Source: Lysobacterales bacterium (GTDB lineage Bacteria; Pseudomonadota; Gammaproteobacteria; Xanthomonadales; SZUA-5). Taken from it: a stretch of 49,907 nt of DNA. A program made the position numbers and the translations under genes. The stretch lies in NCBI GenBank assembly GCA_022844135.1, contig JALHMG010000039.1:1-49907 (forward strand), written 5' to 3'. Shown here in pieces: positions 1 through 49,907 of this stretch (its first letter is position 1; the number at the start of each line of letters is the position of its first letter). Under the pieces are notes generated by a model that saw only the letters and a program-made list of their open reading frames with translations, made no database searches and had not been told where the DNA came from.

Positions 1-312
1 GCCGGGTCAACCATTCCGCCCGGTGCGGCGGCGCAGCCGCCGCCCGTTCGAGCGGGCGCGCCGCATGCGGCGCAAGCTTGCCCGCTCTCACCCTCCTCGC
101 GCCTCGATTCCGGCGCAAAAGACATCGCTCTGATCTGACTGGAAATTGGGCAGAAACCGGAGCGCGCGAAGCGGGAGATCCCGTAAAGACTTCGCAAAGA
201 CCCGGGCTTTGAATGATTGCTACGACGAGCACGGCAGCAGCCTTCGAGCATGCTTTCGCCGATTTGGCGGTCTTCGGCGCGCAGTTCGCAGAAGGAGATC
301 AAAGTCGGCGCT
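1..312. other. Left-edge stretch without a recognisable gene
   Basis: No convincing coding region is seen on either strand before the stop of the minus-strand kinase gene. Short open frames here have no recognisable protein features and appear to be chance. The first 90 bases are extremely GC-rich and hold nested inverted repeats, described separately. They could terminate a gene lying left of the window, or the kinase gene, though they sit more than 200 bases past its stop. Confidence 0.5.
25..87. repeat. Two GC-rich hairpins at the left edge
   Basis: Bases 25-32 (GCGGCGGC) pair with 36-43 across a 3-base loop. Bases 50-57 (GAGCGGGC) pair with 80-87, enclosing a perfect 16-base palindrome at 58-73 (GCGCCGCATGCGGCGC). 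The second is a stem with an inner cruciform. No T-run follows, so a rho-independent terminator is not established. A REP-like intergenic element is equally possible. Confidence 0.5.
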
Positions 313-3099
313 TCACCGGCTGCGGGTACCGGGCGAATCGCTCCGGAACGATCCCCCAGACGCTGGCGAACACCTGGGCGGATGCAAATCTGGCGCGCTC
401 TCGCCGAAGCGCGCAACCAATCGTTCGCGCGCCTTTGCAACTTGGTCAGGCGCGACCAAGTCTGAATACCGAACGAGCAGGCGGTCGGACTCGGGGAGAT
501 TTTCGAGTCGAAGCTGAGCCAGACTTTCGATCAATTGCTGAAGCTGGGACTTCGCCGAATCGGCTTCGCCCGCTTTGACGAGCCGATCGATCTCAAGTGC
601 CTTCACGCGGACGACGGGCACCGCATCCCGATCGTACATGGCGCCGATCGTCGACATAGCGGTCTTGAGCACTTGTTCTGCCATCCGGTGATCGCCGCGA
701 AGCAGTTCATGCTGGATTCGCAGTGTCCAATAGCCGGCTCTGGGTTCAAGCAGTTGGCGATAGCTCTCGATGCTCTCTATTTGGCGCAGGCTGTCTTCGC
801 AGCGGCCTGCATCAAGCAAACTGCGAGCGAGCATCAGGACCATGCCGATATGCATGCCGCTTCCCTCCCCGAAACCTTCCTTAAGCTCGCTGACCAGTTG
901 CGTTTGGTCCTGAATCGCCTGATCGAATTGGCCGGTGCGCCAGTGAACGAGTGCCATTCCGCGTCGGCCAGCGCGGCTGGGATCTCGTTTCGATTCGTGC
1001 GTCGCGGCAGCGCTTCGGGTCTGGATCGCCAAGAACTCGCTGCGCGCAAGCTCAACCTTACCGAGCTCCAGAAACGCTCGCCCACGGTACAACTGCATGC
1101 CGTTTCGCAAACTGCTGTCGGACTCCTGTCGCTTACCGAGCAGTTCCAACACGCGATCGATTTCAGCGAGAGCGTCTTCGTAACGCCCGATGTCCAACAA
1201 GATGTCGGCCTGCATCGCCCGCAAGTACTCTTCTGTATGCGTTGGCAAGCCTGGTTGTTTCAGCGTCGCTGCGATTCGTCTGCTGGCGTTCGAAACTCGC
1301 CACTGCAAACGATCGATATCCGCTAACCGAGTCTCAAAATCCCAGCGGATCGGACTGTTCGTGCGCAAGGCAAGCGCCAGTCCGAGTTCCGCTTGTTCAT
1401 GGGCTTTCTGAAACTCGTTGAGGCTGGAGAACGCGTTTGCCAGTTCGGCGCGGACGATCAGTTCTGCTTCCGGAACATGGTTGACGTTTTCCGAAACGCT
1501 TTGTGCCGCGATGTTCAGCATTTCTCGTACGGTCGTATCTCGCTGTCCCACAGCGAAGGGATTCGCGACTCCCGACGTAATGTGTACGAAAAAGTTTGCG
1601 ACTGCATCGCTGACATCTTTGTGATGCAACGCTTGCGCCTGCTGTTGCTCAGCAAGTCTGCGTTGCACCTGAGCCTCGCGCGCGAGCCATATGGAAGACA
1701 CCAAACCAACAGAAAGAACGGCCAGCAGCAGAAACAGCCACCGACGTCGCTGGCGAATGGCCGAGAGACGTTCTTGGGCTTTGGCTTCTGCAACACGAAG
1801 CCGCTCCATCTCTTTGGCGCCCTGGTCCTCTAGCTCGCGTTGTTGGTGGCGCTCTGCCAGTCGCCGCAGCCGGGACGCAAGTTCTGCGGCATCGCCAAGT
1901 CGCTTGGGGGGATCCTGGTGGCAACAGACCCAAATGTCCTCGCACAAAAGGTCGTCGCCGATTTTCGACTCCCAGCCCGGATCCAAGGTTGCATGCTCGT
2001 CGCCGATGAGCGTTTGCAGCAATATGACGCCGAGGGCATAAACATCCGAGCGAATCGTAGGCGAGGCTCCCTGGAGTATCTCCGGAGCGATGTAAAGCGG
2101 CGTAGCTGAGTCTGCCGAAGACTCGCCTGCCAGGGTGATGCCCAGATCGCGCAGTTTGGCGTTGTCAGACAGAATGCCGCTACCGAAGTCGGTCAGCAGC
2201 ACTTGGCGATGACCCTGGCTATCGGCTGCGATCCACACATTGGAAGGGCTCAGATCGCGGTGCAGCACGCCCAGCGAATGTGCTTCAGCAAGCGCTTCGG
2301 CAAGATCGGCGATCCAGGCGATTCGGCTGTGCACCGGAGGCGCCGATTCAGGCCTCAGGCGCCACGCGCGCATGAGGGAACGCAAGTCTTCGCCGTCTAG
2401 CGCATCGAACTCCAGCCAATAGGGCTGTTCGTCGAGGCGCCACTCGTGAACTCGCGTGAACGAAGCGGAACCTGGAAGGGCTCGGTTGAGCAGGCGTTGA
2501 ATCGTGAGCTCATTTTTCAGTACCGAAACGCGTTCAGCAGGAAGGGCAAACTTAAAGGCACGCAGCTCTCGGGTTTTCTCGTGTTTCGCTATCCACATTC
2601 CGCGCTCGGTCGAAGTCCCCACGTGTCGCACCAATTGCCACGACTCGCGGCCGGGCACGGATGCGCCCGGCGTCGGCGTCCATTCGACCGTGACGACAGG
2701 CAGCGATTCTCGTTCGGGATGTTCGACAAATCGGTAACCGACTCGGTGCACTGTGACTAAGACTCGACCGTCGTGGTCGCCAATCGCTTGACGAAGTTTG
2801 TTCACGCATACGCTCAGCGCTGACTCCACCACAACGCGCTTGGGCCAGAGCGCTTCCATCAATTCTGCTTTGGTATGCACTACCTCCGGGTGGCGCAGGA
2901 AGTAAACGAGCATGGCGAAAGGGAGTTTTTCGATGGCGACGTCGATGCCGTCTCGCGTCAGCCGTGCGGAGCGCTCATCCAATCTGCAATTGCCAAAACT
3001 CCAGCTGGCCGGCTGGTCGACAAGAACCGATGATTTTGCTCGGGAATCTAGCGCGGAGGCTGAGGTCATCGCAGTTCGACCCGTCAACGCTCGAACCAT
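313..3099 (-). CDS. Membrane-bound winged-helix / Ser-Thr protein kinase / TPR-like fusion
   Basis: 928 residues. An OmpR/CadC-type winged-helix DNA-binding domain spans about 33-128. A protein kinase domain follows at about 155-415, with the ATP-binding lysine probably K183 (AFKFAL), the catalytic loop H280-R-D282 with N287 (HRDLSPSN), D304-F-G and APE at 338-340. After a charged, probably coiled-coil linker (415-450), one membrane helix lies at about 452-472. The remaining ~450 residues are helical and TPR-like, probably periplasmic. By topology, the DNA-binding and kinase parts are cytoplasmic and the TPR part is the sensor. The start used is the first ATG; a second in-frame ATG lies 10 codons on, and neither has a strong Shine-Dalgarno. 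The gene is divergent from the RHS gene and may regulate it. DNA binding and kinase activity are inferred from intact motifs; the target is unknown. Confidence 0.85.
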   Translation of the reverse strand: MVRALTGRTAMTSASALDSRAKSSVLVDQPASWSFGNCRLDERSARLTRDGIDVAIEKLPFAMLVYFLRHPEVVHTKAELMEALWPKRVVVESALSVCVNKLRQAIGDHDGRVLVTVHRVGYRFVEHPERESLPVVTVEWTPTPGASVPGRESWQLVRHVGTSTERGMWIAKHEKTRELRAFKFALPAERVSVLKNELTIQRLLNRALPGSASFTRVHEWRLDEQPYWLEFDALDGEDLRSLMRAWRLRPESAPPVHSRIAWIADLAEALAEAHSLGVLHRDLSPSNVWIAADSQGHRQVLLTDFGSGILSDNAKLRDLGITLAGESSADSATPLYIAPEILQGASPTIRSDVYALGVILLQTLIGDEHATLDPGWESKIGDDLLCEDIWVCCHQDPPKRLGDAAELASRLRRLAERHQQRELEDQGAKEMERLRVAEAKAQERLSAIRQRRRWLFLLLAVLSVGLVSSIWLAREAQVQRRLAEQQQAQALHHKDVSDAVANFFVHITSGVANPFAVGQRDTTVREMLNIAAQSVSENVNHVPEAELIVRAELANAFSSLNEFQKAHEQAELGLALALRTNSPIRWDFETRLADIDRLQWRVSNASRRIAATLKQPGLPTHTEEYLRAMQADILLDIGRYEDALAEIDRVLELLGKRQESDSSLRNGMQLYRGRAFLELGKVELARSEFLAIQTRSAAATHESKRDPSRAGRRGMALVHWRTGQFDQAIQDQTQLVSELKEGFGEGSGMHIGMVLMLARSLLDAGRCEDSLRQIESIESYRQLLEPRAGYWTLRIQHELLRGDHRMAEQVLKTAMSTIGAMYDRDAVPVVRVKALEIDRLVKAGEADSAKSQLQQLIESLAQLRLENLPESDRLLVRYSDLVAPDQVAKARERLVARFGESAPDLHPPRCSPASGGSFRSDSPGTRSR

Positions 3100-3248
3100 G
3101 ACGGTCCGTAGCGGGACATTGGAGCAAGGCAGGAAGCCGAAGCAACCACAGAGGCCGCTCTGTCGAAAGGATGTTGCATCAAAAATTGAAAAGCAATCGC
3201 AGACCCGGTCGTTCCGACTCCTGCTTCGACCGACGGCAGCCCCGAAAC

Positions 3249-3284
3249 TTAAGGAATTGGTTCCCTTAGGAACTTCTTAAGGAA
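3249..3284. promoter_or_regulatory. Candidate operator of repeated TTAAGGAA half-sites upstream of the RHS gene
   Basis: TTAAGGAA occurs at 3249-3256 and again at 3277-3284, 28 bases apart. Between them lies the inverted pair TTCC-CTTA-GGAA (3261-3272), which resembles the same half-site in both orientations. The cluster sits 71-106 bases before the preferred RHS start codon, in the intergenic space shared with the divergent winged-helix kinase. OmpR-type regulators bind tandem half-sites, so this is a plausible target. The binding assignment is inference. Confidence 0.35.
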
Positions 3285-3354
3285 AACTTTGAATCCCCGC
3301 AAGGACTTCGCAGTTCCGATGCATGAGCGTTGGAACGCTCTGGGGAGAGAAGCC

Positions 3355-6300
3355 ATGAACAAAGCCAATCCGTTCAACGTTGCCTATGTGGTTCGTTACG
3401 TCGTTTGCTTCGCACGCAGTCTGCCGATCCTGAGTTTGCTGGCCATAGGACTGATCATCGGCCGTCCCACATATGCTCAGCTCACGTATCCCACGTCGCC
3501 GCCCGCAGGCGCCGATCTACAGACATTCGCGCAGCGCGGCTGGGGCGCGTTGAGTGGATTTGTCGCCGAGACCTTTTCCGACTGCACCTGCAATACCGGC
3601 TATACCATCGGCCCAAGGGGCACGTGTGTGCCGCGATCAGATTGGGAGCAATTCCTGACCATCGCCAGCAATTGGATTCACATCGAATACGGCATGGCTG
3701 GGCTCTTGTGCAACATCGAGTACGACAATTCAACGTCGTACAGCATCAGCAATGTCGGCAGTGGCTGTTTTGGTGGCGCACCTGTAGGTGAGCTGGGTGG
3801 CTCGACCCTTAACTCCGGTCTAACACAATTGAAGTTTGCCGATCCCAACGTTATTGGTAACAGTTGCCTCTTTGCGCCGTCGACGCCGAACGGAGGTATG
3901 TGTACCGGGGGGATTGGCCAGTCGGATGCTGTAAGGGTGACATGGACCTTGCCTGGCGAGACGCCCCCGTGCGTTGCCGGGACCGTCGGCTGTTGTCCGA
4001 AACTGGTTCGAGACGTCAAACTCATTCAAGAAAAGAACGGTCCCTTCCCGTGCGTGGGCAGCATGCCGATTCGTGACAGCAACACGCCGCGCTTTGGCCT
4101 CAATCGAATTTGTTCGGCGCCAGCACAACAATTGCTTAGTGCCGCTGCCTTCTTGGGGAGACAACCAACCCAATGCGCAGGGGACCCGGTAGACCTGGAG
4201 ACGGGCGCGTTCGTGGATCGGCTTCACTGCGGCGCATTCGACAATCCTGGTCCTGATCTTGATAGCTCATTGAGCTTCAGCTCTCGTCGGCCGGGCGGTT
4301 ATGCGTCGGTGCCCTTGCCGGCCGGTTGGGCCGCTGCGTATTCGCGCACGGCATTGCGTAAACCGGCCTCCGGCTCGCAGAAGGAACTGATTGTGGTTTT
4401 CACCGACGGCGGTGATGTTTTGCGCTTTGTCCGCCGCGATGTCTTCGAGCCAGGTACGACCTATTACTTCTACACGCAGGATGGAGACCGCCTTGCTGAC
4501 GGATACATGTCGGTGAACACGACCACCGGCAAGATGTATCTGACATACCGGGATGGCTCGACAGACACGTTTACGAGTCGCGGCGATTTGGAGCAAGTCA
4601 AAGATCCCACTGGCAACAACGCGATCAACATCACGATGACCGCCAGCGGTTCCGATTGGGTTCGCAAGCTTTCTCATTCGAGCAGCGGGCAGGCCATCGA
4701 GCAGGTGTTTTCGCGTATCACGCCAACAGGAGCGCCCGCTGCTGGCTGGTATCTGACCCAAGTGCGCGATGCCGCACAGAATATTGTCGGCGTCAACGGC
4801 GCGGTAGTTCGATCAGCCAGGTTGACCTATGCCTGGGCGACTGCCGCCAATCTTGCTTATGTTTCCAGTTACACCGACTATGCCGGTCGCACCGTGCGCT
4901 ACGGAAATCCAGATGGCGCCGGGCGTGTCCAACGCCGCTGCGATGAAAACAACAGCGGAGCCAGCACCGACAATACGGGCTGCGTCACGCATTCCTACGA
5001 CAGCAAGGGACGCGTCACACGACAAATACAGCCTGACCTGAGTGTGATCGACTTTACCTGGCAGCCTATTCCAAATGAGCCCGGCGGCACTGGTTACTCA
5101 CTCGAGGTTGGTTGGAAGGCGGGTGTGGGCAGTTCCAACACGCGCTTCCGTCGGTACCTGCACGACAATAGTGAACGCATTGTCCGTACGTACGCACCGG
5201 ACAAGACCAACATCTATTCCGAGCGCCGATATGCGCTCGACAATGGCGATCGGCTGGAAAGCGTGAGAAATGAGCTGGGTGTCACTACAAGGTTCACCTA
5301 TGACGCTCAAGGCAGGCTTACAGAAACGGACGAGGGGGTGTTCGTCGCGTCGCAGCCGGGACAACAGTCGGAACTGAAGCTCACCAGATTTGCGGACTTC
5401 GACAGCTTTGGACAGCCGCGAACCATCATCGATGCCGAAGGTCGTATTACCCGGCGCACCTTCGACGCGGCAACGGGCGCGCTGACGAGTGAGACCGTCA
5501 ACGATGGCACACAAAATCTTACGACGACTTTCAGCTACACGAGCAATGGTCAGTTGTCCAAAGTAGTGCTGCCGGATGGCACACGACACACGTATACCTA
5601 TGACGCCCGAAAGTACCTCGACAGAATCACGCTCGATGCCAACGACACCAACATCACGGGTCGAACGCAACTGATCGAGGACTACAATTTCGACTGGCGC
5701 GGCTTTCTGACATCGAGCACCGATCGCCGCGGCGTTATGCGCACATACAGTTACGACGCTGTCGGGCGCCTTCAATCTGAGCAAGTCCCGGCGATCGGCT
5801 GGAGCATGAGTTTTCAGTATGAGAACGCCGGAGGCCTTTCGCAGATCAATGCCACCGACGGCATTTGGCGATTTGCCAATCGAGCCACTTCCGTGGGTTA
5901 CCAAGTATCCCAGATTACTGAGCCCAATGGCCTGGTGACGACCTTCACCTACGATGCGGTTGGTCGTCTCCGCAGCAGCGCCATGGTCGGTCTGAACGGC
6001 ACCGGCAGTATCGCCTCTGGCGGCGATGCGAATCGCGATACGCTGATCTCTTACTCAACCCTCAGCGATGGCTACCGGGTGACCACCACGCTGGAAGATG
6101 CTGCCCAATCCTGGGTGGACTATGGCTTCGACGGTCGTGTGATCCGCACCCGCGACGCTCGTAATGTGACCAATGCGCTGACCTACGACAGCCTCGGCAG
6201 GTTGAAGACCCTGACGGCCGGCACTACAACCGCGCAAGGCTTTATTCCCTCCAGCTTCCCTGCGATCAATGCAGTCACCAGTTATCAATATGACCGAACC

Positions 6301-9084
6301 GGGCTGGTCACGCGCGTGACCGATCCCGAGCAACAGGGCCTGGCGGCAAACCTCAAGGCCTACACCAGCTACACCTACGATGGCATCGGCCGCCCGAAAT
6401 TGGTGACCGACGCCATGGGGCGGACCACCCAATTCAGCTACGACACCAATAATCGGACGACCACGATCGTGCAGGGCAGCGGTACCGAGAGCAAAACGGT
6501 CCGGCTCACCTACGACCGACTTGGGCGCTTGATTTCAGAGGCCACCGATCCGGCAGGGCTGAATCTCGTCGTTCGCTGGGGCTACACGCCCAGCATTGGC
6601 ACGACCAATCGATGGGACGTTGCGCAAGTCACCAATGCCGCCGGCTTTTCCACCTTCTACGGCTACGATGGCGGTGGACGCTTGTCGCAAACTCGCGATG
6701 CCAAGAACAACAACTGGGGTTTCACCCGCACGCCCCGCGGCTGCCTGGCGACGCAACGCTCGCCCTTGGGACGAGAAGTCCGCTACACCTACGGACCGAA
6801 TTGCCAGGTTGCCACGATCGCTGATCTGGAAACCGGCATCAACGAGAGTTTCAGCTACAACCTCGATGGCAGTCTGCGCGTGCACAATCTCGGCAACGCA
6901 CAGCACGCTTATGGTTACGATCGTCGTGGCCTTATGACCAGCCTGGTCAGCACGGCCCCAGATGCACCGGCGGTGAGCAGCTACTATCAGTATTACCCGA
7001 ACGGTCTGATGTACCGCGCTGTCTCGAATAACGTTGATGAGATGCTGCCCCTCGACGCGATGAATCGGCTTGCCAGTGGCGCGCTGAACAAACGAGGTCA
7101 GTTGCTCAGTATCGGCGCTGTTCCAACCACTTACACGTACGACAACGCAGGGCTGCTGGCCACAACAACCTTCAACGGCCAGATATCGCGCTACCAATGG
7201 ACCGCAGATGGCTTGCTCAAATCGATCAACCGCGACGGCACAGCAATTGATGAGGCCTACTCATACGATTCGGCACGGCGGCTGCTTGGAATCAGTCCCA
7301 ATTTCGATGGTTCGATGGTCGGTCAGCAGCATACCCTTGGGCTCGACGCGCGAGGCCTGGCGACGACTCAACGCCTGCCCAATAGCGTTTCGCGCACCAC
7401 AACCTACGACGAACGCGGCATGGCCCAGCACACGGGCGCGAGCGGCAGTCTCTCCGAACAACTCGGGCCCTTCGATGCCGACGGCAACCCAACATCGGCG
7501 CAGTTTTTCAACTACGCTCCGAATACTGCCGGCCTATCGTCCCAAAAAGCGACGGTGTTCACCTACGACGCCCGCGGCAACCTGAAGACTGCCGCTGAAG
7601 CCAATGGTGCCAATGCCTTTACATTTACCTACGACGCGCGCGACCGCCTGATCAGCTACACCGCGCCTGCCGGGCGTTATCCGGGCGCGGGCTATCGCGG
7701 CACCACGCGCAGCTTTACCTATAGCCCGATGGGCGCCCTGTCGAAGGTGAGCAACCCGAGCGCGGGCGTTACCAGGCTGACGCCCAGCTATCAATTCGCC
7801 CACCATCAGGTCATGAAATCGACCACCTGGAACGTCGGCGAGACGGCACAACTCGGCAGCGTCGATTACTCCTACGATGTCACAGGTCTGGGCATGTACG
7901 CGCGCAGCGCCAGCGACACCGTGCCCGCAGTGAGCAATATGAACGTCGTGCCCGTTCAGGACATGCGCGGCAGCGTCTGGTTCGAACGCGGCACAACGGC
8001 AGCCGCCGATGCCTCCACCAGCCTGCAAAAGCCGATCTATGCCATGAGCGGCGAACTGGGCGGCCTGCCGGCGCTGGCAACCGACGACGCCACACTGGGC
8101 AACGGCGCCCATCGATTTACAGGCGAATGGCAAACCCCGCATGGCCTGACCTATCTTCGTGCCCGCTGGTATTTCCCGCAGATCGGTCGGTTTTTGCAGC
8201 GCGATAGCTACGTTGGCGATCCGATGAGGCCGGCTTCGTTGAATCGGCACTCATATGCCGAAGGGGATCCGATTAATAACGTGGATCCGAGCGGATATGC
8301 CGTCAATTTTCTTGCGGTTGCCGCGGTTGCGGTCGGCTTGTACGTGGTTGACGAACTTTTGGCCGGCGAACCTACGGGTGTCCAGACGATAGATCCAAAT
8401 TCAACCGGACTAGAGTGTGCAAGCCTGAAGTCATGGCGAAACTGGCAAAACACTTACGCGGCTATTAGTTTGCTATCGCCTGATGTGCAGGATGTTCCTC
8501 GATTGGGCAGATCCCTGACCCGACGAGGCGGTGTTTTGAGAAGACCTCGTTCGCCCGCGTCTATAACCCCATACACCGGTTCTGGGACTCTCCGAGATCC
8601 GGAGATAATCCCTCCGAATGTCGAACTTCTGCCGATGCGGAGCGCGGCCAGCCCATTTGAATTGGCCTCCGTCCCTCCGAGTCTCACGACCCAGAGTCAG
8701 CCCCCAGTTGTGTTAGCTGGCCCGGGCACTACAATTCTCACTGGGTGTCACGGAACGGTTTGCGTAGTTGGACCTGGGCAGACGTTAGAAATTTTCGATG
8801 CATCCATTCGCAACATAATAATCTCCGGGGGGAATGATGTTCGGATTAGCGCTTCCGAAGTCCGAAACCTGAGTACAAGTCGCATCGTCGATAGTGGACA
8901 GATTTTCGTTCCAGCCCATAGTGCGGGTCCAATAAATATCACTATTCAGAACTCATCGGTTGTGAATCTTGGTGGGTCGGACGGAGTTCATCATATCGGT
9001 CCGACACAGTTCCTTATTCGGGACTCGTCAATTTTTAATCTTAGTGGCTCTGGGACGATTTTCGATAATTACGCGCGGCATTGA
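3355..9084 (+). CDS. Secreted RHS/YD-repeat protein with divergent C-terminal tip
   Basis: 1909 residues from ATG 3355, chosen because GGGGAGAGA (3342-3350) lies just upstream and the N-terminus then reads as a signal peptide ending near PTYAQ. In-frame alternatives are ATG 3319 and TTG 3289. A Cys-rich region follows, then a segment beginning CAGDPVDLETGAF typical of RHS proteins (DUF6531-like), then dozens of YD repeats (forms of YTYDxxGRL). The RHS core closes with GRFLQRD...NNVDPSGY at about residue 1648. The remaining ~260 residues are the variable tip: a hydrophobic segment (about 1650-1668), then a stretch with beta-helix-like repeats (IQNSSVVNL, IRDSSIFNL). RHS shells enclose a C-terminal effector in known members. 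This tip matches no toxin I recognise, no obvious immunity gene follows, and its DNA is less GC-rich than the body, suggesting tip exchange. Confidence 0.9.
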   Translation: MNKANPFNVAYVVRYVVCFARSLPILSLLAIGLIIGRPTYAQLTYPTSPPAGADLQTFAQRGWGALSGFVAETFSDCTCNTGYTIGPRGTCVPRSDWEQFLTIASNWIHIEYGMAGLLCNIEYDNSTSYSISNVGSGCFGGAPVGELGGSTLNSGLTQLKFADPNVIGNSCLFAPSTPNGGMCTGGIGQSDAVRVTWTLPGETPPCVAGTVGCCPKLVRDVKLIQEKNGPFPCVGSMPIRDSNTPRFGLNRICSAPAQQLLSAAAFLGRQPTQCAGDPVDLETGAFVDRLHCGAFDNPGPDLDSSLSFSSRRPGGYASVPLPAGWAAAYSRTALRKPASGSQKELIVVFTDGGDVLRFVRRDVFEPGTTYYFYTQDGDRLADGYMSVNTTTGKMYLTYRDGSTDTFTSRGDLEQVKDPTGNNAINITMTASGSDWVRKLSHSSSGQAIEQVFSRITPTGAPAAGWYLTQVRDAAQNIVGVNGAVVRSARLTYAWATAANLAYVSSYTDYAGRTVRYGNPDGAGRVQRRCDENNSGASTDNTGCVTHSYDSKGRVTRQIQPDLSVIDFTWQPIPNEPGGTGYSLEVGWKAGVGSSNTRFRRYLHDNSERIVRTYAPDKTNIYSERRYALDNGDRLESVRNELGVTTRFTYDAQGRLTETDEGVFVASQPGQQSELKLTRFADFDSFGQPRTIIDAEGRITRRTFDAATGALTSETVNDGTQNLTTTFSYTSNGQLSKVVLPDGTRHTYTYDARKYLDRITLDANDTNITGRTQLIEDYNFDWRGFLTSSTDRRGVMRTYSYDAVGRLQSEQVPAIGWSMSFQYENAGGLSQINATDGIWRFANRATSVGYQVSQITEPNGLVTTFTYDAVGRLRSSAMVGLNGTGSIASGGDANRDTLISYSTLSDGYRVTTTLEDAAQSWVDYGFDGRVIRTRDARNVTNALTYDSLGRLKTLTAGTTTAQGFIPSSFPAINAVTSYQYDRTGLVTRVTDPEQQGLAANLKAYTSYTYDGIGRPKLVTDAMGRTTQFSYDTNNRTTTIVQGSGTESKTVRLTYDRLGRLISEATDPAGLNLVVRWGYTPSIGTTNRWDVAQVTNAAGFSTFYGYDGGGRLSQTRDAKNNNWGFTRTPRGCLATQRSPLGREVRYTYGPNCQVATIADLETGINESFSYNLDGSLRVHNLGNAQHAYGYDRRGLMTSLVSTAPDAPAVSSYYQYYPNGLMYRAVSNNVDEMLPLDAMNRLASGALNKRGQLLSIGAVPTTYTYDNAGLLATTTFNGQISRYQWTADGLLKSINRDGTAIDEAYSYDSARRLLGISPNFDGSMVGQQHTLGLDARGLATTQRLPNSVSRTTTYDERGMAQHTGASGSLSEQLGPFDADGNPTSAQFFNYAPNTAGLSSQKATVFTYDARGNLKTAAEANGANAFTFTYDARDRLISYTAPAGRYPGAGYRGTTRSFTYSPMGALSKVSNPSAGVTRLTPSYQFAHHQVMKSTTWNVGETAQLGSVDYSYDVTGLGMYARSASDTVPAVSNMNVVPVQDMRGSVWFERGTTAAADASTSLQKPIYAMSGELGGLPALATDDATLGNGAHRFTGEWQTPHGLTYLRARWYFPQIGRFLQRDSYVGDPMRPASLNRHSYAEGDPINNVDPSGYAVNFLAVAAVAVGLYVVDELLAGEPTGVQTIDPNSTGLECASLKSWRNWQNTYAAISLLSPDVQDVPRLGRSLTRRGGVLRRPRSPASITPYTGSGTLRDPEIIPPNVELLPMRSAASPFELASVPPSLTTQSQPPVVLAGPGTTILTGCHGTVCVVGPGQTLEIFDASIRNIIISGGNDVRISASEVRNLSTSRIVDSGQIFVPAHSAGPINITIQNSSVVNLGGSDGVHHIGPTQFLIRDSSIFNLSGSGTIFDNYARH

Positions 9085-9635
9085 ACTCCGAAATCAAGGT
9101 GGGGATCGTGGACCCTGTTGGGTGTGAGGGGGAAGGCCATACGAGACGGCGCGCTATCGCAAGCGTTTTTTGGCCAAACGGCAAGGGTGTCGTGGGTAAC
9201 TGCGAAGCTGGCGAAAGCCGAAGGCAAAGCGCTGGCCTGACGAACAGGAAGCGGATATGAGGCGGCAGAGCGGGGTAAGGCGGCCAATATAAGGATCGGC
9301 CAGGGACAGCCATCGAATCGATGACGGCTCGCTATTCAAGGTCCGCCGGCAGACTGAAATTTGATTACCGGTTCGCGGATGTGGCTGGGCGCCCGACAGT
9401 TTGATCATGGCTGACCTTGAGGATGTCAGAAGCCTTGATCACGACTTGTATTTCCAGATCAGGCGCGTGGCCACCGCGTTCCGGTGGTTGTAAAACATGA
9501 GATCCTGAGGTCCGCTTTCGAACAATCGTGACCGTTGCCGGACAAGCGCAGACCGGCAACGGCCAATGCCACAGCCGCGCACGCCTGGCACGAGCCTTGC
9601 TGCCAACAGGTAGAAATCCGCCTTTCGGGCCTGCC
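9085..9635. other. Intergenic stretch without a supported gene
   Basis: About 550 bases between the RHS gene and the permease. Open frames here are short or lie antisense to the permease and have low-complexity, Arg/Ser/Pro-rich products typical of shadows. An immunity gene for the RHS tip would be expected in this place, but nothing with convincing codon structure or a ribosome-binding site was found. The stretch could be the remains of tip or immunity cassettes; that is speculation. Confidence 0.5.
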
Positions 9636-11969
9636 ATGTCTTCAACAACGTTTCGCCGCCTGTTGCGCGCCGAGTCTCGCGCGTTTTCGTTGGGGACCAT
9701 GGCAACCCTGGGCGCTGTGATCGCCGCCTTCGTGGTGATCGCGCAACTGGCGTATGCGGCGCTCTGGGCGCCGTTGCCCAATGCACAAGCGGAACGTTTA
9801 CTGGAACTTGAAGAGTTCCATCCAACGCGCGGAATCGCCGACTTTTCGGTGTCGACACCGAACTTTCTGGATTGGCAGCGCGACTTGCCGCAAGCGCAAA
9901 TCGCTGCACTGCAAAGCATCGACTTGACCCTGAATGCGAGCGCCGGCGAGGTTGCGCAGCGCGTCGTGGGCATGCAGGCAAGCTCGAACGTGTTCGCGGT
10001 GCTGGGTCTGCGATTGCAGGGACAAACCTGGCGCGCGCCGGGAGATATGGGTGTGGTGCTGCGCGAGAGTCTGTATCGGCAGCGCTTCGGCGATGTGCCG
10101 CTGAGCGATCAGCGCTTGTCGATCAACGGCGTGCGTCGATCGGTCATCGGCATTGCGCCGGATGCTATCGGCGTCGCACCGACGGTCGATGTGTGGCTGA
10201 TGCACCCGTTCGACAACAGCGATCGCGACGATCGTCGCCTCACGGTGTGGGCGCGTCTGACGCCGGAAACGACGGCGCCGGAGTTCGCCAGCGCACTGGC
10301 CACCGTCCATCGACGATTGGGTGAGACCTTCCCCGAGGCAAATGCCGGCTGGGAAGCCAAAGCGACGCCCGCACTGGCCGCGATCGTTGGCGCGGATCTC
10401 GAACGCCGCGTGCTCCTGCTCCTGTTGGCCGTCAGTGCGTTATTGCTGCTGGCGACCGTGAATCTGGCCAACCTTTTGATTGCGCGTGGTCTCGAACGTG
10501 GCAGAGACATCGCAACGCGCCGCGCGCTGGGTGCGTCGAATGCACGGATGCTCGGCGAGCTGACGACCGAATCGGCCTGTCTGGCGATCTGTGGCGCGCT
10601 GCTTGGACTGGGGCTGGCCGCTGCGCTGTTCGAAGCGCTGCATTCGCAATTGCCGGAGCTGCCGCGTTGGCAGAACGCGCATTTCGACTGGCCGATCGCG
10701 CTGCTGTCGCTGCTGGTGGGTGTGGTGCCGATTGTTGTGGGCGGGGCGCTGGCGGCATTGCTGGCGCTGCACGCTGCGCGCCGCGCCGAGTTGCGCCAAC
10801 GTGCGCCGCGGGCGCGTTGGCGCTCGGCGTTAGTGCTGACGCAGCTCGCATTGGCGACCTGCCTGCTGTTGATCGCCACGGCGCTCGCGGGCGAGTGGCG
10901 GCGCCTGCTCAATCTGGAGCTGGGCTTCGATACCAACACCGTGCTCGCCGCCCGATTTGCCATCGATGAAGTCGTCGACGAGAGCAGCCACACACGTGGC
11001 CTGCGCACCACGGCGGACCTGATCGACGCTGCGCGCGGCCTTCCAGGCGTGCTCAGCGCGGCGGTCGCGAATGAGGCGCCGCTGGGCGCGTTGGATACCA
11101 CCATGATGCTGGCGCCGGGATCGGTGCCGCCGAGCAGCGATCTGGGACTGCAGGTGTCGTGGCGCATCGTATCGGAGGGCTACTTCAAGGCGGCCGGAAC
11201 CACGCTACAGGCCGGTCGCGATTTCGGCCCGGAAGAATCGCCGAACTCGGCGATTCTGAGTGCCAGTCTGGCCAAAGCCCTGTGGCCGGATCGATCGCCA
11301 CTCGGTCTCGATGTAACGTTCGAGAACGGCCGCACGCGCACCGTGGTTGGCGTCGTCGCCGATGCGCGGAACAACACCATCGACGGCGCACCGGCATCCG
11401 CCATCTACTTGCCGACGTCGTGGTACCTGTGGCCGACCATGACCCTGGTGGTCCGCGCCCAAGGCGATGCACAAGCGTTGCGCGCGGCGTTGGTGAGCGC
11501 CGGCCAGCGAGCACGACCGGACACGCCACTATTCGATGTCGCCACGATGGCGGCGCGCGTCGAGCGCCACCTCGCGCCGCAGCGCCAACAGTTGCTGACC
11601 ATGCAGGTATTCGGCGCGATGAGTTTGCTGCTGGCGTGCGTCGGCATCTTCAGCGTGGTCGCCTATTCGATCGCCCAGCGGCGCAGCGAAATGGCGCTGA
11701 GGATGGCCATCGGCGCTACGTCGCCCCGGCTGCTGCGCGATGAAGTCCGCAGCGGCGCGCTGCTGTCGCTGACGGGCGCCGGCATCGGCCTTGGTCTGCT
11801 GGCACTCGCGTTTCCGTGGTTGCAAGCGCAGTTATCGTTGGCGCCGCTGTCGCTGCCGATCATGGTGTTGTCGTGCTGCGCCATCGTCGTCCTGGGCACC
11901 GCGGCAACGATCATCGCCGCACGCCCAATTCGCCGCGTACAGCCGATCGCGGCGCTGCGATCGTCCTGA
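9636..11969 (+). CDS. ADOP/MacB-type ABC transporter permease (orphan)
   Basis: 777 residues from ATG 9636. An in-frame GTG at 9528 would add 36 residues without sense. The layout is that of acidobacterial-duplicated orphan permeases: one membrane helix near the N-terminus, a periplasmic MacB-like domain, three helices including LLLAVSALLLLATVNLANLL, then a second half repeating the pattern. The C-terminal FtsX domain includes the typical SEMALRMAIGAT and ends RRVQPIAALRSS. I count about eight membrane segments. MacB/FtsX permeases act with an ATPase, but none is encoded nearby, so it either borrows one or works as a mechanotransmission protein. No specific substrate can be named. It is preceded by an apparently empty 550-base stretch and followed 143 bases later by the cupredoxin operon. 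Confidence 0.85.
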   Translation: MSSTTFRRLLRAESRAFSLGTMATLGAVIAAFVVIAQLAYAALWAPLPNAQAERLLELEEFHPTRGIADFSVSTPNFLDWQRDLPQAQIAALQSIDLTLNASAGEVAQRVVGMQASSNVFAVLGLRLQGQTWRAPGDMGVVLRESLYRQRFGDVPLSDQRLSINGVRRSVIGIAPDAIGVAPTVDVWLMHPFDNSDRDDRRLTVWARLTPETTAPEFASALATVHRRLGETFPEANAGWEAKATPALAAIVGADLERRVLLLLLAVSALLLLATVNLANLLIARGLERGRDIATRRALGASNARMLGELTTESACLAICGALLGLGLAAALFEALHSQLPELPRWQNAHFDWPIALLSLLVGVVPIVVGGALAALLALHAARRAELRQRAPRARWRSALVLTQLALATCLLLIATALAGEWRRLLNLELGFDTNTVLAARFAIDEVVDESSHTRGLRTTADLIDAARGLPGVLSAAVANEAPLGALDTTMMLAPGSVPPSSDLGLQVSWRIVSEGYFKAAGTTLQAGRDFGPEESPNSAILSASLAKALWPDRSPLGLDVTFENGRTRTVVGVVADARNNTIDGAPASAIYLPTSWYLWPTMTLVVRAQGDAQALRAALVSAGQRARPDTPLFDVATMAARVERHLAPQRQQLLTMQVFGAMSLLLACVGIFSVVAYSIAQRRSEMALRMAIGATSPRLLRDEVRSGALLSLTGAGIGLGLLALAFPWLQAQLSLAPLSLPIMVLSCCAIVVLGTAATIIAARPIRRVQPIAALRSS

Positions 11970-12112
11970 CAAGAAGCCCGCGTTCAACTAAGTGCCGACG
12001 CAGCTCGCGAACTGCCCGCCGGTCAAATTGTGTGGAGATTCCGCGAGTTCCTTGTCATCCGAATGTGATGATTTGCGTTTAGCATGCAACGTGCCGACTC
12101 GGGAGTTTCGCT

Positions 12113-12883
12113 ATGCGTTTGCTGCTGCTGTGCCTGCTTGCGCTCTGCACCGATGCCTTCGCTGCCAACTTCGCAGTGGCCGTCGGCGGTAATGCGGGTC
12201 TCGTGTTCACGCCGCGCGATCTGCAAATCCGCACCGGCGATACGGTGACTTTCACCAACGCAGGTGGCTTTCACAACGTGGTGTCACAGGCGGCCGGCTT
12301 CCGCTGCGCGCAGGGCTGCGATGGCCAGGGCGGCAACGGCAATTCGTCGACGGCGCTGTGGAGCGTCACCATCACGTTCAACACGCCAGGCACCTTCGAT
12401 ATTTACTGCGAGCCGCATGGCTCACCGGGCGTCGGCATGGCCGGCACCATTCGCGTCACTCAGGCGGCAACCAACACCATTGACGCCACCTACACCGGTG
12501 CCTGGTTCGATCCGGCGCAATCGGGGCATGGCTTGTTGCTCGAAGTGCTGCCCAACAACCAGTTGCTCGCATGGTGGTTCACGTTCTCGCCGACTGGTCA
12601 GCAAGCGTGGTTCGGCGGCGTCGGGCCGATCACCGGCAATACCGCGACCATCGCCGTGGCGCAAACCCAGGGCGGTCGCTTCATCCCGAACTTCAATCCC
12701 TCGCAAATCACGAATCCGCCGTGGGGGACGTTGAACTTCACGTTCACCAGCTGCTCCAGCGGGCGCGTGGATTTTGCCTCCAACGCAGCCGCAGGATTCG
12801 GTACCGGTACGATGCAGCTGACGCGGTTGACGGTACCTGCTGGCATCACCTGTCCGCCGCCTGCGACCACCGTGGCGCCGTGA
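12113..12883 (+). CDS. Secreted cupredoxin with Lysobacterales-type tail domain
   Basis: 256 residues. A signal peptide covers about 1-18 (cleavage near DAFAA). Residues 19-116 form a plastocyanin-like fold with a complete type 1 copper set: H54 (GGFHNVV), C99, H102 and M109 (YCEPHGSPGVGM). Residues 124-250 form a second domain starting GAWFDPAQSGHG, with WWFTFSPTGQQAWF and WGTLNFTF, ending LTRLTVPAGITC. I associate this tail with secreted proteins of Xanthomonadales relatives, but it has no function I know. The stop overlaps the GTG start of the next gene (GTGA), so it appears to be the first gene of the thioredoxin / DUF4266 / DUF3570 / ApbE operon. A role as periplasmic electron carrier or copper donor is inference from the ligands. 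Confidence 0.85.
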   Translation: MRLLLLCLLALCTDAFAANFAVAVGGNAGLVFTPRDLQIRTGDTVTFTNAGGFHNVVSQAAGFRCAQGCDGQGGNGNSSTALWSVTITFNTPGTFDIYCEPHGSPGVGMAGTIRVTQAATNTIDATYTGAWFDPAQSGHGLLLEVLPNNQLLAWWFTFSPTGQQAWFGGVGPITGNTATIAVAQTQGGRFIPNFNPSQITNPPWGTLNFTFTSCSSGRVDFASNAAAGFGTGTMQLTRLTVPAGITCPPPATTVAP

Positions 12884-13377
12884 GCGCCCGCGCACTAGCG
12901 CTCGCGGGCCTGCTCGCAAGCGCTTCGCTGCAGGCGACCGAGGTTGGGGAAAACGCCCCGCTGGTGGTCGCTGCCGCACTCGATCAGGCGGGCGAGCATC
13001 GCCTTGAAGAACTAGGCGGCAAGGTGGTACTGGTCGATTTCTGGGCCTCGTGGTGCGCGCCGTGTTTGCACGCATTGCCGGCGTATGCACAGTTGCGATC
13101 GGAGCTTGGCCCACGTGGGTTCGAGGTATTGGCGATCAGCGTCGATGAGCAGCGCAAAGACGCCGAACGCTTTCTGGAGCGACGCCCGGTCGCGGTCTTG
13201 CTCGCCCACGATCCGGATGGCGCCTGGGCCAAAGCCTTTGCGGTGAAGGTCATGCCGTCGTCCTATCTGGTCGATCGAAACGGCGTAGTTCAAGAAGTGC
13301 ACTTGGGCTATCGTGCCGAAGAACTCGCTGCATTACGAAGCCGTATCGAAGCCATGTTGGAGCCCGCGAATGAGTGA
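12880..13377 (+). CDS. TlpA-like periplasmic thioredoxin
   Basis: 165 residues from GTG 12880, which overlaps the cupredoxin stop. A frame open further upstream runs inside the cupredoxin gene and is rejected. A short signal sequence (about 1-19) precedes a thioredoxin fold of the TlpA/ResA type: active site C59-A-P-C62 (WASWCAPC), cis-proline P126 (VMPSSYLVD). This family reduces or isomerises disulfides, or maintains cysteine pairs of metal- or heme-binding partners, outside the cytoplasm. In this operon the obvious client is the small lipoprotein encoded next, which ends with a Cys-Gly-Cys motif. Its 3' end overlaps that gene's start (ATG 13370 within the last codons). Confidence 0.88.
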   Translation: MSARALALAGLLASASLQATEVGENAPLVVAAALDQAGEHRLEELGGKVVLVDFWASWCAPCLHALPAYAQLRSELGPRGFEVLAISVDEQRKDAERFLERRPVAVLLAHDPDGAWAKAFAVKVMPSSYLVDRNGVVQEVHLGYRAEELAALRSRIEAMLEPANE

Positions 13378-13588
13378 TCGACGCTGGTTACTGCTGATTG
13401 CATCTTTATGCCTGACGGCCTGTGCCTCGGCCCCGGTTGAACCGTGGGAGCGCGGGCGCCTTGCGAGCCTGGAAATGCAGTGGGAGCCCGATCCGCTGAA
13501 ATCCGCGATGCGCGAACACACGCGCTTTAGCAAAGAAGGCAGCAGCGGTCGGCTCGGCAATGCCGGCGGCGGCTGCGGCTGCAACTGA
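13370..13588 (+). CDS. DUF4266 small lipoprotein ending GGGCGCN
   Basis: 72 residues from ATG 13370, overlapping the thioredoxin stop. The signal sequence ends in a lipobox, LTAC, with C18 as the lipid-attachment residue. The mature peptide keeps the DUF4266 signature: WERGRLA, M....DP, H..FSKEG and the extreme C-terminus GGGCGCN. The two closing cysteines flanking a glycine in a flexible, glycine-rich tail suggest metal binding, a redox-active pair, or an attachment point. Function is unknown. Gene order beside a thioredoxin, DUF3570 and an FMN transferase is, as far as I recall, conserved across many Gammaproteobacteria. That co-occurrence is the main clue to function. Confidence 0.87.
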   Translation: MSDRRWLLLIASLCLTACASAPVEPWERGRLASLEMQWEPDPLKSAMREHTRFSKEGSSGRLGNAGGGCGCN

Positions 13589-13601
13589 CGCGAGCGCGCC
13601 G

Positions 13602-14753
13602 ATGCAAAGCAGCCGATTGATGCGCCTGATGGCCGCCGCCGCCGCCCTGCAGGCGGCCGCGCCCGCAATCGCGGAAACGCGCGTCAGCGTGCGCAGCAGC
13701 GAGTACGACGAGCGGCCCTTGCGCGAGGCGCCAGTCGACGGCAGCGACGAGCGCTACACGGTGCGCAAGCAGCAGTTCGAGTTGAGCCACGAGCGCGACG
13801 AGAGCGATGCGCTGTCGCTGCGTCTGACCAGCGAATGGATGAGCGGCTCATCGCCATGGTTCAACGTGCCCGGCGAAACGGGCGGCGTGCAGCAGATCAT
13901 GAGCGGCGCGACCATCGACGATCGCCGCGCGGAACTCATTGCCGGCTGGACGCGGCGCAACGCGGGCCATTCACGCACGCTGCAGTTGAGCGCCTCGCAC
14001 GAAGACGACTATCGCTCGCTGGCGTTGGGCCTGAGCTTCGAACGCCCGCTGGACGACACCTACACGCTCGGCTACGGCGCGAGTATTTCCGACGACACTA
14101 TCGAGCCCACCGACGCCGCGCAGTTTGGTCGCGTGGAGCGCGAGGACAAGCGCACGCTGTCGGCGCACGTCAGTCTCGCGCAAATACTGGATCGCGCCAG
14201 CGTCGTGCAATGGGGCGTGTCGGTCAATCACGGCAGCGGCTATTTGTCCGATCCGTACAAGCTGTTTTTCGCTGGCGGTCCAACGCTGCCCGACAGCCGA
14301 CCTGGGCAACGGACCCAAGCCTCGGCCTTTACTCGTTACCGTCGTGACGTGACCTCGCTCTCGGGCGTGCTGCACGCCGATGTGCGCGTGGCAACCGACA
14401 ACTGGGGTTTGCAATCGCTGGCGCTCGAAGGCGCCTGGTACCAGAGCCTGGGCGACGATTGGCGGCTCGTGCCGCAATTGCGTTACTACGAGCAATCGGC
14501 CGCCAGCTTTTACGCGCCGTTTAGCGCGAGTATCGCCAGCGCCGGTCGCTTCCATTCCAGCGACTTTCGCCTCGGTGCCTTCGGTGCGCTCTCTGCAGCG
14601 CTTGATGTACGCTGGCAATCGGGCGATCTCGCAGTGGTGTTCGGCTACGAGCACTATCGCGGCGACGAGCCATTGTTCTTCGACGCCGACAACGACGACC
14701 CGGCGTGGCTGACCTTCGGCCAGTGGCATGCCGGGTTCGATTATCGGTTTTGA
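13602..14753 (+). CDS. DUF3570 outer-membrane protein
   Basis: 383 residues from ATG 13602, which begins a signal peptide (MQSSRLMRLMAAAAALQ...AIAE). An in-frame ATG at 13560, inside the previous gene, would add 14 alanine-rich residues. The rest alternates polar and aromatic residues in amphipathic strands and ends in Phe (DYRF), as expected for a beta-barrel delivered by BAM. This matches the DUF3570 family. Residues 101-104 read SGAT in the context MSGATIDD. That resembles the core of the FMN-attachment motif of NqrC/RnfG proteins but lacks its preceding Asp. The stop overlaps the ApbE start (TGATG). A role as acceptor, channel or partner of the DUF4266 lipoprotein is inference. Confidence 0.85.
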   Translation: MQSSRLMRLMAAAAALQAAAPAIAETRVSVRSSEYDERPLREAPVDGSDERYTVRKQQFELSHERDESDALSLRLTSEWMSGSSPWFNVPGETGGVQQIMSGATIDDRRAELIAGWTRRNAGHSRTLQLSASHEDDYRSLALGLSFERPLDDTYTLGYGASISDDTIEPTDAAQFGRVEREDKRTLSAHVSLAQILDRASVVQWGVSVNHGSGYLSDPYKLFFAGGPTLPDSRPGQRTQASAFTRYRRDVTSLSGVLHADVRVATDNWGLQSLALEGAWYQSLGDDWRLVPQLRYYEQSAASFYAPFSASIASAGRFHSSDFRLGAFGALSAALDVRWQSGDLAVVFGYEHYRGDEPLFFDADNDDPAWLTFGQWHAGFDYRF

Positions 14754-15664
14754 TGGCGGCGTCTCAGCCCCGCGCCTATCGCCTTGCATTTGCGGCGATG
14801 GGTTGTCCGTGCGTTATCGCTCTGGAAGGCCTCGATGTCGAGCGCGCTTCGCGGCTCGCGGAACTCGCCAAATCGGAAGTCGACCGGCTCGATCAAAAGT
14901 ACTCGCACTATCGCGATGACAATGAGTTAGCGCGTTGGCACGCCGCATGGCCAAACCCGGTGCGACTCGATGAGGAATCGCTGGCGCTGCTGCGTCTGGC
15001 CGCCGTGCTGCACGACGATAGCGGCGGCCGTTTCGATATCACCGCCGCACCTCTCACGCGTCTTTGGGACGGCAAGCGTGGGCGACTCCCCACCGCCGTG
15101 GAGATCGACGCGGCGCGAACGCACGTTGGCTTTGCGCGCCTGCGCATCGAAGCGCCGTTTCTCACCCTGCCAAGCCGCGAGGCGCGCATCGAATTCGGCG
15201 GCCTCGTTAAAGAGTACGCCGCCGACCGCGCTGCGGACATCTGCCGTGACGCTGGCGCGCTCCATGGTCTCGTCGACCTGGGCGGCGACATTGCCGTGAT
15301 CGGACCGCACGTCGACGACACGCCGTGGCGCATCGGCATCCGCAACCCCAGCGCACGCGAGTCTTCGATCGCGGATATCGAACTCCGTTGTGGCGGTCTG
15401 GCCACCAGCGGCGACTACGAACGCTGTTTGATCGTCGAGGGTAAACGCTACTCGCACATCGTCGATCCGCTGAGCGGCTGGCCGGTGGCCGGTTTCAGCA
15501 GCGTCAGCGTCAGCGCCCCCAGCGCCCTGATCGCTGGCGCCGCCTGCACCACCGCGATGCTGCTGGGCGCCGAAGCGGGCGCACAGTATCTGGATGAACT
15601 CAGGCTGCCTTGGGTCGCGGTGGGCGCCGATGGCGGAGTCCGCCGACCGACGTGGCCTGAGTGA
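14753..15664 (+). CDS. ApbE-like FAD:protein FMN transferase
   Basis: 303 residues from ATG 14753, overlapping the DUF3570 stop. ApbE enzymes transfer FMN from FAD to Thr/Ser of exported proteins. Visible motifs are the N-terminal FAAMGCPC, the D175-L-G-G-D179 loop, TSGDYER (218-224) and H235-I-V-D-P-L-S-G. Two oddities stand out. There is no signal peptide or lipobox, although most ApbE enzymes act in the periplasm. In the C-terminal metal-binding segment, usually ADALxT, this protein reads IAGAACTT, so Gly262 stands where the Mg2+-ligand Asp is expected. It may therefore be a cytoplasmic or metal-altered subclass tied to the DUF4266/DUF3570 operon. The frame extends upstream to 14705, but that lies inside DUF3570. 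Confidence 0.85.
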   Translation: MAASQPRAYRLAFAAMGCPCVIALEGLDVERASRLAELAKSEVDRLDQKYSHYRDDNELARWHAAWPNPVRLDEESLALLRLAAVLHDDSGGRFDITAAPLTRLWDGKRGRLPTAVEIDAARTHVGFARLRIEAPFLTLPSREARIEFGGLVKEYAADRAADICRDAGALHGLVDLGGDIAVIGPHVDDTPWRIGIRNPSARESSIADIELRCGGLATSGDYERCLIVEGKRYSHIVDPLSGWPVAGFSSVSVSAPSALIAGAACTTAMLLGAEAGAQYLDELRLPWVAVGADGGVRRPTWPE

Positions 15665-15742
15665 GTGCCGCGACGCATCGCGTTAGCGCGAAAACCCGGC
15701 CTGTGCGATGCTTTAGCTCGGCCACAAACTGGGGAGGGCACG

Positions 15743-16156
15743 ATGTTGAAAAAAGTCTTGATGGTGTTTGCCGGATTGATCGTACTGGTCAGCGGCTGCA
15801 TGGGCGTGGTGTTCTGGGCCACGGCCGAATTGCCGAAGGCAGCGGATGGATTCTTCTCCGCCATCGCTCGCGAAGATTACGCCGCAGCGATGGAACTGAC
15901 CTCGACGGATTTCAAAGCCTCGACCAGCCAGGAAGACTTACAAGCCTTCGCCGAAGAAAACGGCATCACGGGCTACACCGAAGCCACCTGGACCTCGCGC
16001 TCGATCGAGAACAGCGCCGGAACATTGGAGGGCACGCTCGAAATGGCCGACGGCGGCAGCCTGCCGATCGCCGTGCAACTGGTGAAATCCAGCGGCGGCT
16101 GGCAGATTCAGAACGTCAGGAAGGCCGAAGCAGGGTTGTCGACCGACGGTGAGTGA
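15743..16156 (+). CDS. Small membrane-anchored NTF2-like protein
   Basis: 137 residues from ATG 15743, chosen for the strong GGGGAGGG (15731-15738) just upstream. A frame opening earlier (15665) has no such site. One N-terminal membrane helix, about residues 4-22 (KVLMVFAGLIVLVSG), is followed by a ~110-residue domain starting FFSAIAREDYAAAMELTS. This pattern is typical of NTF2-like/DUF4878-type proteins whose conical fold serves as a ligand pocket or binding surface. No catalytic residues can be named. Its stop overlaps the GTG start of the HEAT-repeat gene by 4 bases, suggesting co-translation. Confidence 0.7.
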   Translation: MLKKVLMVFAGLIVLVSGCMGVVFWATAELPKAADGFFSAIAREDYAAAMELTSTDFKASTSQEDLQAFAEENGITGYTEATWTSRSIENSAGTLEGTLEMADGGSLPIAVQLVKSSGGWQIQNVRKAEAGLSTDGE

Positions 16157-18876
16157 TCTGGTCCGCGCGACCAGGAGGCCGAGACATATTCCGGCTGATC
16201 TCCATGACACTCATCGGAACCCTCTCACTGTTGGTCATGTTGGGAACGCCGTTGGTGGCCAATACCGGAACGCCAGCGGGGTTGCGCGCAACGTTGCTGA
16301 GCCTCGACGATACCGCCTACTTGGGCGGCATTGAACCGCAGGTACGCGAGATGGCGCCCGCGCTGCGTGCCGCTGTTGCGCGCGATATCGGCAGCCGATT
16401 GCCGTCCTGCGAGAAGCCTGATCCGCTGAGCGGCGAAGTGATCATCGATCCCAATGCGGGGAAGCAGGCGCCTGTCGTTGCAAACGAATGGCTGAAGACC
16501 TTGCGCGATCTGCTTGGTAATCCCAATCCTGCGGTGCGCGATGCTGCAGCTTGGCTGCTTGGCGAAATCGGTCCTGCGGCCGCTATCGTCGTACCCGATC
16601 TTCGCCCCAGCGATCACGACCGTTCGCCTTGGTTCACGCATGCACTGAGTCGAGTGTCATGCCAAGCTTACGGAATGACTGCGCCACTGATGGGACTGCC
16701 GGCGCTCGCGTTCGAAGCTGCCGATATCGAACGCACCGATGGGTTGTCGGTCGCGCAGCGGGTTCAGCTTGCGGCCTTCTTGCTTGATCGGCGCGATCTC
16801 GTTTGGCCTGAGGGTTGGTTCGAAGCATTCGTCGAGTCTTACGAACACATAGAAACGCCAAGCACCCCGGCATTGATTGCGCTGGCGAGCGTTGCAGCTG
16901 ATGTGGATCGATTGCCTGAGCATCGCAACGATGCGTTAAGACTATTGCGAATCCTCGGGCCGCTGCCGCCCGAAGCGACTGGACTGCTGGCGGGCGTGAT
17001 GCGCGATGTCGACGACGATGTTGCATGGGAAGCTGCATGGGCTCTCCATGACAATCCAAGCGAGTTGGACGGGGAAGCTGCGCTAAGTCTGTTGCGTCGC
17101 CACAGCGTCGACGTAGGCTCGCTTAATGGGCGCAGCTGCACGCCATACGCGAACACCTCCAAGCAGCTTCTGAGCAGGATCGCGGCTGTATTGCAGGGTC
17201 CTAACTGGGACGACGCGACTGCGGCGGCCAAGCGTCTTGGCTGCCTGCGCGACGTGCGTGCCATCCCAGTACTGCTGCGTGCGTTGGAACATGCGTCTTG
17301 GGAGGTGGTGGAGAGCGCGGTGAAGGCGCTCTCGGCCCACATCGATAAGCCTGAGGTACGATTGAGCCTGGCTCAGTTGAGGGAAGCGCACTGGTCCGGA
17401 CTGATCCGCAAGGCTGCGAGCGAAACGCTCGATCCGCCACCGCCGGAATCGGACCCAGAGACCATTGAGTTGACATGCTTCCACCGTTGCCCGACAAATC
17501 ACTTGAACAGCCAATGCGGCGACGAGCGCGGCATCGTAGATGGCATCTACATGGCGCCAGGATTGGGCGAAGTGGACGTCATTTGGAATCGCGTACGTCG
17601 CCAGCCCATTCCGGCGGCGATCAGTGGCCTCGTGCACACAGATTCTAGAGCGAATTACGGTAGCAACGACTTCAAACGTTTAGCGAGCGGATGGCTGGTC
17701 GCCAGTGACCGCTGGCACTACGACGGCGAACTCAGCTTCATCGACGAGGCTGGTCAAAAGCAATCGATACAGCAATTCGGCGAAGACGGCATTGCGCTCT
17801 TGGATTCACCCCATTTCGGCAACGTCGTACTTGCGCGCTCGCTGTTTGGCGTCGGTAAGGGCGGGTTGTTGGCCACGATCGAAGGAACGCCGGGCAACTT
17901 TAGCCTAAGTTACCGCGCGGTCTTGCCGAGCCCGCCTTGGGGCTGGGCAATGGCGCCGGACGGAACGCTACTGGTGGCCGATCCGTACAACACTGTGGCA
18001 GTCACCTCGGAGGGAAGCATCCAACCGCTCGACTGTCCGCTCAAGGCCCCGCGCCGCTCCGCGAGTACTCTACTGCGCCTTGCCCTCCGCGCGAACGGGG
18101 CACCACTTCCGCCGGAAGTTCGAGACGCCAGCATCGACGTCCGCGTGATCGAGCAATTGCGGGCCACGCAAGCGCAGCAAGCAGCGGACGATAACAATCC
18201 GGCGATCCACCGCAGGTGGTACGTACAAGACGTTTACGAACATGCCGATGCGCTGACCCTGGATGGGCGCGCGGCAGCGGCGCTTGCGCTGATCAAGCGC
18301 GCCGAACTGACCGAGGACGAGCGTAAACCAAGCCAAGAGATCCCGATCCTGCTGGAGGTCGGCGACACTAAAGCTGCGCAGATTCTGCTGAAAAACTCGC
18401 CACCCAGCGAATCCCGTGCGTTGGCGTTCTTTCACGGTGCGCTTGCCGTCGTCTCAGGCAACCAATCAGAACTTGACAATGTTCTCGAAGCACTGCGTTC
18501 GGAGGAAGATGAGTATTCAAGCCTACTGCGGCGGGCTGCGGGTCGGCGTACGACCCCTATCGATGTAGCGACGCCATCGAACCAGGACGTACGACTACAG
18601 CCATGGCCGAAACCGATAGCCGCCTTTCTGGATGGGCACATTGACGAGGCCGCGTTGGTGCTAGCGAGCCATCGCCGCGACGGGCGCATCAACCTCGAAC
18701 ACCTGTGCGAAGCACTGGTCTATGTGGGCCTGGATCTTGCGCGACGCGGGGAGCGGCGAGCCGCGCAGCGTCATCTCGCCGCCGCAGTCCGTCTAGGAAT
18801 GAGGCACTACACAGAGCACACCATGGCTGCCCTTGCCGTGGCTGCTCTCAATGACGGTCGTCGCTCTAGGAAATAA
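16153..18876 (+). CDS. Exported HEAT-repeat protein of unknown function
   Basis: 907 residues from GTG 16153, which overlaps the previous stop. This start gives a basic n-region followed by a hydrophobic core (LISMTLIGTLSLLVMLG), a good signal peptide. ATG 16204 is the alternative but would lose the charged residues. Residues ~100-180, ~250-310 and ~335-420 hold HEAT-like helical pairs (AVRDAAAWLLGEIG; DVAWEAAWALHD; SWEVVESAVKALSAH). The middle (~430-650) has beta-rich sequence reminiscent of propeller blades (WGWAMAPDGTLLVADPYNTVAV). The C-terminal ~200 residues look like TPR helices. Several cysteines are present (CFHRCPTNHLNSQC), suggesting a periplasmic location with disulfides. I recognise no family; a scaffold role is inference. 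It converges on dnaQ. Confidence 0.75.
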   Translation: MIWSARPGGRDIFRLISMTLIGTLSLLVMLGTPLVANTGTPAGLRATLLSLDDTAYLGGIEPQVREMAPALRAAVARDIGSRLPSCEKPDPLSGEVIIDPNAGKQAPVVANEWLKTLRDLLGNPNPAVRDAAAWLLGEIGPAAAIVVPDLRPSDHDRSPWFTHALSRVSCQAYGMTAPLMGLPALAFEAADIERTDGLSVAQRVQLAAFLLDRRDLVWPEGWFEAFVESYEHIETPSTPALIALASVAADVDRLPEHRNDALRLLRILGPLPPEATGLLAGVMRDVDDDVAWEAAWALHDNPSELDGEAALSLLRRHSVDVGSLNGRSCTPYANTSKQLLSRIAAVLQGPNWDDATAAAKRLGCLRDVRAIPVLLRALEHASWEVVESAVKALSAHIDKPEVRLSLAQLREAHWSGLIRKAASETLDPPPPESDPETIELTCFHRCPTNHLNSQCGDERGIVDGIYMAPGLGEVDVIWNRVRRQPIPAAISGLVHTDSRANYGSNDFKRLASGWLVASDRWHYDGELSFIDEAGQKQSIQQFGEDGIALLDSPHFGNVVLARSLFGVGKGGLLATIEGTPGNFSLSYRAVLPSPPWGWAMAPDGTLLVADPYNTVAVTSEGSIQPLDCPLKAPRRSASTLLRLALRANGAPLPPEVRDASIDVRVIEQLRATQAQQAADDNNPAIHRRWYVQDVYEHADALTLDGRAAAALALIKRAELTEDERKPSQEIPILLEVGDTKAAQILLKNSPPSESRALAFFHGALAVVSGNQSELDNVLEALRSEEDEYSSLLRRAAGRRTTPIDVATPSNQDVRLQPWPKPIAAFLDGHIDEAALVLASHRRDGRINLEHLCEALVYVGLDLARRGERRAAQRHLAAAVRLGMRHYTEHTMAALAVAALNDGRRSRK

Positions 18877-18913
18877 CGATCTCAGGAGCGAGGCTCAAAA
18901 GACGACCGTTCGC

Positions 18914-19609
18914 CTACAACCCCAACGCCTGCCACAGCGTCGGCTTGCCGGCGCGCTTCTCCAGGGTTTTCAAGTACTCCGCATGTTCCGCCAATTCGGC
19001 TTCGCTGAGGACGCGGCGCACGATGCGGATTTCGCTGCCCGCAACGTCGAGCAACTGCACGGCGTCGGGCGCGCGCATCAAGTCCAGCGTGCCCTGCCCC
19101 GCCGTCATCGCCAGATACACATCGGCGAGCAGGCGCGCGTCGAGCAGTGCGCCATGCACATGGCGCTGCGAGGCATCGACCTGATAGCGCTTGCACAGTG
19201 CATCTAAGCTGTTGCGCTGGCCGGGGTGCAGCTCGCGAGCGAGCGTGAGCGTATCGAGCACGGTGCAACTCGCCGGCAGCCTGGCCTCGCGGCCGCACAA
19301 ACGCAGCTCGTTCTCCAGGAAGCCGACATCGAAGGACGCATTGTGCGCGAGGATTTCGGCGCCATCGATAAAGCGCAGCCACTCGTCCACGATGTCCGGA
19401 AAGCGCGGCTTGTCGGCGAGGAATTCGCTGGTCAATCCATGCACCGCCAGCGCGCCTGGCTCGCTGTCGCGATCGGGATTCAGATAGAAATGGAAGCTTC
19501 GTCCGGTGACGACGCGTTCCAGAATTTCCACGCAGCCGATTTCGATGACGCGATGGCCGGCGCCCACGTCCATGCCGGTGGTTTCGGTATCGAGCGTCAG
19601 TTGGCGCAT
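18914..19609 (-). CDS. dnaQ: DNA polymerase III epsilon subunit, proofreading exonuclease
   Basis: 231 residues. The DEDDh 3'-5' exonuclease residues are all present: D7 and E9 in LDTETTG, D94 in [10 protein letters not shown]152 and D157 in [10 protein letters not shown]. Spacing matches E. coli DnaQ (H and D five apart). The C-terminal ~45 residues ([19 protein letters not shown]) form the helical tail that in known epsilon subunits contacts the polymerase alpha subunit. The enzyme proofreads within the replicase core. Its start overlaps the 3' end of rnhA on the same strand by 13 bases. The rnhA-dnaQ pairing is conserved in Gammaproteobacteria. Confidence 0.95.
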
Positions 19610-20058
19610 AAGGCCTTCTGCAGCGTCTGCTGCGCCAGTTGGTCGACATGCTCGTTGTACTTGACGCCGCTATGGCCGCGCACCCAAATCCACTGGACGT
19701 CGTGTTTAGCGACCGCTGCAGACAGGCGCTCCCACAGATCGCGGTTGATCACCGGACCGCCGCTGGCTGTTTTCCAGCCGCGGCGCACCCAGTTCGGCAT
19801 CCATTGTGTGATGCCATCGATGACGTATCTGGAGTCGGCGTGAATCTTGACGCGGCAGCGACGCTTGAGCGCTTCCAGCCCGCCGATGGCGGCCATCAGC
19901 TCCATCCTATTGTTGGTCGTGGCTGGGTCGAAGCCGCTCAATTCGCGCGACTTGTCGCCGGTCATCAACAGCGCCGCCCACGCACCCGGCCCGGGGTTGC
20001 CGGAGCAGGCGCCATCGCAATACATCACGACCTCCGTCAACGCCTTTTCAACCGGCAC
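19597..20058 (-). CDS. rnhA: Ribonuclease HI
   Basis: 153 residues from GTG 20058, preferred because AAGGA lies about 7 bases upstream and the length then matches the family. An in-frame GTG at 20094 is possible. The catalytic set of RNase HI is complete, at positions shifted by five from E. coli: D15 ([13 protein letters not shown]), E53 (NNRMEL), D75 (HADSRYV), H129 (RGHSG) and D139. It cleaves the RNA strand of RNA:DNA hybrids, removing R-loops and primers. The start overlaps the end of the upstream methyltransferase gene by 11 bases and the end overlaps dnaQ, giving a three-gene minus-strand operon. Confidence 0.95.
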
Positions 20059-20740
20059 GGCGCAGTCCTTGCGGTACGCCGACGCTTGCCGCACGCGGTC
20101 GCGCGCGCCCCAACGGGATGCGAATCACATTGCTTTGCTCGCGCCGGGCCGACAGCCCGTACAGGCTCGCCCACGTCGACCAGAATCGTTGCCCGACCAG
20201 ATCCAGACCATCGCCGATCGAGTCGATCAGTGCCGCCGGCAGCGGCGGCCAGCACAGGCGCCGCTCGCATTGCACATCGATGAGATCGAGAGCGTGCAGC
20301 TCGCTGCGCAAGCGATACATGGGCGGCGCGAGTGCGCGGCCCGAAAAGCGATCCAGGCAGCCGACCCAGCCAAATGGGTTGATGTTAATCACCAGCAACC
20401 GTCCATTGCCGGTCAGTACGCGGGCGCACTCTTCGAGCAGCGTCGGCCAGTGGTCGGCGTCGACAACACATCGGTCGAGCGCAATGAATGCAAAGGCGCT
20501 GTCGTCGAAGGGCAGCCATGGCAGCTGCGAACGGATTGGCGCAATCAGTTGTCCATCGCGCAGACACACATCGAATCGCGTGCGTCCAGGGCGCTCAACC
20601 ACCGCCGCCAGATCGTGCGAAATGCGCAAGGCCAGCCCGCCGCAATCGCGCCAATGGCTTTCGATCCACCGCTCGCACGTCGCATCGATGCGCGACGCGA
20701 TGCGCGTGTCTTGCATGTCATGGCTGGCTGAATCACTCAT
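20048..20740 (-). CDS. SAM-dependent class I methyltransferase (YafS position)
   Basis: 230 residues from ATG 20740; the frame is open further upstream, but across the divergent mltD promoter region. The sequence has the tail end of a class I methyltransferase fold: [21 protein letters not shown] (Asp-rich strand 4), [21 protein letters not shown] and a C-terminal alpha/beta segment. The SAM-binding glycine motif is weak. In E. coli the same place next to rnhA is taken by yafS, so orthology is likely on context. The substrate is unknown. It is divergent from mltD with about 90 bases between the start codons. Confidence 0.8.
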
Positions 20741-20829
20741 GTCGCCAAGCATAACGGCTGCAACCGAAACATTGACCTCGATATGACCGCGATGTGACCA
20801 TCCGCGCCCTGTTAAATTCCGGTGGCTGC

Positions 20830-22005
20830 ATGCTCCGTCGCTTCGCACTGATCTCGCTTGCGGTGTTGGCCGGCTGCTCGGTCGTCCCGACCGCGCCGAT
20901 GGTTGAGGCGCCGCCCGAGGCCGAGGTCGTTACGCCGCCTGCAGTGCCCGAGCCCAAGTCAGTGCCAACGCCGGCGAACATCAGCAGCGTGCAGCGCGAG
21001 CCGGATTTGTGGCAGCGCTTTCGCAACGCTCGCCACTGGCAACCCTGCGACTTGAAGCCTGGTGTCGAACGTTGGATTGGGCGTTATGCCGGCAGCCGCA
21101 CGCGCTTTGCCGCGACGTTGGAACCTGCCCTGCCGCTGATGGACTACGTACTGACGCGCAGCGAGGAGTTGGGCTTGTCGTCTGAGACGATGCTGTTGCC
21201 GATCGTCGAGAGCTATTACCGACCGGACGCGCGCGGCCCCGGCGGGGCGCTGGGTATGTGGCAGTTGATGCCCGACACCGGGCGCCGTTTTGGCCTGGTG
21301 CCGCGCTCGGGCGCCGACCCGCGCACCGATGTGATTGCGGCCACCGACGCGGCGCTGGAGTTGCTGACGCGCAATGCCGAGACCTTCGCTGCCAATCCCA
21401 AACTGATGTACGCCGCCTACAACGCCGGGGACTACCGATTGCGCAAAGCGCTGCGCGGTCGCGACATGGAAGATCTGGATACCCTGGAAGGATTGGGCCT
21501 GACCAAAACCACGCGCGATTACCTCGACAAGGTCAAGGCACTGGGTTGCCTGCTCGGCGAACCCGAGCGCTTCGATCTGGTGTTGCCGCGCTTCGATCCA
21601 CGCGATCGACTGGCCGTGTTTCGACCCACTTACGCGGTCGATCCGGAGAGCGTATTCGCGTTGGCCGGGATGGACCGGAAGTTTGCGGTGTCCATCAATC
21701 GAACCGCCGCAGCGCTCGGGCGCGCCGGCCCTGGCGAGCCCTTGCTGGTGCGCCAGAGCGCGCTCGACGATTTACGCACGGCAGATAGCGGCAAACAATT
21801 GGCCGCCGCCAAACCACGCAAAGCGCCGCCGCCCGCCGCAGTTGCAACCACCAAGGTTGCGACGCATCGCGTGGTTTCGGGCGATTCGTTGTGGACGATT
21901 TCGCGGCGCTATCGGGTCAAACTTGCCGATCTGATGCGCTGGAACGGATTGACCCGGCGCTCGGTATTGCGTCTTGGACAGGAGATCCGGCTCGGCGCGG
22001 GATAA
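20830..22005 (+). CDS. mltD: Membrane-bound lytic murein transglycosylase D
   Basis: 391 residues from ATG 20830; a frame to 20794 adds nothing sensible. A lipobox (LAGC, C16) predicts anchoring to the outer membrane. The lysozyme-like SLT domain spans ~95-230, with catalytic E127 in LLPIVESYYRPDA and the typical GALGMWQLMP and NPKLMYAAYNAGD. A Pro/Ala/Lys linker leads to one C-terminal LysM domain (~345-389; HRVVSGDSLWTISRRY). MltD cleaves the glycan backbone of peptidoglycan, making 1,6-anhydro-muropeptides. E. coli MltD carries two LysM domains, so this is a shorter form. In E. coli the neighbour is gloB, which is absent here. Confidence 0.92.
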   Translation: MLRRFALISLAVLAGCSVVPTAPMVEAPPEAEVVTPPAVPEPKSVPTPANISSVQREPDLWQRFRNARHWQPCDLKPGVERWIGRYAGSRTRFAATLEPALPLMDYVLTRSEELGLSSETMLLPIVESYYRPDARGPGGALGMWQLMPDTGRRFGLVPRSGADPRTDVIAATDAALELLTRNAETFAANPKLMYAAYNAGDYRLRKALRGRDMEDLDTLEGLGLTKTTRDYLDKVKALGCLLGEPERFDLVLPRFDPRDRLAVFRPTYAVDPESVFALAGMDRKFAVSINRTAAALGRAGPGEPLLVRQSALDDLRTADSGKQLAAAKPRKAPPPAAVATTKVATHRVVSGDSLWTISRRYRVKLADLMRWNGLTRRSVLRLGQEIRLGAG

Positions 22006-22068
22006 CAGCGATGCATGCCTTGTGCCGAATGCGCATACTTGCGCCCCTCGATTTCATCGGAGCACGTC

Positions 22069-22857
22069 GTGGGTTTTCTCTCTGGCAAGCGCGCACTGAT
22101 TACTGGTATCGCATCGAGTCGTTCCATCGCCTGGGGCATTGCCGAGGCGATGCACAAGCACGGTGCGAGCCTGGCGTTCTCGTATCAAACCGAACGCCTG
22201 AAGGAGCGCGTCGACGATGCCGCGGCGAACTTCGGCGGCGGACCGGTGATCCCCTGCGATGTCGCCAATGAGGGCGATATCGAGCGCATGTTCGCGCAGC
22301 TGGCGGAATCCTGGGACAGCGTCGACATCGTAGTACACGCCATCGCCTTCGCGCCGCGCGAGCAGCTGCAGGGCAAGTTCGTCGATGCCGTGACCCGCGA
22401 AGGATTCAAGATCGCGCATGAGATCAGCTCCTACAGCTTCGCCGAGATGGCGCGCGCATCGCGTCCGCTCATGAGAGACCGCGCCGGCGCGCTGCTGACA
22501 CTGAGTTATCTGGGCGCGGTGCGGGCGCTGCCGAACTACAACGTGATGGGTCTGGCCAAAGCCTCGCTCGAAGCCTCGGTGCGCTTTCTCGCCCAGGATC
22601 TTGGCCCTGAAGGCACGCGCGTCAATGCGATCTCCGCCGGCCCCATCAAGACGCTGGCTGCGGCAGGCGTCGGCAACCTGCGCAAGATGCTGGATCACGT
22701 CGAAAAGTCAGCGCCGATCCGGCGCAATGTAACCATCGAAGACGTCGGCAACGCCGCCGCGTTTTTGTGCTCCGATCTCGCCGCCGGCGTCACTGGCGAG
22801 GTGTTGTACGTCGATGGCGGCTACAGCCATGTCAGCATGAGCGAGTTGGCGACGTGA
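22069..22857 (+). CDS. fabI: Enoyl-[acyl-carrier-protein] reductase (NADH)
   Basis: 262 residues from GTG 22069, chosen because GGAG (22059-22062) is well spaced and the protein then begins [13 protein letters not shown] as FabI does. It is a short-chain dehydrogenase-fold enzyme that catalyses the last reduction of type II fatty-acid elongation. The dinucleotide-binding [13 protein letters not shown] and the catalytic Y157 and K164 ([10 protein letters not shown]) with Y147 are all present, each offset by one from E. coli FabI. The family is the target of triclosan-type inhibitors. The stop overlaps the GTG of a small membrane protein gene. Confidence 0.95.
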
Positions 22858-23249
22858 GCCCGATGCCGCTGCGCCACCATGTCATTTTGTTGATTCAGGC
22901 GATCGTCGTCTGGGCGCTGTTTTGGTTGGCCGGCTGGCCGGACTACTTCCAGCAGTACTCGCCGGTTTTTTTGGGCGTTGGCAGCGTGCTGCTGTCGGTG
23001 GGCTTCTCGTTGATCGCGCTGGCGGTGCTGCTTCCGCGCACGCCAGAACGGCGTCGGCAGCGGGCGTTCTGGATCGCGCTGTACTTCACGGTGCCGTTCG
23101 CAATTCTCGACACGCTGTACTGCGGCGTACACCTGGGGCACGGCGCCGGGTACTTGTACTCGTTTTGGTATCTCTCAGTGTTCTATCTGACGCCGTGGCT
23201 GACGTTTCCGCCGACGGCGTGGTTGTTGAATCGCGCTGCCAGCCGATAA
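22854..23249 (+). CDS. Small four-helix membrane protein, function unknown
   Basis: 131 residues from GTG 22854, overlapping the fabI stop (GTGA); ATG 22863 is the alternative. Four hydrophobic segments: [19 protein letters not shown], a second at ~40-62, [19 protein letters not shown] and a last at ~102-120 ([16 protein letters not shown]). An Arg-rich loop (RTPERRRQR) lies between helices 2 and 3, probably cytoplasmic. I do not recognise a family. The overlap suggests co-transcription with fabI. The palindrome array begins 7 bases past its stop. Confidence 0.75.
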
Positions 23250-23255
23250 CGCTCT

Positions 23256-23451
23256 GGTATGCGGACCCGTCCGCAGCCGTTGACTTAGGTACGCGGACTC
23301 GTGGTCCGCAGCCGTTGACTTTGGTACGCGGACCCATGGTCCGCAGCCGTTGACTTTGGTACGCGGACCCATGGTCCGCAGCCGTTGACTTTGGTACGCG
23401 GACCCATGGTCCGCAGCCGTTGACTTTGGTACGCGGACCCATGGTCCGCAG
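23256..23451 (+). repeat. Palindrome array, left half: 35-bp tandem units
   Basis: Units begin at 23256 (degenerate, 32 bases), 23288, 23323, 23358, 23393 and 23428 (cut short). The period is exactly 35 bases. Each unit is GGTACGCGGACCCATGGTCC followed by GCAGCCGTTGACTTT. The core GCGGACC-CAT-GGTCCGC is a 7-bp stem with a 3-base loop. The units sit head to tail just after the stop of the fabI-linked membrane gene. Together with the right half they could act as a bidirectional terminator or RNA-stabilising structure; this is inference. No variable spacers are present, so it is not a CRISPR. Confidence 0.9.
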
Positions 23452-23480
23452 GCTTTTGCCTTTGCTCTTCCAGTAGCAGA

Positions 23481-23920
23481 GCGCACAAGCAACAGCTGCG
23501 GACCATGGGTCCGCGTACCTAAGCGCATTCGCGTACCAAAGCGCATCAAGCGCACAAGCAACAGCTGCGGACCATGGGTCCGCGTACCTAAGCGCATTCG
23601 CGTACCAAAGCGCATTCGCGTACCAAAGCGCATCAAGCACACAAGCAACAGCTGCGGACCATGGGTCCGCGTACCTAAGCGCATCCGCGTACCAAAGCGC
23701 ATCAAGCGCACAAGCAACAGCTGCGGACCATGGGTCCGCGTACCTAAGCGCATTCGCGTACCAAAGCGCGTCAAGCGCACAAGCAACAGCTGCGGACCAT
23801 GGGTCCGCGTACCTAAGCGCATCCGCGTACCAAAGCGCATCAAGCGCACAAGCAACAGCTGCGGACCATGGGTCCGCGTACCAAAGCGCATTCGCGTACC
23901 GATGCGCATCAAGCGCACAA
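23481..23920 (-). repeat. Palindrome array, right half: 69-bp tandem units in opposite orientation
   Basis: Units start at 23481, 23550, 23637, 23706, 23775, 23844 and, partial, 23913. Spacing is 69 bases except one of 87, where an 18-base sub-unit (CGCATTCGCGTACCAAAG) is duplicated. Each unit carries the same core in reverse (GCGGACCATGGGTCCGC), then CGTACC steps. Because 69 is a multiple of three, long open frames cross the array on the minus strand; they are by-products of periodicity. The half ends 18 bases before the stop of the oxygenase-methyltransferase gene, so both halves lie between convergent genes. Confidence 0.9.
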
Positions 23921-23937
23921 ACAAACGTGCACCAGGA

Positions 23938-26109
23938 CTACCGCCGCCGCATCCAGAAGCTGCCGCCGCCAAACACTTTGTCCACCGGTACGCCGAGCGC
24001 AACGCTGAGTGCTTCGCGGTGGTGGAGTGCCGCATAGTTGCAGGCAAACAGCACTTCCCACACTTCGCTGTGCATGAGCAGTGCGCGCAGCAGGTACTGC
24101 TCATTCCAACTGCGGTTCTCGTCGAGCACCCATTCGCGCAGGTACTCGGCCGGCAGGAAGATATCGTGTACGTGCACGATAACGCCGGATTTCAGCCGCG
24201 GCAGCACGTCGAAAAACAGCGTGTTGACATCGCTCCCGGTCTTGCTCACGTGCGAGGAGTCGATGAACAGCATGTCCCCAGCCTGCAGCGACTCGAATAA
24301 GGCCGGCGCCACGCGTTCGACGCGCTCGACGATCACCTCGCGAATGCCCGGCACACCGCGCGTCAGGAAGGGTCGCGGATACGGCTCGATGCAGCGGATG
24401 TCGATGGCGCCGTCGAGAAAACGCCGATTGACATCGGCCATCAGCAGCGAGGAATAACCGGAGCCGACTTCGATGATGCGCGCCGGCCTCAACTCACGCA
24501 GCAGCACAAACAGCGCGCGCGCATCGAGCCAGGAAAACTGCGAGTTGCGCGTATAAAAGCTCGTCAGCTCGCTGTCTTGGGCGCCGGTTTCTGGATAGTC
24601 GTAGGCCAGGTAGTGACGTGGGAACCAGTTGCGCAAAATCTCCTCGTGCCGATCCGGCCTGAAGTCGATCCCGATCGGCAGCGGTGGCGATTCTGGCCAC
24701 AACTCTGCGGCACGTTTCTTCAGCTCGGCCGGATCGCACACGGGCGAATAGAAGTGGCCATTCGGGTGCGCGGTTCGGATCGTATCGCTGGCAGCACGCG
24801 CAGATTGCTTCGCAGTTTGCATCGCCGTTTGCGTCAAACCGCTCAGCCAGTCGCGCTTGGTTTCATCGTGCGCCAATTCGATAGCGATGACCTTGAGCGC
24901 CAAGGTGCGTACATCGCCCGAATCGGGCACGAGGCTCTCGCTGGCATCGATGCGCATCGTCAACTGCGTTCCGGCGCGTGCGCCCAGAGGCGCACGAAGG
25001 CGCACGCGCTGGCCGGGCGCGATGGTCGCTTCAGAGATTTCCTCGCCGAGCGTAATGGTCAGCGATTGCGCTCGCGGCAGACCTGGTGGCGCCCATAGCT
25101 CGAACGCAATCTCGGTGGCGCCGCGCGCCAGGTGCAACTGCGCGGTCAGCGTGGTCGTCATCCAGCCATCCGGCCAATAGCCCGCGATATCGCTGCTGGT
25201 CGCATAGCCCAGCAACGGCAAGGCCACTGCTGCTTGCGCCTCGCGCAAGGCCTGCGCCGCAGCAGCAAGCTGCGCGCTGGCTTCGAGCTCGCGCTGGTAC
25301 AGGAACTTGAGCTGCCCACGCATTTGCGCGAATCGTCGGCGCAGCAATATCCACTGCTCATGGCTCAACGTGGCATCCGGCTGGATGTCGTCTGGCAAAC
25401 CGGCCGGCACGTAAATCGTGCCATGCGAAGGCGCGGTCTCCGCTGCCGGGCGCGTGGTCGTATAGAGATAAATCGCGATCGACTTGCGCGTCAGATGACG
25501 CTTGTCTTCCGGCAGATCGATGCGCTCGAAGCCGTGCCAGGACACCTCGTTGGTCTCGAAAATCGCGCAGCGATTGTAGAGCGGTGCGAGCTTCAGAAAC
25601 GGTCCCGAGCCGGCCCACGGATCGGCATGCAACTCCAGGGCCCCACCCCAGGCATCGTCCCACTCAGGATTCAGATAGACGATCAGATTCAAGCGCCGAT
25701 GCCAGCCGCGCCGAGGCAGGATGTTGAAATCGACGTGGACATCGAGCCCCTGGCCATGCCGATTCTCGTGCGTCCCGCCGCCAACGTAGTCCGGGTCGTA
25801 GAGCAAATCGGAGATGCCGGTCAGCGTTTCGATGGTGCCCAGGAACTCGCGCGACTGCAGGAACCGATCGAGCCGCCCATAGGCCGGCGACAGCGATGGC
25901 ATATCCATCCTCACCGCCTTGTCGCCTACCGCGCCCAGCTCGTTCTTCGCAAAGCGTTCCTCAAAAGCTGGAAAATCGGCGAGCAGTTGGTCCAGCAAAT
26001 CGCGATCGAGGAAGTCGTCGATGACGTGATGACGGAAGGGCGTCGCCTGTTGGAAGCGCGCGGCGTGGATTGGAAGTTGGTCGAGGATTCGTTGCTGGAT
26101 TGAGGACAT
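23938..26109 (-). CDS. 2-oxoglutarate/Fe(II) oxygenase fused to a class I methyltransferase
   Basis: 723 residues from ATG 26109; a TTG two codons earlier is the only other start. Residues ~20-220 form a prolyl-hydroxylase-like oxygenase: H125-V-D127, distal H192 (SWHGF) and the 2-oxoglutarate-binding R208 (TRKSIAIYLY). A coiled segment (~250-295, Ala/Gln-rich) and a beta-rich domain (~300-410) follow. Residues ~495-715 are a SAM methyltransferase with motif I IIEVGSGYSS at 545-554, CIEPYPRPF and LFIDSSHV, like Methyltransf_24 proteins. The oxygenase would hydroxylate a protein or glycan side chain and the methyltransferase could cap the same acceptor; that coupling is inference. No signal peptide, so cytoplasmic. 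It stands alone, converging on the fabI operon. Confidence 0.87.
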   Translation of the reverse strand: MSSIQQRILDQLPIHAARFQQATPFRHHVIDDFLDRDLLDQLLADFPAFEERFAKNELGAVGDKAVRMDMPSLSPAYGRLDRFLQSREFLGTIETLTGISDLLYDPDYVGGGTHENRHGQGLDVHVDFNILPRRGWHRRLNLIVYLNPEWDDAWGGALELHADPWAGSGPFLKLAPLYNRCAIFETNEVSWHGFERIDLPEDKRHLTRKSIAIYLYTTTRPAAETAPSHGTIYVPAGLPDDIQPDATLSHEQWILLRRRFAQMRGQLKFLYQRELEASAQLAAAAQALREAQAAVALPLLGYATSSDIAGYWPDGWMTTTLTAQLHLARGATEIAFELWAPPGLPRAQSLTITLGEEISEATIAPGQRVRLRAPLGARAGTQLTMRIDASESLVPDSGDVRTLALKVIAIELAHDETKRDWLSGLTQTAMQTAKQSARAASDTIRTAHPNGHFYSPVCDPAELKKRAAELWPESPPLPIGIDFRPDRHEEILRNWFPRHYLAYDYPETGAQDSELTSFYTRNSQFSWLDARALFVLLRELRPARIIEVGSGYSSLLMADVNRRFLDGAIDIRCIEPYPRPFLTRGVPGIREVIVERVERVAPALFESLQAGDMLFIDSSHVSKTGSDVNTLFFDVLPRLKSGVIVHVHDIFLPAEYLREWVLDENRSWNEQYLLRALLMHSEVWEVLFACNYAALHHREALSVALGVPVDKVFGGGSFWMRRR

Positions 26110-26265
26110 GGACAACCGCTAAGCGCAAGATCAAAGTAGGCTAGCCGCAAACGCGCAGGTGCGTGCTGATCCGATCTCGGCCACAAAACCAGGAGCAACA
26201 CAGAGTCCGACGATCTGTTCGTGAGCAACAGATGAACGAAGCATCTGTCGGTCGTGCCGATCTTC

Positions 26266-26287
26266 GACCACGGTCCGCGTATCTTAA
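26266..26287. repeat. Solitary degenerate copy of the palindrome-array core
   Basis: GACCACGGTCCGCGTATCTT differs by a few bases from the array stretch GACCATGGGTCCGCGTACCT, about 2.4 kb from the array. It lies 29 bases before the start of the secreted-protein gene, upstream of its ribosome-binding site. It may be a remnant of the same repeat family. Confidence 0.5.
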
Positions 26288-26315
26288 GTGACTCGTTCAG
26301 ATCAAAGGGCTGGCA

Positions 26316-26939
26316 ATGCTCCAAAAATCGACTGTTGTTCTTGCGCTTCTGGCCATTTTGCCCACGCTGGCAAAAGCGGACGAATGCGAAGCAACAACCA
26401 CCGAAGAAGGTCGGGAAGAGTTCGAGTGTCGAGTGGATACCAGTGTCGGACCTATCGGCGACCCTACGAATCAACGCCCTCCCCTGGACCTCGATTTGGA
26501 TGCAGATCAGAATCTGGTTCTCAACATTTGTAGTCACTCCACATGGGGCCTATGGTCGCTGGCACCCGTTAGAATTGCTGAGTATTACGCGGTTTCTGGG
26601 AGCGGCAATCCAGGAACGCTTGAGTTGTGGCATTTTAAGAGAGATGGCCAGGATGTGGTCACCGCTCATTGGTTTACCGCTAACAGCTCACCGTCGTCAG
26701 CCGTCATTTTCACTGGTCCGTGCAGCGCTAGTGCCGCTCGCTTGTTCGTGACTATTGCAACAGTCGTCAATGGAGTTGACATCAGCGAAAACAGCGAATT
26801 GATCGGATCGTTCACGTTTCCCAACGAGAGGCGAGATGTCTTGGCTGGGTCCGAATGGTTCACGTTGCATCGAAGCGCGACTTCTAGCGGGAATGTTTAC
26901 TCGATAGAAACGATGTTTCGTACTTTCCGGCGACGTTAG
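26316..26939 (+). CDS. Secreted protein of unknown function
   Basis: 207 residues from ATG 26316, with AAAGGGC about 7 bases upstream. A clean signal peptide (MLQKSTVVLALLAILPTLAKA, cleavage near residue 20) is followed by an acidic, Cys-containing start (DECEATTTEEGREEFEC) and a mostly beta-type domain. Four cysteines remain in the mature protein (C23, C38, C72 and one in GPCSAS), enough for two disulfides. No family is recognised. Its TAG stop is formed by the TTAG target site of a five-hairpin repeat element that begins exactly there, so the element's insertion did not alter the reading frame. A divergent kinase or oxygenase link is not suggested. Confidence 0.7.
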   Translation: MLQKSTVVLALLAILPTLAKADECEATTTEEGREEFECRVDTSVGPIGDPTNQRPPLDLDLDADQNLVLNICSHSTWGLWSLAPVRIAEYYAVSGSGNPGTLELWHFKRDGQDVVTAHWFTANSSPSSAVIFTGPCSASAARLFVTIATVVNGVDISENSELIGSFTFPNERRDVLAGSEWFTLHRSATSSGNVYSIETMFRTFRRR

Positions 26940-27092
26940 CAGATCGCCGATAAACAGCCTGTTAGCGCGAACCAGGGATGGTTCGCGCACGGATCAAGCA
27001 CATCGCTTGTTCCATAAAGGGCATGGCCGGACATGCGCCGGACTTGAGACTTGAGAAACGCACAGGAAATGCGTTTCTCAACATCGTGTTAG
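26936..27092. mobile_element. Five-hairpin repeat element, copy 1 (TTAG-bounded)
   Basis: A 157-base element that starts and ends in TTAG and is closely similar to 41290-41449. It contains successive inverted repeats: GCGAACC/GGTTCGC, a decayed TCAAGC stem, GTCCGG/CCGGAC and a long GAGAAACGCA/TGCGTTTCTC stem. The first hairpin of copy 2 is decayed here. The matching TTAG ends suggest a 4-bp target duplication. It carries no gene. It lies between the stop of a secreted-protein gene and the 3' end of the kinase gene, where it could act as a terminator in both directions. Confidence 0.75.
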
Positions 27093-27136
27093 TCCCTTGA
27101 GGTATACGCCGTGATCGCTTCGCCCAGGCGATCGTC

Positions 27137-29719
27137 TTATCGAACCGAGCGGAGGCACTTGCGCAGCCTTGGGAGCACCGGATCCTCTGGCTGACTGTCG
27201 ATAATCAAGTCAACAGCAGCCTGAACATCAGGTCGCTGGTCGCGGCTCAGGCCACCGATACATAGCCGCTCGGCGCGGACTTTGGCCCGCGTAACAACGC
27301 CTTTATTGCCCATTGGCTCAAGCACTCGCAACGCAAAATCGAAGCTTTCGCGAGCCTCTTTGCGCAATCCGAGGTCGGATTGTGCCTGCCCAAGCCGGAT
27401 CGCATATAACATTGCATTGACGCTGGTCGGCGCGCTTTGTTGTGCCTGCGCAAACGCGGCCGACAGCAGCGGCAACGCGCTGGCCGGATCGTTCCGACGA
27501 TAAAGGTGCAGGCCACCGAGGTTGTACCGTAGCGATGCCAGCACGGGACTATCGGCGGTCATCGCTCGCGTGCCGACGCTCACCGCGGCTTCAAAGTGAC
27601 GCTGTGCCGCATCGATGTTTCCTGCGGCTCTTTCGATTGCACCCAAGCGGTCGAGCACGATAGCCACCTCTCCATGGTCTGCTCCGTATACGCGCGAGAG
27701 AAGGCCCAGCGACCATTGGGCCAGGCGACGGGCTTCGTCGTACGCGCCTTGATCGCGCTCGTATGAAGCGCGACGCAATGCCATTCTTGCCATCTCCGGA
27801 TCGTCGCTTTGCGGATCGAGCACGAAGTCCTCAGCGAATTCGCGCTCCTTTTCACGGTTGCCAGTTGCACCGTAGGCCAGCGAAAGGCCAATGCGTAAGA
27901 CTCGCGCGTCCTGACTGTCGGGCCCGAATCGCTGTTGCGCCGCTTGCAGCAGCGACTCCAAGACCTCGACCCCGGAACTGCCGTTTTGGAAGCGCGAACG
28001 TGCGCGTAACACTAAAGCGTGGAACTGCAGGTCAGTGAGGCTTGAATGAACATCGTCGCCATCGTGAACCGCCTGGGTATGCACAATTGCACGCTGATAA
28101 TCTCCAGACACGAAGGCGATTCGCGCCAGCGTCATGTGGATTCGTCTTGCGCCCTCTGTTTCCCCTGCGTGTTCCAGCGCTCTCTCGGCAAGCTCGCGGG
28201 CCGCCGGCAGATTTCCCAAGGACTGCTGAATGTCGGCGAACAACGTCAACAACCGGACGCGCACTGTCGGCTCGTTCTCGAGTGCGGTGTCGATATCCGC
28301 GATACCGCGATCAACGATGTCGCGCGCCGTCAGCTCTCTTCCGCGGGCCACGTTGGGGTCTGCTTGGCGAAACAGTCCTCGTAAGAAATCGACAACACGC
28401 TCGGATTCCAACTGCCGCGCCTGCGCGGTATCGCGCGCGACGCGCAGATTCTCGGCCTGCAGCCACAGCGCCACGATCGCCGCGATGATCGTCGCGGCGG
28501 TCACGCCAACCAGACTCACAGCCAGCCGATGCCGGCCCAGAAAACGCCGCGTTCGATACCAGCGCTCGCCACGTCGCGCGTCGATCGGCCGCGACTGCAG
28601 CACCGCCTGCAGATCCTCGGCGAAGGCTTGTGCGGTCGCGTAACGTCGCTGCGGTTCTTTGCGCAGCGCACGCGCCAGAACCAGATCGATATCGTTCTTC
28701 AGGAACCGCAGCAATTGTGCTGGCGTGGTTTGCCGTGCGCTCGCAATCCTCGCCTGATCGGCTGCGGGCAATGCAGCGAAACGTTGACTGGCGAGCGGCG
28801 GCAGCTGCTGCATCGCGCGTTCGAGCGCAGCGGGAACCGAAAGCTCGGCGAACTCGAGCGGCGCGGCGCCGCACAACAACTCATACAGCAGCACCGCGAC
28901 GGCGTAGACATCGGTGGCGGCACTGCTGGGCTCGCCGCGAATCTGCTCCGGCGCCGCGCATGCGAGCGAGAAATAGCGCTGGCCATCGGCGGTCGAAGGC
29001 GCCGCATCGTCGAGCGCCTTGCCGATGCCGAAATCCAGAATGCGCGGCTGTCCGCTGGTATCGACCAGCACATTCGCCGCTTTGATGTCGCGGTGCACCA
29101 CCAGCCGCTCGTGTGCGTATTGCAATCCCGCGAGCAAGGTCAGCACTTTGCGCACGCGCTCGGGCGCCGATACCCGCTGCTGTTCGCAGTACGCAGCGAT
29201 GCTGTCGCCGGCCACGAATTCCATCGCCAGATAAGGACGCTCGGCCGAATCGCCAACGTCGACCAGGCGCGCAATCGCGGGATGGTCCAGGCTCGCGAGG
29301 ATCGCGCGCTCCTGGCGGAAGCGCGCCATCGCCGCTGGCGCCGCGCGACGATTCGGCAGTTTGATCGCCACATGCTGCTGGCGCCCGTCGACTTCGCGCA
29401 CCCCGAGGTAAACCTGCCCCATGCCGCCTTCGCCCAGCGGCCGAACGATCTGGAACGGGCCCACTGCCGTTCCCGCCGCCAGCCCATCGTGCGTATGCGC
29501 AAACTCGCGCAGCTCCGCACCCACCGCCGCCACGACATGTCCACCCGTCTGCCCAACCACCCGCTCGTGCGCACTTAGAAGGCGCTGCAACGCCGCCTGC
29601 ACCTCAGGTTCGCTATCCAGCGCGCTGATGCGCTCGGCGCGCTCCGGCGTTGACAAGTCGATCAAGGCATCGAACAGCTCGGCCGCGCGCTGCAGAACCT
29701 TGACGTTCGGCGCACTCAC
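27137..29719 (-). CDS. Ser/Thr protein kinase with membrane helix and TPR sensor region
   Basis: 860 residues. Residues ~87-375 form a Hanks-type kinase with a full motif set: GEGGMGQVY (96-104), K120, H209-R-D211 with N216 (HRDIKAANV), D229-F-G and APE at 256-258. One membrane helix lies at ~399-420. Then ~430 residues of TPR-type helices extend outside the membrane. The N-terminal ~80 residues resemble the region that precedes many such kinases (LLSAHE). Its start overlaps the end of the ECF sigma gene (ATGA), so the two are co-translated. In known kinase/ECF43 pairs (PknT/EcfP in Vibrio, PknS/EcfK in Xanthomonas) the kinase phosphorylates the sigma factor to activate it. The same here is inference from context. 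Confidence 0.92.
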   Translation of the reverse strand: MSAPNVKVLQRAAELFDALIDLSTPERAERISALDSEPEVQAALQRLLSAHERVVGQTGGHVVAAVGAELREFAHTHDGLAAGTAVGPFQIVRPLGEGGMGQVYLGVREVDGRQQHVAIKLPNRRAAPAAMARFRQERAILASLDHPAIARLVDVGDSAERPYLAMEFVAGDSIAAYCEQQRVSAPERVRKVLTLLAGLQYAHERLVVHRDIKAANVLVDTSGQPRILDFGIGKALDDAAPSTADGQRYFSLACAAPEQIRGEPSSAATDVYAVAVLLYELLCGAAPLEFAELSVPAALERAMQQLPPLASQRFAALPAADQARIASARQTTPAQLLRFLKNDIDLVLARALRKEPQRRYATAQAFAEDLQAVLQSRPIDARRGERWYRTRRFLGRHRLAVSLVGVTAATIIAAIVALWLQAENLRVARDTAQARQLESERVVDFLRGLFRQADPNVARGRELTARDIVDRGIADIDTALENEPTVRVRLLTLFADIQQSLGNLPAARELAERALEHAGETEGARRIHMTLARIAFVSGDYQRAIVHTQAVHDGDDVHSSLTDLQFHALVLRARSRFQNGSSGVEVLESLLQAAQQRFGPDSQDARVLRIGLSLAYGATGNREKEREFAEDFVLDPQSDDPEMARMALRRASYERDQGAYDEARRLAQWSLGLLSRVYGADHGEVAIVLDRLGAIERAAGNIDAAQRHFEAAVSVGTRAMTADSPVLASLRYNLGGLHLYRRNDPASALPLLSAAFAQAQQSAPTSVNAMLYAIRLGQAQSDLGLRKEARESFDFALRVLEPMGNKGVVTRAKVRAERLCIGGLSRDQRPDVQAAVDLIIDSQPEDPVLPRLRKCLRSVR

Positions 29720-30297
29720 GTTTTTGCGCTTTCCCCGAGTTGATCGTGCAAAAAGGCCATCGCAAACTGCCAGTCGCGCTTGACTGTGGTCAGCGACATG
29801 CCAGACGCTTCGGCGACTTCCTCCAGCGTCATGCCGGCGAAGTAGCGCATTTCGACCACTTTGGCGGCGCGCGGCTGCACCGCTTCGAGATTGATCAGGG
29901 CTTGATCGATAGCCAGCAGATCGTCGCTCGCCAGCGCTTTGCGGTCAGTTTCGTCGATGGCATGGCCGAGGCTGACGTGCTCCCAATCGGCGCCGCGCTT
30001 CTCGGCAAGCCGCTCGCGCACCTGATCGATCAGCACGCGACGAATCACGCGCGCCGAAATCGCGAAGAAATGCGCACGATTGGCGAACGCGACCTCGCGC
30101 TGATCGGCCAGCCGAAGATACGACTCGTTAACGAGTTCCGTCACGGAGAACACCGCTGCGTCGCGCTTGCTCATCCTCTGCGCGGCGATCTGCTTGAGCA
30201 CTGGATACACGGCATCCATCAGCGCCGACTCTGCGTTCGCATCGCCCTGCCGCCAGCGCACGAGGAGCTGCGTCACATCGTTACGATTGGGCAGCAT
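29716..30297 (-). CDS. ECF-type sigma factor of the kinase-linked class
   Basis: 193 residues from ATG 30297 (GGGGA about 5 bases upstream). In-frame ATGs at 30339, 30372 and 30390 exist, but family members begin just before DVTQLL as here. Region 2 (~8-100) includes ELVNESYLRLADQ and the RRVLIDQVRERLAEKRG helix. Region 4 (~130-190) includes the helix-turn-helix MTLEEVAEASGMSLTTVKRDW. No anti-sigma factor is encoded nearby; the next gene, overlapping by 4 bases, is a Ser/Thr kinase. That points to control by phosphorylation instead of sequestration. Target promoters cannot be told from the window. Confidence 0.92.
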   Translation of the reverse strand: MLPNRNDVTQLLVRWRQGDANAESALMDAVYPVLKQIAAQRMSKRDAAVFSVTELVNESYLRLADQREVAFANRAHFFAISARVIRRVLIDQVRERLAEKRGADWEHVSLGHAIDETDRKALASDDLLAIDQALINLEAVQPRAAKVVEMRYFAGMTLEEVAEASGMSLTTVKRDWQFAMAFLHDQLGESAKT

Positions 30298-30515
30298 CTC
30301 GATCCCCGCTAGTTCTCGAAGGTAGTCCGAACGCGTCATCGGCAACGAAGTTCCTCGCCACGGCAGATTCATGACGAGGAACCGAGCCAAAAAGTCGCGG
30401 TTTTCCGCGTCTAGCGTCGGCCATTATGGGAGAAGACGAGGCCGCGAAGAGATGCGCCAAGAAAAGTCACGATGCGGTACCCTGCGTGAGAACGCGGGCG
30501 GGCGAAACGCCGCGG

Positions 30516-30540
30516 GGCGCCGTAGTCCGGCTACGGCGCC
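30516..30540 (-). terminator. Hairpin after the S9 peptidase gene
   Basis: GGCGCCGTAG (30516-30525) pairs perfectly with CTACGGCGCC (30531-30540) across a 5-base loop, ten bases past the peptidase stop. There is no clear T-run, so it may act as an attenuating or RNA-stabilising hairpin, not a classical intrinsic terminator. Confidence 0.55.
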
Positions 30541-30549
30541 GCCTGGGGC

Positions 30550-32472
30550 TTACTTGGTACCCTTCAAATGCTCATCCAGAAACTTGAGCACCGCCGCGTA
30601 GCCGCGACTTTCGTTTTCGCGCTTCACAAAGCCATGGCCCTCGTCCGGGAAGATCACATACTCCACCGGCACGTTGTTGGCCTTGACCGCAGCCACGATT
30701 TCGTCGCTCTCCACCTGAAGCACGCGCGGATCGTTGGCGCCCTGCAGCACGATCATCGGTTTGGTGATGTTCTTGGCGTGGAACAGCGGGCTGATGCGCG
30801 TCAGGCGTTCTTTGTCTTTCACCGGATCGCCGAGCTCGGCATACAGCGCGTCGCGCTGCGCTTCCCACCAGGGCGGAATGCTTTCCAGGGTACGCAGCCA
30901 ATTGGCGACACCGAAGATGTTCACACCCACTTTAAACTCATCCGGACGGAATGCCAGCGCTGCCAAGGTCATGTAGCCGCCATAGCTGCCGCCAGCAATC
31001 CCGATGCGATCCGGATCGACCTTACCAGTAGCAATCAGCATACCCTTGCTGGCCACGACATCGTCCAGATCCGCCTCGCCGTGCTTTTGATCGTCGGCCG
31101 CGAAGAAGGTCTTGCCGTAGCCTGAGCTGCCGCGATTGTTGATCGCGTACACCGCGTAACCGTGATTCACGAGGTACTGCAGCAGCGCCGAGTAATTCAG
31201 GCGCGATTGGCCACCCGGACCGCCATGCACCCAGACCACTGCTGGTACTCTGTTGTCGGCGCTGGCTTCCTTCGGCCAGTACATGATGCCGGGGATTTCC
31301 AGGCCGTCATAACTGGCGTAGCGCACCACCTCGCCCTCCACCAGATCATCTGGATTAATGGCCGAATTGAGCGCCGAGACCAGTTCGCGCGCCTGCCCTC
31401 CGACATCGGCGCTCCACAGCGAACCCGGTGCGCGCGAGCTGGCCACATAAAACGCGAGCTTGCCGGCGTCCTTGCTGAATGTCGCCGAAGTAATGTCGCC
31501 TGCCGGCACCACCGGAAGCGCCACGGGCGCCAGCGAGTTGGCGTCGAGCAGTGTCAGATCAGTACGAGCATCGGCGTTGACGTACACCAGCATATATCGA
31601 TCGTCTGGCGAATACGTGGCGCCGGCAACATCCCACGAGGGCTCGAACAACACCGTGCGCTCGCCGCTGTCCGGGTTCAGGCGCACCAGCTTGCTGAACT
31701 CGGCGTCGCGATTGCTGGTGATCAGCAAGTCGCCGCTGGGAGTGAAGGCTTGCACGTTATTGGCTTCGACGCCGTCGCTTTCCGTGAGATTGCGCGACTG
31801 TCCGGTGGCGATCTCGTAGAGAACGATGTCGATGTCGTTCGTGGTGTTTGGTTTCTCCAAGGCGACGAAACGCTTGTCGCGACTGATCGCCGATGGAAAC
31901 AGACCGCTCTCGTTTTTGAAGAACAGCGTGCGCTCATACGAGGCGATGTCGTACTCATAGACATCGAAGTAGCGTTGATCGCGCTCGTTGCTGCAAATGA
32001 AGAACGATTGATCGTCATCGGCGAAGCCGCAGAAATCGGCGCGATGTTTGTCGCCCGGCGTCAAGTCCTTGAGCGTGCCGTCCGCCTCTCGCACATAAAC
32101 ATGCGCCAACTCGTTACCGCCCTGATCGGCGGTGATCAGCAGGCGCTCGTCGTTCGGGAAGTACTGTACGACGTACTGCGCATCGGTGGTCGAGGCGGTC
32201 AGCGCTTTGGGCTCGCCGCCGCCGATCGGCACTTCATACACATTGACCACGCCCGAAGCATTCGACGAAAACGCCACTTTGCTGCCGTCGGGCGAAATCG
32301 TCGCGCCGCTCAGGCGCAGGTTCGACAGCAAGGTGTCGATATCGTAACGTTTGGTCGTCTGCACGACAGGCGCCGCGGCAGGAGTCGTTGCAGGTGCAGC
32401 CGCGGGTGGCGGGGCGTCCTGCTGGCAGGCGGCCAGGGACAGCGCGCATAGCGCGAGAGGCAAAAGGCGCAT
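30550..32472 (-). CDS. S9-family prolyl oligopeptidase-type lipoprotein
   Basis: 640 residues from ATG 32472; a longer open frame reaches 32664 across the divergent LuxR gene start and is rejected. The signal sequence ends LSLAAC with C16 as lipid site, followed by an Ala/Pro linker. Residues ~45-380 form a beta-propeller (SPDGSKVAFSS repeats). Residues ~385-640 form the alpha/beta-hydrolase with S496 (GGSYGGY), D581 (ANDPRV) and H613 (EGHGF), and the WVHGGPGGQ oxyanion loop. Such enzymes are dipeptidyl- or acylaminoacyl-peptidases that trim short peptides. The envelope anchor suggests use of peptides taken up or released by secreted proteases. It is divergent from the LuxR gene. Confidence 0.92.
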   Translation of the reverse strand: MRLLPLALCALSLAACQQDAPPPAAAPATTPAAAPVVQTTKRYDIDTLLSNLRLSGATISPDGSKVAFSSNASGVVNVYEVPIGGGEPKALTASTTDAQYVVQYFPNDERLLITADQGGNELAHVYVREADGTLKDLTPGDKHRADFCGFADDDQSFFICSNERDQRYFDVYEYDIASYERTLFFKNESGLFPSAISRDKRFVALEKPNTTNDIDIVLYEIATGQSRNLTESDGVEANNVQAFTPSGDLLITSNRDAEFSKLVRLNPDSGERTVLFEPSWDVAGATYSPDDRYMLVYVNADARTDLTLLDANSLAPVALPVVPAGDITSATFSKDAGKLAFYVASSRAPGSLWSADVGGQARELVSALNSAINPDDLVEGEVVRYASYDGLEIPGIMYWPKEASADNRVPAVVWVHGGPGGQSRLNYSALLQYLVNHGYAVYAINNRGSSGYGKTFFAADDQKHGEADLDDVVASKGMLIATGKVDPDRIGIAGGSYGGYMTLAALAFRPDEFKVGVNIFGVANWLRTLESIPPWWEAQRDALYAELGDPVKDKERLTRISPLFHAKNITKPMIVLQGANDPRVLQVESDEIVAAVKANNVPVEYVIFPDEGHGFVKRENESRGYAAVLKFLDEHLKGTK

Positions 32473-32554
32473 GGATGTGATCCGGGCGGAAGGGGCGCGC
32501 AGCATGCCAGTCATCGGCGTCGCGCGCTTGGGCCCAAGGTCATAGAATCGCGCC

Positions 32555-33025
32555 ATGACCCGTTCGACCGTCCTGCATGTGCTGGTGTTCGGCGCCTTAG
32601 GCGGCGTGTTGATCGCTGCGCTCAAGTGGCTCGAGTATCGCTGGCTGGTCGCCACGCACGCCACGGAGCTTTACGCTGGCGCAGTTGCAATCTTGTTCGC
32701 CGCCATTGGGCTTGTTCTGGGTCGCAAGCTGACGCGCCCGCAAATCGAGATTCGCGAGATTCCGGTGGAAGTGCCGATACCGATGGCGGCGGCTGCCGGC
32801 TTCACTCGCGACGAGCAACGCCAGGCGCAATTAGGACTGACGGCGCGCGAAATCGACATGCTTGAGCAGATGGCGGCTGGATTGTCGAATCGCGAAATCG
32901 CCGCGCGCTCCTTTGTCAGCGAGAACACCGTCAAGACTCACGTGAGCCGGATTTACGAGAAACTCGACGCGCGGCGGCGCACGCAAGCGGTGCAGCGGGC
33001 TCGCGAGTGGCGCCTCATCGCGTGA
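32555..33025 (+). CDS. Membrane-anchored LuxR-type regulator
   Basis: 156 residues. Two membrane helices (~5-24 and ~40-57) and a short linker (EIPVEVPIP) precede a C-terminal LuxR/GerE helix-turn-helix at ~95-150 (LTAREIDMLEQMAAGLSNREIA...VSENTVKTHVSRIYEKL). No receiver or ligand-binding domain is present, so the signal would have to be sensed in the membrane or through a partner. The DUF4199 gene starts 122 bases downstream. As I recall, LuxR and DUF4199 genes are often paired, in Bacteroidetes and Proteobacteria, which supports a functional unit. Confidence 0.85.
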   Translation: MTRSTVLHVLVFGALGGVLIAALKWLEYRWLVATHATELYAGAVAILFAAIGLVLGRKLTRPQIEIREIPVEVPIPMAAAAGFTRDEQRQAQLGLTAREIDMLEQMAAGLSNREIAARSFVSENTVKTHVSRIYEKLDARRRTQAVQRAREWRLIA

Positions 33026-33147
33026 TCAAGTGCCGCAACTTTCGGGTGATCTGGCTTTTGCGCAGGCAAGATCATTCTTTTGGGTGACGCATCGGCGGGG
33101 CGCATTGCGTGCAATAGCAACACCATCCCACCCCATCGGAGCACCAC

Positions 33148-33666
33148 ATGCGCAACACCATTTTGAAATTCGGCCTCATAGGCGGCGCCGTCCTGTCGTT
33201 CATTTTGGCGGTAACGATGCCGCTCCAGGATGCCATCGGATTCGAGTACGGCGCCGTTGTCGGTTACACCAGCATGGTGCTGGCTTTTCTGGCGGTTTAC
33301 TATGGCGTGCGCTCTTACCGCGATCGGATCGCGAACGGTGTGCTTGGCTTTGGCCGCGCGCTCGGTGTTGGTGTTTCCATCGCACTCGTCGTCAGCGCCT
33401 GCTATGTCGCCACCTGGCAAGTCATGTACTTCGGTTTCATGCCCGACTTCGGCGACAAGTACATCGAGTACGCGCTGAAGCAGGCCCGTGAATCCGGCAA
33501 ATCTGAGGCGGAAGTTGCAAGCATGAAAACCGAGATGGATGCGTTCATGGTCAGCTACCAGAACCCTCTCTACAACGCCGCGATCACCTTCATGGAACCA
33601 CTGCCGGTCGGCCTGCTGTTCGCCTTCGGAAGCGCAATAGTGCTGCGGCGGCGGAAGTTGGCTTGA
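33148..33666 (+). CDS. DUF4199-type membrane protein
   Basis: 172 residues from ATG 33148 with GGAG 7 bases upstream. Four membrane helices: ~5-24 (LKFGLIGGAVLSFILAV), ~37-53, ~70-95 and ~147-165. The AVYYGVRSYRD motif after helix 2 and a soluble loop with KYIEYALKQARESGKS between helices 3 and 4 fit the DUF4199 family. Function is unknown. It follows the membrane LuxR regulator on the same strand and may be its target or its partner in the membrane. Confidence 0.82.
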   Translation: MRNTILKFGLIGGAVLSFILAVTMPLQDAIGFEYGAVVGYTSMVLAFLAVYYGVRSYRDRIANGVLGFGRALGVGVSIALVVSACYVATWQVMYFGFMPDFGDKYIEYALKQARESGKSEAEVASMKTEMDAFMVSYQNPLYNAAITFMEPLPVGLLFAFGSAIVLRRRKLA

Positions 33667-33686
33667 GGCAATGGGCGAAGCTGTTT

Positions 33687-33757
33687 GGTACGCGAACCGC
33701 TGGACCGCATGCAGGGAGCTCAGTACTGCGAGATGCGCACCACGGGATCCGAGTACC
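33687..33757. repeat. Degenerate inverted pair related to the palindrome array
   Basis: GGTACGCGAACCGCTGGACC at 33687-33706 resembles the left-array unit. ACCACGGGATCCGAGTACC at 33739-33757 resembles the right-array core in the opposite orientation. As with the main array, the pair lies between convergent genes (DUF4199 and a minus-strand membrane protein) and faces itself. It looks like a single diverged inverted copy of the same family, possibly with the same terminator-like role. Confidence 0.5.
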
Positions 33758-33797
33758 ATGTTGGTTCGTCGCCGGCCGAATCACAGCGGTTTGCGAA

Positions 33798-34142
33798 CTA
33801 ATCCGGGCTGAATTGTCCGGTTAGTAACCTTACGAGCTGGGCCAGTAGCGCAAGCACAGAAATCGTAACCATTCCTCGGACCACGATCCCCACCGCGCGA
33901 TATCGGACGTTTAAAGCGCATCGCCAGACACAGTACGCGGCGAAGAGCGAGAAGGCGCAGTAGCCTGCCTCGGCTACGCGCCAGGCCACCGCGCCAAGCT
34001 CCGATCCGGCCAAAAATCCGGTCGCTTGGGCACCCATCGCAAGCACGCACGCGACCAGAAATCCGCCCAGGAACATCACGCCGAAAAGCGCTTCGGCGAG
34101 CGTTCCTTGGCCGCTTGCGCATTTAGCCAGATAGTCGACCAT
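33798..34142 (-). CDS. Small membrane protein, function unknown
   Basis: 114 residues from ATG 34142. Three hydrophobic segments: ~18-46 (ALFGVMFLGGFLVACVLAM), ~53-75 and ~86-108 (VVRGMVTISVLALLAQLV). No motif I recognise. It is divergent from the larger membrane protein at 34211 with 68 bases between start codons. It converges on DUF4199. The frame's hydrophobic periodicity is the main support for it being real. Confidence 0.6.
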   Translation of the reverse strand: MVDYLAKCASGQGTLAEALFGVMFLGGFLVACVLAMGAQATGFLAGSELGAVAWRVAEAGYCAFSLFAAYCVWRCALNVRYRAVGIVVRGMVTISVLALLAQLVRLLTGQFSPD

Positions 34143-34210
34143 GTTATGGTTGAAGTCATATCAGATACCGGCAGCCAGACTTTACTCGACTTGGCGTTCA
34201 GGAGCACCGA

Positions 34211-35176
34211 GTGGGCCATCGCTCGACGCGAGAATTGCTTCAGTGGGTGGCAGCAGGCTCAGCGCTAGCGGCTTTGGCCATTGCGCCGGTCCCGATCCGA
34301 ATTTGGCTCGGAGAAACTGACCGCTGGTTCCTTCCTGCGCTGCAGGACGCCGACCACTTTCCTTGGCGCTTGATCATTGAGCATTGGGCGCCGCTAGAAA
34401 CCATGGTGATTGCCGCAGTGTGCGTCGGTGCACTTCTCGGGGCTGCTCTGTGCGCATTGATTCGTATCGTCGATCACGGCCGCTTCATCCTGCCTGCTCT
34501 GCGCTGGGCACTCAGGCGGCTGCTGCCGTGGCTGTTTCTGGTTGTTTGTCTCGTGGTGATTCCGTTGTCAAAGAACAACGGCTCGGCACAATTGGCTGCT
34601 ATGGCACTGATGGCTGTGACGATGCTGATGCTGCCATTCGTGGTCTTCAATCCCGCGTTCGCCGCGCAACCGGAAACGTTTCGGCCCGCAAGGCTTCCGA
34701 TGGTCGCTGTGCTGCAATCGGCGGTAGTCGTAGTTCTGATTCAGATCTGTAACTCGGCGCCGGGCGCTATTGGGATCCTGGCATGGATCGTGGGACTAGC
34801 GCTCCACTTCACGCTGATCGTCATGCTGATGCGCCGCCAGACGCTCGCGCAGATGCTCCGAGATCGGGATTGGTTGTCGTGGCACTGGGTGATTTCGAGC
34901 TTGACGATGAGCGTCTTGTCGCTTCTGCTACTTGCGCCAATCATCGCTTGGGTGTTGTTGCTTAAAACGTGGTTGACGTACGAGGTTCCGAATATCGAAA
35001 CGCTGATGCCGGAATTCGATTTGCCCGATCTATTGGTTGCGTTTGTCTCACACGCAACGCTCCTGGAGATCCCGGCCGTCGTTTGGTTGACATGCGCCGA
35101 TAGTCGCTTGGCCTGGCTCTATGGCATTGCGACCAAGGAAGCGCCAGACACGACCGAGCTGGTTTCGAGGAGGTAG
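34211..35176 (+). CDS. Polytopic membrane protein, function unknown
   Basis: 321 residues from GTG 34211, strongly supported by AGGAG six bases upstream. About seven or eight membrane helices, for example at ~12-30, ~65-87, ~100-117, ~127-148, ~160-178, ~186-208, ~220-245 and ~265-290. Loops are short and basic on one side (RWALRRLLPW; MRRQTLAQMLRDRDW). No family or catalytic residue recognised. Its 3' end overlaps, antisense, the 3' end of a MITE-interrupted membrane-protein gene on the other strand by 129 bases. Confidence 0.72.
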   Translation: MGHRSTRELLQWVAAGSALAALAIAPVPIRIWLGETDRWFLPALQDADHFPWRLIIEHWAPLETMVIAAVCVGALLGAALCALIRIVDHGRFILPALRWALRRLLPWLFLVVCLVVIPLSKNNGSAQLAAMALMAVTMLMLPFVVFNPAFAAQPETFRPARLPMVAVLQSAVVVVLIQICNSAPGAIGILAWIVGLALHFTLIVMLMRRQTLAQMLRDRDWLSWHWVISSLTMSVLSLLLLAPIIAWVLLLKTWLTYEVPNIETLMPEFDLPDLLVAFVSHATLLEIPAVVWLTCADSRLAWLYGIATKEAPDTTELVSRR

Positions 35177-35592
35177 GCCAGCGCTTAGGCGCCAGAATCG
35201 CAGCCATCCCGTTTCAATGAGCCGGGCCAACACCATTAGCGGCAAATGAAAACACGCCCCAATCAAGAACAGCAGGAAGAAATACTGATCGCACCAAACC
35301 GCAAATGGGTGGGTCGAATGGCCTGCAACAAGCGCGACACAGAGAGCGACGATGCCCGGCAACAACGGGATACATGCCGCTAGTGTGGTGTCCCAAAAAT
35401 AACTGGAAGAAATGTCCGATGGATTTCGGCCCGAGGCAAGGCGCGAGAAGGAGTCATAGCAGCGCTATGGCGACGACGAGCAACGTAGCATTCGGGTCGA
35501 AAGACGCGGACATAATTCCAGTTATTTTTGGGACACCACACTAGCTTCAGAACACGCACCTCGTCCATTTCGGCTTTTTCCCGCAGTAGCAT
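35048..35592 (-). pseudogene. Membrane-protein gene split by a MITE
   Basis: Reading the minus strand from ATG 35592, the frame gives MLLREKAEMDEVRVLKL and then enters the MITE, ending at the CTAG on its far side (35380). Removing the element with one CTAG restores an uninterrupted frame: ...VLKLAACIPLLPGIVALCVALVAG..., continuing through a second hydrophobic segment (YFFLLFLIGACFHLPLMVLARL) to a stop at 35048, about 126 residues in all. The start lies 10 bases past the DUF5329 stop, so the two were probably an operon. The exact in-frame repair is direct evidence that the insertion broke a real gene. Family unknown; the last ~40 residues overlap the plus-strand gene. Confidence 0.65.
35382..35540. 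mobile_element. Palindromic MITE, full copy
   Basis: A 159-base element flanked by CTAG on both sides (35378-35381 and 35541-35544). Terminal inverted repeats are perfect over 25 bases (35382-35406 and 35516-35540; outer end TGTGGTGTCCC). Inner arms TTCGGCCCGA (35423-35432) and TCGGGTCGAA (35490-35499), and a central CATAGC/GCTATG (35453-35467), share the same centre, so the whole element folds as one long hairpin. It encodes no transposase and must be moved in trans. A 4-base YTAR-like target fits IS5-family transposases, which is inference. A second, truncated copy is at 41228. Confidence 0.88.
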
Positions 35593-35602
35593 CGCTCCGG
35601 GC

Positions 35603-35992
35603 CTAATCCGACGTCGCGGTGCCGCGCATCCGCTGCAACTCCGCGCCAAACCAATCCGCGCTCGATTCCACTGGTTTGCCCGGACAACGAACCTGATATG
35701 GCTGCCCGGTCATGCTGCTCTTCGATGCCGCCTCTGCAATGAAGTCCTCGCCCGACAAAGATTCCACCTCGCGCTCAATGTGTTTACGCTTGCGCCGTAG
35801 GTGCTTGCCCGCATCGCGCGAATCGTGCCATTCGCCGTTGCGATTGAACTCACACTCGGAGGTTTCCAAGTATGCGATCAGTTGATCGATCTCGCGCCTG
35901 GATTCGTCGGCGGATGCTGCGCCGAGCGCATGGCAAGACCAGAGGATCGAAACCAGCGTGAGTGTCAGTCGGTGACCCGAGTGTGTCGGCAT
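35603..35992 (-). CDS. DUF5329-type secreted protein
   Basis: 129 residues from ATG 35992; a longer frame to 36289 lies inside the next gene and is rejected. Signal peptide ~1-26 (LTLVSILWSCHALGAASA), then ESRREIDQLIAYLETSECEFNRNG, a basic helix (KHLRRKRKHIE) and AEAASKSSMTGQPYQVRCPG. This matches DUF5329 proteins, small periplasmic proteins of unknown role. Two mature cysteines (C47, C102) could pair. It follows the GFE-tailed protein gene by 5 bases on the same strand and precedes the MITE-split gene by 10. Confidence 0.8.
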   Translation of the reverse strand: MPTHSGHRLTLTLVSILWSCHALGAASADESRREIDQLIAYLETSECEFNRNGEWHDSRDAGKHLRRKRKHIEREVESLSGEDFIAEAASKSSMTGQPYQVRCPGKPVESSADWFGAELQRMRGTATSD

Positions 35993-35997
35993 GGCGA

Positions 35998-37263
35998 TCA
36001 GTTCGCTTCGAAACCATTGGCGAACACTGCGTCGAGCCCGATGCGCAGCAGGGACTCGCGCGTGTTCGCGCCTTCGGTGTACGAGGCGTGCAGATAAACG
36101 AATCCATCCTCGGCCAGGTTCACGGCCGAAACTGACGTGAACGTGCCGAGGATGTCGACGAGCGTGGCGTCGGAAATGCCATCTGCGTTCAGATCGAGCA
36201 GGCTGCCGGTACGTGCGATCAGCCGCGATTGCCCGAGCTGCGCGGCATCGGGCGCGTAGAAGGCCTTGCGTATGTTGTTGGCGTTCCACACATGCACCGC
36301 TTCGCCGCGATTGTTGACGCTCGCCGCGCGCACCGCCGCTGGCGTGTCCAAGGTCTCGCCATCGATGACGCCGCCTTCGCGCACCTGCAACACGCCATTG
36401 CTTGCGAGGAAGGCATCAGCAGCGGTGGCGACATCGGTGTCTCCGGCCAGTAACCAACGCCCGGCATTGTTGATCGACAGGCCAGCGAATGCCTGCCAGT
36501 TCTCCCCCGGCGCCGACACGCCGACCGGATCGCCCTCGCGCGCCACGACATCGGTGTTGATGCGCACGACGCTGTCGTTGAGCGTGCTACCCGTATCGAG
36601 AATCAGTAGCGTACCGAGTTGATTGCCATCGTCGCTCATGGCAACGCCAAACCCGATACCGACCGTGTTGACGGCAAAGCCGTTAACCAGATCGCCGCTG
36701 CGCAGCAGGCTTTCGAACACCGAAGGACCGACGGTGCTCGCCCGCAGGAGGATGCGCCCCTGAGTGGCGCCGCCAGCGGTGGCGGTAAATCCGCCCACCC
36801 AAAATGCACGACCATCGGGCAGCATGTTCGGGCGACTGTTGAACGAGGAGAACAATCCGACGATGCCGGGAATCGGCTGGGTCTCAGCGAGCAAAACGCC
36901 GTTCTGCGTATAGATCGAATCGTTGCCGTCGGCTGCGGGACTGTACGCGAAGCGCCCGCCGTTGCCGAAACCCATGGCGGCTTCGCCACCCACCAATACT
37001 GGACTGGCGACCGTACTGCTGTTGAAAAGGACGTTGCCGTTCGACCACACCACCCGTGCGCCGCTGGCAAGCGAAACCAGAGCGCCGGGAGTGCCGATGC
37101 CATCGGTAAACACCGGGTTGAGGGCCGACACGGTCGATCCGGCCAGGGCGTCGCCGACCGACAGCAACGGCGTTGCACGCACCACGGCCTGCGCAGCGGC
37201 AATCTGGCTTGCAACCGCGAAAGCGCATGCCAGCAATGCGGTTGAAATATGGGGCTTCGCCAT
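35998..37263 (-). CDS. Secreted repeat protein with C-terminal GFE motif
   Basis: 421 residues from ATG 37263, giving a signal peptide (MAKPHISTALLACAFAVASQ...AQA); an upstream ATG at 37323 adds 20 residues with no role. The body is beta-rich, with loosely repeated ~50-residue units of the kind AxxDGNDSIYTQNGVLLAETQPIPG and VVRINTDVVAREGDPV, as in the choice-of-anchor tandem repeat proteins. The C-terminus is VFANGFEAN. A final F-x-[DN]-G-F-E tail is frequent in secreted proteins of Lysobacterales and looks like a sorting or surface signal, though no machinery is known to me. It heads an operon with DUF5329 and is divergent from a GGDEF gene. Confidence 0.75.
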   Translation of the reverse strand: MAKPHISTALLACAFAVASQIAAAQAVVRATPLLSVGDALAGSTVSALNPVFTDGIGTPGALVSLASGARVVWSNGNVLFNSSTVASPVLVGGEAAMGFGNGGRFAYSPAADGNDSIYTQNGVLLAETQPIPGIVGLFSSFNSRPNMLPDGRAFWVGGFTATAGGATQGRILLRASTVGPSVFESLLRSGDLVNGFAVNTVGIGFGVAMSDDGNQLGTLLILDTGSTLNDSVVRINTDVVAREGDPVGVSAPGENWQAFAGLSINNAGRWLLAGDTDVATAADAFLASNGVLQVREGGVIDGETLDTPAAVRAASVNNRGEAVHVWNANNIRKAFYAPDAAQLGQSRLIARTGSLLDLNADGISDATLVDILGTFTSVSAVNLAEDGFVYLHASYTEGANTRESLLRIGLDAVFANGFEAN

Positions 37264-37462
37264 CGGTGCGGTCCTCGCCGGGTTTCCGAACGCCACGCTA
37301 CGCCATTCCCAGCCGTGCGCCAAGCCAGCTCAGCCGCCGGCGATCGGCGCGGCTGGGACTGAGGCGACGTGCATTGCGCGACGATACGCACACCGTGTCC
37401 GCAGCGCCGTTGCGCCCGCTATTGTCCGATGTGGGTCAGAACTTGTTGGGGGCAGTCCGCGC

Positions 37463-39100
37463 GTGCATCAATCGGCATTGCGGCAGACTTTTTCTTTTTG
37501 GCAGTGGGCGCTGGCGCTGCTATGCCTGCCGTCGATAGCGTCGGCATCGCTGCTATTTTTCGCCGACCCTGAACGCAACTGTGGCGCCATCGATGAAATT
37601 CGCGCCCTTCCGGATAGCGCGTGGCAGCCCCGAGATGGCATCCCAGAACAGCCAATGCTGTTCGTTCAACTTTGGATGAAGGTCGATCCGAGTCTGGCGC
37701 ACGGGATGCTGGTGGCGCGCGATCAAACCACGCCGACCTGGGTTGCCTACGATGCCGCAGGACAGGAACTCAGTCGCGTCAGCGTGTTCGATCCAGAAAC
37801 CTTAGACGGCCACCCGCCCGGTTTCCATGTGCTTAAGCTTGCACCAGACCTTCGCTACGCCTGTCTGGTCTCCGTGGAGCCAAAGGCAACCGACGTTTAC
37901 GTGGTCGAGCCCGGTGTGTTGCGCGCGTGGGAGATTCGCGAACGAACCGGCCTGGGTCTCGCTGCGGGCGCGATGTTGGCGATGGCCAGCCTGGCGCTGG
38001 CATTTGCGCTGCGCCTTCGCGAGCCGATGTTTTTCTGGTATGCGCTGTATTCGCTCAGCTTCCTGGGCTACCTGCTGCACTACTTCGATTCGCTGCGGGC
38101 GTCGCTGCCACGCGCGCTGCAGGACATGCCATTCAGCGCTGCGCTGGGCATGTCGCTGACTTGTTTCGCGGCGCTCACCGGGATGCGATTCGCCATTCAG
38201 TTCAACGAACTGGCGCCGCGCTGGCCGGGGATCGTCAAGTGGATCGAGCGATTCTTGTTGCTGGCGCTCATCAGCACGCTCTTGATACTGATCTGCCAGC
38301 AATGGGCGCGCGCCTGGGTAACAACGCCGACGATGGCCTTCAACGCGGCGGTGGGCGTCAGCTTGTTGCTGACGATGTATGCGGTGCTGGGCGACGCGTT
38401 CGCGGGGCGTTATCCAGCGCGCATTTATTTGCTCGGCTGGCTGCCGATCGTGGTGCTGGTGTTACTGACCGTTATCGGCGGCCTGGGCGTCAACATTCGT
38501 GTGCCGGTGCTGGCGATGTTCGCCGCCGCCGTGTTCGAGTGCCTGGTGCTCGGATTCGCGATCGCCGAGCGCGCTTGGCGCTTTCGCATCGAACGCGATC
38601 AGGCGCGACATGACGCCGAGCGCGATGCGCTGACCGGCAGTTTGAATCGCGCGGCGCTGATGCGGGCGCTGGAGATGGCCGCAGACCGGCGACCCGCTAC
38701 CTTGCTGTATTGCGATCTCGACCATTTCAAGCGCATCAACGATGAGCGCGGACACCCGTTCGGCGATCGCTGCCTGAGGCACTTCGCGCAAATCGCCCAC
38801 GAGCAACTCCGCGGCATCGACGTCTTCGGGCGCATCGGCGGCGAAGAGTTTGTCGCCGTGCTGCCGGACAGCACAATCGACGAGGGCATCCGCACGGCCG
38901 AGCGCTTACGCGCGGCGCTGGCGACGACGCCGGTGGACGATGTGCGGCTCACCGTCAGCATCGGGGCAGCGACCTGCCGCCCTCGCGAAACCGCCGACGC
39001 CTGGATCGAGCGCGCCGATCGGGCGTTGTATCGCGCCAAACGCGAAGGCCGTAATCGCGTGGTCAGCGACGAGGCGCTGCCGGGTACTGGCCCTGTCTGA
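37463..39100 (+). CDS. 7TM-sensor diguanylate cyclase (GGDEF)
   Basis: 545 residues from GTG 37463, preceded by GGGGG and giving a signal peptide (QWALALLCLPSIASA); the frame is open far upstream, but only as antisense of the divergent gene. A periplasmic ~150-residue domain resembles 7TMR-DISMED2. Seven membrane helices follow (~165-370), then a GGDEF domain with DALTGSLNRAALM, YCDLDHFKRIND and an intact GGEEF at 459-463. It should make cyclic di-GMP from GTP. No RxxD inhibitory site is evident just upstream of GGEEF (DVFGRIGGEEF). The layout suggests the periplasmic domain senses a small ligand. Confidence 0.88.
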   Translation: MHQSALRQTFSFWQWALALLCLPSIASASLLFFADPERNCGAIDEIRALPDSAWQPRDGIPEQPMLFVQLWMKVDPSLAHGMLVARDQTTPTWVAYDAAGQELSRVSVFDPETLDGHPPGFHVLKLAPDLRYACLVSVEPKATDVYVVEPGVLRAWEIRERTGLGLAAGAMLAMASLALAFALRLREPMFFWYALYSLSFLGYLLHYFDSLRASLPRALQDMPFSAALGMSLTCFAALTGMRFAIQFNELAPRWPGIVKWIERFLLLALISTLLILICQQWARAWVTTPTMAFNAAVGVSLLLTMYAVLGDAFAGRYPARIYLLGWLPIVVLVLLTVIGGLGVNIRVPVLAMFAAAVFECLVLGFAIAERAWRFRIERDQARHDAERDALTGSLNRAALMRALEMAADRRPATLLYCDLDHFKRINDERGHPFGDRCLRHFAQIAHEQLRGIDVFGRIGGEEFVAVLPDSTIDEGIRTAERLRAALATTPVDDVRLTVSIGAATCRPRETADAWIERADRALYRAKREGRNRVVSDEALPGTGPV

Positions 39101-39197
39101 GCGACTTCGACGTACTCCATGACGTGCTGTTGGCACACGCGTGTTCGCTTCACCGCGAGCCGGCGTTTCCATAGTTCCCTCATTCTGGAGTTCACCG

Positions 39198-40886
39198 ATG
39201 AATTCGAAAACCTCGCTGACCGTGCTGGCGACGGCCCTGCTGCTGGCCCTTTCGGCACCCGCCTTTGCCGGCGAAACCTGCGATGGCATTCCGCCGCGCA
39301 GTGGCGCGCAAGCGCCGGGCAACGACGCATATGCATGCGGCACCGGCGCGCAAGCCACCGGTACGCGCGCCAACGCGATCGGTACGCGCGCCCGTGCGAC
39401 CGATGAAGACGCGGTGGCGGTCGGTCAGGACAGCCTGGCCTCAGGTTTCCACTCGGCTGCCATCGGTGGCCAGGCCGTCGCATCGGGCCGCGGCGCCTCG
39501 GCCATCGGGTGGCGCGCACAAGCCACTGGCGAGTTCTCCACTGCCACCGGCAATAGCGCGGTGGCGAGCGGCGCCAATAGCACCGCCAACGGCCGTTCGG
39601 CGCAGGCCAGCGGGGCCAACAGTTCAGCTATCGGCGCCAACGCGGTGGCCTCCGGCGAAAACAGCACCGCGTTGGGCCAGGGCGCGAGCGCCTCAGGTGC
39701 CAACAGCACCGCGCTCGGCCAAGGCGCCAGCGCCTCAGGCGCCAACAGCACCGCGCTCGGTCAGGGTGCTGCGGCCTCGGGCGCCAGTAGCACCGCCCTG
39801 GGCCAGGGCGCGCAAGCGACCAGCGCGAACACCACCGCCATTGGCCGCGGCGCCACGGCATCTGACGAAGACGCGCTCGCCGTTGGCCAGGGCGCGCAGG
39901 CGACAGGTTTTCATTCGAGCGCGGTTGGTACGCAAAGCGTGGCATCGGGGCGCGGCGCCACCGCCACCGGTTGGCAAGCGCGCGCAACTGGCGAGCTGTC
40001 GACCGCCACCGGCAATAGCGCGGTGGCGAGCGGCGCCAACAGCACCGCAACAGGTCGTGCAGCCACCGCGAGCGGATCGGCATCGACCGCCACTGGTAAC
40101 AACAGTCTGGCGAGCGGCGCGAACAGCACCGCCAATGGCAACGGCGCGCGCGCCACGGGAGCGAATAGCACGGCCACCGGCCAGGGCGCTTCCGCCACGG
40201 AGGAAGACGCCACTGCAACCGGCCAGGGCGCACAGGCGAGCGGCTTTCAATCTACGGCCAATGGCGCGCAAAGCGTGGCGTCAGGCCGCGGCGCCAGTGC
40301 CACGGGACGCGGCGCACAAGCCACGGGCGCCTTCTCCACCGCCAACGGCAATGGCGCCGTCGCCAGCGGCGAAAACGCCACCGCGATCGGTCGCGGCGCC
40401 ACCGCCTCGTCGGCCAACAGCGTGGCGCTCGGCGCTGGCGCCAATGCCAGCGGCAGCAACAGCGTTGCGCTGGGCAACGGTTCGATCGCTACGCGCGCCA
40501 ACTCGGTGTCGGTCGGCACGGTGGGCGGCGAGCGCGTGATCACCAACGTTGCCAACGCAACGCAGCGCACCGATGCCGTGAACTTCGGTCAGTTCCTCGA
40601 CGGCATCGCCGAGCTCCGCGGCTATGTCGATCTGCGTTTCCGCCAGACCGACGAGCGCATCGACAAACTCGGCGCGATGAACGCCGCGATGAGCACCATG
40701 ATCGGTTCGGCCAGCGGCATCCGCACCGATAACCGCCTCGCCGTTGGCACCGGCTTCTCCGGCGGCGAAGCGGCGCTGTCGATCGGCTACCAACGCGCTC
40801 TGAGCGAGCGCGCCACGCTGACCATCGGCGGTGCATTCACCGACGACGAGAGCCAGGCGGGCGTGGGCTTCGGCTGGGGCTGGTAA
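39198..40886 (+). CDS. Trimeric autotransporter adhesin (YadA type)
   Basis: 562 residues from ATG 39198 (GGAG about 9 bases upstream). Signal peptide ~1-24 (ALLLALSAPAFAG). Residues ~50-455 are head repeats of ~14 residues (forms of ASGxNSTAxGxGAxA). A neck follows (VITNVANATQRTDAVNFGQF), then a short coiled coil and a C-terminal four-strand anchor ending VGFGWGW. YadA proteins trimerise, the anchor forming a 12-strand barrel that exports the head. The stalk is very short, so the head would sit close to the outer membrane. The head itself holds three larger copies of a module starting [ST]xEDAxAxGQ, at about 39396, 39856 and 40192, implying growth by segmental duplication. Confidence 0.93.
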   Translation: MNSKTSLTVLATALLLALSAPAFAGETCDGIPPRSGAQAPGNDAYACGTGAQATGTRANAIGTRARATDEDAVAVGQDSLASGFHSAAIGGQAVASGRGASAIGWRAQATGEFSTATGNSAVASGANSTANGRSAQASGANSSAIGANAVASGENSTALGQGASASGANSTALGQGASASGANSTALGQGAAASGASSTALGQGAQATSANTTAIGRGATASDEDALAVGQGAQATGFHSSAVGTQSVASGRGATATGWQARATGELSTATGNSAVASGANSTATGRAATASGSASTATGNNSLASGANSTANGNGARATGANSTATGQGASATEEDATATGQGAQASGFQSTANGAQSVASGRGASATGRGAQATGAFSTANGNGAVASGENATAIGRGATASSANSVALGAGANASGSNSVALGNGSIATRANSVSVGTVGGERVITNVANATQRTDAVNFGQFLDGIAELRGYVDLRFRQTDERIDKLGAMNAAMSTMIGSASGIRTDNRLAVGTGFSGGEAALSIGYQRALSERATLTIGGAFTDDESQAGVGFGWGW

Positions 40887-40928
40887 CCGCCTCGCGTTGC
40901 GCGCCGTCCGTGCGATGGCGCGCAGCGC

Positions 40929-41222
40929 TCATGCGGCCCAGCGAATCGTCCCTTTGCCCGCGGCTTTCGCCGCATACATGGCGCCATCGGCGCGGCGCAG
41001 TAATTCGCTGCCGGCCGAGGCGACGATGCCTTGCGCGATGCCGATGCTGGCGCCGACGCGCGCGCCGGATACCGCGAAAACGGGTTCTTCAACGGCCGCC
41101 AGAATGCGCTCAGCAAGCGCCTGAGCATCGTCCTCGCTGGGAATGACGATGACGAATTCGTCGCCGCCCAGGCGCGCGACCATCTCGCTATCGACCGAAC
41201 GACCGGCGGCTGCGCCGACGGG
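40929..41222 (-). pseudogene. Truncated GGDEF gene remnant
   Basis: The last ~97 codons of a GGDEF protein remain: DSEMVARLGGDEFVIVIPSEDD, ISIG-like VGASIGIAQGIV, then LLRRADGAMYAAKAAGKGTIRWAA and a stop at 40929. Homology stops abruptly at about 41222, next to the broken MITE at 41228. The N-terminal part of GGDEF, including the DALTGLxNR region, and any sensor domain are missing. No start codon or ribosome-binding site makes sense inside what is left, so it is probably not expressed as a cyclase. Confidence 0.75.
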
Positions 41223-41227
41223 CCAAA

Positions 41228-41293
41228 AGCAACGTGGCATTCGGGTCGAAAGACGCGGACATAATTCCAGTTATTTTTGGGACACCACACTAG
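41228..41293. mobile_element. Truncated MITE copy
   Basis: From AGCAACGT at 41228 to CTAG at 41293 the sequence matches the right ~65 bases of the full MITE (35479-35544) with very few differences, including the whole right terminal repeat. The left part is gone and the break joins the GGDEF remnant. Its terminal CTAG is shared with the start of the five-hairpin element, which therefore inserted later into the MITE's end. Confidence 0.85.
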
Positions 41294-41449
41294 CAGGCTG
41301 TTGAGAAACAGCCTGCTAGCGCGAACCATGGATGGTTCGCACGTTGATCAAGCACGTAAGTGCTTGATCAACGGAGAGCGAGTCCGGACATGCGCCGGAC
41401 TCGCGACTTGAGAAATGCACAGGAAGTGCGTTTCTCAACATCGTGCTAG
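41290..41449. mobile_element. Five-hairpin repeat element, copy 2 (CTAG-bounded)
   Basis: A 160-base element with CTAG at both ends. Five hairpins follow each other: a perfect 13-bp stem CTAGCAGGCTGTT/AACAGCCTGCTAG with GAGA loop (41290-41319), GCGAACC/GGTTCGC, a 12-bp TTGATCAAGCAC/GTGCTTGATCAA stem, GAGTCCGG/CCGGACTC and a long TTGAGAAA.GCAC / GTGC.TTTCTCAA stem. The opening (TGTTGAGAAA) and closing (TTTCTCAACA) parts are also inverted with respect to each other, like terminal repeats. Its final CTAG supplies the stop codon of the serine-hydrolase gene on the minus strand. Confidence 0.8.
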
Positions 41450-43113
41450 TCCTCGCGCTTGAACTCGACGACGGCTGGACCCTGATGCAGAGTTACACCG
41501 GTCACCGAGCCTTCGGTCGGTTTGAACGTCAGCGTAGCGTCGACCACGGTCAGAAAGAACTTGCTGGGCGACTCAGCGTACAAGTTAAAGGCAGGCTGGC
41601 CATCCAATTGGGTCTTCAATTGCGTGCCTTCAACGAATACGCGCATGCGCATGCCCTCGGCGCTGTAAACGCCGAGCAGGCGCTTGAGCTGATCAAGCGG
41701 CACGTCGATACTTTTGCGTGCGCTGGGCAGCGCTTCGTCGCTGCGAGGCGCGACCACGCCCTCGCCCTCACCGTCTTGAAAAAAGCGCATGGCGTGGATC
41801 GCACCGTCCGCATCCCGCTCGAAATCGATCGAGGTCAGCATGCCCTCGAGCAAGAATCGGTCCTTTGCGATCGGTATCAGCGGCCAGCGCTCGCCGCCGG
41901 TCCGCTGCGACGTCAGCCGCCCGTCGACGATGCGAACCACGCGCGCATTACCCTCATCGATTCGGTACACGCCTTCGTAAGACTTCAGAGTTTCTGCGTC
42001 GACGGCTATCGGCGTCGGCTCCGGATACGGGGCGCCAAGTGCAAAAGCAGCGAGCCGCGTAGCAAGCACGGCGGTATCGACCCTCCCGGCCGCGATGGCG
42101 TCCGCGTTCTGCAGCACGGCAACGCTGATTTCGTCTTCAGGGACGTAAAGCAGATGCGAGGCGTAGCCGAAAATACCGCCACCGTGCTGGAACTGGGTGC
42201 GCCCGCGCAACGTGCCGCGAGCGATGCCAAAACCGTAGTTCGCATTCTTTGCTGCTCCAGCCGGCGTGGTCATCGCGGCATACAGCTCGTCGCCAAGCAC
42301 CTTGCCGCCGTGCAGCGCACGGTTCCAACGGTGCAGATCGTCCACCGTCGACACCAGCGCGCCTGCGGCATGCGGCTGGGTCATGCTCAGGAACGCCGCC
42401 GGCACCACCCGGCCGGCCGACACCGTGTAACCGCGAGTCATGCCCACGATCAGCGCGTCGTCGGCGCCCCAGCGCGTTTGCTTCAAACCGAGCGACACGA
42501 ATAGCGATTCGTCGAGCTGCACATGCCAAGGCTTTCCAGATACGGCTTCGATGATCGCGCCGACAAGCACGTAACCGGAGTTGTTGTAGGCCCAGCGTTC
42601 GCCAGGCGCGAAGTCGGCCGGACGGTCCTTGAAACTCGCAATGAGTTTCGCAGTGGACAGATCCATACGAATCGGGCCGTCCATGATCCCGCCGATATCC
42701 GTATAGCTCCTGACGCCGGACGTGTGGTCCAGCAACTGACGAACGGTGATCTTGGCACCATTCGGGTAATCGGGCAGAAACTTGGAAAGTGGGTCGTCGA
42801 GCCCGAGTTTGCCGTCCTCGATAAGCTTGAGGAGGCCCGCAGCGGCGAACTGCTTGGTCACCGAGCCGATACGCAGGACTTGATCGGCAGTCAGCGCCAC
42901 GCCGAGTTCGATATTCGCCTTTCCATGTGCTCCGCGGAACAGTACCGTATCGCCACGCGCAACCAGCACCGCTGCGCCCGGACCGTCGGTTGCGTAGCTT
43001 TGCGCCAGCAGACGTTCGGCGTACGCGGTGACTTCGGCAGCATCCGGATCTTTGGCAGCATCCGCGACCGCACTGGCGAGCAGCAATGAAAGTGCTTGGA
43101 TCGATCGATTCAT
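41446..43113 (-). CDS. Serine hydrolase of the class C beta-lactamase / AmpH-like family
   Basis: 555 residues from ATG 43113 (GGAAAG about 8 bases upstream; ATG 43119 also possible). The much longer frame upstream runs under the divergent GGDEF gene. Signal peptide ~1-19. The hydrolase fold has S84-V-T-K87, Y176-N-N and H310-G-G (QFQHGGGIFGY), the three motifs of class C beta-lactamase-like enzymes. The C-terminal ~180 residues form a separate lipocalin-like beta domain (YEGVYRIDEGNARV; GVYSAEGMRMRVF), usual in peptidases and esterases of this group. It may act on D-amino-acid peptides or esters; true beta-lactam resistance is not implied. The stop codon coincides with a repeat element's CTAG. 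Confidence 0.88.
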   Translation of the reverse strand: MNRSIQALSLLLASAVADAAKDPDAAEVTAYAERLLAQSYATDGPGAAVLVARGDTVLFRGAHGKANIELGVALTADQVLRIGSVTKQFAAAGLLKLIEDGKLGLDDPLSKFLPDYPNGAKITVRQLLDHTSGVRSYTDIGGIMDGPIRMDLSTAKLIASFKDRPADFAPGERWAYNNSGYVLVGAIIEAVSGKPWHVQLDESLFVSLGLKQTRWGADDALIVGMTRGYTVSAGRVVPAAFLSMTQPHAAGALVSTVDDLHRWNRALHGGKVLGDELYAAMTTPAGAAKNANYGFGIARGTLRGRTQFQHGGGIFGYASHLLYVPEDEISVAVLQNADAIAAGRVDTAVLATRLAAFALGAPYPEPTPIAVDAETLKSYEGVYRIDEGNARVVRIVDGRLTSQRTGGERWPLIPIAKDRFLLEGMLTSIDFERDADGAIHAMRFFQDGEGEGVVAPRSDEALPSARKSIDVPLDQLKRLLGVYSAEGMRMRVFVEGTQLKTQLDGQPAFNLYAESPSKFFLTVVDATLTFKPTEGSVTGVTLHQGPAVVEFKRED

Positions 43114-43273
43114 GCGCATGTCTTTCCACTGAGGGTGACAGAGTGTGCCCGATTCGCGACGGGGCCGCCAACTGGCGCTTCGCTTGCGATACAACCTGAG
43201 CAAATCGCGGCACGGGCTGACGGCCAGGATCGTGTCAAAATCGCTCGACGAAAGCTGCGATGTGCCGCAACAG

Positions 43274-45544
43274 ATGGTTCCCTCGTCACCTGACATCCTC
43301 TCGCCGCAATCGACGCTGGAACGCCCGGCGCGCTCGAAACTGCGCACGAAATCACCGAATCTGTGCGCCAGCGCTTTGCTGCTGGTTACCTTGTGCCTGC
43401 TGTCGTCGGGGCTCGCAGCAACGTCCGGCAACCCCGCATCCGCCGCGATGTCGGCACCGAGTGTTGCTGACGCTGAAGAGCGGTTGAGTCGATCTCATGC
43501 GCTGCTCGCACAACAGCCGGAAGCTGCGATTGTTTTGCTCCAGCCGCTGTGGGACGATCCCTCGTCGCCCGCGCGCAGTGCTGCTGGGTTGGGACTGGTG
43601 CGAGCACATCACTTGCTCGGCCACAACCGGCAGGTGCTGGATGTTGGCGCTGCGCTCGCCGAACTCACGGGCATCGATGTCGACCAGCGCGCGCATGCGC
43701 TCAACCTGCGCATGACGTCGGCCAACCGGCTGCGCGACACCGCCGCCATCGCCAGCCTGGCAGTTGAATTCGAAGCGCTGCAATTGCAGACGCTGTCGCC
43801 TGCCATCGTCGGCAAGCTCTGGCTCGCCCGAGCCGCCTCATTCACCGTGCAAGGTCAGCCGGCACAGGCTGAAGCCGCCTGCCGCGAAGGCCTCAAACGG
43901 ATCGGCGACGGCGCGACAACGGAGCGCCAGTCGCTGCTGGAGAACCTCGCCATCGCATTGCTCCAGCAAGGCAAACTCGCCGATTCGATCGAGAGCTTCG
44001 CCGCAGCCGAACAGGCCTTTCGCGATCTGGGCCAGGAACCGAACTCGATGTTCCTGTCCAATCTATCCACCGCATTGATCCAACGCAAAGAGTGGCGGCG
44101 CGCGATCGAAACCCTCGAACGCGCCGAGCGTACGGCGGAAGCCGAACGCGCGCCCGCGCAACGCCGGGTAAGTATCCGCACCAACCTCGGCATCGCATAC
44201 AACGGCCTGGGCGAAATGGAGCGGGCGACACAGCACTTCGGCGAAGCGCTGGAAATCGCGCGCGAGCACGACCTGCCGCGTGGTAATCAGTTAACCAACT
44301 ATGGCGCCATGCTGCGCGATGCCGGGCGGAACGACGAGGCATTGGCCACGCACGAGGAAGCCCTGCGCTTCTACGAGTCCATCGGCGACGCCACCGGCAT
44401 TCCCGTCGCACTGGCCAACATCGGCGAGACTCTGACCCAGCTCGGCCAGGCCGAACGAGCCGCGGAGTACTTCGCGCGCGCTCGCGAGGGCTACCTCAAG
44501 ACCGACATACGTCCGCGCCGGCTTCAGCTCTATCCGCGGATGATCGACAACCTTGAGGCCTTAGGACGTCATGCCGAGGCGCTCGCGATGATGCGCGAGT
44601 TCAAGACGCTTAGCGACGAGAGCGTTTCCGTGGAGTCGAACGAGCGCATCGCCAAGCTTGAGGCTACGATCGAGTTAGCGCGCACCGAACAGAAGCTGGC
44701 CAGCTCCGAACGCGACCGATTGTTTCAAGAATCCTCATTGGCCGAAGCCAAAGCCGCGCAAGCACGCCAGCGCACGCTCGGCATCGCTATGAGCCTGAGC
44801 CTGCTGGCGCTCAGTCTGTTCGCGGCACTGCTGGCGCGTCAGGTTCGTTTCAAGGCCCGCGCCAATGCGCTGTTGGAACAAAAGAACCGCGAGATCGAAG
44901 CGCAGCGCGCAAACCTCGAACAGTTCAACGAGACCATTCGTCTTCAAAGTCTGCGCGACGCACTGACCGGACTTCCAAACCGACGCTTCCTTCAGGAATT
45001 CATGCAGCAGCGCACCGAATCGAGCGTCGAGCCGCTGTTTCTGATCATGGTCGATATCGACTATTTCAAGCGCATCAACGACCGGCTCGGCCATCTGGTG
45101 GGCGACCGCGCGCTCGTGTATCTCGCCGAATTGCTGCAACGCTGCCAGGGCGAGAACGACGTGGTGGTTCGCTGGGGAGGCGAAGAGTTTCTCTGGCTCG
45201 TGCCAGGGACAACGGCCGAAGTTCCCGTGGGACGTTGCGAAGCGCTTCAACAAGCGCTTTTGGCCAGCCCGCTCACCGCTACCGGGCAGGATTTGGCGAT
45301 CACGATCTCGATGGGTTGGTGTCCGCATCCGCTCTGGTCATCGCTACCCACTGATTGGCATCTGAGCCTGCGCATCGCCGACGACGCCTTGTACCAGGCC
45401 AAGTCCGGTGGCAGGAGCCGCTGGGTGGGCTATGTGCCGGGCGAGGCGCCCAATGAACCACCCAGCTTGGAGAACGGGACAGCAGAACTGGAACTCAGCG
45501 GCCAGCTTTTGCGCCGAGCGCAGCCGATTCCGAGCGAGCGCTAA
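43274..45544 (+). CDS. TPR-sensor diguanylate cyclase (GGDEF)
   Basis: 756 residues from ATG 43274; GTG 43262 is an alternative, and the frame is open to 43145. A signal-anchor (ASALLLVTLCLLSSGLAA, ~30-50) precedes a periplasmic region of about eight TPR units (~70-470; TNLGIAYNGLGEMERATQHFGEALEIA). A coiled stretch, a membrane helix at ~540-562 (LGIAMSLSLLALSLFAALLA), another coiled coil (KNREIEAQRANLEQFNE) and a GGDEF domain follow, with DALTGLPNRRFLQ, VDIDYFKRINDRLGH and GGEEF at 635-639. It should synthesise cyclic di-GMP in response to a periplasmic protein or peptide contact. It is divergent from the serine hydrolase. Confidence 0.9.
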   Translation: MVPSSPDILSPQSTLERPARSKLRTKSPNLCASALLLVTLCLLSSGLAATSGNPASAAMSAPSVADAEERLSRSHALLAQQPEAAIVLLQPLWDDPSSPARSAAGLGLVRAHHLLGHNRQVLDVGAALAELTGIDVDQRAHALNLRMTSANRLRDTAAIASLAVEFEALQLQTLSPAIVGKLWLARAASFTVQGQPAQAEAACREGLKRIGDGATTERQSLLENLAIALLQQGKLADSIESFAAAEQAFRDLGQEPNSMFLSNLSTALIQRKEWRRAIETLERAERTAEAERAPAQRRVSIRTNLGIAYNGLGEMERATQHFGEALEIAREHDLPRGNQLTNYGAMLRDAGRNDEALATHEEALRFYESIGDATGIPVALANIGETLTQLGQAERAAEYFARAREGYLKTDIRPRRLQLYPRMIDNLEALGRHAEALAMMREFKTLSDESVSVESNERIAKLEATIELARTEQKLASSERDRLFQESSLAEAKAAQARQRTLGIAMSLSLLALSLFAALLARQVRFKARANALLEQKNREIEAQRANLEQFNETIRLQSLRDALTGLPNRRFLQEFMQQRTESSVEPLFLIMVDIDYFKRINDRLGHLVGDRALVYLAELLQRCQGENDVVVRWGGEEFLWLVPGTTAEVPVGRCEALQQALLASPLTATGQDLAITISMGWCPHPLWSSLPTDWHLSLRIADDALYQAKSGGRSRWVGYVPGEAPNEPPSLENGTAELELSGQLLRRAQPIPSER

Positions 45545-45738
45545 GACGGCCCTTCGCCCGGACCTGTGGCGGACGTCTTCCGGCAATCAGTGACGCCTCT
45601 CTGTCACAACATCGCGTAGCAATCCGTCAGTAGCGTGCGGCATGCCTCGCAGCGGCCGCACGCATCGCCACACGGGCGGATGACCGCGTTCTGTGGCGCA
45701 CCAGTCCGGCGCCAAGGCAACGTTTGATCTTCATTTCA

Positions 45739-45766
45739 ATACGACGTATATTTTTGAACGTCGTAT
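45739..45766. promoter_or_regulatory. Operator-like palindrome before the TetR gene
   Basis: ATACGACGT (45739-45747) and ACGTCGTAT (45758-45766) are perfect inverted 9-mers separated by 10 A/T-rich bases. The site lies 17 bases before the preferred GTG start of the TetR gene. Its size and position fit an autoregulatory TetR operator blocking the promoter of the TetR-P450 pair. The assignment rests on symmetry and place only. Confidence 0.6.
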
Positions 45767-45782
45767 GCAAAAGGCCGCCGCA

Positions 45783-46415
45783 GTGACCCTTCCCGTGCCC
45801 CGAACGTCTCGCCGCCAGCGCAAGCAGGACCAGACTGCCGATCACTTGTCGGCCACCGCCTACCGTCTGTTCGAGATCCAAGGCTATGACGCGGTCTCCA
45901 TGGAGCAGGTCGCCGAGGTTGCCGATGTCGCCAAGGCCACTCTTTACAAGTACTTCCCGGTCAAGGAAGCGCTGATCGCCCACCGTTTCCGCCTTGACAT
46001 CGCCGCCGGCATGGCCGCGCGTGCGCAGGCGCTGCTGGCGCATCAGACCTTTGCGTCGAGAATGCGCTACCTGCTGCGCGAGTCCGCCGCCTGGCACAGT
46101 GAGCGCAGAGCCTACCTGCCGCACTACATTCGCTACCTGACGCGGCGGCCTGACGAACGAAGCCCGGCTTCGGTCGACGCCAGCAGTGATGGCCGCCAGA
46201 TTCTGGCGGCGATGTTCAGGGCCGCACAGCAGTCCGGCGAAGTCAAGCCGGATCCCGGCGCAGAACAACTGGCGATGAACTTCGAATACCTGTTGTTCGC
46301 TGCCATCCATGCATGGCTGGCCGAACCGGAGCCGGATCTTCCGCAGCGCTTTCTCAGTGCCTTCGAGCTCGTGATGTACGGGGTCGCGAATGCGCGGGAC
46401 GCAGCGGCGAGCTGA
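45783..46415 (+). CDS. TetR-family regulator
   Basis: 210 residues from GTG 45783, chosen because AAAAGG lies 8 bases upstream; ATG 45765, overlapping the palindrome, has no such site. The N-terminal helix-turn-helix (~18-64) reads SMEQVAEVADVAKATLYKYFPVKEALI, the TetR signature. The C-terminal helical domain, which would bind ligand and dimerise, has no recognisable ligand motif. The cytochrome P450 gene starts 28 bases past its stop on the same strand. The regulator probably controls itself and the P450 through the palindrome upstream, released by a substrate-like compound; this is inference. Confidence 0.9.
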   Translation: MTLPVPRTSRRQRKQDQTADHLSATAYRLFEIQGYDAVSMEQVAEVADVAKATLYKYFPVKEALIAHRFRLDIAAGMAARAQALLAHQTFASRMRYLLRESAAWHSERRAYLPHYIRYLTRRPDERSPASVDASSDGRQILAAMFRAAQQSGEVKPDPGAEQLAMNFEYLLFAAIHAWLAEPEPDLPQRFLSAFELVMYGVANARDAAAS

Positions 46416-46443
46416 CCCAGATTTCTCCCATCGGACCGTCCTC

Positions 46444-47826
46444 ATGTCCCATCACTCCAACGTAATCAAAGCCCCTTTTCTCGGCCTGCCGCTGCTCAAG
46501 GAAATCCAGGCCGATCCCCTCGCTGCCGCCACTCGATTGCAATATCAGTGCGGCGAAGTGGCTGAACTCGACATCCTGTTTCGCCGGATCGTTTACTTCT
46601 TCGCCCCGGAAGCAGTCCGGAAGATCCTGGTCGACCATCACGACGATTTCGAGCGCGAAGCCCGTCTGTTGCGCATCTTCGAGTCCTTCCAAGGAAGGAA
46701 CGTGCTGACCACCGAAGGCACGGACTGGGAACGGCAGCGGCGTCTGCTCACGCCGGCGTTTTCGCCCAAACGCATGAGCGGCTACATGGCCCTGATGCAG
46801 GCGGCGATCGACCACTGCGTGCGCGAGGAATTGCCTGCCGATCCAGGGCAATCCGCCAGCATCGATGTCGATGCGTTCACCACGCGCATCACCATGGATG
46901 TGATCCTGCGGACCTTGTTTTCCCATGCGAGCTCGCGCGAAGAAACCCGCCAGGCCTCCGTGGCGATCCGTGCGCTCTCCCGCCAGAGCATGCGCGAGGT
47001 CTATTGGGCGCTGGTTCCGCCCGCCTGGTTCCCGTATCCAGGGCGCGCGGAGAAAATGAGACATCTGAAGACGCTGCGGGATTTGATCGCAGCCCATGTG
47101 GATGCGCGCCTGCAGCGTCGGAGTGAAGGTCAGACCGAAGCGGACCCTGCCGACGGCGACGTGCTGGACATGATGCTGGCCGCGGGTGACGCCAACGCCC
47201 GGCTCAGCACCCAGGAAGTCCGCGACAACTGCATGCTGCTGTTCGGCGCAGGATTCGATACGTCCGCATCTGCTTTGACCTGGTGGATCGGCTTGATGGC
47301 GACGCATTCGGAGGTGATGGCTGAGCTCCGCACCGAAGTCGATGCCGCCTACGCCGAGAACCTGGATCTCGCGGCGATGGCGCGCCTGCCCTTGCTGAAC
47401 GCGACGATCAAGGAAGCCATGCGGATCTATCCGCCCTCCACCGCCCTGTTCACTCGGGTTGCCAACCGGGATCTGGAGATCGCCGGAACCGCCGTGTGCA
47501 AGGGCACCCTGGTGGTGGCGCCGATCTGGCAGATGCATCGCAACGAGCGCTACTTTGCGAATCCAGAATGCTTCGACCCGGGGCGCTTCCTGCCCGACGC
47601 CCCGCCGATCCCGCGCGGCGCATTCATGCCCTTTGGCACGGGCCCACGCTTTTGCTTAGGCCAGCAGTTCGCCAGCGTGGAAATCGCGCTGATTGCCGCC
47701 CATCTGGTGCGTCATTTCGAGCTTGATCTGGCATCAGACAAGGAACTCCCGCAGCCCTTCGTCGACCTGGCACTCAAACCCAAGACCCCCATGAAAGTGC
47801 GCTTTCGAAGGCGAAGCCGGGCATGA
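46444..47826 (+). CDS. Cytochrome P450
   Basis: 460 residues from ATG 46444. All P450 hallmarks are present: I-helix A269-G-F-D272-T273, E324-x-x-R327 (KEAMRIYPP), the PERF-like FDPGRFLP and the heme loop FGTGPRFCLGQQFA with thiolate ligand C404. The KEAMRIYPPS and WxMHRNERYF segments are closest to class II, fatty-acid-hydroxylase-like (CYP4/CYP102-like) enzymes. No reductase domain is fused and no ferredoxin gene is adjacent, so electrons must come from elsewhere in the cell. No signal anchor, so soluble. It is transcribed with the TetR gene. Confidence 0.95.
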   Translation: MSHHSNVIKAPFLGLPLLKEIQADPLAAATRLQYQCGEVAELDILFRRIVYFFAPEAVRKILVDHHDDFEREARLLRIFESFQGRNVLTTEGTDWERQRRLLTPAFSPKRMSGYMALMQAAIDHCVREELPADPGQSASIDVDAFTTRITMDVILRTLFSHASSREETRQASVAIRALSRQSMREVYWALVPPAWFPYPGRAEKMRHLKTLRDLIAAHVDARLQRRSEGQTEADPADGDVLDMMLAAGDANARLSTQEVRDNCMLLFGAGFDTSASALTWWIGLMATHSEVMAELRTEVDAAYAENLDLAAMARLPLLNATIKEAMRIYPPSTALFTRVANRDLEIAGTAVCKGTLVVAPIWQMHRNERYFANPECFDPGRFLPDAPPIPRGAFMPFGTGPRFCLGQQFASVEIALIAAHLVRHFELDLASDKELPQPFVDLALKPKTPMKVRFRRRSRA

Positions 47827-48250
47827 CGCGGAAACCACGGCAAGTCTTGGCCAAGCCGAGTAAAGGTGCGAGAACAAGGCGCGAGAACCGCAGTGCGAGA
47901 ATCGGTAGTGCGAGAATCGAAGTGCGAGAATCGGACACACATGACCTGCACGTGGTGATGCCGGATCAGATTCTCCTGAGCATCGCGGCTGCCATCGCCG
48001 GTTTGATGCGCATGGCCGTACCGGGTGAAGCGGGTGTGAGCGATGTGACAGGGGTGGGTGTGCGCGCGCACCCAGCCGCAGTTGCTGATGGGAGCGCCGA
48101 CGTCCTCGTCGGCCGTTGCCGAGTGCGGCATGTAGGGAGTTCGCACAGGCGCTGATGCGCCACGTTCGTTGAACGCTGTCAGAAATTTCCGACACGCTCA
48201 TCAGCGCTCGCCTGACAGACAAGCTCACCACGCTGCGCCATGCTGGGCGC
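47827..48250. other. Intergenic region with a short tandem repeat
   Basis: About 420 bases between the P450 and the transposase. At 47866-47934 the decamer GTGCGAGAAT (or a one- to two-base variant) recurs five times, at 47866, 47879, 47893, 47908 and 47922, a period of 13-15 bases. The open frame that starts at 47823 (ATGA overlap with the P450 stop) spans these repeats but has Arg/Ser-rich low complexity and no family. I do not call it. The 100 bases before the transposase start contain GC-rich imperfect palindromes such as GACGTCCTCGTCGGC. Confidence 0.55.
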
Positions 48251-49258
48251 ATGACTCAAGCTCGCGCGCTCACCGTTCTTCCAGGTCAACACGGCCTCTA
48301 CCACTGCGTCACGCGCTGCGTGCGGCGGGCATGGCTGTGCGGAATCGATCCGCTCACTGGCGTCGATCACGAGCCGCGCAAGGCGATGATCGAGGCCCGG
48401 ATTCTGGAGCTGGGTTCGATCTTTGCCGTCGGCATCTATGCGTATGCGGTGATGAGCAATCACTTGCACGTAGCGCTTTCTATCGAGCCCGAAGCCGCCA
48501 AGCGCTGGAGCGATAGCGAAGTCGTCGAGCGCTGGGTGCGCCTTTTTCCGGCGCGCGAGCCTGAGCAGCGCGAGGCGAAGAAAGCGGCGCTACTCGCCAG
48601 CCCAATCGCCGTCGACATTCGCCGCAAACGACTGATGAACTTGTCTTGGTTCATGCGCTGTCTCGACGAGTACATCGCGCGGCGGGCTAATGCCGAAGAC
48701 GATGTGACCGGGCGATTCTGGGAGGGGCGTTTCAAGAGTCAGCTGCTCGACGATGAGTGTGCGCTGGCCGCTGCAATGGCGTACGTCGATCTCAATCCCG
48801 TGCGCGCCGGCATTGCTGAGAGCGTCGAAGGTTCCGATCACACCAGCGTGCAGGCGCGAGCAACAGAGTTGCGCAAGAATCCGAGCAGCGCCAACAAACT
48901 GCTGATGCCGATCGCAGGCTTCGGTGTGTTCCTGCCGAGCGGCGACAAGTTCGATGGAGACATGAAACCAATCGGCAGCCGGCTGCCGATGACGAGCGCG
49001 CAGTACATCGAACTTGTCGACTACACCGGCCGGCAGTTGAAGCCCGGCAAACGCGGTGTGATCGATTCAAGCGAGCCACCGGCGTTGCGAAAGCTTGGAG
49101 TCCATGGCGACTTTTGGACCGGCCACGTCAAAGGGTTCCGCTCCGCGTACCAGCGATTCGTTGGCGGCGTCGAGGCAATGGCTGAGAAAGCCAAAGCGCT
49201 CAAACAGCAGTGGCTCAAAGGCATCGGCTACGCGCGGAGCCTTGCCGCCAACCGGTGA
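48251..49258 (+). CDS. REP-associated-type Y1 tyrosine transposase (RAYT-like)
   Basis: 335 residues. The HUH-type nuclease motif H71-L-H73 (VMSNHLHV) and the catalytic Y178 (AAMAYVDLNPVRAG) are both present, with the RFWEGRFKSQLL block typical of this branch of IS200/IS605-like transposases. The C-terminal ~130 residues are an added domain common in RAYT-like proteins. Such proteins cut single-stranded DNA at palindromes and are often single-copy chromosomal genes associated with REP repeats, not classic IS elements. No flanking inverted ends were found. The nearby palindrome GCCGAGC-GCA-GCTCGGC (in both repeats downstream) is a possible target. Confidence 0.88.
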   Translation: MTQARALTVLPGQHGLYHCVTRCVRRAWLCGIDPLTGVDHEPRKAMIEARILELGSIFAVGIYAYAVMSNHLHVALSIEPEAAKRWSDSEVVERWVRLFPAREPEQREAKKAALLASPIAVDIRRKRLMNLSWFMRCLDEYIARRANAEDDVTGRFWEGRFKSQLLDDECALAAAMAYVDLNPVRAGIAESVEGSDHTSVQARATELRKNPSSANKLLMPIAGFGVFLPSGDKFDGDMKPIGSRLPMTSAQYIELVDYTGRQLKPGKRGVIDSSEPPALRKLGVHGDFWTGHVKGFRSAYQRFVGGVEAMAEKAKALKQQWLKGIGYARSLAANR

Positions 49259-49328
49259 GCAGACCCATCCGCGCATTCTTGACGCCGCCGGCGTCTGGGC
49301 GCGTTGCTCGCGCGCTAAAAACCACCCA

Positions 49329-49519
49329 ACTCATTCTGTCCGTTCAGACGTCTAAGCTTCCAGACGTCCAACGCAGTTCGCTTCGAAATCAGAAAGTGCG
49401 TGTCCTTGTTCTCTCCTTGTTCTCTCTCTTACTCATTCTGTCCGTTCAGACGTCTAAGCTTCCAGACGTCCAACGCAGTTCGCTTCGAAATCAGAAAGTG
49501 CGTGTCCTTGTTCTCTCCT
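49329..49519. repeat. 102-bp direct repeat, two copies
   Basis: An 89-base unit, 49329-49417 (starting ACTCATTCTGTCC), is repeated without visible change at 49431-49519; 13 bases separate them. Each unit holds the inverted pair AGACGTCTAAGCTTCCAGACGT around an AAGCTT. The region is less GC-rich than flanking genes and codes for no convincing protein. It may be a duplicated part of the repeat island between the transposase and the intron. Confidence 0.85.
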
Positions 49520-49525
49520 CGTTTA

Positions 49526-49801
49526 GGCTCACGAACCCATGCATGCCGAGCGCAGCTCGGCGTTCCGTTGAGGCTGCGAAACTTCGCGCTTAAGAACGCC
49601 ACGCCAACGGTCCAGTTCGAATTCGGCAACCCCCGCAACCCGCCACGCAACGGCGCTTAACGGAACGCCGAGTTTCACTCGGCGCTCTTCGTTACGGCTC
49701 ATGAGCCCCTGCATGCCGAGCGCAGCTCGGCGTTCCGTTGAGGCTGCGACGCTCTGCACATAACAACGCTACTGCAACCCGCCACGCAACGGCGCTTAAC
49801 G
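49526..49801. repeat. Repeat with attC-like sites, period 170 bp
   Basis: A ~136-base unit (from GGCTCACGAACCC at 49526, running through GCCGAGCGCAGCTCGGCG to CCACGCAACGGCGCTTAACG) recurs from 49696 with close similarity. The join between units forms an attC-like structure. The second unit ends at 49801 where the group II intron starts. The first lacks the left arm that would complete its own site. Between the conserved blocks the sequence diverges (49576-49629 against 49746-49772), as cassette remnants would. Confidence 0.7.
49655..49745. other. attC-like recombination site
   Basis: Bases 49655-49661 (GCTTAAC) match the RYYYAAC inverse core of integron attC sites. The 14-base arm AACGGAACGCCGAG (49659-49672) is perfectly complementary to CTCGGCGTTCCGTT (49726-49739), and the right end GTTGAGG is one base from GTTRRRY. 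The ~91-base length fits attC, with an inner imperfect stem including the palindrome GGCTCATGAGCC. No integron integrase is in the window. A REP-type palindrome is the main alternative; the intron insertion at an identical core next door favours attC. Confidence 0.5.
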
Positions 49802-49907
49802 ATAGGGGTCGGGACGGCCCGTGCCGCCCCGCCCTCCGAACCGTACGGGCGGTTCTCCCGCATACGGCTCTCCAGTGGGTGGTTTCCATATCAGGATTGG
49901 CTCGCGC
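49802..49907 (-). mobile_element. 3' end of a group II intron (attC-type IIC), cut by the window edge
   Basis: On the minus strand, 49870-49838 fold as domain V: opening GAGCCG with the catalytic AGC triad, a GAGA tetraloop inside CGG-GAGA-ACCG, and closing CGGTTC. Domain VI follows (GGGCGG...CCGCCC-type stem) and the intron ends CCGACCCCTAT at 49802, fitting the AY rule. Comparison with the uninterrupted copy at 49638-49662 places the junction exactly: both share ...GGCGCTTAACG, then diverge. The 3' exon on the minus strand therefore starts CGTTAAGC, an attC core. The reverse transcriptase would lie right of the window. Confidence 0.8.

Follow-up and report, generated by a model that had tools for sequence, protein, structure and literature searches.

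Clusters combining a thioredoxin, DUF4266, DUF3570, and the flavin transferase ApbE were described by Meheust et al. 2021 as 'DsbD systems' (PMC8238504). As set out in the relevant sections of that paper, the four families occur together, DUF4266 has a CXC end, DUF3570 carries [S/T]GA[S/T] sites and is the ApbE substrate, DsbD is linked (absent in 316), and a VIT1 iron transporter is found in 25 of the clusters. The same sections report that DUF3570 from Chlorobium (C. luteolum) is flavinylated by its cognate ApbE, the protein having been expressed in E. coli with its export signal left out and recovered in the insoluble pellet, which suggests that a protein that is not membrane-inserted can be a substrate. 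For a different pair the methods describe an apbE truncated to remove its signal peptide, and they refer to a comparable approach for C. luteolum; on that wording, the ApbE tested with the C. luteolum DUF3570 may have had an export signal (PMC8238504).

Here we analyze a locus in a stretch of 49,907 nucleotides of a Lysobacterales bacterium (henceforth the window; contig JALHMG010000039.1, C39 in our numbering), which holds ApbE, DUF3570, and DUF4266 within one cluster, as in the published definition, and has the four families and the CXC end in common with the described clusters. The first-pass annotation regarded it as the most likely undescribed system in this DNA, a view that has to be given up for the four-gene core and for DUF3570 flavinylation, both in print since 2021 in the cited sections (PMC8238504). 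The words 'cupredoxin' and 'copper' are absent from the main text of that paper, and a search of the open-licence PubMed Central literature found no work joining a cupredoxin, a thioredoxin, and a flavin transferase. What the locus appears to add to the known core is a copper protein, an odd ApbE, and likely outward-facing flavin sites.

Organization of the operon

All five predicted genes were recovered on the + strand with Pfam matches to the families first named for them and with tight junctions, viz., a cupredoxin (12113..12883; PF00127 Copper-bind, E 5.8e-12; N-terminal signal by eye), a TlpA/ResA-like thioredoxin (12880..13377; PF00578, PF08534; signal sequence by eye), a DUF4266 lipoprotein (13370..13588; PF14086, E 2e-20; lipobox LTAC by eye), DUF3570 (13602..14753; PF12094, E 4.4e-50), and an ApbE-family flavin transferase (14753..15664; PF02424, E 4.2e-68). 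Most of the junctions are as originally read: the GTGA at 12880 combines a GTG start (12880-12882) with the stop TGA (12881-12883), a TGATG at 14751-14755 links DUF3570 to ApbE, and a 13-base gap precedes the DUF3570 ATG at 13602, with an in-frame ATG at 13560 that would give an overlap instead. Only the DUF4266 start was misplaced, since its ATG (13370) lies 5 bases ahead of the preceding stop (13375-13377) rather than inside it, giving an overlap of 8 bases. A promoter and terminator scan of the operon returned nothing in excess of shuffled sequence; hence, the case for co-transcription is made by the overlaps and the conserved gene order.

Homologous loci were collected in a class set of 81 loci and in a named set of 80 loci picked for likeness to the window's DUF3570 (78 with a defined operon start, 68 with an upstream ORF). 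Five contigs are common to both (L047/L123, L042/L124, L044/L125, L045/L128, and L041/L153).

A cupredoxin with an additional C-terminal domain

The first gene indeed codes for a cupredoxin domain, yet the product is more than a cupredoxin, for it also has a second, C-terminal domain of about 120 residues with no Pfam match. The cupredoxin part has both the fold and the type 1 copper ligands (H54, C99, H102, M109) and is predicted to bind copper; across 11 aligned proteins, the window's included, H54, C99, and H102 are invariant, and M109 is kept in at least 90%. Foldseek matched plastocyanin and pseudoazurin across about 100 residues, and the protein scores below the NCBIfam cut-offs of every named type (plastocyanin, pseudoazurin, amicyanin). 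It has the common fold and the His-Cys-His-Met ligand set of these type 1 cupredoxins, and differs from them in the added tail domain, which recurs elsewhere in its own genome (28 matches, counting the window copy). Nothing apart from these matches favors the tail as a specific surface anchor, and we dropped that idea. The second structure model of this analysis is modest (pTM 0.52). Its listed Foldseek matches fall on the cupredoxin part, with longer alignments to a few nitrite reductases at an rmsd >15.

The thiol components

The thioredoxin has a C-A-P-C active site (WCAPC; 13054-13065, + strand), and its best NCBIfam match is ResA, with a score under the cut-off for that family. Its Pfam matches include PF00578, PF08534, PF13905, and PF00085, among others, with PF13899 not among them at E up to 0.01. 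The DUF4266 lipoprotein, of about 54 residues when mature, ends in GGGCGCN, which confirms the Cys-Gly-Cys end noted at first sight (Cys-Gly-Cys-Asn; 13574..13585, + strand) and matches the published C-terminal CXC pattern. This terminus is nearly invariant: GCGC plus one residue closes 81/81 of the class-set homologs and 77 of the 79 in the named set, where one further protein ends in GCGC plus two residues. The genome has two DsbD_TM matches, on contigs C62 and C12, and none on the window's contig C39, i.e., DsbD is not linked to the operon.

The modeled DUF3570 barrel and its candidate flavin sites

AlphaFold2 models DUF3570 as a 16-stranded barrel (pLDDT 91.3, pTM 0.86). Its even strand number and its fold matches among outer-membrane barrels are consistent with the initial assignment as an outer-membrane barrel. 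The first Foldseek match is FadL (TM about 0.4), and the top VIA-align matches are a BamA model, PelB, PgaA, and BcsC (Z 19-22, rmsd about 4); given that many barrels score nearly alike, we claim no functional kinship with any one of them.

There are two candidate flavinylation sites on the + strand. Site 1 (residues 81-84, SGSS; 13842..13853) has the relaxed form [ST]G[AS][ST]P and lies at the end of the modeled strand 69-82, and site 2 (residues 101-104, SGAT; 13902..13913) fits the published [S/T]GA[S/T] as given in the corresponding sections of PMC8238504. The window protein therefore has a single strict match against two in the published definition, with SGSS departing from it. The relaxed motif is found at site 1 in 66/67 relatives, at site 2 in 59/67, and at both in 58/67 (alignment A3 holds the window protein and 65 of the 67 relatives used for this motif reading). 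One loop (82-105) holds both sites close together and, by standard topology applied to the model, would be extracellular or lumen-facing. Of the 21 residues in the short turns of the barrel none is highly conserved, and the loops hold many that are; unlike this contrast, the difference in conservation between the outer and inner strand halves (p 0.06) was left out of the evidence.

A divergent branch of ApbE

Extracytosolic ApbEs share with the window enzyme the ApbE domain and the active-site Ser and His; however, they have MGT, KGYA, and Asp where it has MGCPC (MGxPC), KEYA, and Gly, the last in place of the catalytic Asp. Unlike them, the window enzyme has no signal peptide or lipobox evident to hydropathy or eye, and no strongly hydrophobic segment ahead of its domain even if the frame is extended from the ATG back to the preceding stop codon. 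The catalytic triad of V. cholerae ApbE is given as Asp285-Ser241-His257 in the pertinent part of a review (PMC12052999), from which we took the residue roles, the mapping onto the alignment columns being our own. With the Asp of the triad as reviewed there lost, activity of the window enzyme is not assured.

These features define a branch. Gly occupies the Asp column in 37/37 branch ApbEs versus 0/10 ordinary ones, with the triad Ser and His retained in 37/37 and the KEYA Glu in 36/37. Of the 69 named-set ApbEs, 63 have Gly at the Asp column, 5 show a gap, and 1 has Arg; the Cys column reads 67 Cys and 2 Ala, and a hydrophobic segment before the domain is absent in all 69. The ApbE of L046 has a moderately hydrophobic N-terminus, reaching 2.2 against at least 2.4 in ordinary ApbEs. 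DUF4266 lies within 8 kb for 48 of the best 60 class matches to ApbE (E up to 3e-40, window included; ORFs were inspected at four of the 12 exceptions, L204, L222, L224, and L232) and for 8 of the next 27 in a longer list. By its sequence, this branch lacking evident signals and with Gly for Asp suggests flavin loading in the cytosol.

A proposed electron relay

The reading that we favor, while giving it slightly less than an even chance, is that the operon encodes an outer-membrane relay in which electrons move through flavins and thiols, with coupling to a secreted copper protein. ApbE would act in the cytosol before export, loading FMN onto either or both of the DUF3570 loop sites, and the exported precursor would fold as the 16-stranded barrel in the outer membrane, where, going by the model and the topology rule, the flavin sites would be adjacent on the extracellular or lumen-facing loop. 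In the periplasm, the thioredoxin would be re-reduced by one of the two unlinked DsbD-like proteins and could in turn reduce DUF4266 at its Cys-Gly-Cys tail; this lipoprotein might sit at or in the barrel and hand electrons to the flavins. The redox partner of the flavins, as judged from gene position, might be a secreted carrier of single electrons: the cupredoxin here and proteins with c-type heme motifs in relatives. We infer the direction of electron flow and the partner contacts, as well as a role of the operon in extracellular electron transfer or metal handling.

Gene neighborhoods and alternative interpretations

DUF4266 is present in 94/370 sampled genomes of the class, with DUF3570 at 81/81 class loci scanned, in line with the first-pass view that the DUF4266/DUF3570/ApbE/thioredoxin grouping recurs; among the window's relatives DUF4266 is patchy (9/61 genomes). 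That annotation had also proposed to score the cupredoxin as first gene, and had listed a cupredoxin never syntenic in relatives among the findings that would refute it. Within part of the order synteny does hold, so that this refutation does not apply: the cupredoxin is the first gene in five of the nine same-order loci and divergent in one, with a CxxCH protein bearing the same tail domain replacing it in two; this does not extend to the class loci beyond the order (0/72, with a narrow profile made from the window protein and its close kin that distant cupredoxins could escape). A cupredoxin-thioredoxin fusion in L045, a single stop-to-stop ORF, was rejected as evidence of linkage because the frame crosses a masked stretch.

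This restriction bears on a possible though unlikely alternative, namely that the core corresponds to the DsbD-fed flavin reductase system already in print, possibly serving iron assimilation, with the cupredoxin as co-transcribed cargo that shares its regulation and is no electron partner. The reported company of DsbD and, in 25 clusters, VIT1 speaks for it (in the sections of PMC8238504 cited above), as do the confinement of the 13 cupredoxin loci to one clade and the 28 matches to the tail domain in the genome. However, within that clade the cupredoxin stays even at loci (L136, L153) whose DUF3570 shares as little as 36-37% identity with the window protein, and elsewhere CxxCH proteins occupy its position above control. 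The gene just upstream in 68 named-set loci, the set on which alone this count was made, codes for a CxxCH protein in 15 and a cupredoxin in nine, i.e., 24 in all, whereas the two kinds make up no more than 10 among 329 control genes (9 CxxCH and 1 cupredoxin). Significance is overstated by the relatedness of the loci, and a length bias is possible, as the upstream ORF taken was the longest one with a minimum of 90 aa in a 900-base span (some of these, e.g., at L124, being evidently spurious) and control ORFs have at least 100 aa. Neighbor genes throughout are stop-to-stop ORFs called with no gene-finder. Chance neighborhood was rejected as a full account of the cupredoxin, which recurs within its clade, though limited to it. 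A fatty acid desaturase accounts for 9/68 upstream genes. A response regulator, named by eye and thus no electron carrier by kind, recurs beside some class-set loci (24 ORFs, 14 loci).

In a large sister group, type B, comprising 41/81 class-set loci, DUF4266, DUF3570, and mostly the thioredoxin are kept, the strict flavin motif is missing in 33/42 DUF3570 rows, and ApbE lies within 3 kb at 5/41 loci, from which it follows that the core can do without flavin. The persistence of the thioredoxin and the CGC tail where the motif is missing, and the copper or CxxCH proteins often found upstream, both with cysteines that are reactive before maturation, would suit an improbable reading of the operon as thiol maturation or protection of exported metal proteins, in which the thioredoxin and lipoprotein maintain copper- or heme-binding cysteines in the reduced state or supply copper, with the barrel as a surface dock. 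This leaves ApbE and the conserved flavin sites unexplained, and at six loci DUF4266 and DUF3570 are kept with a CxxCH protein in the thioredoxin's place, no thioredoxin being found there. Less probable still is that the ApbE of this operon has no activity or acts on a substrate in the cytosol, as some cytosolic ApbEs do (in the part of PMC12052999 on such enzymes), with DUF3570 an unflavinylated porin-like channel, as the Asp to Gly change, the lack of an evident export signal, and the deviant site 1 would allow, against which stand the universal Ser and His, the tracking of DUF4266 loci by the branch, and the SGAT of site 2 in a highly conserved loop.

Comparison with known systems

Relative to the clusters in the cited sections of PMC8238504, the window operon has an unlinked DsbD, a thioredoxin of the AhpC-TSA/Redoxin type rather than PF13899, a cupredoxin as first gene, SGSS at site 1, and an ApbE with neither an evident export signal nor the catalytic Asp. 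Taking the favored electron relay to its fullest form, we entertain, as a rather doubtful composite, a heme-free outer-membrane route with two neighboring FMNs at the outer rim of the barrel, loaded before export by the signal-less ApbE with the KEYA Glu replacing the missing Asp, reduced from inside by the Cys-Gly-Cys lipoprotein and thioredoxin, and served outside by one-electron carriers that can stand in for one another, cupredoxin in Lysobacterales and c-type heme proteins in other lineages. Pfam gives no cytochrome family match among the five operon proteins. Known outer-membrane electron conduits depend mainly on multiheme cytochromes, and in the MtrCAB-type porin-cytochrome conduits an outer-membrane barrel is thought to carry electrons between the periplasm and the exterior, as proposed for the window operon, which in contrast has a barrel of another family and would use flavin, dithiol, and copper instead of cytochrome. 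If true, a barrel working with flavin and dithiol would solve the task in another way than the multiheme conduits, and the neighborhoods found here point to concrete partner proteins for it.

A cupredoxin-headed operon and its proposed relay

Translation and Pfam place five plus-strand ORFs where the first-pass annotation had located them: a cupredoxin that carries a second domain at its C-terminus (12113-12883), a TlpA/ResA-like thioredoxin bearing a WCAPC motif (12880-13377), a DUF4266 lipoprotein ending in GGGCGCN (13370-13588), DUF3570 (13602-14753), and ApbE (14753-15664). The GTGA and TGATG junctions are likewise correct in the sequence, but the DUF4266 start, claimed to lie inside the thioredoxin stop, instead gives an 8-base overlap with the end of the thioredoxin gene. 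Among named records, this DUF3570 is closest to those of Lysobacterales and Rudaea (identity up to 82%), and we accordingly assign the window to a Lysobacterales bacterium. Two genes upstream on the same strand is a 1931-aa ORF with RHS repeats (3289-9084; PF05593, E 1e-62), and a MacB/FtsX-type permease (Pfam; 9528-11969) ends 143 bases 5' of the operon. Just downstream, a small DUF4864-like ORF (15665-16156), scoring under the family cut-off, precedes a 907-aa HEAT-repeat protein (Pfam; 16153-18876).

From the gene content, motifs, and structural model obtained here, together with the flavinylation that others reported for one homologue, we infer an outer-membrane electron relay, including its electron flow, contacts, and substrate. 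DsbD would feed the relay upstream of the thioredoxin, which would hand electrons to the Cys-Gly-Cys of DUF4266, and this in turn to the FMN of the barrel and finally to the cupredoxin. The genome, comprising 75 contigs with the window as contig C39, encodes two DsbD_TM proteins, both unlinked to the operon.

Distribution and two forms of the DUF4266 system

DUF4266 is found in 9 of 61 genomes (that of the window and 60 relatives); across the class, 94 of 370 genomes have it. In the class set of 81 loci (80 stretches and the window, each selected for DUF4266), profiles grown from the window proteins detect DUF3570 in 81, a thioredoxin anywhere in 74, ApbE in 47, and a cupredoxin in 6. DUF4266 occurs here in two forms. 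In type A ('PWERG...FSKEASSGG'; 40 loci), to which the window belongs, ApbE lies no more than 3 kb away in 36 loci, and 33 of 41 DUF3570 rows bear at least one strict [ST]GA[ST] motif. In type B ('EPWVKPYER...'; 41 loci), ApbE is this close in 5, and 33 of 42 DUF3570 rows are devoid of the strict motif. The constant core is therefore DUF4266 and DUF3570, usually with a thioredoxin; ApbE and the flavin motif are characteristic of type A.

A gene family found in 40 loci of the class set, mostly of type B, has a representative that matches hydrazine synthase alpha; it occurs alongside TPR and barrel proteins (as seen in scanned representatives). In such type B neighborhoods, hydrazine-synthase-alpha-like, SH3/barrel, and TPR proteins flank a DUF3570/DUF4266/thioredoxin trio mostly lacking the flavin motif (e.g., relatives' loci L067 2117-4849, L063 5016-5804, L060 7825-8601, L098 3379-5292, and L112 562-3399, with coordinates within each locus).

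The cupredoxin and its alternatives

The idea of a cupredoxin as first gene held for part of the window's own taxonomic order, where it is syntenic and leads five of nine loci (the window, L041, L044, L045, and L047), and gave way beyond it, the cupredoxin profile matching 0 of 72 class loci outside that order. In the remaining same-order loci, the cupredoxin gene is divergent (L042), its position is occupied by a CxxCH protein with the cupredoxin's tail domain (L043 and L048, the latter without a Pfam cytochrome match), or there is a second thioredoxin-like protein (L046). In the tree of DUF3570 from the named set, i.e., loci picked by likeness to the window DUF3570, all 13 cupredoxin rows, window included, fall within one 19-row group (support 100/99), a count that takes in L124 (divergent), L136 (about 3 kb upstream), and L128 (read through a masked run); the other six rows lie near a contig end, where the gene is unreadable. 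The copper ligands are conserved in the 11 aligned cupredoxins, window included. A rival to the relay would treat this cupredoxin as cargo on the published four-gene system. The tail domain has 28 matches in its own genome, the cupredoxin itself counted, with some ORFs carrying it two or more times. L141, labelled Klebsiella pneumoniae, clusters with uncultured Gammaproteobacteria in the tree and is probably a mislabelled bin.

An upstream ORF can be read in 68 named loci; it encodes a CxxCH protein in 15 and a cupredoxin in 9, against 9 and 1, respectively, of 329 control genes located over 3 kb away. Pfam assigns these 68 ORFs to Copper-bind (9), fatty acid desaturase (9), DUF1552 (6), DsbD_TM (5), and, more rarely, RoxA-like cytochrome (3) and Cupredoxin_1 (2). 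The nine desaturases, a number from the Pfam tally, lie 5' of the operon in loci assigned by eye, with L160 alone scanned singly (L160, L176, L177, L182, L187, L192, L193, L199, and L201). In records of Stagnimonas, Zhongshania, and Pseudomonadales, large proteins containing two or three CxxCH motifs are encoded close to the DUF3570 operon (L184 8981-11569, L188 10246-12885, L191 5172-7130, L195 4606-7203, and L173 12643-15324), those of L191 and L195 being RoxA-like by Pfam.

Of 78 named loci, 68 have the thioredoxin immediately 5' of DUF4266, 2 more have it in overlapping frames, and 8 lack it; six of these 8 have a CxxCH protein immediately 5' of DUF4266 (L156, L161, L163, L164, L169, and L185). 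This replacement may be one event, because L156 is sister to L185 in the DUF3570 tree, L163 and L169 have a common assembly prefix, and L161, L163, L164, and L169 lie outside the tree. We read the electron carriers as interchangeable between loci. A second rival to the relay would make the operon a thiol maturation system.

The DUF3570 barrel and its candidate flavin sites

The AlphaFold2 model of the window DUF3570 (66 alignment rows; pLDDT 91.3, pTM 0.86) has 16 long strands by our reading of the DSSP line, with long loops alternating with short turns. Its structural neighbors include a BamA model, PelB, PgaA, BcsC, CymA, and OmpG (VIA-align), and FadL, OmpG, and others (Foldseek). The short turns of outer-membrane barrels generally lie on the periplasmic side; with those of the model so taken, the candidate flavin sites SGSS 81-84 and SGAT 101-104 would fall in the second extracellular loop, flanking the base of a small hairpin. 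By this topology rule the flavin sites are predicted to lie on the outer side, on a hairpin that may face either the lumen or the outside. High conservation is seen in 0 of 21 short-turn residues as against many loop residues. A relaxed form of the motif ([ST]G[AS][ST]P at site 1) is conserved at both sites in 58 of 67 relatives (site 1 in 66/67, site 2 in 59/67).

An ApbE branch without an evident export signal

The pre-domain stretch of the 37 type A ApbEs of the class set is at most mildly hydrophobic (maximum 2.2, in L046), and that of the 10 ApbEs from type B loci ranges from 2.4 to 3.5; by a similar measure, none of 69 named-set ApbEs exceeds 2.0. The catalytic Asp column holds Gly in 37/37 type A enzymes versus 0/10 in type B loci, which have Asp; all 37 retain the Ser and His of the triad, and they display an MGxxC Cys (37/37) and a KEYA Glu (36/37). 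The same column in the 69 named-set ApbEs shows 63 Gly, 5 gaps, and 1 Arg. From the co-change of both residues, our guess would be that the KEYA Glu replaces the lost Asp carboxylate. In a third rival to the relay, this ApbE is inactive. DUF4266 occurs within 8 kb of 48 of the 60 best class ApbE hits, window included, versus 8 of the next 27: the ApbE branch tracks the DUF4266 system, with L204, L224, and L232 showing the branch motifs and no DUF4266 hit nearby. Since cytosolic ApbEs with a cytosolic substrate exist (PMC12052999), only a cytosolic ApbE serving an exported barrel would be new; the ApbE of the published Chlorobium test (PMC8238504) may have had a signal peptide.

Relationship to the published system

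In proposing an undescribed system, the first-pass annotation overreached, as the four-gene core has already been published: Meheust et al., 2021 (PMC8238504) report clusters that unite ApbE, DUF3570, and DUF4266 with a thioredoxin-like protein, in some cases together with DsbD, and point out the CXC end of DUF4266. They show that DUF3570 from Chlorobium luteolum becomes flavinylated when paired with the cognate ApbE, and that the modification is abolished only when both [S/T]GA[S/T] sites are changed. The main text of that paper has neither 'cupredoxin' nor 'copper'; a 2024 follow-up (PMC11334425) models other substrates, and its main text has neither 'barrel' nor 'thioredoxin'. The operon is a variant of this published four-gene system, with three features worth testing: the clade-wide cupredoxin, the apparently signal-less ApbE without the catalytic Asp, and the predicted outward-facing flavin sites.
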